NCBI RefSeq assembly: GCF_009193155.1
Contig: NZ_VUKD01000001.1
Span: forward strand, 1,116,001-1,180,000
DNA length: 64,000 bases
Direction: 5' to 3'
From: Georgenia subflava
GTDB taxonomy: Bacteria; Actinomycetota; Actinomycetes; Actinomycetales; Actinomycetaceae
The notes under the pieces were generated by a model. The model searched no databases, was not told where the DNA came from, and saw only the letters and a program-made list of their open reading frames with translations. The position numbers and the translations under genes are program-made. Of the stretch, positions 1 through 64,000 are shown in pieces (the first letter of the stretch is position 1; every line of letters begins with the position of its first letter).

Positions 1-246
1 GAGATGAACCGGGTGTGGCGGGAGACCGGCACGACCATCGTCCTCGTCACGCACTCCGTGCCCGAGGCGGTCTACCTGGGCAGTCGCATCGTGGTCATGA
101 GTCCCCGCCCGGGGCGCATCGTCGAGACCCTCAGCCCGGGCCTGCCTGCCGAGCGTGACTACGGCACGACGCTCAAGGACCCGCGCTTCACCGAGGCGGC
201 GGAACGGGTCCGGGACCTGCTCGGCGCGACGCACACCACTGACTGA
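1..246 (+). CDS. ABC transporter ATP-binding protein, C-terminal fragment
   Basis: This is the last 81 residues of an ABC ATPase that enters from the left edge. The H-loop is visible (VTHSVPEAVYL), followed by a tail of the kind seen in the nitrate/sulfonate/taurine family: VVMSPRPGRIVE and then a helical end. The Walker and signature motifs lie outside the window. The family powers uptake of sulfonates, nitrate or thiamine-precursor-like solutes with an inner-membrane permease and a binding lipoprotein; the substrate here cannot be read. The next gene starts 26 nt downstream behind a strong AAGGAGG, so the two are probably cotranscribed. Confidence 0.85.
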   Translation, partial: EMNRVWRETGTTIVLVTHSVPEAVYLGSRIVVMSPRPGRIVETLSPGLPAERDYGTTLKDPRFTEAAERVRDLLGATHTTD

Positions 247-272
247 CCGGACCACACAGAAGAAGGAGGACC

Positions 273-1307
273 ATGACGGCCAGCCCGATCGGGATCGGAG
301 TCGTCGGGATGGGCAGCATCGGCAGGCTGCACGTGCGGGCCCTGCTCGAGCTCGGTTCCCGAGCAGCGCTCGTCGCGTACAGCGGGTCACGCACCCTGAC
401 CGACGAGCTGCTGCTTCCCGAATGGCCGGCGCTGCAGCTCCCGGCCGAGCAGGTGGTCAACCACCCCGATGTCGACGTGGTGGCCATCTGCTCGCCCAGC
501 GCGAGCCATGCCGAGCTCGTCATCGCCGCGCTGGAGGCGGGGCGCCACGTCGTCGTCGAGAAACCGCTCGCCCTCACGGTGCCAGATGCCGCCCGCATCG
601 CCGGCCTCGCGAGGGAGAAGGACCTCATCGTCTCCATGATCTCCCAGCGGCGGTTCGAGGCGGAGCACGAGCTGCTCAAGTCGGCAGTGGTGCAGGGGGC
701 GCTCGGGGAGATCCGGCTCGCCACCACCCACGTGCACTGGTTCCGGGACGACGACTACTACCGGGCGGCGACGTGGCGCTCCTCCATGGCGGCGGGCGGC
801 GGATCGCTGATGAACCAGGGCGTCCACAACGTCGACGTCCTGCGCTGGCTGTGCGGGCCCGTCGAGTCGGTGACTGCTCAGTACGGCACGCTCGCGCACT
901 CGATCGATGCCGAGGACACGACCGTGGCGACGTTGCGGTTCAGGTCCGGCGCGCTCGGGGTCGTGACGACGACGACGGCCACGCCGCCCGGCTCGCCCGC
1001 CACGATCTCGTTGCACGGGTCGCGCGGCGCCGTGGTCCTCGGTCAGGGGGAGATTCACCATTGGGACGTGCCCGGCGTGCCGCCGCCCGGTCCGAAGATG
1101 CTCCTGCGAGACAACGGCGCCTCCGACCCGCTCGCGATCGGCCACGCCGGGCATCTCGCCCAGTGGCGTGAGGTGCTCACCGCGATCGAGAACGTCGAGC
1201 CGGCACCGATCGACGCGGACGACGCCGTCGAGACCGTGCGCCTGCTGTGCGCGATCTACCAGGCGGCGGAGACGGGACGAGAGGTCCGGCCCGCTGACCT
1301 CAACTGA
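273..1307 (+). CDS. Gfo/Idh/MocA family NAD(P)-dependent oxidoreductase
   Basis: A full-length 344-residue dehydrogenase. The N-terminal Rossmann motif GVVGMGSIG lies near residues 9-17, the family's EKP motif at 96-98, and the substrate-domain motif GGGSLMNQGVHNVD at 175-188 with the usual catalytic His185. Family members oxidise or reduce sugar and cyclitol hydroxyls with NAD(P). The start is chosen because AAGGAGG lies just upstream of the ATG. It follows the ABC gene closely, which suggests it acts on the imported compound or a derivative; that link is inference. A terminator-like hairpin follows the stop. Confidence 0.9.
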   Translation: MTASPIGIGVVGMGSIGRLHVRALLELGSRAALVAYSGSRTLTDELLLPEWPALQLPAEQVVNHPDVDVVAICSPSASHAELVIAALEAGRHVVVEKPLALTVPDAARIAGLAREKDLIVSMISQRRFEAEHELLKSAVVQGALGEIRLATTHVHWFRDDDYYRAATWRSSMAAGGGSLMNQGVHNVDVLRWLCGPVESVTAQYGTLAHSIDAEDTTVATLRFRSGALGVVTTTTATPPGSPATISLHGSRGAVVLGQGEIHHWDVPGVPPPGPKMLLRDNGASDPLAIGHAGHLAQWREVLTAIENVEPAPIDADDAVETVRLLCAIYQAAETGREVRPADLN

Positions 1308-1320
1308 CCGGCACCCGGGT

Positions 1321-1342
1321 CCGCCGGGCGCGGGCCCGGCGG
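1321..1342. terminator. Hairpin between convergent genes
   Basis: An 8-bp perfect inverted repeat (CCGCCGGG, loop CGCGGG, CCCGGCGG) fills the 42-bp gap between two converging genes. It can serve both directions. There is no T-tract, as is common in high-GC actinobacteria. Confidence 0.55.
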
Positions 1343-1349
1343 GTCACTC

Positions 1350-1928
1350 TCACGTCACGGTCACGAGCACGATCGTGACCGCCAGGACGGTGTCCAGCAC
1401 CAGGCAGAACTCGGCCAGCGAACGGGCGACGACCCTCTCCGTCCGGTGATGGTGAAAGTCCCAGGCGGCGTGACCGAGGAGGCCTGCGGCGACAAGGTAT
1501 CCACCGAGGTCGGGATCGATGCCCGTCGCAACGACGGCGGCGCCGCCGAAGCCGACGAGCGCGACGCTCTGCAGGGGCAGTCCGTGCGCGGGCCGGAGGC
1601 CACCACGCAGGAATCCGTAGACCGCCAGGAGAGCCGCGCCGCCGAGCAGGAACCAGGTTGCGTCGACGCGCTCGTCGAGGAGCAGCCGCACCAGCGTGAT
1701 GACGAGCGCGGTGGCGAAGAACATGGGCCAGGCGGCAGCCGGCTTCCCCACGGCGGCGGCGCCGAGGTAGACCACCGCGGACGCGGCGAGCACCGGCGCG
1801 AGCTCCACCCCGCCTGTCAGGCCGATGCCGACGAGGGCGGCGAAGCCGACCCCGGCGACCGAAGGCCAGATCCGGCGGAGCTGCCCCACGGGCGCTGCCG
1901 GTGCCGTTGTCGTTGGTGTCTCGTTCAT
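1350..1928 (-). CDS. Predicted polytopic membrane protein downstream of whiB7
   Basis: A 192-residue hydrophobic protein with about six predicted membrane segments (roughly residues 20-40, 43-60, 66-84, 91-107, 120-136, 141-155 and a final 172-192). The only distinctive motif is GHAAWDFHHHR at 152-162, a His-rich stretch next to a membrane helix that could bind metal or sit at an active site. I do not recognise a characterised family. It begins 54 bp after the whiB7 stop on the same strand, so it may be cotranscribed with, or activated by, WhiB7; that would make it a candidate stress or drug-response membrane protein (inference). Confidence 0.7.
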   Translation of the reverse strand: MNETPTTTAPAAPVGQLRRIWPSVAGVGFAALVGIGLTGGVELAPVLAASAVVYLGAAAVGKPAAAWPMFFATALVITLVRLLLDERVDATWFLLGGAALLAVYGFLRGGLRPAHGLPLQSVALVGFGGAAVVATGIDPDLGGYLVAAGLLGHAAWDFHHHRTERVVARSLAEFCLVLDTVLAVTIVLVTVT

Positions 1929-1982
1929 GTCGATCTCCTTCGTTCGGTGGCCCGCCCGGGCCGTCAGGACTTGCAGCGCCGC

Positions 1983-2261
1983 TCAGGCCTCGGCCTTGCG
2001 CGGCCTGCCCCGACCGCGTTTGCGGGCCACGACGACGCCGTCGACGAACACCTCGCCGCCCCAGACGCCCCAGGGCTCGGCGCGCTCGAGCGCACCAGCG
2101 AGGCATGCCGCACGCAGCGGGCACGTCCGGCACAGCGACTTCGCCAGCTCGACGGCCGTCGTGTGCTCGGCGAACCACAGGTCGCGACGATCTCCCTGGC
2201 ACGGGGTGAGCGGGACCGGCTCGTGGTGGAGGTTCGCCAGTCCGACGGCGAGCGAGTGCAT
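1983..2261 (-). CDS. whiB7: WhiB7 redox-sensing transcription factor
   Basis: A 92-residue Wbl protein. The four cluster-binding cysteines are C21, C44, C47 and C53, the Wbl turn is GVWGG at 65-69 inside the WhiB7-typical RAEPWGVWGGE, and the C-terminal AT-hook RGRGRPRK (82-89) is diagnostic for WhiB7. The protein holds a [4Fe-4S] cluster, pairs with the housekeeping sigma factor, and activates intrinsic drug-resistance genes and itself. The start is the ATG at 2261 behind AGGGAGG; an in-frame TTG at 2345 would add 28 atypical residues. It is divergent from a GlxA-type regulator across 127 bp. Confidence 0.93.
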   Translation of the reverse strand: MHSLAVGLANLHHEPVPLTPCQGDRRDLWFAEHTTAVELAKSLCRTCPLRAACLAGALERAEPWGVWGGEVFVDGVVVARKRGRGRPRKAEA

Positions 2262-2365
2262 CGTGGCCCTCCCTGAGCGGCTCGTGAGGGGTTCTGTGTG
2301 CGATCCCGACCCCGACTTCGCCGGAGATCCCCTCTGGTAGAGCAAGCCTGCCTGGACTACCGTCG

Positions 2366-2380
2366 TACCCCTAGGGGGTA
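2366..2380. promoter_or_regulatory. CsoR-like palindrome ahead of the GlxA-type regulator
   Basis: A perfect inverted repeat, TACCCC-tag-GGGGTA, is centred 16 nt before the ATG of the downstream regulator and in the shared whiB7 divergent region. Operators of the CsoR/RcnR repressor family have the TACCC...GGGTA form, so a copper-, sulfur- or formaldehyde-type repressor could bind. No CsoR gene lies in the window. Confidence 0.4.
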
Positions 2381-2388
2381 TCGATGCG

Positions 2389-3447
2389 ATGTCCGAAAAA
2401 TTGGTTCACGCGGCCGGACGGCCGACAGCTCTTGCTGAGCGCACCGGTCATGCCGGCGCCGCTGACGTCGGCGGTGCCGCAGCCGTCGAACGTCTCATCG
2501 CGGTCGTCGCCTACGAAGGCGTCGAGCTCCTCGACGTCGCCTGCGTGACGTCGGCGGTCGCAGCGGCCACCAAGGTGGGGGCCGCACCGCCCTACCGCGT
2601 CGTGGTCCTGACGCCCGGTGGCAGCCCCGTGTCGTGCGACTCCGGGCTCCAGCTGCCCGGGCAGGCCGCGCTCGAGCACTTCAACGAACCGCTCGACACG
2701 CTCGTCGTCGCGGGCGGACGAGGGTTCACGGCCGCGTCCGACGACCGCCGCCTGGTCGGGCACGTCCGCCGCCTCGCGGCGCTGGCCCGTCGGGTGACCT
2801 CGATCTGCACCGGCCTCGGCGTGCTCGCGGCCACTGGTCTGGTCGACGGTCACCGGGCGGCGACCCACTGGCACTTCGTGGAGGAGATCCAGCGACGCTA
2901 CCCCGCGGTCCACGTCGACCCCGCGCCCATCTACATCCGCGAGGGGAACCTCATCACCTCTGCCGGCGTGACGAGCGCGCTCGACCTCACGCTCGCACTC
3001 ATCGAGGAGGATCACGGACCCGAGCTCGCGCGGCTCGTCTCCAGGATTCTCGTGACCTACATGCAGCGTCCCGGTGACCAGACCCAGATGAGCATGTTCA
3101 CGACGGCGCCGCCGCCCCGGCGGACGGCCGTGCGCGGGGTCGTGGACCACGTCGCCGCGAACCTCGACGGCGACCTGTCCACCCGGGCCCTCGCCGCCGT
3201 CGCCCACGTGGGGGAGCGGCAGCTCGCCCGCCTCTTCCTCGAGCATGCCGGCGTCACCCCGGCGCGCTACGTCCGGCAGGCCCGTACCGAGGCGGCCGCA
3301 CACCTGCTGGAAGCGACCGAGCTGTCCCTGGCGGCGATCGCCCGCCGGTGCGGCTTCCGGCAGACCGAGAGCCTCCGCCAGGCGTTCGTCAGTCAGTACG
3401 GCACGCCGCCGGGAAGATATCGGCAGGAGCTGAGCCGGGCATCCTGA
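2389..3447 (+). CDS. GlxA-family transcriptional regulator (DJ-1/PfpI plus AraC HTH)
   Basis: A 352-residue two-domain regulator. Residues about 33-205 form a class I amidotransferase/DJ-1 fold with a nucleophile-elbow Cys140 in SICTGLGVLAATG. Residues about 250-348 form a paired AraC helix-turn-helix (ALAAVAHVGERQLARLF, then LAAIARRCGF...SLRQAF). Family members regulate catabolic and detoxification genes (glycine betaine, carnitine, arginine, nitrile examples are known); the ligand here is unknown. The first 30 residues before the DJ-1 fold are atypical and the true start may be further in. A CsoR-like palindrome sits at its promoter. Confidence 0.88.
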   Translation: MSEKLVHAAGRPTALAERTGHAGAADVGGAAAVERLIAVVAYEGVELLDVACVTSAVAAATKVGAAPPYRVVVLTPGGSPVSCDSGLQLPGQAALEHFNEPLDTLVVAGGRGFTAASDDRRLVGHVRRLAALARRVTSICTGLGVLAATGLVDGHRAATHWHFVEEIQRRYPAVHVDPAPIYIREGNLITSAGVTSALDLTLALIEEDHGPELARLVSRILVTYMQRPGDQTQMSMFTTAPPPRRTAVRGVVDHVAANLDGDLSTRALAAVAHVGERQLARLFLEHAGVTPARYVRQARTEAAAHLLEATELSLAAIARRCGFRQTESLRQAFVSQYGTPPGRYRQELSRAS

Positions 3448-3460
3448 CGCTACGGCGCGC

Positions 3461-4552
3461 TCAGCGGCCCGATCGGCTCAGCGACAGGTCCAGCCAGGTC
3501 GCCAGTGCCTCGATCTCCCCGTCGACGTCGTGGGTCATCGCCCGGGTGAAGCGCACGTCCTGGTGGACGGCATGGACCGTGAGCGTGCGCTTCTTGCGGT
3601 CGGCCGTCGCGTCGAGCTTTCCGACCAGCCGGTCGTGGTGGAGGACCGGGAGGGCGAAGTAGCCCCAGCGCCGCTTGTCCCTCGGCTTGTACATCTCCAG
3701 GTAGTACTCGAAGTCGAACAGGTCCTGCGCCCGGTTGCGGTCGTGGACGAGCCTGTCGAACGGTGACAGCAGCGCGGTGCGGCCCGTGAACGGCGCGTCG
3801 AGCGCCTCCGGGTCGACCCGCCACTCGCCCTTCACGCCGTCCACCACCGCCGGCTCCCCGGCCTCGCCGACGTCGGCCGGCTCGACGGACTGCGCCGTCG
3901 TGGCGGCCCGCGCGATGCCCAACGCCTTGAGGCGGCGGCGGTCGCGCTCCTTCAGCGCCTCGTCCAGGGGCGTCGCGACGACGTCGGCCGGGTAGACCCG
4001 TTCGGCCAGGTCCCACACCCGTTGCCTGCCCTGACGGCCGGCGACGGCGACCACGCCCCGCCCGCCGAGGATCTCCAGCATCTGGGTGACGTTGCGGTCG
4101 TTGGACCACCCGGTCGAGGGCCACGGCACGGCGCTGGTGTCCGGGATGTCACGCGAGAGCAGCGGGCCGGAGTCGCGGAGGCGAGCGAGGACGTCGTCGC
4201 GGAAGGACTCGTTGGCCTGCAGCCACTCGCGGGTCTGCTGGTAGCGCGGTGCCCGCTGCATGTCAGCCACGTACAGGTGGAGGTCGGCCGTCGGGCGAGC
4301 GGTCGCCCGGTACTCGAAGAGCGTGCGGTCCCGGTCGAGGGCCTGCTGCAGCTGAGCCGGGTCGTACCCGCCGCCGAGCCTGGTCCAGGCGACCAGGTCC
4401 GCGCTCGGTGCGACGGCGGCGGTCGGGTCCAGCTGGAGGAACGTCAGCCGGTTCGCGACCGTGAGCAGGTCCGGCGGGCGCTGGGCGTCCAGCAGCTGTG
4501 CCCGGACCGCGATGCGCCGGGCCTCGTCCTGGTCGAGGGTGTGGACTGCCAT
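3461..4552 (-). CDS. AlkX/YcaQ-type DNA glycosylase (winged-helix HTH_42)
   Basis: A 363-residue protein of the crosslink-repair glycosylase family. Diagnostic stretches are LSPFDRLVHDR, FDFEYYLEMYKP and GYFALPVLHHDRLVGKLDA. The catalytic triplet reads QLD (residues 40-42 of FLQLDP); the AlkX branch (E. coli YcaQ) has Q-x-D, while the AlkZ branch has Q-x-Q, so this is AlkX-like. Family members unhook DNA interstrand crosslinks and remove alkylated purines. The start is the ATG at 4552; a TTG at 4561 is also possible. It is divergent from dinB, and the LexA box at 4704 lies between them. Confidence 0.88.
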   Translation of the reverse strand: MAVHTLDQDEARRIAVRAQLLDAQRPPDLLTVANRLTFLQLDPTAAVAPSADLVAWTRLGGGYDPAQLQQALDRDRTLFEYRATARPTADLHLYVADMQRAPRYQQTREWLQANESFRDDVLARLRDSGPLLSRDIPDTSAVPWPSTGWSNDRNVTQMLEILGGRGVVAVAGRQGRQRVWDLAERVYPADVVATPLDEALKERDRRRLKALGIARAATTAQSVEPADVGEAGEPAVVDGVKGEWRVDPEALDAPFTGRTALLSPFDRLVHDRNRAQDLFDFEYYLEMYKPRDKRRWGYFALPVLHHDRLVGKLDATADRKKRTLTVHAVHQDVRFTRAMTHDVDGEIEALATWLDLSLSRSGR

Positions 4553-4703
4553 GACGGTCAAGGTAGCGACGACGCCTGCCGTTGCGCACCCAGTCCGGTG
4601 ACCACCGGTGGATCACTGTCCCGGCGTGACCCCCGGCGATGCGCATCGTTCGCGAGATGGCAGCTCCGTTCCCCCCGCGGTGGAGCACGGCAGGGCCTTT
4701 CGC

Positions 4704-4719
4704 TCGAACAGGTGTACGA
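4704..4719. promoter_or_regulatory. LexA (SOS) box in the dinB promoter
   Basis: The sequence TCGAAC-AGGT-GTACGA matches the actinobacterial SOS box TCGAAC-N4-GTTCGA at 11 of 12 fixed positions. It fills the spacer between a weak -35 (TTTCGC, 4698-4703) and the -10 (TAATCT, 4721-4726) of dinB, so bound LexA would block polymerase. The -10 ends 6 nt before the dinB ATG. Confidence 0.8.
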
Positions 4720-4732
4720 CTAATCTCGTGCC

Positions 4733-5989
4733 ATGACAGCCGGTCCGTCGATCCTGCACGCCGACCTCGACGCGTTCTACGCGTCGGTGGAACAGCTCCT
4801 GGAGCCGACGCTGCGCCGTCGGCCGGTCGCGGTCGGCGGGAGTGCGCGCGGCGGCGTGGTCCTCGCCGCGTCCTACGAGGCCAAGGTCCACGGGGTGCGG
4901 GGAGGGATGCCCGGCTGGCAGGCCGCGCGGCTGTGCCCGGACCTGGTGTTCGTGCGCGGGCACTTCGACCGCTACCGGGGGCTGGCGGACCGGGTGATGA
5001 CCGTCCTCGGCGACTTCACCCCGGCGATCCAGCGGATCTCGATCGACGAGGCCTTCCTCGACGTCTCTGGCTCGGTCCACCTCTTCGGCACCCCGGCCTC
5101 CATCGGTGCCCGCATCCGGGAACGCGTCCGCGCGGAGGTCGGGCTGCCGATCTCCGTGGGTGCGGCGAGCACGAAGCACCTGGCGAAGATCGCGTCGCAG
5201 GTGGCGAAGCCGGACGGGCTGGTGGTCGTCCAGCCGGGACGCGAGCGCGAGTTCCTCGACCCGCTGCCGGTCGGCCTCATGTGGGGCGTGGGACCCGTGA
5301 CGGAGCAACGCCTCGCCGACCGCGGCATCCGGACCATCGGCGAGCTCTCCGAGGCGCCCGGGACGATGGTGGAGCGGCTCCTGGGCCGGGCCTCCGGAGC
5401 CACCCTGCACGCCCTCGCGCTCAACGACGACCCGCGCAAGGTCGCCGGCTCCGGCCGGGCCCGGTCGGTGGGCGCACAGTCGGCGCTCGGGCGGCGCCGG
5501 CCCACCCCCGAGCTGGTGCGGGCGGTGCTGTCGCACCTCGCCGAGCGCGTCGCGAGCCGGCTGCGCGCGAAGGGCCGTGCCGGGCGCACCGTCACGGTCC
5601 GGGTCCGGTTCGCCGGGATGCGCTCGGTGACCCGCTCGCACACCCTGCCGGGCCCGGTGTCGACCACCCTGACGCTGACCGAGGTGGCCGAACGCCTCGT
5701 GTGGCACGCGATCGGGAAGGAGGACTCGTCGGTCGAGATCACGCTGCTCGCCGTAGCCGTGTCGAACCTGACGTGGCAGCAGGCGGTGCAGCTCGAGCTG
5801 CCGCTCCAGCCGGAGGACCCGTGGCGGCCCGGCTCGGCCACCGGGTCGGCCAGGTGGGCGCTCGACCGGTCCATGGACGCCGTGCGCACCAGGTACGGAC
5901 GCGACGCCGTCGGCTACCTCCCGGCGACGATCGGCCGGTCCGGCGGAGTCCCCGACGACTTCCGGGAGCTCGCGGAACGGGATGTCTGA
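4733..5989 (+). CDS. dinB: DNA polymerase IV, Y-family translesion polymerase
   Basis: A 418-residue Y-family polymerase. The metal-binding residues are D11 in ILHADLDAFYASVE and D105/E106 in SIDEAFLDVSG; the helix-hairpin-helix region (VGPVTEQRLADRGIRTIGEL) and the little-finger domain (about 240-350) follow. It extends primers past damaged bases at the replication fork. The start codon lies 6 nt after a -10 hexamer, with no Shine-Dalgarno, so the transcript is probably leaderless. A LexA box covers the promoter, making it a likely SOS gene; the divergent neighbour is an AlkX glycosylase. Confidence 0.95.
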   Translation: MTAGPSILHADLDAFYASVEQLLEPTLRRRPVAVGGSARGGVVLAASYEAKVHGVRGGMPGWQAARLCPDLVFVRGHFDRYRGLADRVMTVLGDFTPAIQRISIDEAFLDVSGSVHLFGTPASIGARIRERVRAEVGLPISVGAASTKHLAKIASQVAKPDGLVVVQPGREREFLDPLPVGLMWGVGPVTEQRLADRGIRTIGELSEAPGTMVERLLGRASGATLHALALNDDPRKVAGSGRARSVGAQSALGRRRPTPELVRAVLSHLAERVASRLRAKGRAGRTVTVRVRFAGMRSVTRSHTLPGPVSTTLTLTEVAERLVWHAIGKEDSSVEITLLAVAVSNLTWQQAVQLELPLQPEDPWRPGSATGSARWALDRSMDAVRTRYGRDAVGYLPATIGRSGGVPDDFRELAERDV

Positions 5990-6071
5990 AACTTAAGGAC
6001 CCGACGCCTGGACCCAGGGGAGCGGGACGTGCGGGCCGGACGACGTGGCGGGGCGGGAGTAGTCTCGGGCG

Positions 6072-6446
6072 ATGGCCGAGCGTGCTGTGCCAATCCTGCC
6101 GAGCCGGAACCTGCGCGAGACGCTCGAGTTCTACGAGGCCCTCGGGTTCGAGAACCGCGGGGCGCCGCCGGAGGAGTGGGACTACCTCATCGTCGGCCGA
6201 GGCAACCTCGAGGTGCACTTCTACCCGGACCCGCAGGTGGACCCGCTCGCGACGGCGGCGAGCTGCTACGCGTTCGTCGACGACGCCCAGCGGCTCTACG
6301 AGGACTGGGTGGCGATCGTCGTACCCGACCCGCCGACCGGCAGCCGCGTCGTCGAGGTCATGGACACCGACTACGGCATGCGGGAGTTCGCCGTCGTGGA
6401 CCGCAGCGGGAACCTCGTCCGCGTCGGGTCGTCCCTGAACCGCTAG
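6072..6446 (+). CDS. VOC (bleomycin-resistance/glyoxalase-fold) protein
   Basis: A 124-residue single-domain vicinal-oxygen-chelate protein (RAVPILPSRNLRETLEFYEALGF at the N-terminus, with a second beta-alpha-beta-beta-beta unit from about residue 72). The layout resembles bleomycin-binding proteins, which sequester drug as dimers, rather than metal-dependent glyoxalases. A likely -10 (TAGTCT, 6060-6065) ends 6 nt before the ATG, so translation is probably leaderless. Lying just after dinB it may be a damage-protection gene, but location alone does not show this. The quoted start agrees with typical family length. Confidence 0.8.
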   Translation: MAERAVPILPSRNLRETLEFYEALGFENRGAPPEEWDYLIVGRGNLEVHFYPDPQVDPLATAASCYAFVDDAQRLYEDWVAIVVPDPPTGSRVVEVMDTDYGMREFAVVDRSGNLVRVGSSLNR

Positions 6447-6467
6447 CGCCGCCGCAGGATTGTCGCC

Positions 6468-7460
6468 ATGGACGTCCCCGTAGAGCTAGCGACCGAGCGG
6501 ATGCTGACCGAACTGCGTGACGACCCACGGTTCCGTCACATGGCGCACGTGCTGGTCCGGACCGGCGGGCACGACGTCGCCGACGTGCACCTCCGCGGCC
6601 CGGAACGGCTGGATCTGTTCTCCGTGACGAAGACGGTGGTCGTGCTGCTGCTCGGCATCGCCGTCGAGGACGGTCTGCTCGGGATCGACGACCCGGTCGC
6701 CGAGCACCTTCCGTTCAGACCTCCGCCGACGATCAGCGGTCAGACCGTCCGCCACCTCGCCGCGATGACCCGCGGCGCGCGCACGGACGGCCCGTGGGAC
6801 CTCGACGCGGTGGCCGGCAGCGGCAGGTCGTGGGGCCGGGCGTTCGTCGAGGCGCCGACCGTCGCCGCCCCGGGCACGACCTTCCGTTACGACAACGGAG
6901 GGAGCCACCTGCTCGCGACCGTCCTGGACCAGGTCACCGGTGGGCTCGGTGAGTTCGCCGGGAAGCGACTGTTCGGACCGCTGGGAGTCGTCGACTGGGA
7001 CTGGCGTACGGACCCTGACGGTGTGCCAGTCGGGGCAGGGCACCTGTGCCTGACCGCCAGAGCCGTCGCCGACGTCGGCGGGCTCTTCCTCGACGGCGGC
7101 GCGGCGGAGGGACGACAGCTGGTCCCGCGCCGGTGGCTCGCCGCGATGCGCACCCCCACCGGCCACCACGGCGGACCCGAGAACCGCGACTACGGTCTCG
7201 GCCTGTGGGTGGAGGACCACGAGACGGCCTTCGGGGCCGGATGGGGTGGGCAGCTGATGCTCGTCCGACGCCGGGACCGCCTCGTGGTGGTGGTGCAGAC
7301 CGACACCGGCTTCCGGCCCGGCCCGCCGCCGAGCGACGAGCTGCCCGGTGACTGGGCGCAGCCGCTGGAGCTCGTGCGCAGGCACCTGCTTCAAGCGCGT
7401 CGCCCTCCGGCGCACCCGTCGAGATCGCAGAGGGGCCGTTCGTCCCAGTCCCACCGATGA
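6468..7460 (+). CDS. Beta-lactamase-fold serine hydrolase
   Basis: A 330-residue member of the serine-dependent beta-lactamase/esterase (class C-like) superfamily. The SxxK nucleophile motif is SVTK at 52-55 and the YxN motif is YDN at 141-143. There is no signal peptide, so it is predicted cytoplasmic, which favours an esterase or amidase role over cell-wall work. The last 30 residues (from about 300) are Arg/Ser/Pro-rich and unlike the family. A hairpin separates it from the convergent GH65 gene. Confidence 0.85.
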   Translation: MDVPVELATERMLTELRDDPRFRHMAHVLVRTGGHDVADVHLRGPERLDLFSVTKTVVVLLLGIAVEDGLLGIDDPVAEHLPFRPPPTISGQTVRHLAAMTRGARTDGPWDLDAVAGSGRSWGRAFVEAPTVAAPGTTFRYDNGGSHLLATVLDQVTGGLGEFAGKRLFGPLGVVDWDWRTDPDGVPVGAGHLCLTARAVADVGGLFLDGGAAEGRQLVPRRWLAAMRTPTGHHGGPENRDYGLGLWVEDHETAFGAGWGGQLMLVRRRDRLVVVVQTDTGFRPGPPPSDELPGDWAQPLELVRRHLLQARRPPAHPSRSQRGRSSQSHR

Positions 7461-7462
7461 CC

Positions 7463-7487
7463 CGGTGGAGCGCGCCGCCGTCCACCG
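7463..7487. terminator. Hairpin between convergent genes
   Basis: An inverted repeat with 7-bp arms (CGGTGGA and TCCACCG) and an 11-nt GC-rich loop fills the short gap between the converging serine hydrolase and GH65 genes. It is a candidate bidirectional terminator. Confidence 0.4.
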
Positions 7488-7515
7488 CGCGGAGCGACAC
7501 CGGCGGGACCGATGC

Positions 7516-9918
7516 TCAGACGGCGTGGTCGACGTCGCCCCGGGTGTGGACCTCCCCGTTCCCGTCGACCCGGCGCGGGGACCGGCCCGGCGGCTGCTCC
7601 GGGCGGGGCAGCAACGGCGTCGGACGACGCGTGGGCCGCCGGAGCACCGCGCCCTCGGCGAGCTCGAGCTCCTCGTCGTAGAGCCGCAGCGGCATGCGGC
7701 AACCCGGATCACCGATGAGCGTGCACGTCACCTCGTCGTGACGGACCGCCACCTTCAGGCACATCCCGTGCCAGCGCAGCCGGAAGGTCAGCCCAGCCAC
7801 GTCGTCGGGCAGCGCCGGCGCCAGCCGGATGACGTCCGCGTCCTCGCGCAGGCCGCCGTAGCCGGCGAGCACGCCGATCCACGTCCCCGCCAGCGACGCG
7901 AGGTGGACACCGTGGGCGGTCGTGAACTGCAGGTCGTGCAGGTCGACGAGCGCCGCCTCGTGGAGGTAGTCGCGGGCGAGGTCGAGATGGCCGGCCTGCG
8001 CGCACATGACCGCCTGGGTGCACGCCGAGAGCGAGGAGTCCCGCACCGTGCGGCGCTCGTAGTAGTCGAGGTTGCGTGCGAGCTGCTCGTCGGTGAAGTG
8101 CTCCGGGCACCAGTGCATCGCGAGCACCAGGTCGGCCTGCTTGACCACCTGGCGCCGGTAGAGCAGCACGTAGGGGGCGTTCATCATCAGCGGGTAGGCC
8201 TCGCCGTCGGGATCGAAGTCCCACTCGCGGTAACGGGTGAAGTCCCGGCACGCCGGGTGCACGCCGAGCACGTCGTCGTAGGGCACGTACACGTGCGCCG
8301 CCGCACGCTCCCACCGCTCGAGCTCTGCCTCGCTCACCTCGTGCTGCGCGGCGACATCGGGGTGGCGGCGGCAGGCGGCGACGGCGGCCCGCAGGTTCCG
8401 CGCGGCCATCAGGTTGGTGAAGGTGTTGTCGTCGACGACGCCCGTGTACTCGTCGGGCCCCGTCACGCCGTCGAGGTGGAAGCGCCCGTGCCGGTCCTCC
8501 TGGCCCAGCGAGATCCACAGGCGGGCCGTCTCGACCAGCACCTCCAGCCCGTGCTCGCGCTCGATCTCGCCGTCGCCGGTGACCTGCCGGTAGATCTCGA
8601 AGGCGCGGACGATGTCGGCGTTGATGTGGAAGCCGGCGGTGCCGGCCGGCCAGTACGCGGACGTCTCCGCGCCGTCGATGGTGCGCCAGGGGAACGTGGC
8701 GCCGGACAGCCCGAGGGTGGCGGCCCGCTCCCGTGCGGCCGGCAGCGTGGCGGCGCGCCAGCGCAGCAGGTGGGCGGCCGCCTCCGGGACGGTCAGGGCC
8801 AGGACCGGCAGGACGAAGCCCTCGACGTCCCAGAAGGTGTGCCCGTTGTAGCCCGTGCCGGTCAGGCCCTTGGCGCCGATCGCGCGGCCCTCGTTGCGGG
8901 CACCGGCCTGCAGCACGTGGAAGAGGCCGAACCGCACCGCCTGCTGGAGGACGGCGTCGCCGTCGAGCTCGACGTCGGCGGCCATCCAGAAGTCGTCCAG
9001 GTACTCGCGCTGCGCGCGGCGGAGCGCCGACCACCCCGCGTACCGGGCGCTGGTCAGGGCGGCGGCCACCTGGTCGCGCAGCGCCGTCGCGCTGCGCGCG
9101 GCGGACCAGCCGTAGGCGAGGTACTTCACCACCCGGAGCTTGTCCCCGGGGCGCAGGTGCGTGACCACCGTGGTGCGGGCCCAGTCCGGCCGGACCTCGT
9201 TCTCGATGTCGTACTGGCTGTCGCACTCGACGTCGTGGTCCATGCCGGCGGCCAGCTGCAGCCCGGACTGCGCGGTGCGGTGCACCAGCACGGCGCCGCG
9301 CTGCTCGACGTCCTGGCTGACCGGGCGCAGCGGCGCGTCGAGCGCCTTCGCCACCCGGGGGTCCTCCGAGCCGACCTCCGGCGGTCCCTCGTTCGCGACG
9401 AGCTCGGACTGCACGATGATCCGCGTGTCCTCCACCGCCTCGACGGTGTAGGCGACGGCGGCGACCGCGCGCTGGGCGAAGGAGACCAGACGCACCGACT
9501 TGATCCGCACGGCCTTCCCGGCCGGCGAGACCCACTCCACCTCGCGGCGCAGCACACCGGCGCGCAGGTCGAGGGTGCGGACGTGGGAGCGCAGCATGCC
9601 GTAGCGCACGTCGAACGGCTCGTCGTCGACCAGGAGCCGGACGAGCTTGCCGTTGGTGACGTCGACCATCGACTGCCCCGACTCGGGGTAGCCGTACCCG
9701 CCCTCGGGATACGGCAGCGGGTGGTGCTCGAAGAACCCGGAGAGGTAGGTGCCGGGCGTCACGTGCGGTTCCCCCTCGTCGAGGTTGCCGCGCAGCCCGA
9801 GGTGACCGTTGGACAGCGCGAAGAGCGTCTCCGTCTGGCCCAGGTGGTCGAGGTCGAGACCGTCCTCGCGCAGCACCCACGGGTCCCGTCCGAGGTCCGC
9901 GTAGCCGTTGCCGCTCAC
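7516..9918 (-). CDS. Glycoside hydrolase family 65 (disaccharide phosphorylase)
   Basis: An 800-residue GH65 enzyme: N-terminal beta-sandwich, (alpha/alpha)6 barrel from about residue 320, and a C-terminal beta cap. The catalytic acid is Glu490 in VTGPDEYTG, and the family stretch [13 protein letters not shown] is present. GH65 enzymes phosphorolyse maltose, trehalose, kojibiose or nigerose, releasing beta-glucose-1-phosphate; the substrate cannot be set from sequence alone. The start is a GTG overlapping the upstream HAD stop codon by 4 bp (GTGA). The upstream partner looks like beta-phosphoglucomutase, which would turn the product into glucose-6-phosphate. Confidence 0.93.
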
Positions 9919-10649
9919 AGCAGGGCCGCCAGGTCCTTCACGACGACGTCGGCACCGGCCGTTCGCAGCGCGTCGGCCTGGTCCAGCCGGTCGATCCCCA
10001 CGACACGGCCGAAGCCGCCGGCCCGGGCGGCCTCGACGCCGGCGATGGCGTCCTCGAAGACGGCGGCGGCTCCCGGCTCCACACCGAGCTCGGCCGCGGC
10101 CGCCAGGAACGTGTCGGGCGCCGGCTTGCCCGGAAGATCGCGCTCGCGGGCGACGACCCCGTCGACCACGGTGTCGAACCCGTCCGCGAGCCCCGTGACG
10201 TCGAGGACGAGTCTGGCGTTGGCGCTGGAGGAGACCACCGCCGTGGCCAGCCCGGCGGCGCGGGCGGCGCGGACGTAGTCGCGGGCACCGGGCAAGGGAT
10301 CCACGCCGTGCTCGCGCAGGAGCTCGAGCACCGCGACGTTCTTCCGGTTGGCCACCCCGTTGACCGTTCCCGCCTCCGGCGAGTCGTCGGGGTCGCCGGA
10401 GGGCAGGACGATGCCGCGGCTCGCGAGGAAGTCCCGCACGCCGTCCGCACGCCGCTTGCCGTCCACGTGACGTGCGTAGTCCGTCACGGGATCGAAGGCC
10501 ACGAAGGCCTCTCCGGTCTGCTCGGCGCGCTCGCGCAGGTACGCGTCCAGGGTCGCGGCCCAGGCGCCGGCGTGGAGACCGGCCGTGTCGGTCAGGACGC
10601 CGTCGAGGTCGAAGAGGCACGCCCGCGTCCCGTCCGGCAGACCCAGCAC
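9915..10649 (-). CDS. HAD-superfamily beta-phosphoglucomutase-like enzyme
   Basis: A 244-residue HAD subfamily IA protein. The nucleophile and acid are Asp14 and Asp16 in [11 protein letters not shown], the motif-2 Ser lies in AVVSSSANA, the motif-3 Lys in LPGKPAPD, and the acidic motif 4 in [12 protein letters not shown]. The DGVLTDTA form and GH65 partner point to beta-phosphoglucomutase (beta-G1P to G6P). The GTG at 10649 is chosen because GAGGAG lies 7 nt before it; a GTG at 10664 is possible. It overlaps the GH65 gene by 4 bp, so the two are translationally coupled. Other HAD phosphatase roles are not excluded. Confidence 0.88.
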
Positions 10650-10737
10650 TGCACGTCTCCTCACCTCGGCGTTGCGGCCCCAGCGTGTCACCGGAGCGCA
10701 GCCTCTGCCCGTTCTACGGATCAGCCGAGCATCCAGA

Positions 10738-10772
10738 TGCCGCAGGTCCGAGCAGCTGCCGCAGGTCCGAGC
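10738..10772. repeat. 16-bp direct repeat upstream of the HAD/GH65 operon
   Basis: Two exact copies of TGCCGCAGGTCCGAGC start at 10738 and 10757 (19-bp period), about 90 bp before the operon start. Two direct copies roughly two helical turns apart could be paired regulator sites. No regulator gene is adjacent. Confidence 0.5.
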
Positions 10773-10824
10773 GCGGTGCTGCCGCCCTGCACGGGCGCGC
10801 CCGGACCGCCGTTCTGTCCTCGCG

Positions 10825-11313
10825 TCAGGCGGTGGTGCCGCCCTCCCGGTTCGCCCACGGCGGCGGCGGGGGCGGCTGCACGGGCCGTGGTGGTGCGGGG
10901 TCGGGCGAGGTGCCTGCCGGGTGCTCGTGCGCGGACTGTGGGGCCGCAGGCGCACCCGGCGGCGGCGGCACCGAGCCGCCTGGTGGCGGTGGGACCGAGG
11001 CCGCGCCGGCGGCCCAGGAGGCTCCCTGAGCAGCCGCGCCGGGTGGCGGCGGCTGCGCGGTCTGCAGCGTGAAGGAGCGGATGGCACCGCGTGACTCCAT
11101 GTCGTTCAGCGCCGCCACCAGCCGCTCGCGGTCCTCGGGCACGGGCCGGCCGGTCGCGTCCAGGTACGCCAGCAGGCCGAGGTCACGGAAGTACCTGTCG
11201 GCGTCACCGCCCCCGGCAGATCCGGGTCCGCCGAGCCCCGAGCTCGCCAGCGCCGTGTCGGCCCTGGCTGCGAGATCGTTCGCCGCCGCCTTCGCCTTGT
11301 CCAAGAACCCCAT
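10825..11313 (-). CDS. Small protein with Pro-rich tail, function unknown
   Basis: A 162-residue protein. Residues 1-30 form an amphipathic helix ([18 protein letters not shown]), residues about 38-85 a short folded region ([16 protein letters not shown]...[14 protein letters not shown]) of the kind seen in SHOCT-like or helical-hairpin modules, and residues about 85-162 a low-complexity tail rich in runs of Pro, Gly and Ala. Such tails in actinobacterial proteins often lie between a membrane-associated core and partners. It is divergent from an AIM24 gene across 129 bp. I do not recognise a named family. Confidence 0.65.
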
Positions 11314-11442
11314 GACGACCTCCCCAGGTGCTCAGCCCCCTGCCTCGGCAGCAGCCTACGCACGGCCCGGTGTGCTCGATAGGGTTTGGCGCGACGGGCG
11401 CCGGGGGCGGGTGCCACCACCCACGAGAGGACGGGAACGCAC

Positions 11443-12171
11443 ATGGCCATCCACGGCACGCTGTTCAACGAGTTTCGCGAGAACGTCTCCCAGGACCCCT
11501 TCTCGCTGCAGAACAAGAAGCTCCTGAAGATCCAGATGCAGTACGGGCCGGTCTGGGCCCGGACCGGCTCGATGGTGGCCTACCAGGGCGACGTGCGCTT
11601 CGAGAACAAGGGCTCGGGCGGCCTAGGCAAGATGTTCAAGTCGGCCATGACCGGCGAGGGCGTCGACATGATGCAGTGCACGGGTCAGGGCGAGCTCTTC
11701 GTCGCCCACGACGCCGCCGAGGTCCAGATCATGTACCTGGAGAACGACTCCATCTCGGTCAACGGCAACAACGTGCTGGCCTTCTCGGCCTCGATCGAGT
11801 GGGACATCCACCGCATCCAGGCGCGCGGCGCCGCCATGACCGGTGGCCTGTACAACGTCTCCCTGCGTGGCACCGGGTACGTCGCGATCACGACCAAGGG
11901 CGAGCCCGTGGCGCTCGACGTCGCCGGCGCCCCGACCTTCGGCGACGCCCAGGCGGTCGTGATGTGGACGGCGGGCGTGAGCATGGACGTCCGGATCGAC
12001 ACCGGCGGCCTGAAGTCGATGGTCCGCGGCGGCACCGGGGAGACGTTCCAGATGGCCTTCGGCGGCCAGGGCTACGTGCTCGTCCAGCCCAGCGAGTCGG
12101 TCACCGCGGGCGGCCACCAGAGCAGCGGCAAGAGCTCGGGCGGTGGTCTCGGGGACCTCTTCGGCGGCTGA
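11443..12171 (+). CDS. AIM24 family protein
   Basis: A 242-residue beta-rich protein of the AIM24 (TIGR00266-related) family. Recognisable stretches are LKIQMQYGPVWARTGSMVAYQGDVRF, GEGVDMMQCTGQGELFVA and GTGYVAITTKGEP. The yeast homologue affects the mitochondrial inner membrane; bacterial roles are not well defined. The ATG at 11443 starts the conserved domain; an in-frame TTG at 11386 would add 19 unlikely residues. A probable -10 (TAGGGT) lies about 60 nt upstream. The C-terminus ends in a Gly/Ser-rich tail. Confidence 0.87.
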   Translation: MAIHGTLFNEFRENVSQDPFSLQNKKLLKIQMQYGPVWARTGSMVAYQGDVRFENKGSGGLGKMFKSAMTGEGVDMMQCTGQGELFVAHDAAEVQIMYLENDSISVNGNNVLAFSASIEWDIHRIQARGAAMTGGLYNVSLRGTGYVAITTKGEPVALDVAGAPTFGDAQAVVMWTAGVSMDVRIDTGGLKSMVRGGTGETFQMAFGGQGYVLVQPSESVTAGGHQSSGKSSGGGLGDLFGG

Positions 12172-12191
12172 CCGGTCCGGCCCCGCGTCGG

Positions 12192-12758
12192 TCAGGCCGG
12201 CTGCCCCTGGCGCTGCCGGGCCAGGCCCCGCCACCCCTGGACGGCGTACTGGCCGGCGGCGACCACGTGGCCCACGCACCCGGCAACCGTCAGGCCCCAG
12301 GCGACGGCGGGCAGCGCCGTGCCGACCAGCGTCTCGTGCGTCGAGAGCAGCAGGAGCGGCAGGCCCGCCATGAGCAGGGCGGTGCGCGCCTTCCCGACCA
12401 CGCTCGGCCGGTTGCGCGGGACAGGACGCCGCCGGCCCAGCAGCACACCGAGGGCGACCCAGAAGATCAGGTCGGGCACCGCGAGCACGACGAAGACCCA
12501 CCACGGTGCCGCCCCAGCAAGCACGAGCGTGAGCGCGACGACGACGAGACCCAGCCGGTCGGCGACCGGGTCGAGGACCGTGCCGACTCGGCTCACCTGG
12601 TCCAGGCGTCGCGCCAGGTAGCCGTCGGCCCAGTCGCTCACCCCCAGGACGACGAGCACTGCGGTGGCGGCGAGCACCTGGTCGTCGAGCGCGAGGACGA
12701 CGAAGAGCGGGGTCAGGACCAGCAGGCGTGCTGCGGTGATCAGGTTGGGGACGGTCAC
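12192..12758 (-). CDS. CDP-alcohol phosphatidyltransferase family protein
   Basis: A 188-residue membrane enzyme with the CDP-alcohol motif D-G-x2-A-R-x8-G-x3-D-x3-D visible in ADGYLARRLDQVSRVGTVLD followed by PVADR, plus about five hydrophobic segments. It joins an alcohol (glycerol-3-phosphate, inositol phosphate or another lipid head) to a CDP-diacylglycerol. The GTG at 12758 overlaps the stop of the upstream DedA gene by 4 bp, so translation is coupled, and the first residues (TVPNLITAARL) match family N-termini. The exact alcohol is not readable. Confidence 0.87.
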   Translation of the reverse strand: MTVPNLITAARLLVLTPLFVVLALDDQVLAATAVLVVLGVSDWADGYLARRLDQVSRVGTVLDPVADRLGLVVVALTLVLAGAAPWWVFVVLAVPDLIFWVALGVLLGRRRPVPRNRPSVVGKARTALLMAGLPLLLLSTHETLVGTALPAVAWGLTVAGCVGHVVAAGQYAVQGWRGLARQRQGQPA

Positions 12759-13369
12759 GAGACACCCACCCGCCGACGGCGGAGCAGGAGCGTCGCCACG
12801 ACGGCGGCACCCGCCACCGCGAGGAGCACCCACCCGGCGTCACCGAATGCAGATGCCACCCGCGGCAGCGCGGACCCGGCCGCGGCGCCGGCGCCGACCC
12901 ACAACGCGGCCCACAGCGCCGCACCGAGCGCCGACGCCGCGAGGAAGCGCCGGTAGCCGAGGTCCGCCGCACCGGCGGCAGCCGGCACCAGCGTGCGCAC
13001 GACCGGCAGCAGCCGGCTGATCACGACGGCGGCGGGGCCACGGCGGCGCAGGAGCCCGGTCGCCCGGTCCCAGTGCCGGGTGCCCACCCGGCGCACGGGA
13101 CGCGAGTCGCGGAGCCGGTGACCGTGGCGGCGGCCGAGCAGGAAGCCGACGTGGTCGCCGGCGCTGGCGCCGACGGCGACGACGGCAGCGGCGAGCACGG
13201 TCTGCTCGGGGCCGATGGTGGCCGCCCCGACGAGCAGGACCACGGTCTCCCCGGGAAGGACCATGCCGACGCCGAGCGCGGACTCGGCGAAGGCGAAGAG
13301 CCACCCGACGATCAGCAGGACGGGACCGAAGGCGGCTGGCAGCAGCGTGAGGAGATCGGGCACAGGCAC
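12755..13369 (-). CDS. DedA family membrane protein
   Basis: A 204-residue DedA/SNARE-associated (VTT) protein. Family marks are the re-entrant E-x-x-L-P-G-E-like stretch (GVGMVLPGETVVLLVGA), the Gly/Arg motif GFLLGRRHGHRL, and SRLLPVVRTLVPAAAG. DedA proteins move undecaprenyl phosphate or phospholipids across the inner membrane. The coupling to a CDP-alcohol phosphatidyltransferase fits lipid work. Two GTG starts are possible (13369 or 13363). It ends in a basic tail after the last membrane helix. Confidence 0.88.
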   Translation of the reverse strand: MPVPDLLTLLPAAFGPVLLIVGWLFAFAESALGVGMVLPGETVVLLVGAATIGPEQTVLAAAVVAVGASAGDHVGFLLGRRHGHRLRDSRPVRRVGTRHWDRATGLLRRRGPAAVVISRLLPVVRTLVPAAAGAADLGYRRFLAASALGAALWAALWVGAGAAAGSALPRVASAFGDAGWVLLAVAGAAVVATLLLRRRRVGVS

Positions 13370-13458
13370 AAGCCAACGCGGTGGCGGCGGTCGCCGTCCA
13401 TGGGTTATCGCCCTGGTCGGACCCTGGTCACGACTCAGGGTCCCGGGCGCACGCGGCG

Positions 13459-14052
13459 TCAGGTCGGACGCCTCTTCTGGGGGTGCGGCGTCTCGTGCCG
13501 CGCGAGCATCGCCACGAACTCGGTGATCTTGCGCTCCCGGGTCTCGGCCCGCCGGACCGAGCTCAGCCGGTAGATCAGCGCGAAGCGGTTGGTCGAGGTC
13601 AGGACGTCGAACATCGCCTGGGCGCGGGGTTCTGCCGCGATCGCCGCGGCGAGGTCGTCGGGTACCTCGGCGGTGGCGGGGCCCTCGTAGGCACGCTCCC
13701 ACCGGCCGTCGGCCTGTGCGGCGCGGACCGCCGCACGGCCCGCCTCCTGCATCCGGCCCTCCTGCTCCAGCCGGGCCACCCGGTCGACGTTCCTCGCCGA
13801 CCACGGGCTCCGCTGCCGGCGCGGGGTCATCCGCTGGAACGAGCTCGCGGCGTCCCGGCGGCGGGCCTGCCCGTCGATCCAGCCGAAGCACAAGGCCTCC
13901 TGCAGGGCGTCCTCGTAGGTCAGGGCGGTGACGTCGCCGCCCTTCTTGTGCAGGACCAGCCAGACTCCCGGTGAGCTCACGTGGTGCTCGGCCAACCAGT
14001 CGTGCCAGGCAGCCACGTCGGGCAGGAGCAGCTCCGTCAGCTCGTCCGCCAT
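13459..14052 (-). CDS. YdeI/OmdA-associated domain protein
   Basis: A 197-residue protein matching the YdeI family: LPDVAAWHDWLAEHHVSSPGVWLVLHKK, ALCFGWIDGQ and RMTPRRQRSPWSARNVDR are conserved stretches. E. coli YdeI is linked to resistance to cationic peptides; a general function is not established. The C-terminal half (about 135-185) carries the basic YdeI/OmdA region. The start is taken at 14052 (an ATG at 14058 is equally usable). It stands alone on this strand, divergent from ridA-like gene across about 270 bp. Confidence 0.85.
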   Translation of the reverse strand: MADELTELLLPDVAAWHDWLAEHHVSSPGVWLVLHKKGGDVTALTYEDALQEALCFGWIDGQARRRDAASSFQRMTPRRQRSPWSARNVDRVARLEQEGRMQEAGRAAVRAAQADGRWERAYEGPATAEVPDDLAAAIAAEPRAQAMFDVLTSTNRFALIYRLSSVRRAETRERKITEFVAMLARHETPHPQKRRPT

Positions 14053-14259
14053 CGTCATCCCGTCTCGCGTTCCCCAGGCCGGTGCGGCAGCGGAGCCGTA
14101 CGCGGGCCTGCGCGGCAGCGGTGCCGCGTGGTCCAAGTCCACCACACGGGACCGACACGACGGCGCGGCTTCGTCTCAGGTCTCGGGGCCGTGGCGATCT
14201 CGGCCGTTCTCCTGCCCGAAAGCTCTGGTCAGGGCCACTGCCACGGAGCATGCTGGTGC

Positions 14260-14296
14260 GGGAGCAGCGGGAGCAGCGGGAGCAGCGGGAGCAGCC
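14260..14296 (+). repeat. Four 9-bp tandem units upstream of the RidA gene
   Basis: The unit GGGAGCAGC repeats four times in a row (last copy with one change). It lies 30-70 bp before the RidA start codon, so it is probably in the 5' leader or promoter. Such repeats can vary in copy number. Confidence 0.6.
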
Positions 14297-14327
14297 GGAG
14301 CATGGATGGCATGCCGAGAGGAGCGAG

Positions 14328-14729
14328 ATGGTGGGCCTCACGCACATCAACCCCGCCGGCATGCACGAGAGCCCGGCCTTCTCCCAGGGGGTCCTGACCA
14401 GCGGCCCCGGACGGTTGCTCGTCGTCGGCGGGCAGAACGGCGTCGACGCGTCGGGCCAGGTGGTCGGACCGGGGCTCGCCGAGCAGACCGCCCAGGCGCT
14501 GCGGAACGTGCTGGCGGTGCTCGCCGAGGTCGGCGCCACGCAGCGGGACGTCGTGAGGCTGGGGATCTACGTCGTCGCTGGCGAGGACGTCATGGCCGGG
14601 TATGCGGCGTCGGCCGAGGTCTGGGGTGCGCACCCGACCGCGGTGACGGTGCTGGAGGTGGCCGGGCTCGGGCCCCCGGGCGCGCTGGTCGAGATCGAGG
14701 CACTCGCCTATGTGCCCGAGCAGGACTGA
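14328..14729 (+). CDS. RidA (YjgF/UK114) family enamine/imine deaminase
   Basis: A 133-residue RidA-like protein: INPAGMHESPAFSQGVLTSG at the N-terminus, GGQNGVDASGQVVG, the QTAQALRNVLAVLAEVGAT helix and a final VEIEALAYVP strand. Canonical RidA proteins have an Arg near residue 105 in an R-x-x-V-E-V context; here the aligned region reads LGPPGALVEIEA, so the catalytic Arg is absent and this is more likely a Rid subfamily with a different role. The start is set by GAGAGGAG five nt before the ATG. Confidence 0.85.
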   Translation: MVGLTHINPAGMHESPAFSQGVLTSGPGRLLVVGGQNGVDASGQVVGPGLAEQTAQALRNVLAVLAEVGATQRDVVRLGIYVVAGEDVMAGYAASAEVWGAHPTAVTVLEVAGLGPPGALVEIEALAYVPEQD

Positions 14730-14734
14730 GCGGC

Positions 14735-15634
14735 TCAGAGCTCGCTGACGTCCACCGCGTCGAGGCCGGCCATCCAGGCCAGCGGCTCGGTGGTGGTGAG
14801 GTCGTCGTCGGTGTGGATCTCGAAGTGCAGGTGCGGCCCGGTGGAGTTGCCGTTGGAGCCGACGGCGGCGATGACGTCCCCGGCGGAGACCTTCTGGCCG
14901 ACGCTCACGTGCACGTCGCCGGGGTACATGTGGTTGTACCAGCTCTCGAAGTGCTCGCCGTCGACCTCGTGCTTGATCGTGACGAGCGTGGGCGAGCGAC
15001 CGTCCTTGCCGTCGCCCACATAGGTCACGACGCCGTCGGCCACGGCGTGGATCGGTGTGCCGAGCGGGGCGGCCATGTCCGTGCCCGTGTGCATGCTCCG
15101 GCCACGGCCGAACGGGTCGGCGCGGACGCCGTAGGGGGACGTCGAGCGGTACGTGCCGGCCGCCAGGGGCATGACGACCTCGGGTGCCGGGTCCGCGACC
15201 GCCGCGGCCGCGCCGTCGGCGCCCTCGACCGCCTCTTCCGGCAGCGCCTCACGCTCGTTCGCCCGCGAGGCCGACCGGATCTCGGCCCGACTCCCCGCCA
15301 GCGGCGTCGCCGCGAGAGGAGAGGCGCTCTGCGTGGCGGCGATGCCCGCGCTGGTGAGCGCCTGCTCCAGGGTGTCGAGGGCGCTCGTGGCGAGCGGGGT
15401 GACCTCGGGGACCGCCTGGGCGGACTCCTGCGAGCTGGCCAGGCCGAGCAGCGGGGCGGCGACGGTCGCGACGCCGAGGGCGGCCAGCAGCGTGGCGCGG
15501 ACCGGCCGTCCCAGTCGGGTCCCTAGACGGCCCGCCGTGCGATCGGCGGCTTCCTCGCGGATCTGCCGACGGGTCAGGGTCCCGGCGACGGGGGCAAGAC
15601 GCTCGGTCTCGGCCTCGGGCACAGCGTGAGTCAA
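14735..15634 (-). CDS. M23 (LytM-type) peptidase, secreted
   Basis: A 299-residue peptidase. Residues about 38-62 form a membrane/signal segment; the catalytic M23 domain fills about 165-299 with the zinc ligands in MHTGTDMAAPLGTP and HLHFE. It should cut peptidoglycan cross-links outside the membrane. Between them lies an Ala/Glu-rich low-complexity linker. The start is a TTG at 15634, 4 nt after GGAGG. The upstream leader carries two hairpins (15670-15690, 15703-15717), which suggests RNA-level control. Confidence 0.9.
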   Translation of the reverse strand: MTHAVPEAETERLAPVAGTLTRRQIREEAADRTAGRLGTRLGRPVRATLLAALGVATVAAPLLGLASSQESAQAVPEVTPLATSALDTLEQALTSAGIAATQSASPLAATPLAGSRAEIRSASRANEREALPEEAVEGADGAAAAVADPAPEVVMPLAAGTYRSTSPYGVRADPFGRGRSMHTGTDMAAPLGTPIHAVADGVVTYVGDGKDGRSPTLVTIKHEVDGEHFESWYNHMYPGDVHVSVGQKVSAGDVIAAVGSNGNSTGPHLHFEIHTDDDLTTTEPLAWMAGLDAVDVSEL

Positions 15635-15669
15635 GAAGCCTCCAGGAATCGGCCCGGGTGGCCGTTCGT

Positions 15670-15717
15670 GCCGCCGTCCTGACCGGCGGCGGGGGATGAT
15701 GCGGGGCCGACGGCCCC
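15670..15717 (-). promoter_or_regulatory. Two-hairpin 5' leader of the M23 peptidase gene
   Basis: Two perfect hairpins lie 35-85 nt before the M23 start: GCCGCCG/CGGCGGC (7 bp, 7-nt loop) and GGGGCC/GGCCCC (6 bp, 3-nt loop). Cell-wall peptidase genes of actinobacteria are often under leader-RNA control, including c-di-AMP riboswitches; I could not fit this leader to the c-di-AMP consensus. Confidence 0.35.
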
Positions 15718-15845
15718 CGGAAGAAGTCGCGAAAGACTAACGACGCGGGCCGGGCCCGACCTATGAGGCGCGTCACGATGTGACCGACTCCACACGCGGC
15801 TGGTCCGGCGCGCCCGACGGTGCGTGGTAGGCGCCGAGGTGGGAC

Positions 15846-15863
15846 CCGGGCGGAACCGCCCGG
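15846..15863 (-). terminator. Terminator-like hairpin after a serine hydrolase gene
   Basis: A perfect 8-bp stem (CCGGGCGG and CCGCCCGG) with a 2-nt AA spacer ends 1 nt from the stop codon of the serine hydrolase on the minus strand. It lacks a T-tract. Confidence 0.45.
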
Positions 15864-15864
15864 C

Positions 15865-17229
15865 TCAGCGCCAGCCGGCGGGGTCCACACCGCCCGGCAC
15901 GTCGGTCCCGGGGTCGTAAGGGCTGCGTGTGAGATGGAAGGACGCGACGTCGAGGTGCCGTACCGCGCCGTCCGGGCCGCGGACCGCCCGGAGCGTCTCG
16001 CCCGCGTAGTACCCGTCGAGGCCGGTCCAGGTGTCGGAGCCGGAAGGGACGAACCGTGAGCCCCGGCCGGTCGGACCGGTCGGCACCAGGCTCAGGCCGC
16101 CGTCGGGAAGGGCGCGCAGCACCAGCGGGGCCGGTCCCCAGAACCACTGGCCGGCGAGCTCGAGCGAGCCGGCGCCGACCGGGCGCACCTGCCAGGCGGG
16201 CGGCGTCCGGGGCTCGCACTCCTCGAGGAGGCGCAGCAGGTCCTCGGCGACGGTGGCGGAGATCCCGGTGGTGGAGTTCGTCAGGACGACGACGCCGTCA
16301 CCGCTCGCGACGTCGACGCGCAGGGCCGCCACGAACCCGGGCACCGAGCCGCCGTGGCCGACGAGCCGGCGACCCTCGAGGTTCCACACCTGCAGCCCGA
16401 GCCCGTACGCGCCGGTCCACGCCTCGCCGGGCACGTCGTTGAGGACCAGGGGCTCGGACATCTCGGCGAGGGTGTCCGGGGCGAGGAGGTCACCGGTGTC
16501 GCCGGCGAGGAACGCCGCCCAGCGGGAGAGGTCGCCGGCGGTGGACCACAGCTGTCCGGCCGGTGCCATCGCACCGGCGTCGTGCGCCGGCTCGGGCAGC
16601 ACGACGTCGGCGAAGGGATGGACCGCGAGACCGGGCGCGTACGGCGCCACGGGGCCGGTGCTCGTGCGGGTCATGCCCAACGGCTCGAGCAGCTCGGTGC
16701 GCAGCACCTGGTCCCACGGGGCGCCGCGCAGCCGGGCGAGCAGCTCACCGAGCACGGCGTAGCCGACGTTGCTGTAGTGGTGACGCCGCCCCGGGCGGTG
16801 CCTGGTCGAGGCCACGGTCAGCGACCCCGTCAGCTCCTCCCACCCCGCTCCCGGGGTCCGCTCCCACCAGGGACCGTCCGGTTCCGCCTGCAGCCCGGCG
16901 GAGTGGGAGAGCAGCTGGCCGATCGTGGCGCCGCCGAGGGCCGTGCCGGGCAGGTGACGCTCGAGCGGGTCGAGCAGGTCCAGCCGTCCCTCGTCGCGCA
17001 GCCGCATCACCGCCGTGGCGACCAGGGTCTTGGTGATCGAGCCGATCCGGTACTGGGTGCCCGGCCCCACTGTCGTGCCGTCGGCGCGGCCGTCGGCCGT
17101 GCCCCGAGCGTCGCACCAGACCGAGGCGCCGTCACGGACCAGCGCCGCGCACACCGAGGGGAGCCGGCTGCCGGCCTGCTCGTCGGCGAGCCGACGGCTC
17201 AGGGCCTCGGTGGTGCCGCTCCGGATCAC
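15865..17229 (-). CDS. Beta-lactamase-fold serine hydrolase
   Basis: A 454-residue class C-like serine hydrolase with SITK (SxxK nucleophile), YSN (YxN) and HGG motifs all present. Residues about 1-345 are the hydrolase; the last 110 form a lipocalin-like beta domain often found in such esterases. There is no signal peptide, so the substrate is probably small and cytoplasmic; alternative roles are D-aminopeptidase or esterase. It is the second of three such hydrolases in the window, with little shared sequence between them beyond motifs. Confidence 0.87.
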
Positions 17230-17425
17230 CTGCCGAGCCTACGACCCGGGCGGCCGCAGGGCTCGGCTCGCGCCGTCGTCGGCCACCGTCCAGCCGCCCG
17301 CCCCGCCATCCGCCCGACGGGACGAACGCCGCTACCCTCGCGGTCGCGGTGGCGCTCGCGCCATGATGGCCCTGAGCGTCGTGGAGGACCCCGGCGCCGG
17401 GACCGACCTCAGGGAGCGCGACGAC

Positions 17426-19060
17426 GTGAGCGGACAGCAGGACATCTCCACGACGAGCCAGTGGCAGGCCCTCGCCGCCCATGCCGAGCAGCAGCGCGAC
17501 GTCCACCTGCGCGAGCTCTTCGCGGCCGACGGCGACCGGGGCACGAATCTGGTGGCCGAGGCGGCCGACCTGTACGTCGACTACTCCAAGAACCGCGTCA
17601 CCGACGAGACGCTCGCGCTCCTGCAGGACCTCGCCCGCACCGCCGGGCTGAGCGAGCGCATCGAGGCGATGTTCCGCGGCGAGCACATCAACACCACCGA
17701 GGACCGCGCCGTGCTGCACACCGCGCTCCGGGCGCCCCGCGGGACGAACCTGGTGGTGGACGGCCAGGACGTCGTCGCCGACGTGCACGAGGTGCTCGAC
17801 AGGATGTCCGCGTTCGCCGAGAAGGTGCGCTCCGGGGAGTGGACCGGCCACACCGGCAAGCGGCTCACCAGGATCGTCAACATCGGGATCGGGGGCTCGG
17901 ACCTCGGCCCGAAGATGGCGACGGTCGCGCTCCAGCCGTACGCCGACCCGGCGATCACGTCGGTCTTCGTCTCCAACGTCGACGGCGACGACATCGCCCG
18001 GGCGCTCGCGGACGCCGACCCGGAGGAGACGCTGTTCATCATCGCGTCCAAGACCTTCACCACCATCGAGACCATCACCAACGCCCGGACCGCCCGGACC
18101 TGGCTGCTCGAGGCCCTCGGTGACGAGGCCGCCGTCGCGAAGCACTTCGTGGCGGTCTCGACCAACGACGAGCGCGTCGCCGAGTTCGGCATCGACACCG
18201 CGAACATGTTCGGCTTCTGGGACTGGGTGGGCGGGCGGTACTCCTACGACTCCGCCGTCGGCCTGTCCGTGATGATCGCGATCGGGCCCGAGCACTTCCG
18301 CGAGATGCTCGCCGGCTTCCACGCCATGGACGAGCACTTCCGCACCGCGCCGCTGGAGCAGAACGTCCCTGTCCTGCTCGCGCTGATCGGCATCTGGTAC
18401 CGCAACTTCCAGGGCGTCGCCACGCACGCGGTGCTGCCGTACAACCAGTACCTCTCCCGGTTCCCCGCCTACCTCCAGCAGCTCGACATGGAGTCCAACG
18501 GCAAGTCGGTGACCCGCGACGGCACCCCGGTGGACTACCAGACCGGCCCGGTGGTCTGGGGCGAGCCCGGCACGAACGGGCAGCACGCGTTCTACCAGCT
18601 GATCCACCAGGGCACCCAGACGGTGCCCGCCGACTTCATCGGGTTCGTCCACCCCGCCGACGAGATCCCCCACCACCACGACCTGCTCACCGCGAACCTG
18701 CTCGCGCAGACGGAGGCGCTCGCCTTCGGCAAGACGGCCGAGGAGGTCCGGGCCGACGGCGTCGCCGAGGGGCTCGTCGCGCACAAGACGTTCGCCGGGA
18801 ACAGCCCGACGACCCTGATCATGGCGCCGCGCCTGACCCCGTCGGTGCTCGGCCAGCTGGTCGCGCTGTACGAGCACAAGGTCTTCACCCAGGGCGTGGT
18901 CTGGGGGATCAACTCCTTCGACCAGTGGGGCGTGGAGCTGGGCAAGGTGCTGGCGAACCAGATCGCGCCGGAGCTCACGGCGACGGACGAGCCCGAGCTC
19001 GGTCACGACTCCTCGACCAACGCGCTCATCCGGCGCTACCGGGAGCAGCGGCGCAGCTAG
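17426..19060 (+). CDS. pgi: Glucose-6-phosphate isomerase
   Basis: A full-length PGI of 544 residues from the GTG at 17426. Signature stretches include [24 protein letters not shown] and [14 protein letters not shown], with the catalytic His and Lys regions in place. It interconverts glucose-6-phosphate and fructose-6-phosphate in glycolysis and gluconeogenesis. An ATG at 17363 would add 21 residues; the GTG is preferred because it starts the conserved part and follows AGGGAG. A probable -10 (TACCCT, 17333) lies upstream. Confidence 0.96.
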
Positions 19061-19165
19061 CGGTTCGGCGGCCGGCGCGCCGGGTGCCCGGCCGCCTGCG
19101 GGACCGAGCGGGTCGTTCTACGCTCGAGGCGTCCCGCACGGAGCGGGATGGGCAGGAGGACCGGC

Positions 19166-19411
19166 ATGACGGACGTCGAGTTCCCGACCGTCGACGGGTC
19201 GCGGGCGTGCCTGACCGGGCTGGTGAGCGTGTGGCACGTCGGCGACGGCGAACGGGTCGAGCCGGGCCGGGTCGTCGCCGAGGTCGAGCTCGGCGACGTC
19301 GAGACCGAGGTGCTCGCCCCGGCGGCCGGCGTGCTGCGGCACCTCGTGAGCGTGGACGAGATCAGCGCCCAGGGCGTGCCGATCGCGCGCGTCGAGCAGG
19401 CCGAGGAGTAG
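19166..19411 (+). CDS. Lipoyl/biotinyl-domain-like protein without an attachment lysine
   Basis: An 81-residue single lipoyl-like domain: a first half ending GLVSVWHVGDGERVEPG and a second with VAEVELGDVETEVLAPAAGVL. In lipoyl domains the hairpin reads E-T-D-K-x-x-x-E-V-x-A-P; here the Lys position is Asp (LGDVETEV), and the whole protein has no Lys. It therefore cannot carry a lipoyl or biotinyl group at the usual site. Similar short proteins exist as binding or structural domains. It sits 106 bp after pgi and ends 5 bp before the convergent guaB1 gene. Function unknown. Confidence 0.8.
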   Translation: MTDVEFPTVDGSRACLTGLVSVWHVGDGERVEPGRVVAEVELGDVETEVLAPAAGVLRHLVSVDEISAQGVPIARVEQAEE

Positions 19412-19416
19412 GGCGC

Positions 19417-20949
<1,533 letters not shown>

Positions 20950-21420
20950 TCAGAGCGGTCCCAGGACGTCGTGCGGGTCCGCCCCGAGGGCGAGCGTGTC
21001 GAGCACGGTCAGCAGCTGGCGCTCCTCGTACCGGAAGTGGGACTCCATGATCGCGGCGATCCCCTCGATATGCCGGTCCAGCTCCGTGGGGGACGCGGCG
21101 CGCCCGATCGCCGTCTGCATGGCGGTGATCAGGTGCGCCATCATCGAGTGGTCCTGCTCCAGGTACCGCAGCGTCTCGCGGAGCTCCGGGTGGGCGGCGG
21201 CGATCGCGGGGAACAGGGTGCGGTCCTCGCCCTCGTGGTGCCCGGTCAGCGCCGTGCAGAAGCCGTGGCAGAACAGCAGCAGGTCCCGGGTTGCCGGCCC
21301 GGCAGCCGCGTCGTCGTCCAGGGCGGCACGGGTCACCCGCAGGGCTTCTCGCAACCGGTCGTGGACGGCGCGCAGCTCGTGGCTCCAGGCGACGAGCCTG
21401 GTCTTCTCGCCCTCAGTCAC
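20950..21420 (-). CDS. Hemerythrin domain protein
   Basis: A 156-residue four-helix protein with the diiron-ligand pattern of hemerythrin-like proteins: HxxxE in HHEGEDRTLFP, H in EQDHSMMAHL, and HxxxE in ESHFRYEERQL. Such proteins bind O2, NO or iron, or act as sensors. The DUF2249 protein encoded far downstream (56313) belongs to a family often linked with hemerythrin and NO genes, but the two are not adjacent here. It starts with an ATG about 100 bp from the convergently placed oxidase end. Confidence 0.88.
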   Translation of the reverse strand: MTEGEKTRLVAWSHELRAVHDRLREALRVTRAALDDDAAAGPATRDLLLFCHGFCTALTGHHEGEDRTLFPAIAAAHPELRETLRYLEQDHSMMAHLITAMQTAIGRAASPTELDRHIEGIAAIMESHFRYEERQLLTVLDTLALGADPHDVLGPL

Positions 21421-21516
21421 GTGAGGGCGAAGGGATCGACGGTGTCAACGTCGAGCTCCTTCGTGTCCGGCGCCTCCATGCCTGACACGGTCTGCCACCG
21501 GCACGCGACGCTGCGG

Positions 21517-22485
21517 TCACGATAGCGGACGGGAGTCGTCGAGGAGTCGAACCGCGTCTTCCGCGGTGCCCCAGGACTGGCTCACGCCCGACCCGCCGTG
21601 GCCGACGTTGTGCACGTACACGGTGTCGCCGCGCCGCTCGGCCGCGAGGTGGACACCGTCCTCGCGCCGCGGGCGCAGCCCGACCTGGGTGCCGAGGACG
21701 GAGACCTCGGCGAGACGAGGGTCGATCTCGGCGCAGCGGGCCACGATCTGCCGGGTCTGCTCGGCCCGGACCCGAGGGTCGTCGACGGCGTCGTCGGTCG
21801 CGGTGGCACCGAGGACGACCCGGTCGCCGTGCGGCCAGAACGCCGCCCACGCCGGACCGAACGGTGCCTCCATGAAGAACTCGTCGATGCCGGGGTTGGC
21901 AACGACGACGTGCTGGCCGCGCGACGGGCGCACGCTCGTGCCGGCGAGCTCCCGCGATCCCAGCCCCGAGCAGTTCATCACCGCGGGAGCGAGCCCGGAG
22001 ACGTCGTCCAGCGAACCCAGGCGCCCGATCTCCACCCGCGTCCCGGCTGCCTCGAGCCGGCCGACGAGGTAGCGCAGGTACGGGACCATGTCGACGAGCG
22101 GGGTCTGCGTGCGGAACCCCCAGCCGAAGCCGTCGGGCAGCGTGGACGGCCCGGCGACGTCGACCGGCCGCCCGTCCAGGGCCATCGGGAAGGGTGGCTC
22201 CTGACGAGCCGCCAGGAGGCCGGAGCGGACCACGACGCCGGAGCCCGGGTCCTCGGCGAGCTGGGTGAAGACCTCCCGGCCCCGGCGTTCCCACTCGAAG
22301 GCCGGTTCGCCGGCCGGGAACAGGTTGGGCCCCACCATGGCGGACGCGACGGCCGAGGTCGTGTCCAGAGGCCCCTCGGCCGCCAGCACACGCACGTCGT
22401 CCCCGCGTTCGGCGAGCAGGACGGCGGTCGTCAGGCCCACGACCCCGGCACCTACCACGACGACGCCGGTCGTCGGCTGTGACAT
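21517..22485 (-). CDS. D-amino-acid-oxidase-like FAD oxidoreductase
   Basis: A 322-residue FAD enzyme. The N-terminal dinucleotide motif is GVVVVGAGVVGLTTAVLLAERG, the FAD contact NCSGLGSREL follows, and the C-terminal HNVGHGGSGVSQSWG loop is typical of D-amino-acid oxidase/DASOX relatives. It should oxidise a D-amino acid or amine, releasing H2O2 and ammonia; specificity is not readable. The ATG at 22485 is set by AAGGGGAG just upstream. The 255 bp beyond it (22486-22741) hold nothing recognisable. Confidence 0.9.
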   Translation of the reverse strand: MSQPTTGVVVVGAGVVGLTTAVLLAERGDDVRVLAAEGPLDTTSAVASAMVGPNLFPAGEPAFEWERRGREVFTQLAEDPGSGVVVRSGLLAARQEPPFPMALDGRPVDVAGPSTLPDGFGWGFRTQTPLVDMVPYLRYLVGRLEAAGTRVEIGRLGSLDDVSGLAPAVMNCSGLGSRELAGTSVRPSRGQHVVVANPGIDEFFMEAPFGPAWAAFWPHGDRVVLGATATDDAVDDPRVRAEQTRQIVARCAEIDPRLAEVSVLGTQVGLRPRREDGVHLAAERRGDTVYVHNVGHGGSGVSQSWGTAEDAVRLLDDSRPLS

Positions 22486-22741
22486 GTGCTCCCCTTGAAT
22501 CGATCGCCGCGGTGTCTGACGAGACACCACGCCACCAGACCATCCGACGGCCGTCAGCTCTGTCAACGTCCTTTTCTGGGAGTCGCAGGTCGAGCGCGTC
22601 GGTCTCCCTGACTACCCGCGGCTCCCCACGCGCGCTGGTCGGAGCCGATCGCGGAGACTCCCGTTGACCGTCACCCAGCTCGTCAGCCTCGACGGCGTCT
22701 CACTGGGCCCGGGCTCTGCCGACGAGGACCCCAGGAGAGGG

Positions 22742-23113
22742 TCAGTGCTGGAACGGAGGCAGCACGCGCTGCTCGACCAGGGTGTCGAACAGCTCCAGCA
22801 GTCGCTTCGCGGTGTCCAGCGCGTCGGCGAAGCCGGCCTGACGGATCTTCACCGTGGACGTGATGTTGTCCGCCTCGTGGTGGAAGAGGAAGTCGCCCAC
22901 CGGCCAGGCGACCAGCGTCTCGTACGGCGTGGGGGCCAGGCCGTGCCGCTCGACCAGCTGCCGCCACACGTCGGCCCGGGTGGGCATCGCCTCCGCGAGG
23001 GACATCTGCTGCGGCGGCGCGTACTCCATGCCGAAGTGCTCGGCGAACCGCGGCCACAGCTGCGACCAGCGGCACTGGTCCCCACGCTGAGCGGCCGGGT
23101 GCCCCGACGGCAC
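22742..23113 (-). pseudogene. Truncated NAD-dependent epimerase/SDR (PRISE-like) remnant
   Basis: The 123-residue frame reads like the last third of a PRISE-type (progesterone 5-beta-reductase/iridoid-synthase-like) short-chain dehydrogenase: GDQCRWSQLWPRFAEHFGME, WRQLVERHGL, LVAWPVGDFLFHHEADNI, KIRQAGFADALDT. The Rossmann half and the catalytic Tyr region are missing, and upstream DNA runs straight into the padR gene. Family members are about 350 residues, so this is probably dead. The loss seems linked to the arrival or rearrangement of the padR cluster (inference). Confidence 0.75.
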
Positions 23114-23153
23114 GAGCTCCGCTCCATGGTGGTGAAACGGTGTGCAGAATCCT

Positions 23154-23170
23154 CAAGGTCGGGTACCTTG
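23154..23170. promoter_or_regulatory. Palindrome over the padR -10, candidate PadR operator
   Basis: A perfect inverted repeat CAAGGT-cgggt-ACCTTG overlaps a -10 hexamer (TACCTT, 23164-23169) that ends 7 nt before the padR ATG. PadR proteins usually repress their own promoter through such sites. No Shine-Dalgarno is present, so the message is probably leaderless. Confidence 0.55.
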
Positions 23171-23176
23171 TGACGC

Positions 23177-23524
23177 ATGGTAGCCGGTGAGGACACCATC
23201 CTCTCGAACTTGCGACGCGGCGCCCTTGAGTACTGCGTCCTCGCTCTGCTGCGCTCGGGGACGAGCTACGGGCTGGACATCGCCCGGGTTCTCAATCGCG
23301 ACGGTGTCCTGATGCGCGGGGAGGGCACCTTGTATCCGCTGCTCGCCCGCCTGCGCCGGTCCGGCCTCGTCGAGACGACCTGGCAGGAGTCGGCGGCCGG
23401 GCCGCCCCGGCGCTATTACGCCCTGACCCCCGAGGGGGAGCGTGCCCTGGACGCCTTCGCCCGTACGTGGCGTCCGTTCCGTGACGCGGTCGACGCCGCC
23501 CTTCTCACCGAGGAGCCTTCATGA
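23177..23524 (+). CDS. PadR family transcriptional regulator
   Basis: A 115-residue PadR repressor of the short type: winged helix with LEYCVLALLRSGTSYGLDIAR, recognition region GEGTLYPLLARLRRSGLVETTW and wing RRYYALTPEGERAL. The short C-terminus makes dimer contacts. It overlaps the next gene by 4 bp (ATGA), so it is coupled to an HAAS-type membrane protein, a common pairing in which PadR senses envelope or drug stress. A palindrome covers its promoter. Confidence 0.9.
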   Translation: MVAGEDTILSNLRRGALEYCVLALLRSGTSYGLDIARVLNRDGVLMRGEGTLYPLLARLRRSGLVETTWQESAAGPPRRYYALTPEGERALDAFARTWRPFRDAVDAALLTEEPS

Positions 23525-24702
23525 ACTCGCATCCGTCCAGCACGACGGCGGCCGACCGGGTCGATCGCTACCTCGACGACGTCGGGCGCATGCTGGCCGG
23601 CATCGGACCGGCCGACCGTGCGGACGTGTTGGCCGGCGTCCGGGAGCACGTTGACACCGCCCTAGGGCCGGGTCCGTGGACGGACCGCGCGGTCGACCAG
23701 GTGCTGCTCGAGCTCGGACCGCCCGAGGAGATCGCGGCCGCGGCCCTGGAGGACCTCGGCCGCGTCGTGACCGGTCCCGGTGAGATGCCGCCCGTCGCCG
23801 CGCCGGCGCTCGCGCGGCCCTGGGTGCGCCCGGTCGTCGCTGTCGCGCTCGCCCTCGGGCTCGCCCCGACGCTCCTCGTCGTGCCCGGCTTCCTGTGGTT
23901 CGTGCCCTCGGGCAGCTATCCCCTCGACGTGGCTACCTACGACGTCCTCTGGAGCACAGCCGCCCTCGTCCTGACACCCCCGGGGTGGCTCCTGCTGGCC
24001 GGCGTCATTCTCGTCACCGCCTCGCCGGTGTTCGGTCGGGTCGACAAGGTCGCCGCCTGGTCGCTCCTGCCTTGGTGCACGGTCGTCCCGGCGCTCGCCG
24101 CGCTCATCGCACGCACGGCGGACGACTGTGCGACCGGCGGGCCGTGCACTGGTACGGACCGGTTCACTGCGCAGGCGCTCATGGTGGGAGCCGGGCTGGT
24201 CACCGCTGTCGGTGTCGTGGTGGTGCTCGTACGGCTCGGACGGGCCCCGCGGCCCGGGGACCGCGACCGGTGGCTGGCAGCGGCAGTCGCCGTCGGGCTC
24301 CTCGTATCCGCTCTTCCGGTCGCCACGCTGCCGTTGACCTTCCGGGCGGGGACCTACGTCTCCCGCAGCGCCGGCGGCCTCGTCGCCCACGCCGACACGC
24401 TGGTTCGCGTCCTCGGTCCGGTCCTCATTGCCACGCCGGTGTGGGTCTGCGTCGTCGTCCTGCTCGTCCGCTCCCGCCTGTGGACGCGGACGGCGAAGCT
24501 GGCGGGTGTCGTCGTCGTGCCGGCGCTGCTCGTCGTTGCGGTGCTTGCCACCGCTGCCCCGGCAGCCCTGACGCCGGCAGTGCTCACGGCCGGCAGCTGG
24601 GTCTCCGCGGTGGGCGCCCTCGCGGTCGTGGCGGTCGCCGCCTGGCTCTGGGGCACGTCTCTGTGGCGGGTCGACCACGGCTCGGCCGATCGACCTCGAT
24701 GA
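23521..24702 (+). CDS. HAAS-domain membrane protein partner of PadR
   Basis: A 393-residue protein. Residues about 10-82 form a HAAS helical domain (DRYLDDVGRMLAGIGPADRADVLAGV...EHVD...VDQVLLELGPPEEIAAAAL), which pairs with PadR regulators. The rest has about seven membrane segments. Such proteins relay a membrane signal to PadR or form part of a transport system; mechanism is not settled. It is translated from an ATGA overlap with padR and precedes an MFS exporter by 71 bp. Confidence 0.8.
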   Translation: MNSHPSSTTAADRVDRYLDDVGRMLAGIGPADRADVLAGVREHVDTALGPGPWTDRAVDQVLLELGPPEEIAAAALEDLGRVVTGPGEMPPVAAPALARPWVRPVVAVALALGLAPTLLVVPGFLWFVPSGSYPLDVATYDVLWSTAALVLTPPGWLLLAGVILVTASPVFGRVDKVAAWSLLPWCTVVPALAALIARTADDCATGGPCTGTDRFTAQALMVGAGLVTAVGVVVVLVRLGRAPRPGDRDRWLAAAVAVGLLVSALPVATLPLTFRAGTYVSRSAGGLVAHADTLVRVLGPVLIATPVWVCVVVLLVRSRLWTRTAKLAGVVVVPALLVVAVLATAAPAALTPAVLTAGSWVSAVGALAVVAVAAWLWGTSLWRVDHGSADRPR

Positions 24703-24773
24703 CCTGAGGCTGGTCTACCCGGTCCTGGGCATGTCACAGCTCAGTTTCCCGCGGGCTCGGGTAGAACTCTCTG

Positions 24774-26096
24774 GTGACCGCGCGCCGTGAAGCCGACGCC
24801 GACCATCGAGGAGGGCGCGAGGGCAGCGTGCTCGGCCATCGGGATTTCCGGCGGCTGTGGCTGTCGAACCTCTCGAACGAGGCCGGCGCCCGGTTCTCCC
24901 TGCTGGCGGTCAGCGTCACGGCGGTGTCGGTGCTGGGAGCGTCGCCGTTCGAGGTCGCCGTCCTCACCGCTCTGGCCGATGGCGCCTACCTGCTCCTGGG
25001 CATCCCGGTCGGGGTGTGGGTCGACCGATGGCGCAAGAAGCCGGTCCTCGTCACGGCTGACGTCGTGCGGGCGGCGGCGGTGCTCAGTGTGCCCTTGGCC
25101 CACCTCGCCGGCGCCCTGACGATCTATCAGCTCATGGCGGTCGTGGCTATCGTCAGCGCGGCCGGGGTCTTCTTCGACACCGCGCACACGGCCGTGCTGC
25201 CTGCCCTGGTGGGGCGGAGCCGTGTCTCGGAGGCCAACGCCCGGCTGCAGACCACCGACTCGATGATGCGTGCCGTCGCGCCGGGAGCCGCGGGGCTGCT
25301 GCTGACCAGGGTCGCGGCACCGGTGCTGTTCCTGTTCACCGCGGCGGTCAGCGCGGCCTCGGCAGCGTTGGTGGCGTCGATGAAGGTCGACGAGCCCCGG
25401 CGCGGGCGCGAGGAGCGGGATCCCTTCTGGCCCGCCGTCACGACGGGGCTGCGGTTCGTCGTCGGGCACCCGGCCCTCCGCACCTTGATGGTCTCCAACG
25501 CGGCCAACAACCTCGGCGCGGGCATGCTCATCGCAATCTTCCCGGTCTTCGTGCTCCGTGATCTTGGCGTCAGTCCGGCGGAGCTGGGTGTCGCCAACGC
25601 GATCGGCGCCGGCGGAGCGATCGTCGGATCCCTCGTCGGCCTGCCGATCAAGAGCAGGCTCGGGGAGGTTCGGACCCTGCTGGTGACCCAGCATGTCCGG
25701 CCGCTCGCCTTTCTGGTGTTGCCGCTGGCCACCGTCACCCCGATCGCCCCGGTGGTGATGGTGGCCCTGAACAGCTTCGCCGTGGCGTTCGTCCTCGTCG
25801 TCGGCTCCATCAGCTCGACCGGCATGCGCGCACGCGTCACCCCGCACCACCTGATGGGCCGGGTCTCCGCGGCCAGCAGATTCGTCACTCTCGGGACCGT
25901 GCCGATCGGTGCCCTTGCCGCCGGGGCGCTCGGCACGTGGATCCCGCACACCACCGTCCTCGTCGTCGCCGCGGCCACCGCCTCGCTCGCCGCCGTCGCC
26001 ATGCTCCTCTCCCCTCTGCGCGCGCTCCGGAACCTGCCGCAACGGTGGGAAGACGAGGCCGAGCGAGCGGAGCTGAACGAGACGGTCAATCGCTGA
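24774..26096 (+). CDS. MFS transporter, macrolide-efflux (MefA)-like
   Basis: A 440-residue 12-helix MFS protein (HRDFRRLWLSNLSNEAGARFSLLAVSV at the first helix, VDRWRKKPVLVTAD as the loop 2-3 motif). The RLWLSN...G-x-R-F layout resembles MefA/Tet-type drug exporters such as macrolide efflux pumps. Starts at a GTG; a weak -10-like TAGAAC ends 6 nt before it. Downstream of padR/HAAS genes it is a natural candidate target of that switch. The drug is unknown. Confidence 0.88.
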   Translation: MTARREADADHRGGREGSVLGHRDFRRLWLSNLSNEAGARFSLLAVSVTAVSVLGASPFEVAVLTALADGAYLLLGIPVGVWVDRWRKKPVLVTADVVRAAAVLSVPLAHLAGALTIYQLMAVVAIVSAAGVFFDTAHTAVLPALVGRSRVSEANARLQTTDSMMRAVAPGAAGLLLTRVAAPVLFLFTAAVSAASAALVASMKVDEPRRGREERDPFWPAVTTGLRFVVGHPALRTLMVSNAANNLGAGMLIAIFPVFVLRDLGVSPAELGVANAIGAGGAIVGSLVGLPIKSRLGEVRTLLVTQHVRPLAFLVLPLATVTPIAPVVMVALNSFAVAFVLVVGSISSTGMRARVTPHHLMGRVSAASRFVTLGTVPIGALAAGALGTWIPHTTVLVVAAATASLAAVAMLLSPLRALRNLPQRWEDEAERAELNETVNR

Positions 26097-26128
26097 AGCG
26101 CATCAGGTTGCCCTCAAGTGGCCAGCCT

Positions 26129-26386
26129 TCAGCGGTCATACACGTCGCGCCTGTGCCCGAGGGTGATGACAACGACCAGGAGCACATCGTCTTCGACCGT
26201 GTAGATGATGCGATAGCTCCCGACTCGCACCCGCAGCCCTGGTCGACCCTGCAACGCCTTGGCGCCGGGCGGGCGTGGGTCCCGTGCGAGCAGGGCGATT
26301 GCGCCACGGATGCGATCACGGTCGCGATGATCGACGCGTCGGAGTGCGCGGACCGCTGCAGGACGCAGCTCGATCCGGTAGATCAT
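26129..26386 (-). CDS. RelE/ParE-family toxin
   Basis: An 85-residue RelE-superfamily toxin: MIYRIELRPAAVRALRRVDH, IRGAIALLARDPRPPGAKALQG and GLRVRVGSYRIIYTV, ending LGHRRDVYDR. The Arg/Lys-rich core and the C-terminal H-R-x-x-Y-D-R fit ribosome-dependent mRNA interferases of the RelE branch. It overlaps the antitoxin stop by 4 bp (ATGA), the usual arrangement for coupled translation. The locus sits between an MFS gene and a sigma factor and differs from neighbours in using more AT-rich codons. Confidence 0.9.
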   Translation of the reverse strand: MIYRIELRPAAVRALRRVDHRDRDRIRGAIALLARDPRPPGAKALQGRPGLRVRVGSYRIIYTVEDDVLLVVVITLGHRRDVYDR

Positions 26387-26631
26387 GCCCAGCCGAGGTC
26401 TTCCTTCACCTGAGCCCAGGGGATGTTCGGCCCTTCCTCCGCGAGGGCCTCATCGAAAGCAGCCATATCTTCGGCGTCCTCGACCGCTTCGAGCATGCGC
26501 TCATACTGCTCGGGGCTCACGACAACGGCGGCGCGCCTCCCGCGCCGCTCGATGAAGACAGCTTCTTCTTGGGAGCGGTCGATCAGCTCGGAGAAGTGCT
26601 TGCGCGCCTCTGCGACATTCATCGCCACCAT
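26383..26631 (-). CDS. Phd/YefM-family antitoxin
   Basis: An 82-residue antitoxin: MNVAEARKHFSELIDRSQEEAVFIERRG is the Phd/YefM DNA-binding domain, followed by an acidic C-terminus (EDAEDMAAFDEALAEEGPN) that would wrap the toxin. The promoter is exceptionally clear: a 9-bp perfect inverted repeat with two TGTACA cores overlaps -35 and -10, and the -10 (TACACT) ends 6 nt before the ATG at 26631, so translation is leaderless. Autorepression with toxin is expected. A second ATG at 26622 is less likely. Confidence 0.9.
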   Translation of the reverse strand: MVAMNVAEARKHFSELIDRSQEEAVFIERRGRRAAVVVSPEQYERMLEAVEDAEDMAAFDEALAEEGPNIPWAQVKEDLGWA

Positions 26632-26640
26632 GGCCACGAG

Positions 26641-26667
26641 TGTACATCTCGCACTCACAGATGTACA
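26641..26667. promoter_or_regulatory. YefM-type operator with two TGTACA cores
   Basis: Perfect inverted repeat TGTACATCT-N9-AGATGTACA immediately upstream of the antitoxin. E. coli YefM binds repeats with the same TGTACA core. On the minus strand TGTACA (26667-26662) and TACACT (26643-26638) are spaced 18 bp apart as -35-like and -10 elements, so the operator covers the promoter. Confidence 0.8.
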
Positions 26668-26855
26668 TGATTGGCGCTTGGGCTGGTCGTGTCGCGATAC
26701 GGCGCCGCAAGTGACCATGCTTCCCGCACTGGGAAGTCGTAGGTCTGGCCGTTCACCGGTGTTCTCGTCCTGCGTTCACCTGATCAAGGACGCCGCGGCC
26801 CTTGCGGAGTGCCGCGGTGCGACACACTTGTTGCGGTGGTGGACAGGTACTGGGT

Positions 26856-27431
26856 ATGAGGCATGCTCCACGAACCCCTGACCGGGAACGCGCCTTCAGG
26901 TCGTTGTACGAGTCCGTCTACCCGGACCTCTTGAGATTCGTCCAGCGTCGCGCCCGCCCGGACCACGCAGAGGACGTGGTCGCCGACGCCTTCCTGGTCG
27001 TGTGGCGTCGCCTCGATGAGGTGCCGGGTCCCCACGCCGATGCCCGAGCCTGGATATTCGGCATCACCCGCAACATCTTGTTGAACACCCGGCGGGGTGA
27101 GGAGCGTCGACGCGCGCTGGGAGTGCGCCTCGCGGACGCCGCGGAGCTCGCGTCCGCGAGCTCCGGCACAGCGGACGCCGAGGACGTCGTGAGCCGGGTC
27201 GACCTGAGCAGAGCCTGGCGTCGTCTCTCCGAGGTTCATCAAGAGGCGCTGGCCCTCGCGGCCTTCGAGGAGCTCAGCGCACCTCAGGCGGCCACCGTGC
27301 TCGGTATCTCTCCCGTCGCGTTCCGGCTACGGCTCAGTCGTGCCCGTCGAGCGCTCCGGCTTCACCTCGACCACCTCCCGCGTCAGGCCGCTGTGCCGGC
27401 CGATACCTCTGAAAGGACCGCCACGCCATGA
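26856..27431 (+). CDS. ECF RNA polymerase sigma factor
   Basis: A 191-residue extracytoplasmic-function sigma factor: sigma2 with YPDLLRFVQRRARPDHAEDVVADAFLVVWRRLDEVP and WIFGITRNILLNTRRGEERR, sigma4 with LSEVHQEALALAAFEELSAPQAATVLGISPVAFRLRLSRAR. It should direct RNA polymerase to a small regulon, released by its partner. It overlaps the next gene by 4 bp (ATGA). The TCCGTCTACCCGGACCTC region and ATG at 26856 match family starts. The promoter lies in the 185-bp gap after the toxin-antitoxin operator. Confidence 0.92.
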   Translation: MRHAPRTPDRERAFRSLYESVYPDLLRFVQRRARPDHAEDVVADAFLVVWRRLDEVPGPHADARAWIFGITRNILLNTRRGEERRRALGVRLADAAELASASSGTADAEDVVSRVDLSRAWRRLSEVHQEALALAAFEELSAPQAATVLGISPVAFRLRLSRARRALRLHLDHLPRQAAVPADTSERTATP

Positions 27432-28255
27432 ACCGCATCGACGACATCACTGTCGCCCTGAGATCGCTGGACCCGGCGGACCGCCACGTCGATTCCGCGA
27501 ACGCTCGCGCCCGTGCCGATCTCCAGGCCATCTTGGCCACCGACCCCGCCCCCGCGCGCCAGCACCCGTCGTCGCCATCCCGACCGGTGGCCGGACGGCC
27601 GCGTTCCGCCCGAGCCACTCGCCGGGTGGCGCTCGTCGGGGGCGTGGCGGCTGCGGTCACCACGGCCGTGGTACTGCTGCCGGCGTTGACAGGTGGCGAC
27701 CAGGCATTCGCCACCTGGACACCCACTCCTGCCGGCATGACGGTGCAGGAGAGCGCCGATGCGGCCGCCGAGTGCCGTCAGACGCAGGAGGAAGGACCCG
27801 GCACGTCGTACGCTGACGAGCTCGGCAGTGCTGCACCGGTCATCGCCGAGCGGCGCGGTGTCTGGACCACCGTGGTCCTTGCGGGCACGGACGGGTTCTC
27901 GGCCCTGTGCATCACCGACGACTCCGCCCATCTCTTCGCCAGGGGCATGATCGGCTCGATCGGTACACCCGCCGACTACGCCGCGCCTGGCCCGCGTGAC
28001 CTGGTTGCCTCAGACCTCGGCATGGGCACCATGGGCGCCGGCGACATCTCGCTGGCGGCCGGCACCGCGGGGTCCGACGTCGTCGGCGTCGTCTTCCACA
28101 GCCCCGACCACGGCGAGGTGGCCGCGACCGTGTCGCAGGGACACTTCGCCCTGTGGCTACCCGGCGACGCCCTCGACGGTGCGGCACGCAACGGGGTAGA
28201 GGTGGAAGTGACCTACCGCGACGGCAGCACGGGCACGAGCCGGCTGCACCTCTGA
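27428..28255 (+). CDS. Single-pass membrane protein coupled to the ECF sigma factor
   Basis: A 275-residue protein with a cytosolic N-terminus (LRSLDPADRHVDSANARARADLQAILA), one membrane helix at about 67-87, and an extracytoplasmic domain of about 180 residues. The layout matches proteins encoded just after ECF sigma genes (CU044_5270-like), which may act as anti-sigma factors or sensors; a classical zinc anti-sigma motif is absent. The 4-bp overlap shows it belongs with the sigma factor. A terminator hairpin follows at 28287. Confidence 0.75.
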   Translation: MNRIDDITVALRSLDPADRHVDSANARARADLQAILATDPAPARQHPSSPSRPVAGRPRSARATRRVALVGGVAAAVTTAVVLLPALTGGDQAFATWTPTPAGMTVQESADAAAECRQTQEEGPGTSYADELGSAAPVIAERRGVWTTVVLAGTDGFSALCITDDSAHLFARGMIGSIGTPADYAAPGPRDLVASDLGMGTMGAGDISLAAGTAGSDVVGVVFHSPDHGEVAATVSQGHFALWLPGDALDGAARNGVEVEVTYRDGSTGTSRLHL

Positions 28256-28286
28256 CCCACGTCACAACCGGCGTTCTGCCCGCCGT

Positions 28287-28309
28287 GGCTGCTGCCCCGT
28301 GCAGCAGCC
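28287..28309. terminator. Hairpin between convergent operons
   Basis: A perfect 8-bp stem (GGCTGCTG/CAGCAGCC) with a CCCCGTG loop, in the 176-bp gap between the sigma operon and the convergent ABC permease gene. It probably ends the sigma transcript. Confidence 0.5.
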
Positions 28310-28431
28310 TGCGGGTGGTGTGCCGGAGGTCCGCACGGTGGATGAATCTCCCGTTGACGTGGGATGGGCATGCTGTTTCGCTGGGCGACGCCTTGGCGGG
28401 GCCCTCCACCCCTGGCGCCGCCCAGCGAGCT

Positions 28432-31167
28432 CTAGAGACCCGTCTGGCGGGTCAGGGGCAACGTGGACCGGGTGGCGGCCATCGATCCGAGCACTGCGAG
28501 CAGGGGGATGGTCACGAGCGTCGCGGCGATCATGGGCCAGGGGATGAGGACCTGCCAGGTGGGGTCGTGGCCGTTGACGTTGGCCTGCCAGGTCACGAAC
28601 ACGGCTCCGAGGGCGATGCCGGTCAGGACGCCGAGCGGGACCCCGATGAGCGAGATGACCGCTGCCTGGGCACCGACGATCCGCTTGCGGGTACGGGGAG
28701 CGGCTCCGACGGCGGCGAGCGTGGCGAGGTCGGGACGTGAGTCGGCTGCCGCGAGGCCGACGCTGACCCACGTGGCAGCGAGGCCGACCAGGGCGGCGGC
28801 ACCGACGAGGGCGAGGAGTACCACTGCGGTACCCCGTTCCTGAGGCAGCTCCGCGCGGACGGTGATGTCATCGACCGCCGCGGCCACGGCCGCGTTGGCG
28901 GCGGCCACATCGCCGGCGTCTGCGGGTCGCTCGGGCGCGGCGATCATGCCGACGACGACCGGGACCAGGCCGAGCTCCTGAGCTGCCTGGGGCGTCAGGA
29001 TCACCTGGTAGGTGTGGTTGGTCCAGGGCACGTGCTCGGCGGGGAACTCGGTCAGGACCGGTTCGCTGTTCTGGCCGGTCGACGGGTCGTAGGAGGAGAA
29101 CCTCACCAGGACGGTTCCGTCGTCGTCGAGGTAGTCGGGGTCGGTGACGAGGATCTTGCCGTCGGTCAGGGCGTCGGCTGCTTCCTCCGCACCGGGTAGG
29201 CCGAAGAGCCGCACGGAGGAGCCGTCATCGATGTAGATGTCTTGGGGGCCCTCACCGGTCCACGCCCGGGCGCGGGAGGCGTAGGAGATGAACGCGGGCT
29301 CACCGATGTCGCACCGTGGGTCGTCGGCGTAGGCGGCCTCCTCCTCGGCTGTCGGTGCCCGGCCGAGCTCCCAGATCGGGCACAACTTCTCCGGCGGCAT
29401 CTCGGGATAGATCGAGAGGAACTCCGCCTCCCTGTCAGGCAGTGCGGCGACATAGACCGGGGCGCTGTGCTCGATGGACAGCTCCTGGTCGAGGACGGCC
29501 ACCGCGTCGTCGAGGCGGCCCGTGCGTTCCTCGGCACTGCCGGTGGCGGTGTCCAGCCCGATCTCGAGGTGGCCCTCGGCGAGGAAGGGTTGGAACATCT
29601 GCTGATGGTGGCGGGCGTCGGAGACGACGTAGACGCCGGCGGCGGTCATGCCCGCGACGGCTGCAAGGACAGCTGCGACGGCCGGAGCGGTGCGCCCGCG
29701 CTGGCGGGCGGCGTCGCGCAGGGCGATTCGCCCGGCCGGGCCGAGCCGCGGGGCGAGGCGCCCGACCAGAGTGATGATCCCGCCGGCCGCCAGGATCAGC
29801 CCGATCTCCAGCACCAGGGCACCGCCGAGCAGGAGGGTCACCTGGCTCGTCAGGGCACCGGCGGTCGCGCCTGCGAGCCCTAGGCCGGTGAGCACGAGAC
29901 CGACCCAGGGCACCGCGCGCCGTGGGGTGGCCTCCCGGCGGTGCCCGGCGAGGGCGGCGACGACGTCCTGACCGGCTGCGCGGCGGGCGGGGAGCCAGGC
30001 CGCGGCTGCCCCGAGGAGGACGGCGACGAGGACCAGTCCGGCGGCCTCGGCCCAGGGCACGATGAAGTTGGGTATCGCGACGTCGCGTGCCCGGAGGACG
30101 ACCGTGAGCGCACCAGCGGCTCCGACGCCCAGCACGGCGCCCGCGACGCCGGCCGTGAGACCGAGGACCAGGCCCGAGGCGAGGACGATCCGGCGCAGGT
30201 CCCGCGGGGCTCCGCCGTTCGCGGCGACCAGGCCCAGCTGGCGGGTGCTGCGCCGGGCACCGACGGCGAAGGCGGGGCCGATGAGCAGGACGACCTCGAG
30301 CAGACCGACGCCCACCACGGCGGCGACGATGCCGATGGTCTGGTAGCTCGTGCTGCCGAAGTCGAGGTCGGAGATCGGCATCGCCGCCGGGTCCGGTGGG
30401 TCCGCGATCACCGCGCGGCTGACGGCGGTGACTCCGATGTCGTTGAGGTGCAGGACGTTGTCCCAAGTCACCGGGGCATCTCCGACGACGTACCAGGCCT
30501 TGCCCAGCCGGTTCGCCGCATCGGCGAGGCCGGGCACGGTACCGGGCAGGGCGACGGCGGCGTCCTGCCTCTGGCCGACGAAGACGCCGGTGATCCGCAC
30601 CTCGACGCTCGCCTCCTCCCGGGACTGCACGGTGAGGTGCTCGCCCGAGGTGACGTCGAGCGTCTCCGCCATGGGACGGCTGAGGGCGATCTCCCCCTGA
30701 CGTGTGGGGAGCTCGCCGTCCACGGTGACGTACAACCCGGGCAGCTCGGTCACGTCGACCTCGGTCACCCAGAGGCTGTCCACCGCCCGGTCGGGGCTGC
30801 TGGCCGCGACGTCGGACGTCACGGCGGCGAGCAGGACGTCACCGTCCGGCAGCAGCCCGGCGATCTGGTCCTCTGTCGCCAGCTCGCCCTCCTCGGTGCC
30901 GGCGCAGGAGCCCATCCCGCCGCGCACGTCCTGCATCGTCGTGCCGATGCAGTCGGCGGTCAGCCGCGCCTGGGCCGTGTCGCCGAGTGTCATCTGGCTG
31001 AACGTCGCGTCGGTGGGCGTAACCGATCGGATCATCGTGACGATGACGGTGGCCGCCAGGATCGGTAGCGCGATCATCACCAGGATCAGGGCGGTGCGGC
31101 CCTTGTGGCGGCGCGCGTCGCGGCAGGCGATCCGCAGCGGCGGCCCCCAGCGCGTGAGGGCGCGCAT
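28432..31167 (-). CDS. FtsX-like ABC transporter permease
   Basis: A 911-residue permease of the MacB/FtsX type: a first membrane helix (about 20-45), a large extracytoplasmic domain, a three-helix FtsX bundle, a second extracytoplasmic domain, and a final bundle with AALVGLAATWVSVGLAAADSRPDLATLAAVGA. Such proteins export peptides or drugs, or sense antimicrobial peptides. It starts 1 nt within the ATPase stop (TGATG) and is the third gene of a PadR-ATPase-permease operon. It stops with TAG at 28432. Confidence 0.9.
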   Translation of the reverse strand: MRALTRWGPPLRIACRDARRHKGRTALILVMIALPILAATVIVTMIRSVTPTDATFSQMTLGDTAQARLTADCIGTTMQDVRGGMGSCAGTEEGELATEDQIAGLLPDGDVLLAAVTSDVAASSPDRAVDSLWVTEVDVTELPGLYVTVDGELPTRQGEIALSRPMAETLDVTSGEHLTVQSREEASVEVRITGVFVGQRQDAAVALPGTVPGLADAANRLGKAWYVVGDAPVTWDNVLHLNDIGVTAVSRAVIADPPDPAAMPISDLDFGSTSYQTIGIVAAVVGVGLLEVVLLIGPAFAVGARRSTRQLGLVAANGGAPRDLRRIVLASGLVLGLTAGVAGAVLGVGAAGALTVVLRARDVAIPNFIVPWAEAAGLVLVAVLLGAAAAWLPARRAAGQDVVAALAGHRREATPRRAVPWVGLVLTGLGLAGATAGALTSQVTLLLGGALVLEIGLILAAGGIITLVGRLAPRLGPAGRIALRDAARQRGRTAPAVAAVLAAVAGMTAAGVYVVSDARHHQQMFQPFLAEGHLEIGLDTATGSAEERTGRLDDAVAVLDQELSIEHSAPVYVAALPDREAEFLSIYPEMPPEKLCPIWELGRAPTAEEEAAYADDPRCDIGEPAFISYASRARAWTGEGPQDIYIDDGSSVRLFGLPGAEEAADALTDGKILVTDPDYLDDDGTVLVRFSSYDPSTGQNSEPVLTEFPAEHVPWTNHTYQVILTPQAAQELGLVPVVVGMIAAPERPADAGDVAAANAAVAAAVDDITVRAELPQERGTAVVLLALVGAAALVGLAATWVSVGLAAADSRPDLATLAAVGAAPRTRKRIVGAQAAVISLIGVPLGVLTGIALGAVFVTWQANVNGHDPTWQVLIPWPMIAATLVTIPLLAVLGSMAATRSTLPLTRQTGL

Positions 31168-31982
31168 CACCGGCTCCGGGAGAGCAGGTGCTCGGGGGCG
31201 TCGTCGCCAGTCGCGTCGACCACGCGGCCGTCGCGCAGGAAGATCGTGCGATCCGCCCACGCGGCGAACCGTGGCTCGTGGGTGACCAGCAGCCCGGCGG
31301 CGCCGGCGTCGACGCGGGCGCGCAGGACCCGCATCACGGCCTCGCCGGTCACCGAGTCCAGTGCACCGGTGGGCTCGTCGGCGAGCACGAGGCGCCGCGG
31401 CCCGGCCAGGGCACGGGCGATCGCGACCCGTTGCTGCTGCCCGCCCGACATCTCTTCGGGGAAGCGGTCGGCCAGGTCGTCCACGCCGACCTCGAACAGG
31501 GCCGCGATGGCCTCCGAACGGGCGGTGCGCAGCGGGACGCCGTCGAGCTCGCGCGGCAGGGCGACGTTCTCGGCAGCGGTGAGCGCTGGGATGAGGTTGA
31601 AGTCCTGGAAGACGTAGCCCACCTTGCGGCGGCGCAGCGCCGCACGCTTCCTGGCGTCCAGGTCGGAGATCACCTCCCCGGCCAGGGCCACCGCACCGGA
31701 TGTCGGGGTGTCCAGGCCGCCGGCCAGGTTGAGCAGGGTCGACTTCCCCGACCCGGACGGTCCCATGACGGCGACCAGCTCGCCGAGCCGGACCTGCAGG
31801 TCCACCTCGTCCAGGGCGCGCACCTGCGCCGCCCCCTCGCCGTGCACCCGGGTCAGCCCGGACATCGCCAGCAGCACCGGGCCCGACTCGCCCGCGACCG
31901 GTCCGGCGGCCCGCCGCCCGCGCGCCGGCGGCGCGCCCGGGTCGTCCTCGCTCGAGACTCTCGCGTCTTGGTGACGGCTCAT
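31167..31982 (-). CDS. ABC transporter ATP-binding protein
   Basis: A 271-residue ATPase of the MacB/LolD branch: Walker A GPSGSGKST at 74-82, Q-loop FQDFNLIPALTAAEN, signature MSGGQQQRVAIARAL, Walker B LVLADEPTGALD and an H-loop in LLVTHEPRFA. It should pair with the following FtsX-like permease. The ATG at 31982 overlaps the padR stop by 4 bp; the first 30 residues are low-complexity and disordered. Whole-operon repression by the upstream PadR is expected. Confidence 0.92.
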   Translation of the reverse strand: MSRHQDARVSSEDDPGAPPARGRRAAGPVAGESGPVLLAMSGLTRVHGEGAAQVRALDEVDLQVRLGELVAVMGPSGSGKSTLLNLAGGLDTPTSGAVALAGEVISDLDARKRAALRRRKVGYVFQDFNLIPALTAAENVALPRELDGVPLRTARSEAIAALFEVGVDDLADRFPEEMSGGQQQRVAIARALAGPRRLVLADEPTGALDSVTGEAVMRVLRARVDAGAAGLLVTHEPRFAAWADRTIFLRDGRVVDATGDDAPEHLLSRSR

Positions 31983-32584
31983 CGCCGGCTCCTCTCGCCG
32001 CCGGTGTGCGGCTGGTCGGCAGCGCTCTCGACGACGTGATGTTCTGCTGGGGCAGTCGTTCGTTGACGGGCGGCCCGCACGACCGCGGCCTCGATGTGGT
32101 CCAGCCACCGGACCTCCGCCTCCGTGGCGAAGATGAGGTTGTCGAGCACGAGCGACCACGCGAGCTCGTCGCGGTCCGCTGTCCCGGCGCGCGCCTTGAG
32201 CCTGGTGTAGTCGCGCAGAGCGCGCATCGACTCGGTGCGCTGGGTCTGGACGACCGCCGCCACATCGACGCCCGGTGCGCTGACCGCCAGGGCGATCTTG
32301 ATCGCGAGCTCGTCCCGTCCGGGGTGCCCCCGCTCGACCGGACCGGCCCACCACCCGGCCAGCTCAGTCGTTCCGGCCTCGGTGAGCCGGTACAGCTCCA
32401 CCCCGTCCAGCTCACCCGCCATCTCGACGAGGCCGTCGCGGTCCAGGCGCTGGATCGTCGCGTAGACCTGCCCGATGTTCAGCGGCCATGTCCCACCGGT
32501 CCGCACCTCGAAGTCCTTGCGCAGCTGGTACACCCCGGTGGGGTGCTCGCCGAGAAGGGCCAGCAGCCCCAGCCGGACCGACAT
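31979..32584 (-). CDS. PadR family transcriptional regulator (long form)
   Basis: A 201-residue PadR: N-terminal winged helix with MSVRLGLLALLGEHPTGVYQLRKDFE and GQVYATIQRLDRDGLVEMAGE, then a longer C-terminal helical domain to residue 201, as in the long PadR class. The ATG at 32584 is set by GGAGG 5 nt upstream; an earlier in-frame start is not supported. It heads a PadR-ATPase-permease operon with 4-bp overlaps. The promoter region carries a perfect TTGACA and a GGTTAC palindrome over the -10. Confidence 0.92.
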   Translation of the reverse strand: MSVRLGLLALLGEHPTGVYQLRKDFEVRTGGTWPLNIGQVYATIQRLDRDGLVEMAGELDGVELYRLTEAGTTELAGWWAGPVERGHPGRDELAIKIALAVSAPGVDVAAVVQTQRTESMRALRDYTRLKARAGTADRDELAWSLVLDNLIFATEAEVRWLDHIEAAVVRAARQRTTAPAEHHVVESAADQPHTGGERSRR

Positions 32585-32596
32585 GACAACCTCCAT

Positions 32597-32647
32597 GGTT
32601 ACCGAGAAACCTACGGTGGAGGTTACTGCGTAACCACTCCCTGTCAA
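32597..32647 (-). promoter_or_regulatory. padR promoter with PadR-type palindromic operator
   Basis: Reading the minus strand, TTGACA (32647-32642) is a perfect -35 and TAACCT (32625-32620) a -10 with a 16-nt spacer. The palindrome GGTTAC-TGC-GTAACC (32621-32635) overlaps the -10, and a second GGTTAC (32597-32602) lies just downstream. PadR binding there would block transcription of itself and the ABC genes. Confidence 0.7.
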
Positions 32648-32818
32648 GAGCGTCTGCGGCGCGCTCGGCCGTCATGGCGTCGCCCGACGTCCGAACGTGC
32701 TGCTGAGGGTGGGTCCCTTCCGTCATCAAGCAAGATCCCGCTGCGGGGTTACCGGTTGCGGGCCGCACCGACGAGGACGACCGTGGGCGCTCGGGTGAAT
32801 GGCGTCCGGGGAGGCACG

Positions 32819-33193
32819 GTGTCCGAGGAGCTGCTGCGAGAAGGCGTCGCCTGGCTGGTGCGCATCATCGAGGCGGCTGGCGCCGTCGTCATCGGCGCCG
32901 GTGCCCTCACGGCGTTCGGGCTGTTCCTCGTCGCCGTCGTCCGCCGGGACACGACCGGCTTCGTGCGCGTGCGGCTGCTCCTGGGCCGTTTCCTCGCCCT
33001 CGGACTGGAGTTCCAGCTCGCCAGCGACGTCCTCACCACGGCCGTGGCCCCCACCTTCGAGGAGATCGGCAAGCTGGCTGCCATCGCGGCCATCCGTACG
33101 GGTCTGAACTACTTCCTGGCGCGTGAGATCAAGGCCGAGCGCCTGGAGCTCGAGCAGGGCGGCACAGCATCTGGCTCGGCGCCGCCGCCATGA
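32819..33193 (+). CDS. DUF1622 family membrane protein
   Basis: A 124-residue DUF1622 protein with two membrane helices (about 15-42 and 55-75) and the family's cytosolic tail (RTGLNYFLAREIKAERLELE). The function is not known. The start GTG is supported by GGGGAGG about 4 nt upstream. It is divergent from padR and overlaps the next gene by 4 bp, and a GGTTACC sequence at 32747 resembles the padR operator half-site, so PadR might act here too. Confidence 0.78.
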   Translation: MSEELLREGVAWLVRIIEAAGAVVIGAGALTAFGLFLVAVVRRDTTGFVRVRLLLGRFLALGLEFQLASDVLTTAVAPTFEEIGKLAAIAAIRTGLNYFLAREIKAERLELEQGGTASGSAPPP

Positions 33194-33495
33194 CCGGCGT
33201 CGTGGCGAGCGCGGCCGTCGCGATCACGGCCGCCGGCGTGGTCGTCGCACTTGCCGTGGCGGTGCGTGCCGGGCTGCGCACGGCGATACCCGTGCTGCTG
33301 GACTTCCTGCTCGCCGCGGGACTGCTCCGCCTGACCGTCGACCTCGAGTGGGATGCCATCGCCGGCACCGCGCTGATCGTCGCGATCCGGCACCTCATCA
33401 CCGCGGGCCTCGCCTTCGGCGCGCCACCCGGTTGTGCGGGCAAGGACGCCGACGCCGGTCACGACCGTGACGTCGCGGGGTCCCGCGACGCTTGA
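33190..33495 (+). CDS. Small membrane protein, partner of DUF1622
   Basis: A 101-residue protein with about three predicted membrane segments (8-25, 32-50, 58-76) and a hydrophilic Asp/Ala-rich tail. It starts in the ATGA overlap with the DUF1622 gene, so the two are likely translated together and may form a membrane pair. It does not match a named family I recognise; its helices resemble the second half of DUF1622-type proteins. Confidence 0.65.
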   Translation: MTGVVASAAVAITAAGVVVALAVAVRAGLRTAIPVLLDFLLAAGLLRLTVDLEWDAIAGTALIVAIRHLITAGLAFGAPPGCAGKDADAGHDRDVAGSRDA

Positions 33496-33530
33496 CGGCT
33501 ACCTGCTGCCCGCACACTCGAAAAACACGA

Positions 33531-33546
33531 ACGATCGTACTATTCT
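33531..33546. promoter_or_regulatory. TetR promoter with 8-bp palindrome
   Basis: The self-complementary ACGATCGT (33531-33538) sits directly before a -10 hexamer TATTCT (33541-33546), which ends 6 nt before the GTG start of the TetR gene. It is a candidate autoregulatory operator on a leaderless promoter. Confidence 0.5.
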
Positions 33547-33552
33547 GGTCTG

Positions 33553-34152
33553 GTGTCCAAGGGCGTGAGCACCAAGCAGGCCATCCTCCACCAGGGTGTG
33601 GTGGCCGCCTACCGCGTCGGGGTGGGCGGACTGACGATCGGCATGCTCGCGACCGCGACCGGCATGAGCAAGAGCGGGCTCTACGCCCACTTCAGCTCCA
33701 AGGAGGCCCTCCAGCACGAGGTGCTTGCCCAGGCGCGCACCGAGTTCGTCGAGATGGTCGTCCGCCCCGCGCTCGCCGCACCGCGTGGCGAGCCGCGGAT
33801 GCGGGCCCTGTTCGAGCACTGGCTCCACAGCGGCATGGTGCGCGCCCCGGGCGGCTGCCTGTTCGTCAAGGCCAGCGCCGAGCTCGACGAGCAGACCGGC
33901 CCCGTCCGCGACCAGCTCGCGCAGGACCACCGCGACCTCTACGACTCGATCGCGCGGATCTTCCGCACCGGCGTCACCGAGGGGCACTTCCGGCCCGACG
34001 CCGACCCGGACCAGTTCGCCGTCGACCTCGACGGCATCATGCTCGCCTTCTACCACTGGCACCGCCTGCTGCAGGACCCGCTCGCCGAGGAACGGGCCCG
34101 CCGGTCCTTCGAGAACCTGCTTGCCGCTGCACGAACCCAGGAGTCGCCATGA
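33553..34152 (+). CDS. TetR family transcriptional regulator
   Basis: A 199-residue TetR with the usual helix-turn-helix (VGGLTIGMLATATGMSKSGLYAHFSSKEALQHEVL, residues 25-60) and a C-terminal TetR_C_33-like ligand domain. The ligand is unknown. It overlaps the downstream alpha/beta hydrolase by 4 bp (ATGA), so the hydrolase is the prime target and its substrate or product the likely ligand. A palindrome at the promoter supports self-repression; the GTG start sits 6 nt after the -10. Confidence 0.9.
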   Translation: MSKGVSTKQAILHQGVVAAYRVGVGGLTIGMLATATGMSKSGLYAHFSSKEALQHEVLAQARTEFVEMVVRPALAAPRGEPRMRALFEHWLHSGMVRAPGGCLFVKASAELDEQTGPVRDQLAQDHRDLYDSIARIFRTGVTEGHFRPDADPDQFAVDLDGIMLAFYHWHRLLQDPLAEERARRSFENLLAAARTQESP

Positions 34153-35033
34153 CCACCACCACCTCGCCGACCGCGAGCAGCCCGCGCACCCGGCCGGTCG
34201 ACACTGCGCGCCTCGTCGCCGTGCGCACCGCCTTCGCCACGCTCGACCGGGTCGCCCCGGGCCTCGCCGCCCGCTGGGCCCTGCGCCTGTGGTGCACCCT
34301 GCCCTCGAACGGCGGCCGGCGTCGCGACGAGCGCCCGTGGGCGGGGGAGCGGTCGACGGTCACGATCCCCGGCGGCCGCACGGTCGTCGTGGAGTCCTGG
34401 GGCTCCGGCGAGCCCGTCTACCTCGTGCACGGCTGGGGCGGGTGGCGCGGTCAGCTCGGTGCCTTCGTCGCCCCGATCGTCGACGCCGGACGCCGGGTCG
34501 TCGCCTTCGACGCGCCCAGCCACGGCGAGTCCGCCGCCGGCGGCCTCGGACCGCGCCGCAGCACCGCCGTCGAGATCGTCGAGGCCTTCACGGCGGTGGC
34601 CGCCGAGCACGGCGCCCCGCACGCCGTCGTCGGGCACTCCCTCGGGTGCACGGCAGCGGCGTTGGCGGTCGCCGACGGGCTGCCCGCCGGCCGGCTCGCC
34701 CTGATCGCGCCGAGCGCCGACGTCCTCGCCATGACCGGCCTCATGGCCCGCCGGCTCGGCTACACCGAGCGCACCCAGACCCGCTTCGACCGTCGGCTCG
34801 AGGCGCTCGCCGGGCGTCCGCTGGCCGACTTCGACCTCACCACCATGAGCGGCGCGGTGCCGGCCCTGATCGTCCACGACCGCCGCGACAAGGAGGTCCC
34901 CTACCGCGAGGGCGTCAAGGTGGCGGCGTCGTGGGACGCGGCAGAGCTGGTCACCACCGACGGGCTCGGGCACCAGCGCATCCTGCGCGACCCGGGCGTC
35001 GTCGAGCAGGTCACGCGCTTCGCGACCGCGTAG
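34149..35033 (+). CDS. Alpha/beta hydrolase
   Basis: A 294-residue alpha/beta-hydrolase. The oxyanion-hole region is YLVHGWGG, the nucleophile elbow is GHSLG, the acid is in LIVHDRRDKEVPY, and the His is in GLGHQRIL. The N-terminal 40 residues are less conserved. It is coupled to a TetR gene by an ATGA overlap, so it probably detoxifies or consumes the compound TetR senses. Esterase, epoxide hydrolase or dienelactone hydrolase are all possible; specificity is not readable. Confidence 0.88.
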   Translation: MTTTTSPTASSPRTRPVDTARLVAVRTAFATLDRVAPGLAARWALRLWCTLPSNGGRRRDERPWAGERSTVTIPGGRTVVVESWGSGEPVYLVHGWGGWRGQLGAFVAPIVDAGRRVVAFDAPSHGESAAGGLGPRRSTAVEIVEAFTAVAAEHGAPHAVVGHSLGCTAAALAVADGLPAGRLALIAPSADVLAMTGLMARRLGYTERTQTRFDRRLEALAGRPLADFDLTTMSGAVPALIVHDRRDKEVPYREGVKVAASWDAAELVTTDGLGHQRILRDPGVVEQVTRFATA

Positions 35034-35125
35034 CTCCCGACGAGCACCGAAATGGTGTTTCCCCCAGCCCGGGTCGTACCGCAGCATGGGGACGCAACCA
35101 CCAGCTCGACGACGGAAGGCCAGGC

Positions 35126-35833
35126 ATGCGCACCATCGGACTCATCGGCGGGATGAGCTGGTACTCGTCGGCGGAGTACTACAAGGCGATCAACGCCGAG
35201 GTGCAGCGCCGGCTCGGTGGCCACCACTCGGCGAAGCTGATCCTCTACTCGGTCGACTTCGACGAGATCCGTGCGTGCCAGCTCGCGGAGGACTGGGCGG
35301 GCGCGGGCCGCCTGCTGGCAGACGCGGGACGTCGGCTCGAGCGTGCCGGCGCCGACGTCGTCCTCATCGGCACCAACCTCATGCACAAGGTGGCCGACGA
35401 CGTCGAGGCCGCCGTCGACGTCCCGCTGCTGCACATCGCCGACGCCGTCGGGGAGGCAGCCGCCACGGCCGGGCACCGCACCCTCGGCGTCATCGGGTCG
35501 AGATGGGTGATGGCCGAGCCGTTCTACGCCGACCGGCTCGCCCGGCACGGCATCGGCACGGTCGTCCCGAGCGAGGCGGACCAGGAGATGGTCGACCGCG
35601 TCGTCTTCGACGAGCTCACCCGGGGGATCGTCTCGGACGGCTCCCGCACGGAGTACGTGCGCGTCCTGGAGGAGCTGCGTGCGAAGGGAGCCGACGCCGT
35701 CGTCCTCGCCTGCACCGAGATCGAGCTGCTGGTCAAGCCGTCGGACAGCCCGCTGCCGCTGATCGACTCCATGCGCACCCATGCGCTCCGGGCGGCCGAC
35801 CTCGCCCTGGCCGGTGTGGGTGGCCAGGCATAG
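35126..35833 (+). CDS. Aspartate/glutamate racemase family protein, YgeA-like
   Basis: A 235-residue Asp/Glu racemase-fold protein: IGLIGGMSWYSSAEYY, GTNLMHKVADD and VVLACTEIEL. Two-Cys racemases use Cys at both catalytic positions; here the first is Thr83 (GTN) and the second Cys196 (ACTE). E. coli YgeA has the same Thr/Cys pair and is reported L-amino-acid-specific, so a similar one-sided catalysis is likely. The start matches the family's first strand. It follows a palindrome-free 92-bp gap after the hydrolase. Confidence 0.87.
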   Translation: MRTIGLIGGMSWYSSAEYYKAINAEVQRRLGGHHSAKLILYSVDFDEIRACQLAEDWAGAGRLLADAGRRLERAGADVVLIGTNLMHKVADDVEAAVDVPLLHIADAVGEAAATAGHRTLGVIGSRWVMAEPFYADRLARHGIGTVVPSEADQEMVDRVVFDELTRGIVSDGSRTEYVRVLEELRAKGADAVVLACTEIELLVKPSDSPLPLIDSMRTHALRAADLALAGVGGQA

Positions 35834-35867
35834 CCTCGGCCACCTCCGAGAGGATGGGGTGAACGTG

Positions 35868-36266
35868 ATGGCACTGCGTTGGTACTCCACGGTCATCGAG
35901 GCCCGGGACCACCGGGCGCTGGCCGCCTGGTGGGCCGAGGCGATCGGCTGGGAGACAGCGTTCGAGACCGACGACGAGGTCGTGCTCTGGCCGCCGTGGG
36001 CCGCCGAGCTCGGCTCTCGGTTCAGCTTCGAGCAGGTGCCGCCCGGCCTGGTGTTCGTCCCGGTCGAGCACGACAAGCAGGGCAAGAACCGACTGCACCT
36101 CGACTTCGCCCCGCACGTCAGCGAGGACCGGGACGCGGTGATCGAGCGCCTGCTCGCGCTCGGAGCCACCCGTGCCGACGTCGGCCAGGGTGACGACGTC
36201 ACCTGGGAGGTCCTCGCCGACCCGGACGGCAACGAGTTCTGCGTCCTCTCCTCCCGCGAGAGCTGA
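35868..36266 (+). CDS. VOC (glyoxalase-fold) protein
   Basis: A 132-residue vicinal-oxygen-chelate protein of the glyoxalase_6 type: RWYSTVIEARDHRALAAWWAEAIGW, NRLHLDFAPHV and EVLADPDGNEFCVLSSRES. It should bind or isomerise a small molecule, with or without a metal. The ATG at 35868 begins the first beta-strand; an upstream in-frame start would add 29 unlikely residues. It sits alone between the racemase and a subtilase gene. Confidence 0.83.
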   Translation: MALRWYSTVIEARDHRALAAWWAEAIGWETAFETDDEVVLWPPWAAELGSRFSFEQVPPGLVFVPVEHDKQGKNRLHLDFAPHVSEDRDAVIERLLALGATRADVGQGDDVTWEVLADPDGNEFCVLSSRES

Positions 36267-36387
36267 CGCGCGGATCGCCGAGCTCAGAGGCGTTCTGGGT
36301 CTGGCCAACCGTCGACGGTGAGGAGGACCATGGACCCCGCCGGCAGGGTCACGGGCGGCGGCCGCCCAGGACAGGGAGGCGGACACC

Positions 36388-37569
36388 ATGAACGACACCT
36401 ACAGCATCCTGCGGAGGCCGGAGCCGGCGCTCAGCCCGTCGCCCTTCGACTCCTCGACCGGCCGGGCCGGGCTGGAGAGCGCCGGCCCGCCCCAGCTCGA
36501 GGTGGCCCAGCTCTCCAAGGGGGATCTGCTCGACGTCGCGCGCGACCCCGGTGTCCGCGCGGTCGCGCCGATCATGCCGACCCGGCTCATCGCGCCCGTG
36601 GCCGAGCAGTCCGACGTGACCGCCGCGTCCGGACCTACCTGGGGGGTTCAGGCGGTGGGGGCGGACACCTCGGCGCGCACCGGCGCAGGGGTGAGCGTCT
36701 CGATCCTCGACACGGGGATCGACTCCGATCATCCGGCGTTCGCCGGCGTCACGATCGTCCAGGAGGACTTCACCGGATCCGGCAACGGTGACAACCAGGG
36801 CCACGGCACCCACTGCGCGGGCACGGTGTTCGGCCGCGACGTCGACGGCACCCGCATCGGCGTCGCCCCAGGTGTCGAGCACGCCCTGATCGGCAAGGTG
36901 CTCGGCGACGACGGCAGCGGCGACTCGGCCATGCTCTTCAACGGGATGCAGTGGGCCGTCCGCGAGGGCGCGCACGTGCTCTCGATGTCCCTGGGTTTCG
37001 ACTTCCCCGGCCTCGTCGCCCGGCTCGTCGAGGACGGCTGGCCGGCCGACCTCGCCACCTCCGCCGCCCTGGAGGGCTACCGCGCCAACCTCCGGATGTT
37101 TGACGCCATCATGGAGGTCGTCGCCAGCCAGGCGGCGTTCGGCCACGGCACGATCGTCACCGCGGCGGCCGGGAACGAGAGCCGGCGCAACGTCAATCCC
37201 GACCACGAGATCGCCGTCTCGCTCCCCGCAGCCGCCGACGGCGTCGTCTCCGTCGGGGCGCTCGCGCAGGACGCCGCCGGTCTGGTCGTCGCGCCGTTCT
37301 CGAACACGTTCCCCCACGTCGCGGCACCCGGCGTGGACGTCATCTCCGCCCGCGCCGGCGGCGGGCTCCGGAGTCTCAGCGGCACGTCGATGGCCACGCC
37401 GCACGTAGCCGGAGTCACCGCGCTGTGGTGGGAGGAGGTGCTCGCCTCCGCCCTGCCGGGGACGGCAGGCACCGTGACCTCGCGCATCCTCGCGCACAGC
37501 GATCTCGGGGCCCTGGCTCCGGGGGTCGACGTCGCCGACCGAGGCGTCGGGCTGGTCCGCGCCCCCTAG
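36388..37569 (+). CDS. Subtilisin-like serine protease (S8), no signal peptide
   Basis: A 393-residue S8 protease. The catalytic Asp is 108 in SILDTGIDSDHP, His 139 in GHGTHCAGT, oxyanion Asn 263 in AAAGNES, and Ser 334 in SGTSMATPHVAG. There is no signal peptide or membrane anchor, so it is predicted intracellular or exported by an unusual route. The N-terminal 85 residues may be an inhibitory propeptide. An insertion of about 60 residues between the His and Asn regions is longer than in subtilisin. The ATG follows GGGAGG. Confidence 0.92.
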   Translation: MNDTYSILRRPEPALSPSPFDSSTGRAGLESAGPPQLEVAQLSKGDLLDVARDPGVRAVAPIMPTRLIAPVAEQSDVTAASGPTWGVQAVGADTSARTGAGVSVSILDTGIDSDHPAFAGVTIVQEDFTGSGNGDNQGHGTHCAGTVFGRDVDGTRIGVAPGVEHALIGKVLGDDGSGDSAMLFNGMQWAVREGAHVLSMSLGFDFPGLVARLVEDGWPADLATSAALEGYRANLRMFDAIMEVVASQAAFGHGTIVTAAAGNESRRNVNPDHEIAVSLPAAADGVVSVGALAQDAAGLVVAPFSNTFPHVAAPGVDVISARAGGGLRSLSGTSMATPHVAGVTALWWEEVLASALPGTAGTVTSRILAHSDLGALAPGVDVADRGVGLVRAP

Positions 37570-37747
37570 ACCCGGCCAGCCCTGCGCGCCCGGACCGTCC
37601 GGGCCTCCGAGCTGCCCGGCCGGCGTCGCCCGCGGAACGCCGGCCGTTGCGCCGAGCGCGGACACGGGCGGGTCGGCCGGTCACGTCGTCGCACACTGGA
37701 TGCGCCACCGACCGATCCGGATGTGTCACCGACCGAGAGGACCCACC

Positions 37748-38188
37748 GTGCGCAGACTCCCTGCCGCAGCCGCCCTGACCGGAATCGCGCTCGCCCTCGC
37801 CGGGTGCTCCGACGCCGAGATCCCCGATGTCGGCGAGATCAGCGAGTCCATCTCCGACGCGGCGGACAGTCTGGGCGGTGCGGTCGACGAGGCGCGGTCC
37901 GCGATCGACGACGCTCGCGCGGAGCTCGAGAACCTCGAGCCAGGGGCACGGTCCGCCGTCGAGGACGCCGTGGGTTCCGCGACGACGTCGATCGAGCAGG
38001 CGGAGGAGGCGCTCGGCGCCGGCGGCGACGACGCCCGTGCGGCCGTCGACGAGGCGGAGACGGCGCTGGCGGACGCCAGGACCGAGCTGGAGGAGGCGTC
38101 CGAGTCGGTCGACGGCACCGCCAAGGAGGCGCTCGACGCGCTCTCGGCGAAGGTCGACGAGCTCACACAGGAACTCGCCTCGCGCTGA
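37748..38188 (+). CDS. Predicted lipoprotein with long coiled-coil
   Basis: A 146-residue lipoprotein. The signal peptide ends in a lipobox LAGC with Cys20 as the modified residue. The mature part is almost wholly charged heptads rich in Glu, Ala and Asp (DEARSAIDDARAELENLE and similar), predicting a long coiled coil on the outer face of the membrane. The start is a GTG 8 nt after GAGAGGA. Function unknown; similar proteins are spacers or scaffolds. A CACCGACCGA direct repeat lies just upstream. Confidence 0.8.
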   Translation: MRRLPAAAALTGIALALAGCSDAEIPDVGEISESISDAADSLGGAVDEARSAIDDARAELENLEPGARSAVEDAVGSATTSIEQAEEALGAGGDDARAAVDEAETALADARTELEEASESVDGTAKEALDALSAKVDELTQELASR

Positions 38189-38271
38189 CCGCCGGGGCGT
38201 AGTCTCGACGCACGTCAGCACCAACCGGCCCGCGTCCCACGACCGTGGTGACGGAGCGGACGGGGGAGGCG

Positions 38272-39948
38272 ATGCCGATACCGACCGGCGGTGCTCTCGC
38301 GCGGCCCCCGAGGCGGCTGGTATGTGCCGTGACGGCCGTCCTGGTGGGGGTGATGGTCGGCTGCGTCCTTCCGGCGGCCGAGACGACCGTCTCGGCGGCG
38401 GCCACCGAGCCGACCCGGTCCGTGCTCGTCGAAGCGAGCGCCGGCTCCGCGCCGCCGTGGCCCGCCGTGGACCAGGTGACCGGGCCCGTCGCGGCGTACC
38501 TCGACGCCGAGACCCGCCGGCTCGGCCTGCCCGGTGCGGCCGTGAGCGTGATCGTCGGCGGGGACGTCGTGTGGACGCACGCGACCGGGACGGCAGACCC
38601 CGCGGGGGAGCCGATGACCGCCGACACCCCGGTCCTGCTCGCCTCGACCTCGAAGGCCATCACCGCGATCGCCGTCGCCCAGCTGGTGCAGGACGGTCGG
38701 CTCGACCTCACGGAGCCGGTGAGCGAGTACCTGCGGTGGTTCACGCCGACCACGCCCGGGCCGCCGATGACTGTGGGGGACCTGCTGCACCACACGGCCG
38801 GGCTCGACCTCGGGCACGACGCCGGGACGCATCTCGCCGACGGCGGTCCGCACCCCCTCCAGGACCGGGTCCGCGACCTGGCCGAGGACGACATCGCCGT
38901 GGCGCCGGGGGAGTACAGCTACTCGAACGCGAGCTACGACGTCCTCGGTCTGCTCGTGGCCGAGACGTCCGGCCGGCCCTTCGGCGCCTACGTCGCCGAG
39001 CACGTGCTCGCTCCCCTGGGGATGGACCACGCCTACACCAGTGCGGAGACGGCGCGCGCCGACGGCCTCGCGGAGGGGTACTACCGGTGGTTCGGCCGGT
39101 GGTGGCGGGCCGCCGACATGCCTGCCCCGGGCGGCTCCCGGCCGTCGGCGACGATGTACGGCTCGGCGTCGGACCTCGGCCGGCTCGTCGCCGCCCACCT
39201 GACCCGGCCGGCGAACGTCCTGCCCCCGGCCGGCTGGGACCTGCTCACCGCGCCCGAGGCCCTGATAGCGCCGGACGTCTTCTACGCCGGTGGCCTGGTC
39301 GTCCGACCGCAGTGGGAGCTCGCCGATCCCTCCGGGACGTCCCCGGACACCTCGGCCCTCCCGACCGTCTACGAGCACAACGGGAGCTGGCCGAACTCCC
39401 ATACGTTCCTGGCCTTCGTCCCCGAGCAGGACCGCGGCGTCGCACTCGTCGTCAACGGCAACGACCAGGCACGGGAGTCGGCCCTGGTGGGCCTGGACCA
39501 CAACCTGCTGCGGCTGCTCGCGGGGCACGACGCGGTGCACGTGCCGGTGACCGACGAGCCCCTGCAACGCTACGGCTGGGCGATCGCGGCGGTCTTCCTG
39601 GGTCTGGAGCTGGTGAGCCTGGGTTGGTCCGTGCGCCGGCTCCGCGCCCGTCCAGCTGGCCCGTCCGGCGTCCGGTCCCGCACCTCCCTCCTCCGGACGG
39701 CGCTACCGCCACTGGTCCTTGACGCCGTCGTCGTGTGGCTGGTGCTCGCCTACATCCCGGCGCGGTTCTTCACCACGCCGGCCGAGCTGATCAGGCTGAA
39801 TCCCGACCTGGGCGTGCTGATCGTCCCGGGCCTCGCGCTCGCGCTGGTGTGGGGTCCGCTGCGCACGGTGCTGCTGCTGCGGATCCATGGAGCGGGGCAG
39901 GTCTCTCCGCCTCAGGCCCGGGAGGAGGGCGCAGTGACCGCCGCCTGA
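38272..39948 (+). CDS. Membrane-anchored beta-lactamase-fold serine hydrolase
   Basis: A 558-residue serine hydrolase with an N-terminal signal segment, class C-like motifs STSK (SxxK) and YSN (YxN), and a C-terminal module of about three membrane helices (from about residue 440). Such D,D-peptidase-like proteins act on cell-wall peptides or small esters outside the membrane. It is the third hydrolase of this type here and the only one with membrane parts. The ATG at 38272 is preferred over a GTG at 38245; a GGAGG lies close before it. Confidence 0.85.
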   Translation: MPIPTGGALARPPRRLVCAVTAVLVGVMVGCVLPAAETTVSAAATEPTRSVLVEASAGSAPPWPAVDQVTGPVAAYLDAETRRLGLPGAAVSVIVGGDVVWTHATGTADPAGEPMTADTPVLLASTSKAITAIAVAQLVQDGRLDLTEPVSEYLRWFTPTTPGPPMTVGDLLHHTAGLDLGHDAGTHLADGGPHPLQDRVRDLAEDDIAVAPGEYSYSNASYDVLGLLVAETSGRPFGAYVAEHVLAPLGMDHAYTSAETARADGLAEGYYRWFGRWWRAADMPAPGGSRPSATMYGSASDLGRLVAAHLTRPANVLPPAGWDLLTAPEALIAPDVFYAGGLVVRPQWELADPSGTSPDTSALPTVYEHNGSWPNSHTFLAFVPEQDRGVALVVNGNDQARESALVGLDHNLLRLLAGHDAVHVPVTDEPLQRYGWAIAAVFLGLELVSLGWSVRRLRARPAGPSGVRSRTSLLRTALPPLVLDAVVVWLVLAYIPARFFTTPAELIRLNPDLGVLIVPGLALALVWGPLRTVLLLRIHGAGQVSPPQAREEGAVTAA

Positions 39949-40032
39949 GATGCCCGTCACCCGTGACGCGGTGCGGGGCCCGGCGGTGAGAGGATCGGGG
40001 CAGCACCCACAACCCCTGGAGGTCCCGAGAAC

Positions 40033-40932
40033 ATGGCCCTGCCCTACGACGACGAGCCGAGCTTCGCTGCATACGCCCACCCCGAGCGCCTGGTCTCCAC
40101 CGAGTGGCTGGCCGCGCACCTCGGCGAGCCGGGGCTCGTCGTCGTCGAGTCCGACGAGGACGTCCTGCTCTACGAGACGGGCCACATCCCGGGGGCGGTG
40201 AAGGTCGACTGGCACCTCGACCTCAATGACCGCGTCACCCGCGACTACGTCGACGGCGAGGGTTTCGCGCGGCTGATGTCCGCCAAGGGCATCGACCGGG
40301 ACACCACGGTGGTGCTCTACGGCGACATGAACAACTGGTGGGCCGCCTACGCCCTGTGGGTCTTCACCCTCTTCGGGCACCCGGACGTGCGACTGCTCGA
40401 CGGCGGCCGGTCGAAGTGGCAGGCGGAGAACCGCGAGATGACCACCGACGTGCCGACGCCGTCGGCGACCGAGTACCCCGTGGTCGACCGCGACGACACC
40501 GTCGTGCGCGCCTACAAGGAGGACGTGCTCGGCTTCCTCGGCGGCCAGCTCATCGACGTCCGCTCCCAGCCCGAGTACACCGGCGAGCGCACCCACCTGC
40601 CCGACCACCCCGACGAGAGCACCCTCCGGGGCGGGCACATCCCCGGCGCCGAGTCGGTGCCGTGGGCGCGGGCCGCGAACGAGGACGGCACCTTCAAGGG
40701 GCGCGCCGAGCTCGAGGCGATCTACCAGCAGGAGAAGGGCCTGGACCCGGCGGAGCCGGTCATCGCCTACTGCCGCATCGGTGAGCGCTCCGCGCACAGC
40801 TGGTTCGTGCTCCAGCACCTGCTCGGCTTCCCGGACGTGCGCAACTACGACGGGTCGTGGACCGAGTGGGGCAACGCCGTGCGGGTGCCGATCGCCGTCG
40901 GGGAGGAGCCGGGGGAGGTGCCCGCCCGATGA
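40033..40932 (+). CDS. Thiosulfate/3-mercaptopyruvate sulfurtransferase
   Basis: A 299-residue two-domain rhodanese. The C-terminal active site is Cys247 in [12 protein letters not shown], and the N-terminal domain has the usual inactive rhodanese fold. The CRIGER loop fits thiosulfate specificity. It passes a persulfide sulfur and here overlaps a SufE gene by 4 bp (ATGA), so it probably supplies sulfur for Fe-S cluster work. The quoted ATG gives the normal family length. Confidence 0.9.
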
Positions 40933-41375
40933 GCGGCGACCTGCCGACCGCGTTCGCGGCGATCGTCGACGACTTCAACGCCGTCACCGCGCCCGACCGG
41001 CTCCAGATGCTGCTCGAGTTCAGCCGCAACCTCCCGGCGCTGCCCGAGCGCTACGCCGAGCACCCCGAGCTGCTGGAGCCGGTCCCGGAGTGCCAGTCCC
41101 CGATCTTCCTGATCGCCGAGGTCGACGGCGCCGGTGACGACGCCGTCGTGCACCTGCACTTCTCCGCCCCGCAGGAGTCGCCCACGACGAGCGGGTTCGC
41201 GGGGATCCTGCACGAAGGACTGGACGGTCTGACCGTCGCGGACGTCCTCGCCGTCCCGGCGGACGTTTCCGACCGGCTCGGGCTCGCGGAGGCCGTCAGC
41301 CCGCTGCGGCTGCGTGGCATGGCCGGCATGCTCGGCCGGATCAAACGTCAGGTACGGGAGAAGGCGGCGGCCTGA
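40929..41375 (+). CDS. SufE-like sulfur acceptor
   Basis: A 148-residue SufE family protein with the acceptor Cys55 in [10 protein letters not shown] and the C-terminal [19 protein letters not shown] helix. SufE takes sulfur from a cysteine desulfurase as a persulfide and passes it to the SufBCD scaffold; here the partner sulfurtransferase overlaps it, so it may accept sulfur from that enzyme instead. No suf operon is in the window. Confidence 0.88.
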
Positions 41376-41382
41376 GGGCGAC

Positions 41383-42327
41383 ATGAGCTACCCGTCGATC
41401 GAGCCGTACGAGAGCGGGCTGCTCGACGTCGGCGACGGGCACCACCTGTACTGGGAGGTCTGCGGCAACCCCGCCGGCAAGCCCGCCGTCGTCGTGCACG
41501 GCGGACCGGGCTCGGGGTGCAGCGAGGGGATGCGGCGCTGGTTCGACCCCGCGGCCTACCGGATCGTGCTGGTCGACCAGCGCAACGCCGGCCGCAGCCT
41601 CCCGCACGCGGGCGAGCCGGTCGTGGACCTGTCCGCCAACACCACGGCCCACCTCGTCGCGGACCTGGAGCGGCTGCGCCTTCACCTCGACGTCGACCGC
41701 TGGCTCGTGCTCGGCGTCTCCTGGGGCAGCACCCTCGCGCTCGCGTACGCCGAGACACACCCGCAGGCGGTCAGCGAGGTGGTCCTCCTGGCGGTGACGA
41801 CGACGTCCCGCACCGAGGTCGAGTGGATCACCCGGGACATGGGACGGGTCTTCCCCGAGGAGTGGGAGCGGTTCGTCTCCCTCGTCCCCGAGGTCGCCGA
41901 CGGCGGCAACATTCCTGCCGCGTACGCCCGCCTCCTCGCCGATCCCGACCCCGCCGTGCACGAGCCGGCCGCACTGGCCTGGTGCCGCTGGGAGGACACG
42001 CACGTCGCGACGGTGCCGGGTTCCGAGCCCCGCATGCAGCGCTACGAGCCTCGCAAACGCCTCGCCGTCGCCCGCCTCGTCACCAGGTACTGGGCGAACG
42101 CCGCCTTCCTGCCCGACGGCGCGCTTCTCGCCGGCGCCGCTCGCCTGGCCGGGATCCCCGGCGTGCTCATCACCGGCCGGCTCGACATCTCCGGCCCGGC
42201 CGACACCGCCTACCACCTGCACCGGGCGTGGCCCGGAAGCGAGCTGCACGTCGTCGAGGACACCGGCCACGGGGCCGGCGGCATCGGCCTGGTGGAGACC
42301 ACCGACCGTTTCGCCACCCGCCGCTGA
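41383..42327 (+). CDS. Prolyl iminopeptidase-like alpha/beta hydrolase
   Basis: A 314-residue enzyme of the prolyl iminopeptidase branch: HGGPGSG oxyanion loop, DQRNAGRS (where true iminopeptidases have DQRGCGRS), nucleophile Ser113 in GVSWGS, and a C-terminal His in DTGHGAGGIG. The altered DQR loop and SWGS elbow suggest a related aminopeptidase or other hydrolase rather than a classical prolyl iminopeptidase. It starts 7 nt after the SufE stop but that may be coincidence. Confidence 0.85.
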   Translation: MSYPSIEPYESGLLDVGDGHHLYWEVCGNPAGKPAVVVHGGPGSGCSEGMRRWFDPAAYRIVLVDQRNAGRSLPHAGEPVVDLSANTTAHLVADLERLRLHLDVDRWLVLGVSWGSTLALAYAETHPQAVSEVVLLAVTTTSRTEVEWITRDMGRVFPEEWERFVSLVPEVADGGNIPAAYARLLADPDPAVHEPAALAWCRWEDTHVATVPGSEPRMQRYEPRKRLAVARLVTRYWANAAFLPDGALLAGAARLAGIPGVLITGRLDISGPADTAYHLHRAWPGSELHVVEDTGHGAGGIGLVETTDRFATRR

Positions 42328-42564
42328 GGGGCGGTGCCTGCACTTTCGACGGTGGTGTCGCCCTCGAAGGCTCACCCGGGCGTGCGGCGTTGTGCCGGGG
42401 AACCTGGGCGCCACTCACGGCTGCTCGGGACTCAAGCGGCCGTGAGCCATGGCACTGCGCATGCAGGTGCGCCGTGTCCAGGAGGGCTCCTACAGTGGTG
42501 CGGTGCGAGCGTCGGCGTGTGAGAGTGACGCTGCGGGCGGGACGTCCCGTTCGTGACCCCCTGA

Positions 42565-42598
42565 CACGAGGACGGCCTCGTGGGGACAGGACTTGTCC
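42565..42598 (+). promoter_or_regulatory. Two hairpins at the antiporter start
   Basis: A 7-bp stem CACGAGG-ACGG-CCTCGTG (42565-42582) and a 5-bp inverted repeat GGACA/TGTCC (42584-42598) lie immediately before the ATG of the antiporter gene. The second brackets the only Shine-Dalgarno-like AGGA, so folding could mask it and control translation. The other 240 bp of this gap hold nothing clear. Confidence 0.4.
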
Positions 42599-43756
42599 AT
42601 GATGTCCGCCACTGCTCGGTCGATCCTTACGCCCGCTGCGATCGGCCGCCTGATGCTGGGCTGGGGCACCTTCGTCGCGCTGATGCTCTCCGGCTCCCTG
42701 CTCGAGGCACCCGCACCGCCACTGCTGGTCGCGGCCCTTGCGGTGATCGTCGGCGTGATCCTGGTCTGCTCCTTCGGGGTGGTCCACGAGGCCGAGCACC
42801 TTGCTCGTCGACTTGGTGACCCTTATGGCTCCCTCGTGCTGACCCTCTCGATCGTGGTGATCGAGGTGATCCTCATCGCTGCCGTCATGCTGGGCCCTGG
42901 CGAGCACGCCACCATCGCACGAGACTCGGTGATGGCCGTGTCGATGATCATCCTCAACGCGGTGATCGGCCTCTGTCTCCTCGTCGGCGGGATGAAGCAC
43001 AGCGACATGAGGCACAACCGCACCGGCACCTCCGCCTACCTCGCTGTGCTGGTCGTGCTGTCCTCGCTGGCGTTGGCCCTTCCCGGTCTGATCGGCCGCG
43101 AGGGCGCCTACACGCCGGGGCAGGAGCTCCCCGTCATCGTGCTGACCGTTGTCCTGTACGGATTCTTCTTGTTCCGGCAGATGGGCAAGCAAGCTGGTGA
43201 CTTCCGGGAGGTCGACCCCCGCCTGACTGCCGCAGTAGCCCTGGGTGGCGACGTCCCGTCCGCCGAGGGGCGTCAGAGCGTCGCCCGGGTCATCGCCGAG
43301 CACCGCCGTGAACTGCTGCTGCGGGCTGCGCTGCTCGTAGCGACGGTTCTGCCCATCGTGCTGCTGTCGCACGACATGGCCGCGCTGCTGGACGACGGGC
43401 TCGGACGGATCGGGGCGCCGGTAGCCCTCGCCGGCGTCCTGATCGCCATGATCGTCTTCCTCCCGGAGGCGATCACGTCGCTGCGCGCCGCGCTGCAGGG
43501 TGAGATCCAGCGCGTCATCAACCTGTGCCATGGTGCCCTGGTCTCCACGGTCGGGCTGACCATCCCCGCGGTCCTCGTCATCGGCTCACTCACCGGACAG
43601 ACCGTCGTGCTGGCCGAGTCGCCCGTCAACCTGCTGCTCCTCGGCATCACGTTGCTGCTGTCGGTGACCACGTTCTCGGCAAAGAGCGTGACGGCGATGC
43701 ACGGCGCAGCCCATCTCGTGGTGTTCGCCGTCTACGGCATCGCCATATTCTCCTGA
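42599..43756 (+). CDS. ChaA-type ionic antiporter (Ca2+/H+)
   Basis: A 385-residue CaCA-superfamily protein with 11 predicted helices. Family marks are GDPYGSLVLTLSIVVIEVILIAAVML near residue 80, and the mirrored second repeat around IVFLPEAITSLRAALQGEIQRVINL near 285, both acidic repeat motifs. ChaA exchanges Ca2+, K+ or Na+ for protons at the inner membrane. A paired-hairpin leader overlaps its start. An ATG at 42602 is equally possible. Confidence 0.88.
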   Translation: MMSATARSILTPAAIGRLMLGWGTFVALMLSGSLLEAPAPPLLVAALAVIVGVILVCSFGVVHEAEHLARRLGDPYGSLVLTLSIVVIEVILIAAVMLGPGEHATIARDSVMAVSMIILNAVIGLCLLVGGMKHSDMRHNRTGTSAYLAVLVVLSSLALALPGLIGREGAYTPGQELPVIVLTVVLYGFFLFRQMGKQAGDFREVDPRLTAAVALGGDVPSAEGRQSVARVIAEHRRELLLRAALLVATVLPIVLLSHDMAALLDDGLGRIGAPVALAGVLIAMIVFLPEAITSLRAALQGEIQRVINLCHGALVSTVGLTIPAVLVIGSLTGQTVVLAESPVNLLLLGITLLLSVTTFSAKSVTAMHGAAHLVVFAVYGIAIFS

Positions 43757-43827
43757 GCACCCGTGCGTGCAGCCCGCATTCCTCTCGGTGGACCTGCCGG
43801 AGCTCAGTCAGCTGTCGGCTTGTTCTG

Positions 43828-43843
43828 GCCCGCCACCGCGGGC
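43828..43843 (+). terminator. Hairpin after the antiporter gene
   Basis: A 6-bp GC stem (GCCCGC/GCGGGC) with a CACC loop, 72 nt after the antiporter stop and before the DUF4062-STAND gene. A candidate terminator without a T-run. Confidence 0.35.
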
Positions 43844-43915
43844 GGTCAAGGCTTTCGGCCATGGTGGCGCCCTCCGGCGTAGCATCTGGACACCTCTCAC
43901 GACGGTGGGTCGACG

Positions 43916-46519
43916 ATGACCGAGAAACCCCTCATCCGGACGCCGGACCAGCGACTGCGTGTGTTCGTCAGCTCCACGCTGCAGGAGCTGGCGCCCGAGC
44001 GGGCAGCCGCGCGCGCGTCGGTGGAACGGCTCCGGCTCACGCCTGTCATGTTCGAGCTCGGCGCCCGGCCCCACCCGCCCCGTGACCTCTACCGCGCGTA
44101 CCTCGACCAGAGCCACGTGTTCGTGGGCCTGTACTGGCAGCGCTACGGCTGGGTGGCACCAGGGGAGGAGGTCTCGGGGCTGGAGGACGAGTACCACCTC
44201 TCGGCCGGGCTGCCGCGGCTCATCTACGTCAAGGCGGGCGACGGCCGGGAGGAGCGGCTGGGTCTCCTGCTCGACCGCATCCGCGAGGACGACACGGCTT
44301 CCTACAAGGAGTTCGGGGACGCCGCCGAGCTCGCGAGCCTGCTCGAGGTCGACCTCGCGGTGCTCCTCAGCGAGCGGTTCGAGCTAGCCTCGCTCCCGCC
44401 CGGGCAGACCGTCGGTGATCCGCGCCCGGAGGTGGCCGCGAAGCTACCGCCGGCGCTGGCGACCCCGCTCACGCCGTTGGTCGGGCGCGACGACCAGGTC
44501 GGTGCTGTCGGCTCTCTTCTCGCGTCCGACGACGCCCGGCTCGTGACGCTCGTCGGCCCCGGCGGGATCGGCAAGACGCGGCTGGCGAGGGAGGTGGCCG
44601 CGCGGTCCGCGACGGTGTTCCCCGACGGCGTCTGGTTCGTCGACCTCGCCGCCGTCGCGGACCCCGCCCTGGTGCCCGACGCCGTCGCACGCGCGCTCGG
44701 CGTCCACGACACCGGGGACGCGCCGCTGTCCGAGAAGCTCCAGCGAGCGCTCGCGCGCCGACGGACGCTGCTGGTCCTCGACAACTTCGAGCAGGTGGTA
44801 GAGGCAGCGAACGGGGTCGTCGCCCTCCTCGGCGCCACCCCTGGTCTGAAGGTCCTCGTCACCAGTCGCGCCCTGCTCCGGGTCGGGGGCGAGCACGGGA
44901 TCGAGGTGGGCCCTCTCGGCCTGCCCGCCGGGCGTGCGCCCGACGCCGTAGCCGCCGCGCACGCATCCCCGGCAGTCGAGCTGTTCCTCCAGCGCGCCCG
45001 CTCGGTCCGGCCGGACTTCCAGCTCGACGCGAGCAACGTCGGCGCGGTCAGCGAGATCTGCCGTGCGCTCGACGGCGTACCCCTGGCGCTGGAGCTGGCC
45101 GCCGCCCGCCTGCGGACCCTGCCCCCTTCCGCTCTCCTCGAGCGCCTCGACCGCGCCCTGCCGTTGCTGTCCGGCGGAGCCCGGGACCTGCCCGCGCGGC
45201 AACGCACGCTGCGCGGCACGCTCGACTGGAGCTACGGCCTGCTCGGCCCGAACGAGCGGAGACTGTTCACCGACCTCGGCGTCTTCGCCGGTCAGTTCCC
45301 GCTCGATGCGGCCGAAGAGGTCGCGGACCGGCCGGGCAGCAGCGTGCTCGACGGGCTCGGCGCGCTCGTCGACTCCAGCCTGCTCCGGCAGCAGGACCGC
45401 GACGGCACGCCGTGGTTCACGATGCTTGCGGTCGTGCGCGAGTACGCCCGTGAGCGCCTCGAGGCGTCACCGGACCTCGAGGAGGTCCGCGCCCGGCACG
45501 CCGCCCACCACCTCAGGGTGGCCGAGCGGGCGGGTCGGCGCCTGTACGGGCCCGAGCAGCGAGCAGTGACGGCCCGGCTCACCCTCGTGCACGACGACCT
45601 GCGTGCCGCCGTCGTCCATCTGCTCGACCACCACGACGGCGCGGCCGTGGTCCAGCTGGTGTGGGACCTGTTCCTCTACTGGTGGGTGGACGGCCACCTC
45701 GACCAGGCCAGACTCTGGATGGAGGAGGCGCTGGCCGGTGAGCAGCTACCGGCCCTGGAGCGCGCGCGTGCCCTCGCGCTGGGCCGGCTGGTCGCCTTCA
45801 TGCAGAGCAACGACCCCTCGGTGGTTCGCGACGTCGAGGAGGCGATCACGACGTTCCGGCAGCACGGGGACGCAGGGGGCGAGTCCTTCGCGCTGTCCAC
45901 GCTGGCACTCACCAGCTTCTCCGACCCCGAGGCTGACCTGGACGAGGCCCAGGCGAGGTTGGAGCGGGCGGTGCGACGTGCGCGTGACGCCGGTGATCGG
46001 TGGCGGGAGGCGATGGCGTTGTTCACCGCTGGCCGGATCGCGCTGGCTAGCGGCGAGCTCGCTCCCGCCCGTGACTTCCTCCTGCGTGCCCGGTCGGTGG
46101 CACGGCGCGCAGGGGACGAGTTCACGTCGATCGTCGCGCTGACCAACCTCGCCTGGGTCGCCCTCGACGAAGGGGACCTCGTTGCCGCGACGCCGAAGTT
46201 CGCGGAGGCGCTCGCGTCGGCGGAGAGCATCGGTCACGACGAGGGCGTCGCCTACGGCCTCGAGGGACTGGGCGCCGTCGCGGCACTGAGCGACGAACCG
46301 GATCGCGCTGGTCTGCTGCTCGGCGCCGCGGCGTCCCGACGGGCACGCAGCGGGCTGCGGAGCTTCAACCTGCCGGCGGCGCTCGACGACAGGGCCCGGA
46401 CGTCGGACCCGGACGTGTTCGACCGTGCCTACGAGACCGGCCTGGCGATGTCCGACGCTGACGCCCTGGCGGCCGCGCTCGAGCGAGAGACTGGCGCCCG
46501 GCCGCGGCCCGGGCCCTGA
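43916..46519 (+). CDS. DUF4062-STAND NTPase with TPR-like repeats
   Basis: An 867-residue protein in three parts. Residues about 14-110 form a DUF4062 domain (RVFVSSTLQELAPERAAAR, YLDQSHVFVGLYWQRYGW). Residues about 185-480 are an NB-ARC/STAND ATPase with Walker A GPGGIGKT (214-221) and Walker B TLLVLDN (Asp289). Residues about 560-830 are helical repeats of the TPR type. DUF4062 caps several STAND proteins; its activity is not established. STAND proteins sense signals and oligomerise, some as phage defences. No partner gene adjoins it. Confidence 0.87.
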   Translation: MTEKPLIRTPDQRLRVFVSSTLQELAPERAAARASVERLRLTPVMFELGARPHPPRDLYRAYLDQSHVFVGLYWQRYGWVAPGEEVSGLEDEYHLSAGLPRLIYVKAGDGREERLGLLLDRIREDDTASYKEFGDAAELASLLEVDLAVLLSERFELASLPPGQTVGDPRPEVAAKLPPALATPLTPLVGRDDQVGAVGSLLASDDARLVTLVGPGGIGKTRLAREVAARSATVFPDGVWFVDLAAVADPALVPDAVARALGVHDTGDAPLSEKLQRALARRRTLLVLDNFEQVVEAANGVVALLGATPGLKVLVTSRALLRVGGEHGIEVGPLGLPAGRAPDAVAAAHASPAVELFLQRARSVRPDFQLDASNVGAVSEICRALDGVPLALELAAARLRTLPPSALLERLDRALPLLSGGARDLPARQRTLRGTLDWSYGLLGPNERRLFTDLGVFAGQFPLDAAEEVADRPGSSVLDGLGALVDSSLLRQQDRDGTPWFTMLAVVREYARERLEASPDLEEVRARHAAHHLRVAERAGRRLYGPEQRAVTARLTLVHDDLRAAVVHLLDHHDGAAVVQLVWDLFLYWWVDGHLDQARLWMEEALAGEQLPALERARALALGRLVAFMQSNDPSVVRDVEEAITTFRQHGDAGGESFALSTLALTSFSDPEADLDEAQARLERAVRRARDAGDRWREAMALFTAGRIALASGELAPARDFLLRARSVARRAGDEFTSIVALTNLAWVALDEGDLVAATPKFAEALASAESIGHDEGVAYGLEGLGAVAALSDEPDRAGLLLGAAASRRARSGLRSFNLPAALDDRARTSDPDVFDRAYETGLAMSDADALAAALERETGARPRPGP

Positions 46520-46638
46520 TCCGGCCCGGCTCCGACGGGTCGTCGCCCGCCTCGGTCCCGTCGGGGACGAGGTCTGGCGTCGCACGCCTCGCACCTGCCT
46601 GCTCTCAGCACCACCCGGCGACCGCCGAGCGCCCGGGC

Positions 46639-48021
46639 TCAGGCGGGATCCGGCCAGACGTTCTGGTTCAGCCGGAACAGGTTGTCGGGGTCGTACCTGC
46701 GCTTGACGGCCAGCAGGCGGTCCCAGGTCGCGTCCGGGTAGGCGGCCCGGACGCGGGCGGAGCCCTCGCGACCCAGGAAGTTCACCGTCGCCGGCCCGTC
46801 CGGGCGGTGCAGCACGGCGGCCGCACCGTCGACCCAGGCCTGCTGGCCGGCGCGGTCCGCCGGGTCCGCGTAGAAGGCGCCCAGGCTCACCAGCACCCGG
46901 CTCGACCGGTGGGCGTAGGCGGTGGCGTCGGCAGGCACCCGTGCGACGGCGCCGCCGAGTGCTCGCAGCTGCACGACCCGGCCGCCGCCCGGTGCCTCCA
47001 GGCGCTCCATGATCGCGGAGGCGGCCGCGTGGTCGACGTCGTCCACGAAGGACGTGCGGAACACGGCGCCCCCACCCGACGGCGGGTCCTCGCCGTACAT
47101 CTCCGGGTAGCGGAGCGGGCGCACCAGGTCGGCGAGCGGCTCGGTCAGCGTCCGGAACGGCGCGACTGCCTTCTCCGCCGCCTCCACCGGTCCGGTGTGC
47201 ACCATCATCGCGAGCACCACGAGACGGCCGTGCACCTCCGCCGGGAGGAACGGCATCGGCGGGCAGGCCATGACGCTGGCGATGGTGGTCAGCTCCTCCG
47301 GCGCGTCCTGCGCGAGCGCGACGAAACGCTCGACCACCTCCGCCGTCGCCGGCAGCACGAGCAGGCCCCCCACGACCTCGTCGACCTCGTGCAGCCGGAG
47401 CCGGAAGCGGGTGACGACGCCGAAGTTGCCGCCGCCTCCACGGATCGCCCAGAACAGGTCCCGGTGGTGCTCGTCGTCCACGAGGAGCAGGTCCCCGTCC
47501 GCGGTGACGATCTCCGCCGCGAGCAGGGAGTCGATGGTCAGGCCGTGCTTGCGCGCGAGCAGCCCGAGCCCGCCTCCGAGCGTGAGCCCGCCGAGCCCGA
47601 CCGAGCCGGTGTCGCCGAACCCGGTGGTCAGGCCGTGCCGGCCGGTCGCCTCGACGTACTCCCGCGCCGTGAGGCCCGGCTCCGCCCAGGCCGCGCGGCC
47701 GGCGACGTCGATCTCCAGCGCCTTCATCTCGTGCAGGTCCAGCACGATGCCGCCGTCGGTCGTGCCGAACCCGGCGCCGCTGTGACCGCCGCTGCGGACG
47801 GCGAGCTCGAGCCCGGTCTCCCGGGCGGCGCTGATGGCGCTCGCGACGTCGGCGGCACCGGTCGCTCGGACGATCGTCGCCGGTCGCGCCTCGGGATCGC
47901 CGAACTTGGTGGTGCGGGCCATGTCGTAGCCGTCGTCCTCGGGGCCGAGGACCGTGCCGGCCACCTCGCGGCGCAGCCGGTCGAGCAGCTCGTCCGTCTT
48001 CTGGTCTGTCTTGACGTGCAT
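46639..48021 (-). CDS. FAD-linked oxidase, berberine-bridge type, monocovalent
   Basis: A 460-residue FAD oxidase with PCMH and BBE domains. His80 in AVRSGGHSGAG is the usual 8-alpha linkage site. Bicovalent members have a Cys in a GxCxxVG loop; here it reads GFGDTGSVGLGGLTLGGG, so only one covalent bond is possible. The C-terminal RYDPDNLFRLNQNV is typical. Such enzymes oxidise sugars, lactones or natural-product ring systems. The start is the ATG at 48021; longer frames upstream are low complexity. Confidence 0.9.
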   Translation of the reverse strand: MHVKTDQKTDELLDRLRREVAGTVLGPEDDGYDMARTTKFGDPEARPATIVRATGAADVASAISAARETGLELAVRSGGHSGAGFGTTDGGIVLDLHEMKALEIDVAGRAAWAEPGLTAREYVEATGRHGLTTGFGDTGSVGLGGLTLGGGLGLLARKHGLTIDSLLAAEIVTADGDLLLVDDEHHRDLFWAIRGGGGNFGVVTRFRLRLHEVDEVVGGLLVLPATAEVVERFVALAQDAPEELTTIASVMACPPMPFLPAEVHGRLVVLAMMVHTGPVEAAEKAVAPFRTLTEPLADLVRPLRYPEMYGEDPPSGGGAVFRTSFVDDVDHAAASAIMERLEAPGGGRVVQLRALGGAVARVPADATAYAHRSSRVLVSLGAFYADPADRAGQQAWVDGAAAVLHRPDGPATVNFLGREGSARVRAAYPDATWDRLLAVKRRYDPDNLFRLNQNVWPDPA

Positions 48022-48480
48022 GGGTCTACTTCCCGGCCGCGGGGGCGGCCTCGCTCCGACGAGTGGTGTCAGTCGTTCGGGTGGCGGCGTCGTCGTGCCG
48101 ATGAGCGGCGTCGTCGTTCCGGCGGGAGGACGGGACAACCCGCCGGGAGACACACCACGTTCCTCCGCCACTTCACCGGCGGGCAACGACTTTTTTGAGC
48201 GGCTGCGGTGCTGAGTGGCTCCGTGTGGCCCAAGCACTGGCCCGTCGTCATGCCGTGCGTGCTACACCCAGTCGACTCGGCGCGATCCCGGGTGCCTGCT
48301 GACGGAGCTGCCCTCGGCGCTGTGCGTGCCAAACCCACGCCCCCTCGGCGCGGTCCGGACGGCAGTTGCGTCACCGTCGCCCGAAAACAGTGGACGCGCC
48401 GCAACGGCACGACGCACGATTGATCCATGCGACATTGATCCACATCCCGATCCCCGTACCCGCCGCGGGTCCTCCCGCTG
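48022..48480. other. 459-bp gap between divergent genes
   Basis: This holds the promoters of the FAD oxidase and the MFS gene but no credible gene. It includes a short direct repeat of GCGGCGTCGTCGT (48084 and 48105), a T6 run at about 48190, and a pair of ATTGATCCA repeats (48419, 48434, 15 bp apart) just before the MFS start that could be operator sites. Confidence 0.6.
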
Positions 48481-49614
48481 GTGCGGACAGCCACGGCATG
48501 GGCGCTGATCGCCGACGCGATCCCGCTCTACCCGCTCTATGCCCTCCTCTTCGCCGAGACCGGGCTGAGCGCCGCGCAGATCTCGATGCTGTTCGCCATC
48601 TGGTCGGCCGTCAGCGTGCTCGCCGAGGTGCCGACCGGGATCCTTGCGGACCGCTTCTCTCGCCGCTGGGCAGTCGTCGCCTCATCGGTGCTGCAGGCCG
48701 CCGGCTTCGCGCTGTGGATCGCGGCGCCGGGCTTCGCCGCGTTCGCGGCTGGTTTCGTGCTGTGGGCAGTGGGTGGGGCGCTGTCCTCGGGCGCCTTCGA
48801 GGCGCTGCTGTACGACGCCCTCGCCGCCGCGGGGGCGGAGCGCCACTTCCCGCGGCTCCTCGGGCGGGTGGGCGCGATGGGTCTGCTCGCCCAGGTGCCG
48901 ACGGCGCTCGCGGCCACAGCGCTGTTCGCGGTCGGCGGCTTCACGCTGGCCGGATGGGTCAGCGTCGGCTGCTGCCTCGTCGCTGCCGTGCTGGCGACCC
49001 GGCTGCGCGACGTACGACCGGTCGAGGCGGATGCCGCCGCACCGCCCGCGGAGGAACCGACCGTCCGTGCTGGTGCCCGGGTGATCGCCGGCCGGCCCGA
49101 GCTGCGTGGTCTGGCACTCGCCCTCGCTCTGCTGTGGGCGGTCGACGGGCTCGAGGAGTACTTCGGTCTGCTGGCTGCGGATTGGGGGGCCGCGACGGCG
49201 GCCATCCCGTTGACCCTGCTGGCCGTCCCGCTCGCCGGTGCGGCCGGGTCGGCTCTCGGCGGACGGGCGGCCCGGCTGAGCACGCGCACGCTCGCCGTCG
49301 TGCTGGGGGGCGCGGCTCTGCTGCTGGCGGGCGCCGCAGTGCTGGCGCGACCCGGAGGCATGGCGCTGGTGGCTGCCTTCTACTTCGGCTACCAGCTCGT
49401 CCAGGTGGTGATGTCCGCGCGCCTGCAGCAGCACGTGCCGAGCGTGATGCGGGCGACTGTCACGTCCGTTGCCGGCGCCGGCAGCGAGGTGGCGACGCTC
49501 GGCCTGTACGCCGCGTGGGCGTTCGGTGGCCTGCCGGTGGTGACGGCCGGGATCCTGGCGCTCGCGCTGCTGCTCCCGCTGCTGGTCCGGAGGAAGATGC
49601 CGAGGCGGACCTGA
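48481..49614 (+). CDS. MFS transporter
   Basis: A 377-residue 12-helix MFS protein: TATAWALIADAIPLYPLYALLFAETGLS as helix 1, VPTGILADRFSRRWAVV as the A-motif loop. It resembles drug or metabolite exporters of the Bmr/Bcr type, but specificity is not readable. It starts with GTG; the DNA just upstream has two direct copies of ATTGATCCA. A 15-bp tandem repeat follows its stop. Confidence 0.85.
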   Translation: MRTATAWALIADAIPLYPLYALLFAETGLSAAQISMLFAIWSAVSVLAEVPTGILADRFSRRWAVVASSVLQAAGFALWIAAPGFAAFAAGFVLWAVGGALSSGAFEALLYDALAAAGAERHFPRLLGRVGAMGLLAQVPTALAATALFAVGGFTLAGWVSVGCCLVAAVLATRLRDVRPVEADAAAPPAEEPTVRAGARVIAGRPELRGLALALALLWAVDGLEEYFGLLAADWGAATAAIPLTLLAVPLAGAAGSALGGRAARLSTRTLAVVLGGAALLLAGAAVLARPGGMALVAAFYFGYQLVQVVMSARLQQHVPSVMRATVTSVAGAGSEVATLGLYAAWAFGGLPVVTAGILALALLLPLLVRRKMPRRT

Positions 49615-49617
49615 TAC

Positions 49618-49662
49618 GGCCTGCGCCGACGTGGCCTGCGTCGACGCGGCCTGCCGTCCGGC
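49618..49662 (+). repeat. 15-bp tandem repeat between converging genes
   Basis: Three units (GGCCTGCGCCGACGT, GGCCTGCGTCGACGC, GGCCTGCCGTCCGGC) stand back to back in the 53-bp gap between the MFS and RNase Z genes. The third is the most diverged. Confidence 0.7.
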
Positions 49663-49667
49663 TTCGC

Positions 49668-50567
49668 TCAGGACCCGGCGCCCGGGCGTCGCCGTGGCGG
49701 GAGGGCGAACCGGTCCAGGTCGGCGGCTGCCGTGACCTCGGCGGTGCCTGCCCGCGCTCGAGCCTGGTCGGCGAGCACCGCGACGTCTGGATAGCGCGAG
49801 GAGAAGTGGGTCAGCACGAGCGTCCGGGCCCCACCGGCACCGGCCAGCGCACCCGCCTGGCCGGCAGTCAGATGCCGGTACGCCGTCGCGAGCTCGTGGT
49901 CCTCGTCGGCGAAGGTGCACTCCGTGACGAGCAGGTCCGCGTCCTGCGCAAGCTCCTCGGCCCCCGAGCACTGCGCTGTGTCCATGACGAACGCGAACCG
50001 CTGACCGGGCCGCGGCACGCTGACGTCCGCCAGCCGCACGTCCCCGAACCGCCCCTCGCGCTGCAATCGCCCGACGTCCGGTCCGGACAGCCCCACCGCC
50101 GCCAGACGGTCCGGAAGCATCGTTTGCCCGTCGGGCTCGGTGAGGCGATATCCGTAGGTCTCGACCCGGTGCTCCAGCGCCACCACCTCGAGATCGTCGG
50201 CGACCTGTCCGGCCGCCCCGTGCGGGTGCAGCCGCAGGTCGACGCCGCCGCCGGCCACCGCGACCAGAGCGCGCACCACCTCCTCGCCCGATGCGGGGTA
50301 GTGCAGGTGGACGTGGTGCTCGACGCCGTCGACGGCCATCCGCGAGAGCACCCCCGGCAGGCCGAAGCAGTGGTCACCGTGCACATGCGTGAGGCAGATC
50401 CGGTCGACCTTGGAGGTGGCGACGCCGGCGTGGATCATCTGCCGCTGGGTCCCCTCGCCGGGGTCGAGCAGCAGCCCCTGCCCGTCCCAGCGCAGGAAGT
50501 ACCCGTTGTGGTTGCGCGTGCGGGTCGGCACCTGTGACGAGGTGCCGAGCACCACGAGCTCACGCAT
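49668..50567 (-). CDS. rnz: Ribonuclease Z
   Basis: A 299-residue metallo-beta-lactamase-fold RNase Z. The metal site HVHGDH spans His61, His63, Asp65 and His66; later ligands are FVMDTAQC and LVLTHFSSRY. It trims tRNA 3' ends. The ATG at 50567 starts the MRELVVLGTSSQVPT motif, typical of the family; a longer frame would add 23 basic residues. It is the only tRNA-processing enzyme in the window and no tRNA genes are nearby. Confidence 0.92.
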   Translation of the reverse strand: MRELVVLGTSSQVPTRTRNHNGYFLRWDGQGLLLDPGEGTQRQMIHAGVATSKVDRICLTHVHGDHCFGLPGVLSRMAVDGVEHHVHLHYPASGEEVVRALVAVAGGGVDLRLHPHGAAGQVADDLEVVALEHRVETYGYRLTEPDGQTMLPDRLAAVGLSGPDVGRLQREGRFGDVRLADVSVPRPGQRFAFVMDTAQCSGAEELAQDADLLVTECTFADEDHELATAYRHLTAGQAGALAGAGGARTLVLTHFSSRYPDVAVLADQARARAGTAEVTAAADLDRFALPPRRRPGAGS

Positions 50568-50769
50568 GGGCACGAGTGTGCCCCCTCGACGCAACGGCGC
50601 GAGCCGGCCCCGTTCCGTCCGCGCAAGACGCTGCACGCGTTCGCGAAGTGGACTGAGCTTCTGCTGGCCTCACCGGTCAGCCGGTACGGGAACAAGGACG
50701 GGGGCTTGACCGTTCAATCGACGTGCCCGGTGCAGGGCACGTCACCCGCACCACCGAGGAGGTCGCCCT

Positions 50770-51348
50770 GTGTCCACCACCCAGCCCGTCCGGACGACGA
50801 CCGAACCCGTCGGCCTCCCGCCGGTCGGCGGTGCCTCCCAGTCCGTCGGCCTTCCGCCGGTCGGTGGTGCCTCCGAGCCTGCCGGCGTTCAGCCTGTCGG
50901 CGGCGTCTCCGGGCGCACCGACCGCCTGGCCGCGGGCAGTACGCCCGAAGCCAGGCGCAGGACGCGGCGCCGTCCGCTGACCGCCCTGCTGCGCGCGGCG
51001 AAGGCCCGCTTCACCAGGCGTTACCGGCAGGTCCTTCCCCGGCAGGCACAGACTCTGGTCGACTGCGGCACTCTCGTGCTGGACGTGCGGGAGCCGCACG
51101 AGTTCCAGGCGGGTCACCTCCCGGGCTCGCAGAACATCCCGCTCCGCGAGCTGGTCCGCCGCAAGAGCGAGCTGGCCGAGGCGCCGGTGCTCGTCGTCGA
51201 CCGTTCCGGTCCCCGGTCCGAGCTTGCGGCCGCGATGCTCGCCGACGAGGGTCACGAGACCTACGACCTGCGCGGCGGACTGCGTGCCTGGGACTACTCG
51301 GGACGCCCGTTGACCACCGCCGACGGGGGCTCGGGCACCGTCCTCTGA
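50770..51348 (+). CDS. Rhodanese-fold protein without catalytic Cys and with N-terminal repeats
   Basis: A 192-residue protein. The C-terminal rhodanese domain is clear (LVLDVREPHEFQAGHLPGS), but the active-site Cys is replaced by Asp144 in VLVVDRSGPRS, so it cannot carry sulfur. Residues about 14-47 are three 11-12-residue repeats, VGLPPVGGASQS, VGLPPVGGASEP and AGVQPVGGVSG, a low-complexity Gly/Pro region. The GTG start follows GAGGAGG. Inactive rhodaneses often serve as binding or regulatory domains. It heads the locus with an ATP-grasp/CocE pair. Confidence 0.85.
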   Translation: MSTTQPVRTTTEPVGLPPVGGASQSVGLPPVGGASEPAGVQPVGGVSGRTDRLAAGSTPEARRRTRRRPLTALLRAAKARFTRRYRQVLPRQAQTLVDCGTLVLDVREPHEFQAGHLPGSQNIPLRELVRRKSELAEAPVLVVDRSGPRSELAAAMLADEGHETYDLRGGLRAWDYSGRPLTTADGGSGTVL

Positions 51349-51381
51349 CACCTGGGATCGCGCGACCGGGCCGAAGAATTT

Positions 51382-51398
51382 GTACCGGATATCGGTAC
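51382..51398. promoter_or_regulatory. Palindrome before the 23-bp repeat array
   Basis: A perfect inverted repeat GTACCG-gatat-CGGTAC lies just past the degenerate rhodanese stop and before the repeat array, 270 bp upstream of the ATP-grasp gene. It could be an operator; the nearby GntR protein (55171) is a candidate ligand. Confidence 0.4.
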
Positions 51399-51414
51399 GA
51401 ACCCTTCGGCTCGG

Positions 51415-51585
51415 CGTGGGTCGGCCCTCGGTCTGACGTGGGCCGGCTTCTTCGCTCTGACGTGGGCCGCCCCTCGGTCTGACGTAGGCCCGGTTCCCTC
51501 CGGCCGGCGTGGGCCGGTTCCCTCGCCTGGCGTGGGCCGGTTCCTCCGGCCTGACGTGGGCTGGTTTCTTGGGTCAGGCGGGGGT
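51415..51585 (+). repeat. Degenerate ~23-bp tandem array, seven units
   Basis: A C-G-T-(G/A)-G-G core recurs at 51415, 51437, 51461, 51483, 51508, 51531 and 51555, spaced 22-25 bp, within units resembling CTGACGTGGGCCGGTTCC. It fills most of the 320-bp gap ahead of the ATP-grasp gene, downstream of a palindrome. Roughly two helical turns between units would put the cores on one face. Confidence 0.75.
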
Positions 51586-51668
51586 CGGCGGGTCGTTGCC
51601 CCCGGTTGTGGGCCCCTTCTGGGCGTGATTGTGTCGACGCAGACCAAGCCGCCAAGACAGGAGCCGCC

Positions 51669-52991
51669 ATGGCCAAGCACGTGTTCGTCCTGGGACTGAC
51701 CGACCTGCAGCGCGAGGAGCTCGAGACCGTCCGCGGAGCCGAGAACTACAGCTTCCACGGGCTGCTCGACTACGACACGCTCGTGGCCGACACCGACTTC
51801 GACCTCGAGGATCTGCTCGACCGGGCTCGCGCCGAGCTCGACGCCTTCGACGGCAGCGTCGATGCCATCGTCTGCCACTGGGACTTCCCGAGCTCGGTGC
51901 TCGGGCCGGTCCTCTCGGCCGAACGGGGCCTGCCCGCGCCGTCGCTGACCAGCATCCTCAAGTCGGAGCACAAGTACTGGAGCCGGCTGGAGCAGCGTGC
52001 TTCGGTTCCCGAGGTGGTGCCCAAGTTCGCCTGCTTCGACCCGTTCGCCGAGGACCCGCTGAGCCAGGTGGACCTGGACTTCCCGTTCTGGGTCAAACCG
52101 GTGAAGGCGCACTCGTCGAACCTGGGCTTCGAGATCCACGACGCGGCCGAGTTCGCCGACGCGCTGGAGCAGATCCGCGCCGAGATCACCGACATCGGCG
52201 ACCCCTTCGACCAGGCGCTCGCCCGGGTGGACCTGCCGCAGGAGATCCGCGACGCCGGCGGGAACAGCTGCCTCGCCGAGCAGGTCGTCACCGGCATCCA
52301 GGCCGCGCCCGAGGGCACCGTCTTCAACGGCGAGTACCGCGTCCACGGTCTGTTCGACATGCACAAGGACGAGGCCGGCCACAGCATCACCCGGCTCGAC
52401 TACCCGGCCGACAGCGTCCCGGAGGAGGTCCAGCAGCGGATGATCGACGTCGCCGGCCGCTACCTCGAGCACATCGGGTACGACAATGGCTGCTTCAACG
52501 CCGAGTACATGTGGGAACCGGAGACCGACAAGCTCTGGCTGATCGAGGTCAACACCCGTATCTCGCAGTCGCACAGCGACCTGTTCGCCAAGGTCGACGG
52601 CGCGTCAAACCACGAGGTCGCCATCGACATCGCGCTCGGGCAGCCGCCGCGCATGCCGTACCGCGAGGGCCGCTACGGCGTCGCCTCGAAGTGCGCGATC
52701 TTCCACGACGAGGACGGCATCGTGACGTCGGTGCCCTCGGACGCGGACAAGGCAGCCGTTCGGGAACTCTTGCCCCACGCCGTCGTGACCCTCGTGGTGC
52801 ACCCCGGTGACCGGCTCTCCGAGCTGCCGCACCAGGACAGCTACCGGTACATCCTCGGCAACATCTATCTGGGCGGGGCGGACCGCGACGACCTCGTGAC
52901 GCGGTACGAGCAGGCCCTGACCCTGCTGCCGTTCGAGTTCGAGCCGGTCGACCAGGCCGTGGGAGTCGGCGCCGCACAGGAGGGCACATGA
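51669..52991 (+). CDS. ATP-grasp ligase
   Basis: A 440-residue ATP-grasp enzyme: FPFWVKPVKAHSSNLGFEI holds the binding Lys, LAEQVVTG and the acidic Mg-binding LWLIEVNTRIS site follow. ATP-grasp ligases activate a carboxylate and join it to an amine. Residues about 1-120 form a preATP domain unlike glutathione or D-Ala ligases. It overlaps the CocE/NonD hydrolase by 4 bp (ATGA), so the pair is coupled. The product is unknown; the CAGGAG before the ATG sets its start. Confidence 0.87.
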   Translation: MAKHVFVLGLTDLQREELETVRGAENYSFHGLLDYDTLVADTDFDLEDLLDRARAELDAFDGSVDAIVCHWDFPSSVLGPVLSAERGLPAPSLTSILKSEHKYWSRLEQRASVPEVVPKFACFDPFAEDPLSQVDLDFPFWVKPVKAHSSNLGFEIHDAAEFADALEQIRAEITDIGDPFDQALARVDLPQEIRDAGGNSCLAEQVVTGIQAAPEGTVFNGEYRVHGLFDMHKDEAGHSITRLDYPADSVPEEVQQRMIDVAGRYLEHIGYDNGCFNAEYMWEPETDKLWLIEVNTRISQSHSDLFAKVDGASNHEVAIDIALGQPPRMPYREGRYGVASKCAIFHDEDGIVTSVPSDADKAAVRELLPHAVVTLVVHPGDRLSELPHQDSYRYILGNIYLGGADRDDLVTRYEQALTLLPFEFEPVDQAVGVGAAQEGT

Positions 52992-55030
52992 GAACCGTCA
53001 CCGACCTGCCGCACGAGATCGAGGTCGTCGAGAACGTCTTCATCCCCACTCGGGACGGCCAGCAGGTGGCGGCGCGCCTGTGGCTGCCGGTCGACGCCGA
53101 GCAGCACCCCGTCCCGGCGGTGCTCGAGTACATCCCGTACCGCAAGCGGGACAGCACGCGCGGCCGGGACGCGATGAACCACCCGTACATCGCCGGGCAC
53201 GGCTACGCCTGCATCCGCGTTGACCTGCGCGGCAGCGGTGACTCCGACGGCGTGATGGTCGACGAGTACCGCCCCCAGGAGCACGAGGACGCCGAGGACG
53301 TCATCGCCTGGCTCGCCGAGCAGTCCTGGTGCGACGGCAACGTCGGGATGATGGGCATCTCGTGGGGCGGCTTCAACAGCCTGCAGGTCGCCGCCCGGCG
53401 CCCGCCCGCGCTCAAGGCAATCGTCTCCGCCTCGGCCACCGAGGACCTGTACGTCGACAACATGCACTACATGGGCGGGTGCCTGCTCGCGGACAACCTC
53501 TCCGAGGCGACCGTCATGCTGGCCTTCAACAGCCTGCCGCCGGACCCCGCGATCGTCGGGGACCGGTGGCGCGAGATGTGGCACGAGCGGCTGGCCGGCA
53601 GCGGCCTCTGGCTCGAGACGTGGCTGACGCACCAGCGGCGCGACGACTACTGGAAGCCCGCGTCCGTGTGCGAGAACTACTCCGACGTGCAGTGCCCCGT
53701 GATGGCCGTCGGCGGCTGGGCGGACGGGTACACCAACGCCATCTTCCGCCTGATGGAGCACCTCGAGGTGCCGCGCAAGGGCCTGATCGGCCCGTGGGGC
53801 CACAAGTACCCCCACCTGGGCGTGCCCGGTCCGGCGATCGGGTTCCTCCAGGAGGTGGTGCGGTGGTGGGACCACTGGCTCAAGGGCAAGGACACCGGAC
53901 TGATGGACGAGCCCATGGTGCGCGCCTGGATGCAGGACCCCGTCCCGCCGTCGGCCGCCTACCAGGACCGACCCGGCCGCTGGGTGGGGGAGGACTCCTG
54001 GCCCTCGCCGCACGTCGAGCACCGCGACCTGACGCTGAGCCGTGCCGGCCTGGTGGAGCAGCCCCACGACGACCTGCCCTCGCACGCGCTCGAGCTCCAG
54101 TCGCCGCTGAGCGTGGGGATGTTCGCGGGCAAGTGGGCCTCGTACGCCGCCGTGCCGGACCTGCCCTACGACCAGCGCGAGGAGGACGGCGGCGCGCTCG
54201 TCTTCGAGGGTGAGCCGCTGACCGAGGCCCTCGAGCTCTTCGGGCTGCCGACGCTCAGCGTCGAGGTCTCCGCGGACAAGCCCGTGGCGCAGCTGGCCGT
54301 GCGCCTGTCCGACGTCGCCCCCAACGGGGAGGCCACCCGGGTCACCTACGGTGTGCTGAACCTGACGCACCGCGACGGCAGTGCGGACCCGCAGCCCCTT
54401 GAGCCTGGCAAGCGGTACCGCGTGGAGGTCCAGCTCAACGGCATGGCCCACTCTTTCTGGCCCGGCCACCGGCTGCGCCTGTCCGTCTCCACCTCGTACT
54501 GGCCGCTGATCTGGCCCGCGCCGGAGGCGGCCACCGTCACCGTCCACACCGGTACGGGGGTGCTGCGGCTGCCGGTCCGTCCCCCGCGGCCCGAGGAGGA
54601 CGACGCGCTGCGGCCGTTCGGTGAGCCGGAGGCTGCGGAGGAGCTCGAGATCACCCAGCTGGAGACCGGCGAGCACCACTGGCGGGTGACCCGTGACCTG
54701 GCCACCGACGTCTCCACCCTGGAGGTCGCCAACGACCAGGGAGCCTTCCGGATCGACGAGACCGGCACGACCATCCGGCGCAGCACCGACGAGTGGTACA
54801 GCTTCCGGTGGAACGATGTGAACTCCGTGCGCGGCGAGACCCGCACCGTCCGGCGCTTCGAGCGGGAGGACTGGCGGGTGGAGATCACCACCCGGACCGT
54901 GCTCACGTCGACGCCCACGGACTTCCTCATCAACGCTCAGCTCGACGCGTACGAGCTCGACGCGCAGCAGGGTGACCCGCGGGTGTACTCCCAGAACTGG
55001 CAGCGGAGCATCCCGCGCGACCTCGTGTAG
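52988..55030 (+). CDS. CocE/NonD-type hydrolase (S15)
   Basis: A 680-residue hydrolase of the CocE/X-Pro dipeptidyl-peptidase family. The nucleophile elbow is GISWGG near residue 121, the acid lies in VGGWADGY and the His in GPWGHKYPH. A beta-jellyroll C-terminal domain starts at about 360, with a further 130-residue extension after it that is longer than CocE. Relatives hydrolyse esters and amides, including acylated amino acids. Coupled to an ATP-grasp ligase, it may reverse or refine that ligase's bond (inference). Confidence 0.86.
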   Translation: MRTVTDLPHEIEVVENVFIPTRDGQQVAARLWLPVDAEQHPVPAVLEYIPYRKRDSTRGRDAMNHPYIAGHGYACIRVDLRGSGDSDGVMVDEYRPQEHEDAEDVIAWLAEQSWCDGNVGMMGISWGGFNSLQVAARRPPALKAIVSASATEDLYVDNMHYMGGCLLADNLSEATVMLAFNSLPPDPAIVGDRWREMWHERLAGSGLWLETWLTHQRRDDYWKPASVCENYSDVQCPVMAVGGWADGYTNAIFRLMEHLEVPRKGLIGPWGHKYPHLGVPGPAIGFLQEVVRWWDHWLKGKDTGLMDEPMVRAWMQDPVPPSAAYQDRPGRWVGEDSWPSPHVEHRDLTLSRAGLVEQPHDDLPSHALELQSPLSVGMFAGKWASYAAVPDLPYDQREEDGGALVFEGEPLTEALELFGLPTLSVEVSADKPVAQLAVRLSDVAPNGEATRVTYGVLNLTHRDGSADPQPLEPGKRYRVEVQLNGMAHSFWPGHRLRLSVSTSYWPLIWPAPEAATVTVHTGTGVLRLPVRPPRPEEDDALRPFGEPEAAEELEITQLETGEHHWRVTRDLATDVSTLEVANDQGAFRIDETGTTIRRSTDEWYSFRWNDVNSVRGETRTVRRFEREDWRVEITTRTVLTSTPTDFLINAQLDAYELDAQQGDPRVYSQNWQRSIPRDLV

Positions 55031-55205
55031 ACCGGGACGGCCGCCGTCGATCTGGCCTCGCCGGTTGTGGGTGCGGTCAGCCGACCAGGGCGCGACGCAC
55101 CGGTGTCAGGCGACCTCGTGTCGCGCGGGACGGCCGGCGTCGATTGGGTCTCGCCGGTTGAGCGGGTGCGTCAGACGCCCAGGGCGCGACGCACCAGGGT
55201 CAGGG
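55019..55205. repeat. 93-bp imperfect tandem duplication
   Basis: The block 55019-55111 is repeated at 55112-55205 with about 80% identity. The first copy contains the end of the hydrolase gene, the second the end of the convergent GntR gene, and the first copy also holds a mutated GntR end (ALVG-like). It looks like a segmental duplication at the convergent junction. Confidence 0.75.
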
Positions 55206-55518
55206 CGTAGGAAGGGTCCAGGCCGAGCGCGCGGACCGTCTCGGCATAGGTTCGGGCCGCGGCCTTGGCGGCATGGTCGCCGTCGGCGTCGGCCACGAAG
55301 GTGCCCGCCCGGCCGCGTCCGTCCAGCAGCCCGTCCTGCTCGAGCTCGCGGTAGGCGCGCGCCACAGTGTTCGGGGCGATCCCCAGGTCGTCGGCCAGCC
55401 GGCGTACCGTCGGGAGCCGGTCGCCCGCCCCGAGCTTGCCACCGGCCACCTGCTCGGTGATCTGGGTCCGCAGCTGCTCGTAGGGCGGCACCGACGAGGC
55501 CGGGTCGAGACGCAGCAT
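55171..55518 (-). CDS. GntR family regulator, YtrA subfamily
   Basis: A 115-residue short GntR of the YtrA type: winged helix PPYEQLRTQITEQVAGGKLGAGDRLPTVRRLADDLGIAPNTVARAYRELEQDGLLDGRG, then a brief C-terminal helix. YtrA regulators usually repress their own operon or an adjacent ABC transporter. No such genes adjoin here; targets may be the ATP-grasp/CocE pair (a GTACCG palindrome is upstream of it). Its 3' end lies in the 93-bp duplication. Confidence 0.88.
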   Translation of the reverse strand: MLRLDPASSVPPYEQLRTQITEQVAGGKLGAGDRLPTVRRLADDLGIAPNTVARAYRELEQDGLLDGRGRAGTFVADADGDHAAKAAARTYAETVRALGLDPSYALTLVRRALGV

Positions 55519-55856
55519 CAGAGGCCCGTCCGGCCGTCGGGCAGAGCAGCGCCTTCGCGTGCGGATCGACAGGTGTGCGGCCCATCGGCATGTGTGGCCA
55601 GGATGGCGGGAGGGACGACCGGCCCAAGTGGGACGTGCCGTGGCGACAGCGTCGAGGAGCGCACGTCATCCACCCTCTTCCATTCGATGTGCTGAGACAA
55701 GCTGCGGCGACCCTCGGGTCTATCAGGACGGGCCCCGACGGTGGGGAATACCCGGCAGCGTATCGGCGCTGCATCTTATGACACGGCTGAACCGTGTTCC
55801 TTTCGTGCCCAAGGGCGTGCTCGGAGAGCAACCTGCAACTTGGACAAGGAGGCGAT
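55519..55856 (+). other. 338-bp region leading to the small ORF
   Basis: No gene is supported here. It has lower GC than neighbours, and holds two tandem inverted repeats, GCAGCG-tatcgg-CGCTGC (55755-55772) and ACACGG-ctgaa-CCGTGT (55781-55797), ahead of the small ORF's Shine-Dalgarno. They could form an RNA leader or bind a regulator. Confidence 0.55.
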
Positions 55857-55937
55857 ATGCGCGACTTCATCGCTTGGATCAGCGAGACGATCGGTCGGTA
55901 TGACATGGTCGACCGCGATCCGCTCTTCATCGTCTAG
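55857..55937 (+). CDS. 26-residue small ORF with strong Shine-Dalgarno and terminator
   Basis: An ATG with a perfect AAGGAGG 4 nt upstream opens a 26-codon frame: starts MRDFIAWISETIGRYD and ends DRDPLFIV with TAG. An 11-bp hairpin terminator follows 13 nt later, so this looks like a free-standing transcription unit. The peptide has an amphipathic front (Trp7, Ile residues) and a charged middle. I do not recognise it: a leader peptide, signal peptide precursor, RiPP precursor or small regulatory protein are all possible. Its base composition is less GC-rich than neighbours. Confidence 0.6.
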   Translation: MRDFIAWISETIGRYDMVDRDPLFIV

Positions 55938-55950
55938 AACCGAACCTACA

Positions 55951-55981
55951 GGCCCCGCCAACCGTATTGCTTGGCGGGGCC
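55951..55981 (+). terminator. Strong terminator after the small ORF
   Basis: A perfect 11-bp stem (GGCCCCGCCAA/TTGGCGGGGCC) with a 9-nt loop, starting 13 nt after the small ORF stop. It has the strongest stem seen in the window for its length, and no T-run. Confidence 0.75.
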
Positions 55982-56148
55982 CTCGCACGTCCGGCGAACT
56001 TCTCGTAACGTTGGTGGCCCTCTCCCGTGTCCGGGGACCCCTTCGTGCTGCCGGCGGGAGCGCTCGCCTGGGATCCTTCGCGCACGTCTGCCTGAGAACG
56101 CGCGGGGGCATCGCCGTCGACAGTCCGACTTCCTGCGCCTCCCTACGG

Positions 56149-56220
56149 CCAGAGCGCCGCCCGATCCAGAGTGCCGCCAGAGCCAGAGTGTCGCCAGAGT
56201 GACGAACCAAGCAGCCAGAG
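56149..56220 (+). repeat. Six CCAGAG repeats in the DUF2249 upstream region
   Basis: CCAGAG occurs at 56149, 56166, 56177, 56183, 56194 and 56215 in a 375-bp gap (55938-56312) with no gene. Many spacings are near 11 or 17 bp, so several cores face one side of the helix. The gap also has the small ORF's terminator. Origin and use are unknown. Confidence 0.55.
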
Positions 56221-56312
56221 ACCAAGGTCCCAGGGGTCGAGGTGTGACGCGGATACGTTTTCCACGACCGCACCCGTCAAAAATGGTGACCCGACAGCCG
56301 CAGGAGGCAACC

Positions 56313-56552
56313 ATGGCCAGCACCGACGTCGAGCTCGACGTGCGCGAGGAGGCCCCCAAGGACCGCCACTCACTCATCTTCTCCACGTTCGCCGCGCTCG
56401 AGCCCGGCACCGCGTTCGTCCTGGTCAACGACCACGACCCGAAGCCGCTGCGGTACCAGCTCGAGGCGGAGAACGCCGGCGAGTTCACGTGGGAGTACCT
56501 CGAGGAGGGCCCGGATGTCTGGCGGGTGCGCATCGGGCGTACCGCGGCCTGA
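56313..56552 (+). CDS. DUF2249 domain protein
   Basis: A 79-residue protein matching DUF2249: ELDVREEAPKDRHSLIFSTFAALEPGTAFVLVNDHDPKPLRYQLE and FTWEYLEEGPDVWRVRIG. The family is linked with hemerythrin, nitrosative stress and Fe-S cluster repair genes in other bacteria, and it often has a His that could bind metal (here in DRH and NDHD). It stands alone with CAGGAGG before the ATG. Its end lies in a repeat-rich gap. Confidence 0.85.
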   Translation: MASTDVELDVREEAPKDRHSLIFSTFAALEPGTAFVLVNDHDPKPLRYQLEAENAGEFTWEYLEEGPDVWRVRIGRTAA

Positions 56553-56555
56553 CGT

Positions 56556-56681
56556 ACCGGGCACGGTCGGGCGGACGGCGGTCTGGCTCACCGGGCACGG
56601 TCGGGCACACCGGTCACGGCCGGGCGGACGGCGGCCGGGCTCACCCGGTACGGTCGGCCTGGTCCACCGGGCTCGGCCGGG
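56556..56681 (+). repeat. Degenerate repeats of an ACCGGGCACGGTCGG motif
   Basis: Variants of ACCGGGCACGGTCGGG start at 56556, 56590, 56609, 56643 and 56666, spaced 34, 19, 34 and 23 bp, forming an uneven array between the DUF2249 gene and a long hairpin. The units are about 75-90% alike. Confidence 0.65.
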
Positions 56682-56686
56682 CGGAT

Positions 56687-56727
56687 CGGTGAGGATTCGG
56701 TGCAGATAGCGCACCGATTCCTCACCG
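56687..56727. terminator. Long bidirectional hairpin
   Basis: A 17-bp stem with one mismatch (CGGTGAGGATTCGGTGC and GCACCGATTCCTCACCG) and a 7-nt loop. It separates the DUF2249 gene from the convergent adenosyltransferase and is by far the longest perfect-like stem in the window, so a bidirectional terminator is likely. Confidence 0.7.
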
Positions 56728-56741
56728 TTGCTCGTGGCCCG

Positions 56742-56870
56742 CCTGCTACTTGTGGCCGAGGGCAGTTCCACTCGTCTGGGCCGGCCTGTTGCTCGTGGCC
56801 GAGGGCAGCTCTGCTCATCCGGGCCGGCCTGCTACTCGTGACTGGGCAGCTCCTCGACCTCGCCGGCGGC
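56742..56870 (+). repeat. 43-bp tandem repeat running into the adenosyltransferase 3' end
   Basis: Units start at 56742, 56785 and 56828 (43-bp period), each beginning CCTG(C/T)T and containing GCTCGTGGCCGAGGGCAG-like sequence. The last unit includes the final codons of the adenosyltransferase (which ends PSHE). A partial fourth copy precedes the first. Confidence 0.7.
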
Positions 56871-57383
56871 GTGCCGGGCGAGCACGAACAACAGGTCCGA
56901 TACCCGGTTGAGGTAGGTCAACGCCTCCTCGCTCACCGGGTGGCCCGCCTGGCGTGCCGCCACGACGTGCCGCTCGGCCCGGCGCACCACCGTGCGCGCA
57001 TGGTCGATCGCCGCCCCCGTGGGCGTGGCCCCGGGGACGACGAACACCGGGCGCAGCGGACGCTCTGCGACGAGCTGGTCGATGAGCTCCTCCAGACCGG
57101 CGACCATCTCGGGCGTCACCCGGGACACACCGTCCCGTAGCCGTCGGCGCCGCTCGGGGTTCGTGGCCAGGTCCGCTCCGACCACGAAGAGCTCGCGCTG
57201 CAGCCGCAGGAGAAGGTCGGCGTGCTCCTCGTCCGGGCAGCCGGCGCGGGCGACACCGAGCAGGGCGACTGTCTCGTCGACGTCCCCGTAGCCGTCGACG
57301 AGGAGGTCACCCTTGGAGACCCGTCCGCCGAAGAACAGCCCGGTGGTGCCGTCGTCGCCGGTCTTCGTGTAGATCCTGGTCAT
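56832..57383 (-). CDS. PduO-type cob(I)alamin adenosyltransferase
   Basis: A 183-residue PduO-type adenosyltransferase: MTRIYTKTGDDGTTGLFFGGRV holds the ATP-binding start, and the C-terminal RRAERHVVAARQAG and LNRVSDLLFVLAR are conserved. It transfers the adenosyl group of ATP to cob(I)alamin to make adenosylcobalamin. It is divergent from the cobalamin riboswitch operon, so uptake and activation of B12 are side by side. The ATG at 57383 starts the conserved motif; a longer frame adds 8 residues. Confidence 0.93.
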   Translation of the reverse strand: MTRIYTKTGDDGTTGLFFGGRVSKGDLLVDGYGDVDETVALLGVARAGCPDEEHADLLLRLQRELFVVGADLATNPERRRRLRDGVSRVTPEMVAGLEELIDQLVAERPLRPVFVVPGATPTGAAIDHARTVVRRAERHVVAARQAGHPVSEEALTYLNRVSDLLFVLARHAAGEVEELPSHE

Positions 57384-57398
57384 CCAGGAAGCATGGCA

Positions 57399-57417
57399 CC
57401 CCCGCACCCGGCGGGGG
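57399..57417. other. Hairpin between adenosyltransferase and riboswitch
   Basis: A 7-bp stem (CCCCCGC/GCGGGGG) with a 5-nt loop lies just before the riboswitch and in the leader of the divergent adenosyltransferase gene. It may be part of the riboswitch P1 region or an independent leader hairpin. Confidence 0.4.
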
Positions 57418-57424
57418 ATGATGA

Positions 57425-57560
57425 GAACAGAAAACTGAAAGTAGACGTCCTGCCCCAGGGGAAGCCGGTCGAAGTCCGGCGCTGACCCGCAACCGTAGGT
57501 CGTCGGTCACCCACCGACGGCGAGCCGGGATGCCTGGCCAGGACTCCAGGCTCCATCCGT
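57425..57560 (+). promoter_or_regulatory. Cobalamin riboswitch
   Basis: The conserved cobalamin-riboswitch core is intact: the stretch from 57464 to 57497 (GCCGGTCGAAGTCCGGC then GCTGACCCGCAACCGTA) and a B12 box, AGCCGGGATGCCTGGCC, at 57523-57538. It lies upstream of an operon of a DUF4430 protein and an ECF transporter on the plus strand. Binding of B12 would reduce translation of the DUF4430 gene and its operon. The divergent adenosyltransferase is not in its reach. Confidence 0.92.
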
Positions 57561-57658
57561 CGAGGTCTGCGGACGAGCCCGCACTCGTCGTGCCGTCGAC
57601 CTGGGGTCGCGGGCTGCCGGGTCCGGGCCTGCTCGCAGGCTCACCCGAAAGGCATCGC

Positions 57659-58417
57659 ATGAGCATCCGCACCCGGTTGAGGCGTTCCGCGCTCACCGCC
57701 GTCCTCGTCCTCCCCCTCGGCGGCGCGCTGCCGGCCGCAGCGACGCCGGCTGTTCCCGACGGCGCATGCGTCGGCTCCTCCGGGGTGACGGTCGTCGTCG
57801 ACAGCACCGATCTCGGTGGTGACGTCGAGGTGGGGTGCGCGGAGGGCGACCCGGCCACCGGGCGTCAGGCCCTGGAGGCCGCGGGCTTCGAGCCGACCGA
57901 CTCGATCCCGGGGATGATCTGCGCGATCGACGCCCTGCCGGACCCGTGCCCCGAGGAGTTCCAGGGCAGCTACTGGGCGTACTTCGGTGCCGAGCCAGGC
58001 GAGGAGTGGGCCGCGCAGACCGCCGGGGCGGACGCGGTCGACCCGGACCCGGGCAGCTTCGAGGGGTGGCGCTACAACGACGGGACGGCCGGCCCGGGGA
58101 TCACGACGGCGCAGCTCGCCGGGGCAGCGACCGCCACGGCCGCCCCCGAGCAACCGGCGGACGACGAGGTCGCCTCCGATTCGCCCGCTCCGGGCGACCA
58201 GACCGGGGGAGCGCCTCCGGCAGCCGAATCCACCGACACCACCGACACCGCCGACACCGACGACGCCGACGGTGCCGACGATGCTGCCGACTCCGACGGT
58301 GCAGCGACCGAGGGTGACGGGCAGTCGGTGGACGCCGCCACGATCGCGTCGATCGCCGTCGTGGTCGTCGTTCTCGGTGTGATCGCCGCCGTGACCTTGC
58401 GACGCCGACAGGGCTGA
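57659..58417 (+). CDS. DUF4430 surface protein, predicted cobalamin-binding
   Basis: A 252-residue exported protein with a signal peptide (ending about ALPAAA), a DUF4430 domain at about 35-150 (GVTVVVDSTDLGG, GSYWAYFGAEPGEEW, WRYNDGTAGPGI), an Asp/Thr-rich spacer at about 165-225, and a C-terminal membrane anchor. DUF4430 also forms the C-terminal domain of transcobalamin and intrinsic factor, which bind B12. Here it leads a riboswitch-controlled ECF operon, so it is probably the external B12-binding partner. Its ATG lies 100 nt after the riboswitch core. Confidence 0.85.
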   Translation: MSIRTRLRRSALTAVLVLPLGGALPAAATPAVPDGACVGSSGVTVVVDSTDLGGDVEVGCAEGDPATGRQALEAAGFEPTDSIPGMICAIDALPDPCPEEFQGSYWAYFGAEPGEEWAAQTAGADAVDPDPGSFEGWRYNDGTAGPGITTAQLAGAATATAAPEQPADDEVASDSPAPGDQTGGAPPAAESTDTTDTADTDDADGADDAADSDGAATEGDGQSVDAATIASIAVVVVVLGVIAAVTLRRRQG

Positions 58418-58424
58418 ACCCACG

Positions 58425-59579
58425 ATGACGACGCACGCCGCGACTTCGGTGGGAGTGCCCGCCGAGGTCGGGCGTGCCCGCGGGCCGCGACGCACGCGCG
58501 GACGTTCTGATGGTCGGAGGCAGCCGGTCGGCACCGTCCACCCCCTCGCCTGGTGGGCGTGGGCGCTCGGCGTCGCGGTCGCCCTGACCCGCACCACGAA
58601 CCCGCTGGTGGTGGCCGGCCTGCTGGGCGCCGTCGTGCTCGTCGTCCTCGCCCGGCGCGGCGACACTCCGTGGGCACGCGCCTTCGGTGCCTACCTGGTG
58701 CTGGGCGTGGTCGTCGTACTGGTGCGCGTCGGCTTCTACGTGCTCGTGGGGCTCGACGACGCGAGCCCCGTGGTCGTGCACCTGCCCGCCGTCGCGCTGC
58801 CGGAGTGGGTGGCCAGCGTGGAGCTCCTCGGCCCCGTCCACGCCGCCGGGCTGCTCGGCGCCGCCTACGGCGGTCTGCGGCTCGCCGCCCTGATCGTGTG
58901 CTTCGGTGCCGCCAACGCGCTGGCCAACCCGAAGCGGGCGCTGCGCAGCCTGCCCGCGTCCCTCCATCACCTCGGTACCGCCGTCGTCATCGCCGTCACC
59001 GTCACCCCGCAGCTGGTCGGCGCGGTGCGCCGGGTGCGGCGGGCCCAGCGGCTGCGCGGGCTGGACGCGCGCGGTCCCCGGGCCGCCGTCGCCCGGCTGG
59101 TCCCCGTGCTGCAGGACGCGCTGGACCACGCGCTCGTCCTGGCCGCGTCGATGGACTCACGCGGGTACGCCCGCAGCGCCCGGCCCGGCGGCGACCCGTG
59201 GGTCGGGGCCGCGCTCGTGGTGGCGCTGCTCGCCGGGCTGCTCGGCACCTACGGCCTCCTCGACGCCACCACGCCGGGCTGGCTGGGACCCGCCCTGCTC
59301 GGCCTCGGGGCGCTCGCCGCCGTCGCCGCCTCGTTGGTCGCCGGGCGCCGGGTCCACCGCACGCGCTATCGGCCCGATCCGTGGCGGCGCCACGAGACCG
59401 CGCTGGCGGCGTGCGGGGTTCTCGCCGCGGTCTGCACGGCGGCCGCCGCCGCGCTCGACCCCGTCGGCATGTCGGACGCGCTGAGCCCGTTGCGCTGGCC
59501 GGAGCTGCCTCCGCTCGGCGTCGTCGCGACGCTGCTCGCCGTCGTTCCCGCAGTCCTCGGCCCGGGGAGAGCCCGATGA
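58425..59579 (+). CDS. ecfT: ECF transporter transmembrane subunit (EcfT)
   Basis: A 384-residue EcfT with about eight membrane helices and the two cytosolic coupling helices with A-R-G-like motifs (RRAQRLRG and ASMDSRGYARS). It transmits ATP hydrolysis to the S component. It begins 7 nt after the DUF4430 stop and overlaps EcfA by 4 bp. The N-terminus (about 1-38) is basic and disordered. Cobalamin-type ECF T-units normally serve S components such as BtuM or CbrT. Confidence 0.9.
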   Translation: MTTHAATSVGVPAEVGRARGPRRTRGRSDGRRQPVGTVHPLAWWAWALGVAVALTRTTNPLVVAGLLGAVVLVVLARRGDTPWARAFGAYLVLGVVVVLVRVGFYVLVGLDDASPVVVHLPAVALPEWVASVELLGPVHAAGLLGAAYGGLRLAALIVCFGAANALANPKRALRSLPASLHHLGTAVVIAVTVTPQLVGAVRRVRRAQRLRGLDARGPRAAVARLVPVLQDALDHALVLAASMDSRGYARSARPGGDPWVGAALVVALLAGLLGTYGLLDATTPGWLGPALLGLGALAAVAASLVAGRRVHRTRYRPDPWRRHETALAACGVLAAVCTAAAAALDPVGMSDALSPLRWPELPPLGVVATLLAVVPAVLGPGRAR

Positions 59580-61222
59580 TCCGCTTCGAGAACCTCTCGG
59601 TCACCTACGCGGGGGCACGGGCGCCGACCCTGCGCGACGTCACCGCCGAGGTCGACGAGGGTGAGCTGTGCCTGGTGGTCGGTCCCACCGGCTCGGGCAA
59701 GTCCACCCTGCTCGGCGCGGCGTGCGCGCGGGTCCCGCACTTCAGCGGCGGGACGCTCGCCGGGCGCGTGGTCGTCGCCGGCCGGGACACCCGCGACCAC
59801 CTGCCCCGAGACCTCGCCGACGTCGTCGGGGTGGTCGGTCAGGACCCGCTCGCCGGGTTCGTCACCGACTCCGTCGAGGAGGAGCTGGCCTTCGGCATGG
59901 AGCAGCTCGGCGTGGCCCCTGCGCTCATGCGCAAGCGCGTCGAGGAGGTCCTCGACCTGCTCGGCCTCGCCGCCCTGCGCGGCCGGCCGCTCGCCGACCT
60001 CTCCGGTGGCGAGCAGCAGCGCGTCGCCATCGGGGCGGTGCTCACCGCCCAGCCGCGCGTCCTGGTCCTGGACGAGCCCACCTCTGCCCTCGACCCGGCC
60101 GCCGCCGAGGACGTCCTCGCCGCCCTCGCCCGCCTCGTCCACGACCTCGGCGTCACCGTCCTCGTGGCCGAGCACCGCCTCGAGCGGGTGGTGCAGTTCG
60201 CCGACACGGTGATCGCCCTCGACGACGCCGGCCACGCCACGGCCGGGCCGCCCGCGCAGGTCCTGGCCACCTCCGCCGTCGCCCCGCCCGTCGTCGAGCT
60301 CGGCCGACTGGCCGGCTGGGACCCGCTCCCGCTCTCGGTGCGCGACGCGCGTCGCGTCGCCGGCCCTCTGCGGGAACGGCTCACGACGGCGGAGCAGATC
60401 GCCGTCCCCGAACGTGCGCCGGTCGGGCCGGCCGTGCACCCTCAGCCGGCTCTCACCGCCCGCCGGCTCGACGTCCGCCACGGCGATGTCCACGCCGTGC
60501 GCGCCGTCGACCTGACTCTGCGCGCCGGCGAGGTGGTGGCGCTCATGGGGCGTAACGGGTCGGGCAAGTCCTCGCTGCTCTGGGCGGTGCAGGGCCAGGG
60601 CCCGCGCAGCGGCGGGACCGTGCAGCTGGCCGACGGCGCGGACCCGGCCGGCATGCGGGCGGCCGTGGCGCGCCGGCACGTCGCCCTCGTGCCGCAGACG
60701 CCGGCGGACCTGCTCTATCTGCCGACCGTCGACGAGGAGTGCTCCGCCGGCGACGAGCAGGCCGGCGTCCCGCCCGGGACCACGCGTGGTCTGCTCGACC
60801 TCCTCGCGCCGGGTACCGGCGTCGACCACCACCCGCGTGACCTCTCCGAGGGGCAGCGCCTCGCGCTCGCGCTCGCGGTCCAGCTGGCGGCCGACCCGCC
60901 GGTGCTGCTCCTGGACGAACCGACCCGAGGTCTCGACTACACCGCCAAGGCCGGCCTCGCCGAGCTGCTGGCCCGTCTGCGCAGCCGAGGTCGCACCGTC
61001 CTGCTGGCCAGCCACGACGTCGAGTTCGTCGCCCGGTGCGCCGGCCGGGTGGTGCTCCTCGCCGACGGGGACGTGGTGGCCGACGCCGACGCCGCGACGG
61101 TCCTGCGCGACTCGGCCACCTTCGCGCCGCAGGTCGCCAAGATCCTGCGCCCGCTGCCGCTGCTCACCGTGGCGGACGTCCGGCGCGCGCTCGAGCCGGT
61201 CGGGACCGGAGGCGCGTCGTGA
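59576..61222 (+). CDS. Fused ECF ATPase with two nucleotide-binding domains
   Basis: A 548-residue double ATPase. The first half has Walker A GPTGSGKST at 36-44, signature LSGGEQQRVAIG and Walker B VLVLDEPTSALD. The second has Walker A GRNGSGKSS near residue 323, a divergent LSEGQRLALALA signature and LLLLDEPTRGLD. Most ECF systems use separate EcfA and EcfA'; actinobacterial fusions like this replace both. It overlaps EcfT and the S component by 4 bp each, fixing its place in the operon. Confidence 0.92.
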   Translation: MIRFENLSVTYAGARAPTLRDVTAEVDEGELCLVVGPTGSGKSTLLGAACARVPHFSGGTLAGRVVVAGRDTRDHLPRDLADVVGVVGQDPLAGFVTDSVEEELAFGMEQLGVAPALMRKRVEEVLDLLGLAALRGRPLADLSGGEQQRVAIGAVLTAQPRVLVLDEPTSALDPAAAEDVLAALARLVHDLGVTVLVAEHRLERVVQFADTVIALDDAGHATAGPPAQVLATSAVAPPVVELGRLAGWDPLPLSVRDARRVAGPLRERLTTAEQIAVPERAPVGPAVHPQPALTARRLDVRHGDVHAVRAVDLTLRAGEVVALMGRNGSGKSSLLWAVQGQGPRSGGTVQLADGADPAGMRAAVARRHVALVPQTPADLLYLPTVDEECSAGDEQAGVPPGTTRGLLDLLAPGTGVDHHPRDLSEGQRLALALAVQLAADPPVLLLDEPTRGLDYTAKAGLAELLARLRSRGRTVLLASHDVEFVARCAGRVVLLADGDVVADADAATVLRDSATFAPQVAKILRPLPLLTVADVRRALEPVGTGGAS

Positions 61223-62124
61223 CGTCCGGCGGCCGTCCACGGCGCGGCCGCGCTGCGACCGGTCGGTCGTACGTGGCAGACCGGTGGCGCGGCCGCGTCG
61301 CACCGTCGACGGCGGCCCCTCTCGCCGGCAGGTCCGCACGAGCGATCCCGGTAGGACGCCGCATGGCCGCCGCCCTGGTGCTGGCGTCCGCGCTCGGCGT
61401 CCTCGCCTTCGCATGGCCGCTGCTCGTCGACCCGGGCGCGGTGCTCGCCGACGGGACGGACGCGCCGCTCGTGCTGGCCCTGGTGCTCGGCGCGGCGCTG
61501 ACGGTGCTGCTGGTCGGCCTCGGCGACGGCGGTCTCGACGTCAAGGCCGTCGCGGTGCTGGGACTCCTCTCCGCCGTCGGGGCGGTGCTGCGCCCGGTCG
61601 CCGCCGGCACCGGCGGCGTGGAGACCGTGTTCCTCGTGATCGTCCTCGGCGGTCGGGTCCTGGGACCTGGCTTCGGCTTCGTGCTCGGGACGACGACCCT
61701 GTTCGCCTCGGCGATGCTCACCGGCGGCGTCGGGCCGTGGCTGCCCTTCCAGATGCTCGGGGCGGCGTGGGTCGGGCTCGGCGCGGGACTGCTGCCCCGG
61801 CGCGTGCGCGGCTGGCCGGAGGTCGTCCTCCTCGCGCTCTACGGCGTGGTGGCCGCCTTCGTCTACGGCTGGGCGATGAACCTCTCCTTCTGGCCGTTCC
61901 AGCTCGGTGCGGGCACCGGCCTGTCGTACGTGCCCGGCGACCCAATGGCGGAGAACCTGCGCCGGTTCGTCCTGTACTCGGTCGCGACCTCCCTCGGCTG
62001 GGACATCGGCCGGGCCGTGACGACGGCCGCCGGCATCCTGGTCCTGGGCAGACCGGTGCTCGCCACGCTGCGGCGGGCGGCGGTGCGCGCGGCCTTCGTC
62101 GCGGCGCCGCAGAAGGACCAGTGA
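61219..62124 (+). CDS. ECF S component, predicted cobalamin-specific
   Basis: A 301-residue membrane protein with about six helices, a long basic N-terminal leader (about 1-48), and a C-terminal pattern like CbrT/energy-coupling S components (YVPGDPMAENLRRFVLYSVATSLGWDIGRA). The S component binds substrate and docks EcfT. Its position in a riboswitch-controlled operon makes cobalamin the likely substrate. It is translated from a GTGA overlap with the ATPase gene. Confidence 0.87.
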   Translation: MTSGGRPRRGRAATGRSYVADRWRGRVAPSTAAPLAGRSARAIPVGRRMAAALVLASALGVLAFAWPLLVDPGAVLADGTDAPLVLALVLGAALTVLLVGLGDGGLDVKAVAVLGLLSAVGAVLRPVAAGTGGVETVFLVIVLGGRVLGPGFGFVLGTTTLFASAMLTGGVGPWLPFQMLGAAWVGLGAGLLPRRVRGWPEVVLLALYGVVAAFVYGWAMNLSFWPFQLGAGTGLSYVPGDPMAENLRRFVLYSVATSLGWDIGRAVTTAAGILVLGRPVLATLRRAAVRAAFVAAPQKDQ

Positions 62125-62155
62125 CGCCGACCCGCACCCCGGCTACGGTGGAACC

Positions 62156-64000
62156 GTGGACGCGCGGACCGTGGTCCACGACCTCGTCGGCCGCGAGACC
62201 GAGCTCGCCGAGGCGCGCGATCTCCTCCAGGGCCCGGTCAGGCTCCTGACCCTCACCGGGCCACCCGGCGTGGGCAAGACGCGCCTGGCGAACGCCGTGA
62301 TGGCCGCAGTCGCGCCCGGCCTGGCCGACGGGGCGGTCTTCGCCGACCTCACCCCGGCGCGCGACCGGCACGGCGCGCTGGGCGAGATCGCCAGAGTTGT
62401 CGGCGTCAGCGCGGACGTGGGTCGGCGGACCGGTCAGCGCGTCCACCACGCGCTGCTCGAGCGCGAGCTCCTGCTGGTGCTCGACAACGCCGAGCAGGTG
62501 GTCGGGCTCGCTGACGAGCTCACCTCGATCCTCCAGGACTGCCCGCGTGTGCGGCTGCTGGTCACCAGCCGCGAGCGGATGCACCTGAGCGAGGAGCGCG
62601 AGCTGCCCGTCGAGCCGCTCGCCCTGCCGGTCGTCGACGCCGCCACGACGGCCGAGATCGAGTCGGCCCCCTCGGTCGCGATGTTCGCCACCGCCGCGCG
62701 GGCCGCGTGGCCCGGGTTCCGTGTGACGGACGGCAACGCCGCCGCCGTCGCCGAGATCTGCGTCCGGCTCGACGGACTCCCGCTCGCCCTCATCCTCGCC
62801 GCCGCCAGGGTCAGGATGTTCAGCCCCGCAGACATCGCCGCTCGGATTCGCGACCGCACGGCGATCCTCCGGGCTACCAGCCGCGACGTGCCCGAACGGC
62901 ACCGCAGCCTCCGCGCGGCGATCTCGTGGAGCGAGGCCGTGCTCGGCGCGGACGAGCGCCGCCTGTTCCGCCGTCTCTCGGTATTCGAGGGGGCGTGGAC
63001 GCTCCGTGCGGCCGAGGGGGTCACCGCCGAGCCCGGGCAGGACGTGGCTCGCACCCTGGAGTCGCTGGTCGACAAGAGCCTCGTGCAGCGCGTCGCGGCC
63101 CCTGGTGCGGAGGCGACCTTCGCGCTGCTCGCGAGCCTGCGCGAGTACGCCGCGGAGCAGCTCGAGGCATGCGACGAGGCAGCGCTCCTCGCCGAGAGGC
63201 ACGCCGCGTACTGCATCGACGTCGCCCGTCGGGTCGAGACCTCGATCGGGACGGCGCGGGAGGGCGTCTACTGGAGCTGGACCACCCGGCACGAGGGCGA
63301 CCTGACCCGCAGCCTGAGCAGGTGCCTCGCGACCGGACGGCACGAGGGTGCGCTGGTGCTCGCCACGGCTCTCGGGTGGACCTGGTACACACGCGGGCAC
63401 CTCGGTGAAGCGGACAAGGTCCTCGATCGCGTGCTGACGGCCGCGGACGGAGCCGAGGTCGCGGACGACAACGACGTCCCCGACGTGCCCGACGACTCCG
63501 ACGTCCCGGACGGCGTCGGACGGCTGCACCCCGAGGTCCTCGCGGCCGCCCGGATCATCGCCGGCGTCATCGCGTGGGGACGGGACGACCTCGAGCGCGC
63601 CGATGCGCTGCTGGAGCCGGCCCGAGCCGACTGCGCGAGACGCGACGACGCGCGCCGGCTGGCGATGGCCTGCGCGTTCCTCGGGCACGTCGCGCGCGAC
63701 AGCGGCCGGCTCGACGACGCCCGCAGCCGGCACGAAGAGGCGGCGCACCTCTTCGACGGCGTCGGCAGCGCGCGCGGAGCGGCGTGGGCACGGTTCGACC
63801 TCGGCCGGGTCGCCTGGCGCCGCGGCGACCTCGACGCGGCGGGCGAGCTCTTCCGGGTCGCGCTGCGCGGGTTCCGGGACGACGGGTACCGCTGGGCGGT
63901 GGCGTGGTGCGCCTGGGCACTGGGGAACGTCGATGTCGAGGTGGGTCACCCCGACGACGGCGCCGGACTGCTGCTGCTCGCGCTCACCGAGTTCGACGCG
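62156..64000 (+). CDS. STAND (NB-ARC-like) NTPase with TPR region, 3' end outside window
   Basis: An open frame of 615 codons without a stop reaches the right edge. Residues about 10-310 form a STAND ATPase: Walker A GPPGVGKT (35-42), Walker B LLLVLDN (Asp110), RLLVTSRERMHL and GLPLALILAAAR. Helical repeats follow from about 340, split near 440 by an acidic linker of repeated DVPD. No LuxR or SARP domain is seen yet; one could lie beyond the window. The GTG start sits 6 nt after a TACGGT -10 (leaderless), so it is separate from the B12 operon. Confidence 0.85.
   Translation, partial: MDARTVVHDLVGRETELAEARDLLQGPVRLLTLTGPPGVGKTRLANAVMAAVAPGLADGAVFADLTPARDRHGALGEIARVVGVSADVGRRTGQRVHHALLERELLLVLDNAEQVVGLADELTSILQDCPRVRLLVTSRERMHLSEERELPVEPLALPVVDAATTAEIESAPSVAMFATAARAAWPGFRVTDGNAAAVAEICVRLDGLPLALILAAARVRMFSPADIAARIRDRTAILRATSRDVPERHRSLRAAISWSEAVLGADERRLFRRLSVFEGAWTLRAAEGVTAEPGQDVARTLESLVDKSLVQRVAAPGAEATFALLASLREYAAEQLEACDEAALLAERHAAYCIDVARRVETSIGTAREGVYWSWTTRHEGDLTRSLSRCLATGRHEGALVLATALGWTWYTRGHLGEADKVLDRVLTAADGAEVADDNDVPDVPDDSDVPDGVGRLHPEVLAAARIIAGVIAWGRDDLERADALLEPARADCARRDDARRLAMACAFLGHVARDSGRLDDARSRHEEAAHLFDGVGSARGAAWARFDLGRVAWRRGDLDAAGELFRVALRGFRDDGYRWAVAWCAWALGNVDVEVGHPDDGAGLLLLALTEFDA

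What the first reader, a model, noticed from the sequence alone, without database searches (positions are those of the whole stretch)
57425..62124. Riboswitch-controlled B12 uptake system with a transcobalamin-like surface receptor
Seen: a full cobalamin riboswitch (57464-57538 core), then four tightly packed genes: a secreted, membrane-anchored DUF4430 protein, EcfT, a fused double-ATPase and an S component, with 7-nt, 4-bp and 4-bp junctions. A PduO adenosyltransferase lies divergently. Known: DUF4430 is the C-terminal domain of transcobalamin and intrinsic factor. Inference: DUF4430 catches B12 outside the cell and passes it to the ECF S component, an arrangement without a classical BtuF-type binding protein.
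Basis: partly seen in the sequence, partly recalled or inferred. Interest (0 to 1): 0.72.

Follow-up and report, generated by a model that had tools for sequence, protein, structure and literature searches.

The report
Bacterial transcobalamin-like vitamin B12 uptake operon
An actinobacterium carries a B12-controlled import operon whose surface protein is predicted to have the same fold as one half of transcobalamin, the human B12 carrier; many relatives encode the other half as well.

Summary
Confirmed. A cobalamin riboswitch (57434-57556, the genome's only RF00174 match) leads four packed genes: a secreted, membrane-anchored small-domain protein, EcfT, a fused double EcfA and an ECF S component; PduO is divergent. 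A confident AlphaFold2 model (pLDDT 89) finds only transcobalamin, haptocorrin and intrinsic-factor beta domains at Foldseek ranks 1-16 of 350,542 PDB chains, and profile comparison with true DUF4430 domains is significant. Of 61 named actinobacterial loci, 58 have the domain upstream of the S gene, 58 the riboswitch, 51 an alpha/alpha-toroid protein, the other half of transcobalamin. The window's genome and 12 of 13 relatives searched lack the toroid: here the beta domain works alone. The host has MetH and no CbiC. Five sampled loci without riboswitch lie beside their genome's only B12-binding-domain gene. The general idea (transcobalamin-like domain with CbiO/CbiQ scavenges B12) was published as a prediction in 2007. 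Apparently new: the actinobacterial branch beyond Pfam's reach, its riboswitch, beta-only systems and circularly permuted beta domains. Cobalamin binding and transport are untested.

The parts
56832..57407 (-). PduO-type cob(I)alamin adenosyltransferase gene, divergent from the operon
   Evidence: PF01923 170.5 bits; TIGR00636 149.7 bits over cut-off. Next to the operon in 9 of 11 relative loci but only 1 of 61 named loci.
57434..57556 (+). Cobalamin riboswitch aptamer
   Evidence: RF00174 36.9 bits, model positions 1-189; only match reported in the genome.
57659..58417 (+). Secreted, membrane-anchored transcobalamin-beta-like protein, 252 aa
   Evidence: Signal peptide, domain, acidic/Thr-rich linker and C-terminal hydrophobic segment read from the sequence; NCBIfam SCO2322_fam weak hit, 17.9 against 85 bits.
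57755..58123 (+). The beta-grasp (transcobalamin beta / DUF4430-like) domain as modelled
   Evidence: AlphaFold2 pLDDT 89.1, pTM 0.82; Foldseek ranks 1-16 all transcobalamin family; profile match to PF14478 domains.
58331..58414 (+). Predicted C-terminal membrane anchor with positive tail
   Evidence: Hydrophobic stretch followed by RRRQG, read directly from the translation; no predictor was run.
58425..59579 (+). EcfT transmembrane coupling protein
   Evidence: PF02361 29.2 bits over cut-off.
59576..61222 (+). Fused double ATPase EcfA-EcfA'
   Evidence: Two ABC_tran stretches; TIGR04520/04521 are the best NCBIfam hits, below cut-off.
61219..62124 (+). ECF S component, predicted corrinoid-specific
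   Evidence: PF12822 37.2 bits over cut-off; homologs in 158 of 296 class genomes at E<=1e-10.

Best explanation
This is a dedicated (group I) ECF transporter for cobalamin or related corrinoids with a transcobalamin-beta-like domain tethered to the outer face of the membrane. When cellular cobalamin is low, the riboswitch allows expression. The beta domain captures the corrinoid outside (inferred) and passes it to, or holds it against, the S component. EcfT and the fused EcfA drive its release inside (inferred from the ECF family), and the divergent PduO makes adenosylcobalamin. In most actinobacterial relatives sampled, a second surface protein, an alpha/alpha toroid like transcobalamin's alpha domain, completes a split transcobalamin. 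The window's lineage has lost it, or never had it, and works with the beta domain alone. Shown: riboswitch, genes, gene-order conservation, predicted beta-domain fold, a B12-dependent enzyme without a marker of de novo synthesis. Inferred: ligand binding, hand-over, transport.
For: Riboswitch over threshold and the only one reported in the genome. Fold search: ranks 1-16 of 350,542 chains are transcobalamin/haptocorrin/intrinsic factor, best 5no0 E 2.2e-3 and 5np4 (beta domain with cyanocobalamin) E 4.1e-3, both probability 1.00. Profile match to 11 true PF14478 domains: E 7.6e-6, probability 84%; in a second run score 32.4 (probability 72%) against at most 7.98 in 100 column shuffles and -0.47 reversed. 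Of 61 named loci, 58 have the domain upstream of S, 58 the riboswitch, 51 a toroid. A natural single-chain toroid-beta protein (L125) has only six PDB fold matches at E<=0.001, all transcobalamin, over 422-474 columns. Own genome has MetH and no CbiC. Five of the six sampled loci lacking a riboswitch lie 1.1-3.7 kb from their genome's only PF02310 match. Human transcobalamin beta alone was crystallised with cyanocobalamin, and separate alpha and beta assemble in a cobalamin-dependent way (PMC5599065, abstract and passages).
Against: No binding or transport data. Foldseek E-values for the beta domain are modest (none <=0.001) with TM-scores about 0.5; the two-domain model has pTM 0.62 and TM-scores of 0.26-0.32 by query. 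Pfam DUF4430 matches no family member. The S component matches no solved chain. Two family members with the operon, G010 and G015, have no PF02965 (MetH) match; other B12 enzymes were not searched there. CbiC is a single pathway marker. Expression platform unresolved: no terminator found, folding not better than shuffles. Five of 38 sampled loci with the domain lack the riboswitch. Some loci have riboswitch and T-A-S without a detected domain: L093, L131 and L179.
Confidence: 0.82

Rival explanations
1. Cobalt rather than B12 transporter: EcfT is CbiQ-like, and Cbl riboswitches can also control cobalt uptake (recalled).
For: EcfT hits PF02361 'Cobalt transport protein'.
Against: S component hits PF12822, not a CbiM family; own genome lacks CbiC (one marker), so cobalt would probably serve no corrin pathway; the surface domain is transcobalamin-like; five riboswitch-less loci lie beside a B12-binding-domain gene.
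Confidence: 0.05
2. The beta domain binds cobalamin but is a store, sensor or shield rather than the capture step for this transporter.
For: No toroid in this genome, so affinity could be modest; in a few loci, secreted proteins that by eye look like further toroids or a beta domain lie under separate riboswitches.
Against: The domain lies upstream of the S gene on the same strand in 58 of 61 named loci and 7 nt before EcfT in the window.
Confidence: 0.13
3. The system takes up a precursor or analogue (cobinamide, other cobamides) rather than, or besides, cobalamin itself.
For: Transcobalamin beta was also solved with cobinamide (PMC5599065 abstract); ECF-CbrT transports both (PMC5997447 passages).
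Against: None specific; salvage genes were not searched in this genome.
Confidence: 0.2
4. The beta-only form is a decaying remnant after loss of the toroid.
For: Toroid absent from the window's genome and 12 of 13 relatives searched, two of which (G008, G016) also lack the beta domain.
Against: The domain is 66-71% identical to the window's in eight close relatives while linkers vary; 13 of 13 further beta-only genomes of other families also lack the toroid genome-wide, and each keeps a riboswitch (8) or a nearby PF02310 gene (5).
Confidence: 0.05

Closest known systems
Transcobalamin / haptocorrin / intrinsic factor (animal B12 carriers)
   Same: Predicted beta-domain fold ranks with theirs; most relatives sampled also have an alpha/alpha toroid, in L125 fused in the same alpha-beta order.
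   Different: Bacterial, membrane-anchored, usually two genes; the window's genome lacks the toroid; 10-18% identity to the solved family members listed.
SLBB superfamily, transcobalamin-like clade (Burroughs 2007, PMC1796856)
   Same: Predicted surface SLBB proteins, often with toroids, in operons with CbiO-like ATPase and CbiQ-like membrane protein, proposed to scavenge B12 (abstract, section 7 part 1, sections 8 and 10, passages).
   Different: The text seen places the clade in low-GC Gram-positives, planctomycetes and some euryarchaea; its one mention of actinobacteria concerns ComEA. No riboswitch or permutation is mentioned in the parts read. Its figures and supplement were not seen.
ECF-CbrT (B12 ECF transporter of Lactobacillus delbrueckii, PMC5997447)
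   Same: ECF import of cobalamin; pduO gene in the cluster (passages).
   Different: In the passages read the S component itself is the binding protein; here an extracellular domain is added and the ECF module is in the operon. The S profile matches no PDB chain at E<=1.
NCBIfam SCO2321 and SCO2322 families
   Same: Toroid and beta proteins at the same operon positions in L078 (both) pass these models; toroid of L079 and beta of L062, L063 too.
   Different: The model names carry no function; the SCO2322 type is a circular permutation of the window's domain and the window protein scores far below its cut-off.
BtuCDF
   Same: ATP-driven cobalamin import with an extracytoplasmic capture protein (recalled; PMC5997447 passages).
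   Different: None of the operon's proteins hits a BtuF-like or BtuC-like family.

Membership tests
Cobalamin riboswitch RF00174 | Covariance-model score above gathering threshold | tested here: met
   36.9 against 31.5 bits.
Pfam DUF4430 (PF14478) | Match to the Pfam model over its cut-off | tested here: not met
   No match for the window protein; 0 of 33 members at E<=10.
Transcobalamin-beta-like (SLBB) domain | Beta-grasp fold closest to transcobalamin beta | tested here: met
   Foldseek ranks 1-16, on a predicted model.
Transcobalamin-beta-like (SLBB) domain | Profile-level sequence relation to accepted members | tested here: met
   hhalign E 7.6e-6, probability 84%; far above 100 shuffles.
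Transcobalamin-beta-like (SLBB) domain | Binds cobalamin | not testable with these tools
   Needs purified protein.
Transcobalamin (two-domain carrier) | Alpha/alpha toroid partner or fusion | tested here: not met
   Absent from the window's genome; present in 51 of 61 named loci.
ECF transporter, group I | EcfT, two ABC ATPase units and a dedicated S component in one operon | tested here: met
CbrT S components | Sequence relation to the solved B12 S component | tested here: not met
   Profile A5 matches no PDB chain at E<=1; no fold comparison was run, so a distant relation stays open.
BtuCDF-type system | BtuF-like binding protein with BtuC permease | tested here: not met
   None among the operon's proteins; the rest of the genome was not searched for it.

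The most novel reading that the evidence does not exclude
In the beta-only actinobacteria the ECF S component takes over the role of transcobalamin's alpha domain: the tethered beta domain and the outer face of the S component sandwich the corrinoid between them, so the membrane importer itself is half of a transcobalamin. This would be an ECF transporter with an extracellular lid. Other lineages solve the same problem with a separate toroid, and circularly permuted beta domains evolved within the same family.
Probability: 0.3. Interest if true: 0.75.

Novelty: new variant of a known kind. Interest (0 to 1): 0.52.

Why it matters
How many Gram-positive bacteria take up B12 is unassigned. This proposes a function for the SCO2321 and SCO2322 families, whose names carry none, and for an S component found in 158 of 296 sampled genomes of the class. 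It gives natural split, fused (both orders), permuted and beta-only versions of a transcobalamin for testing how two halves share one ligand. It also offers an experimental system for the published proposal that animals obtained transcobalamin from bacteria (PMC1796856).

Tried and rejected
Pfam and NCBIfam scans alone do not identify the domain; profile and fold comparison were needed. A sequence search of the domain profile against PDB gave only chance-level matches, best E 0.055. The toroid profile against PDB sequences hits terpene cyclases, complement C4 and other toroids, not transcobalamin (60 of 65 rows shown), so the toroid's link to transcobalamin rests on the two-domain fold search and on the pairing. 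Cobalt transport was considered and rejected. The idea that riboswitch-less loci carry another substrate was considered; the neighbouring B12-binding-domain gene argues against it. Expression platform: no terminator, fold not better than shuffles; left open. The rotation of the toroid relative to the L023-type profile may be a register shift in a repeat protein; not confirmed by structure. Rows dropped: L105 was left out of A7 (wrong offset); tblastn EcfA pieces under 38% identity were left out of the gene tables, so EcfA is not shown for L059 and L064; 19 of 80 named loci were left out of the counts for lack of 7 kb upstream of S.
Full report
WHAT IS THERE. The window holds a cobalamin riboswitch at 57434-57556 (36.9 bits, gathering 31.5), the only RF00174 match reported for the genome. 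About 100 nt later come four genes with a 7-nt gap and two 4-bp overlaps: a 252-aa protein with signal peptide, a cysteine-containing domain, an acidic linker and a C-terminal hydrophobic segment; EcfT (PF02361); a fused double ATPase (two ABC_tran stretches); and an S component (PF12822). A PduO adenosyltransferase is divergent.

IS THE SURFACE DOMAIN REALLY TRANSCOBALAMIN-LIKE? Pfam's DUF4430 model says nothing: no match for the protein, for any of 33 aligned family members, or in the genome. AlphaFold2 on alignment A2 gave pLDDT 89.1 and pTM 0.82; Foldseek against 350,542 PDB chains put transcobalamin, haptocorrin and intrinsic factor at ranks 1 to 16, the first other fold at rank 17 with probability 0.63. 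E-values are modest (best 2.2e-3), so the uniform ranking is the evidence, not one score. Profile comparison of A2 with 11 true PF14478 domains from elsewhere in the phylum (11 of the 12 loci fetched) gave E 7.6e-6 and probability 84%; in a second run with other settings the score was 32.4 (probability 72%), against at most 7.98 in 100 column shuffles and -0.47 for the reversed profile.

CONSERVATION NEAR HOME. A protein search of 59 genomes found the domain in 12, the window's own included. In the other 11 the order beta-T-A-S holds, except that the contig of L017 ends inside EcfA. PduO is divergent in 9 of 11. The riboswitch is over threshold in 4, below threshold in 6 and in L023 (27.5 bits): 11 of 11 carry a recognisable copy, 7 of them below Rfam's gathering score.

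CONSERVATION FAR AFIELD. The S component has homologs in 158 of 296 class genomes. I fetched 40 loci from 38 of these genomes, chosen by hand for spread. With profiles built from these and the near loci themselves, the beta domain lies upstream of T and S in 38 of 40 and a toroid protein is in 25 of 40. A riboswitch model made from 11 near sequences hits 34 of 40, weakest E 0.003. A second set is the 80 named loci most similar in the S component, out of 253 confirmed in a capped scan: of 61 with at least 7 kb upstream, 58 have the beta domain upstream of S, 58 the riboswitch, 51 a toroid anywhere in the locus, and 61 T and A. Without the domain upstream: L131, L179, and L137, where it follows S. 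The two sets overlap at least in L150 (G333) and L167 (G123), which share contig lengths. The nearest named relatives are Actinotalea species (L124, L136), so the window is probably from that group (inference).

THE OTHER HALF OF TRANSCOBALAMIN. In L078 the toroid and beta proteins pass NCBIfam SCO2321 and SCO2322, models whose names carry no function. In L125 (a Nocardioidaceae MAG) toroid and beta domain are one chain in transcobalamin's own order; in nine other reading frames the order is beta-toroid, mostly with tandem toroids. AlphaFold2 of L125 (pLDDT 77.9, pTM 0.62) gave exactly six PDB matches at E<=0.001, all transcobalamin, aligned over 422-474 columns; TM-scores are low (0.26-0.32 by query), so domain placement is not reliable. 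Elsewhere in the phylum, 34 of 198 genomes have true PF14478 matches. Of 14 such loci fetched, six match the toroid profile (L110, L115-L118, L122), and in L117, L118 and L119 the reading frames beside the domain look by eye like T, A and S; they were not family-scanned. Six of 9 of these loci searched have RF00174 and one more AdoCbl-II.

THE WINDOW'S FORM IS BETA-ONLY. A genome-wide search with the toroid profile found none in the window's genome or in 12 of 13 relatives; G052 has one. Of the 12, ten have the beta domain, and G008 and G016 lack it. The profile found none in 13 of 13 further genomes whose fetched loci have the beta domain but no toroid, while two control genomes were positive. 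The domain stays conserved: 66-71% identity to the window's in eight close relatives.

IS THE LIGAND B12? The genome has MetH (PF02965) and no CbiC (G144 was positive), so it appears to need corrinoid from outside; other pathway genes were not searched. Against this, the operon-bearing relatives G010 and G015 have no PF02965 match. Of the 6 of 40 loci without a riboswitch hit, five (G040, G055, G171, G202, G314) have their genome's only PF02310 match, in frames of MetH size (1213-1251 aa), 1.1-3.7 kb from the S gene; in L059 the two frames overlap end to end. None of these five genomes has an RF00174 match, though that model scores this branch's riboswitches weakly. The sixth, L085 (G312), lacks the beta domain too; that genome has nine RF00174 matches, six over cut-off.

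HOW IT PROBABLY WORKS. Low cobalamin opens expression; the tethered beta domain captures corrinoid; the S component receives it; EcfT-EcfA power release; PduO adenosylates. Binding by beta alone has a precedent: human transcobalamin beta was crystallised with cyanocobalamin, and separately made alpha and beta assemble in a cobalamin-dependent way (PMC5599065, abstract and passages). In the beta-only form the S component may replace the toroid as the other side of the sandwich; this is my most novel reading and is untested.

A SIDE FINDING. The beta domain is circularly permuted in 20 of 38 sampled loci. A doubled A2 profile matches 12 of 13 tested permuted proteins as one stretch from about position 77 through the join to about 200. 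In the first set, 12 of 12 rotated toroids go with permuted beta domains and 13 of 13 others with unpermuted. In the second set, of 51 loci with both, the pairs are 33 neither, 14 both, 3 toroid only and 1 beta only. Two of the 3 toroid-only cases (L195, L201) are tandem-toroid fusions, where the call may be an artefact; the third is L138.

PRIOR ART. Burroughs et al. 2007 (PMC1796856; abstract, section 7 part 1, sections 8 and 10, passages) already proposed that bacterial transcobalamin-like SLBB proteins, often with toroids, in operons with CbiO and CbiQ homologs, scavenge B12, and that animals acquired the gene from bacteria. A Lacticaseibacillus table lists an 'additional lipoprotein component of putative cobalamin ECF transporter' (PMC9963975 passages). 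So the kind is known as a prediction. I found no paper on the actinobacterial branch in searches for DUF4430, SCO2322, SCO2321 and neighbours, transcobalamin-like phrases, and PF14478; most subscription journals and all bioRxiv preprints are missing from that library, and Rodionov 2009 is not held.

VERDICT. Real, well supported as a B12 uptake operon with a transcobalamin-like surface domain; a new variant of a predicted kind; biochemistry open.

Noticed in passing
L062, L063, L071, L078, L089-L092, L095 and others: The beta domain is circularly permuted (cut near the conserved YW motif) in 20 of 38 sampled loci, the SCO2322 type; a doubled profile matches 12 of 13 tested as one stretch.
   Followed up: partly
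L059, L060, L061, L064, L065: Loci without riboswitch have the genome's only PF02310 (B12-binding) match, in a MetH-sized frame, within 1.1-3.7 kb of the S gene.
   Followed up: partly
L059:2434-4074 (-), L061:2439-4031 (-): The reading frame that holds the S component begins with an ATPase-like stretch with a Walker A motif, suggesting an EcfA'-S fusion in this branch (read by eye).
   Followed up: no
L130:2668-2802, L143:2900-3037, L147:12482-12618, L186:11585-11742, L181:3130-3208 (minus strand): Second cobalamin riboswitches on the opposite strand, several back to back with the operon's own. By eye, the genes behind them look like further secreted toroids in L130, L143 and L147 and a small secreted beta-like protein in L186.
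   Followed up: partly
L017:8626-8773, L019:9531-9681, L020:5423-5570: c-di-AMP riboswitches lie beyond the PduO gene in three relatives; target genes not examined.
   Followed up: no
G312 (L085): Genome with nine RF00174 matches (six over cut-off) whose fetched T-A-S locus lacks both the beta domain and a riboswitch hit.
   Followed up: no
window 62156-63946: Downstream frame with AAA/NB-ARC and TPR matches, probably a regulator and not part of the operon.
   Followed up: no
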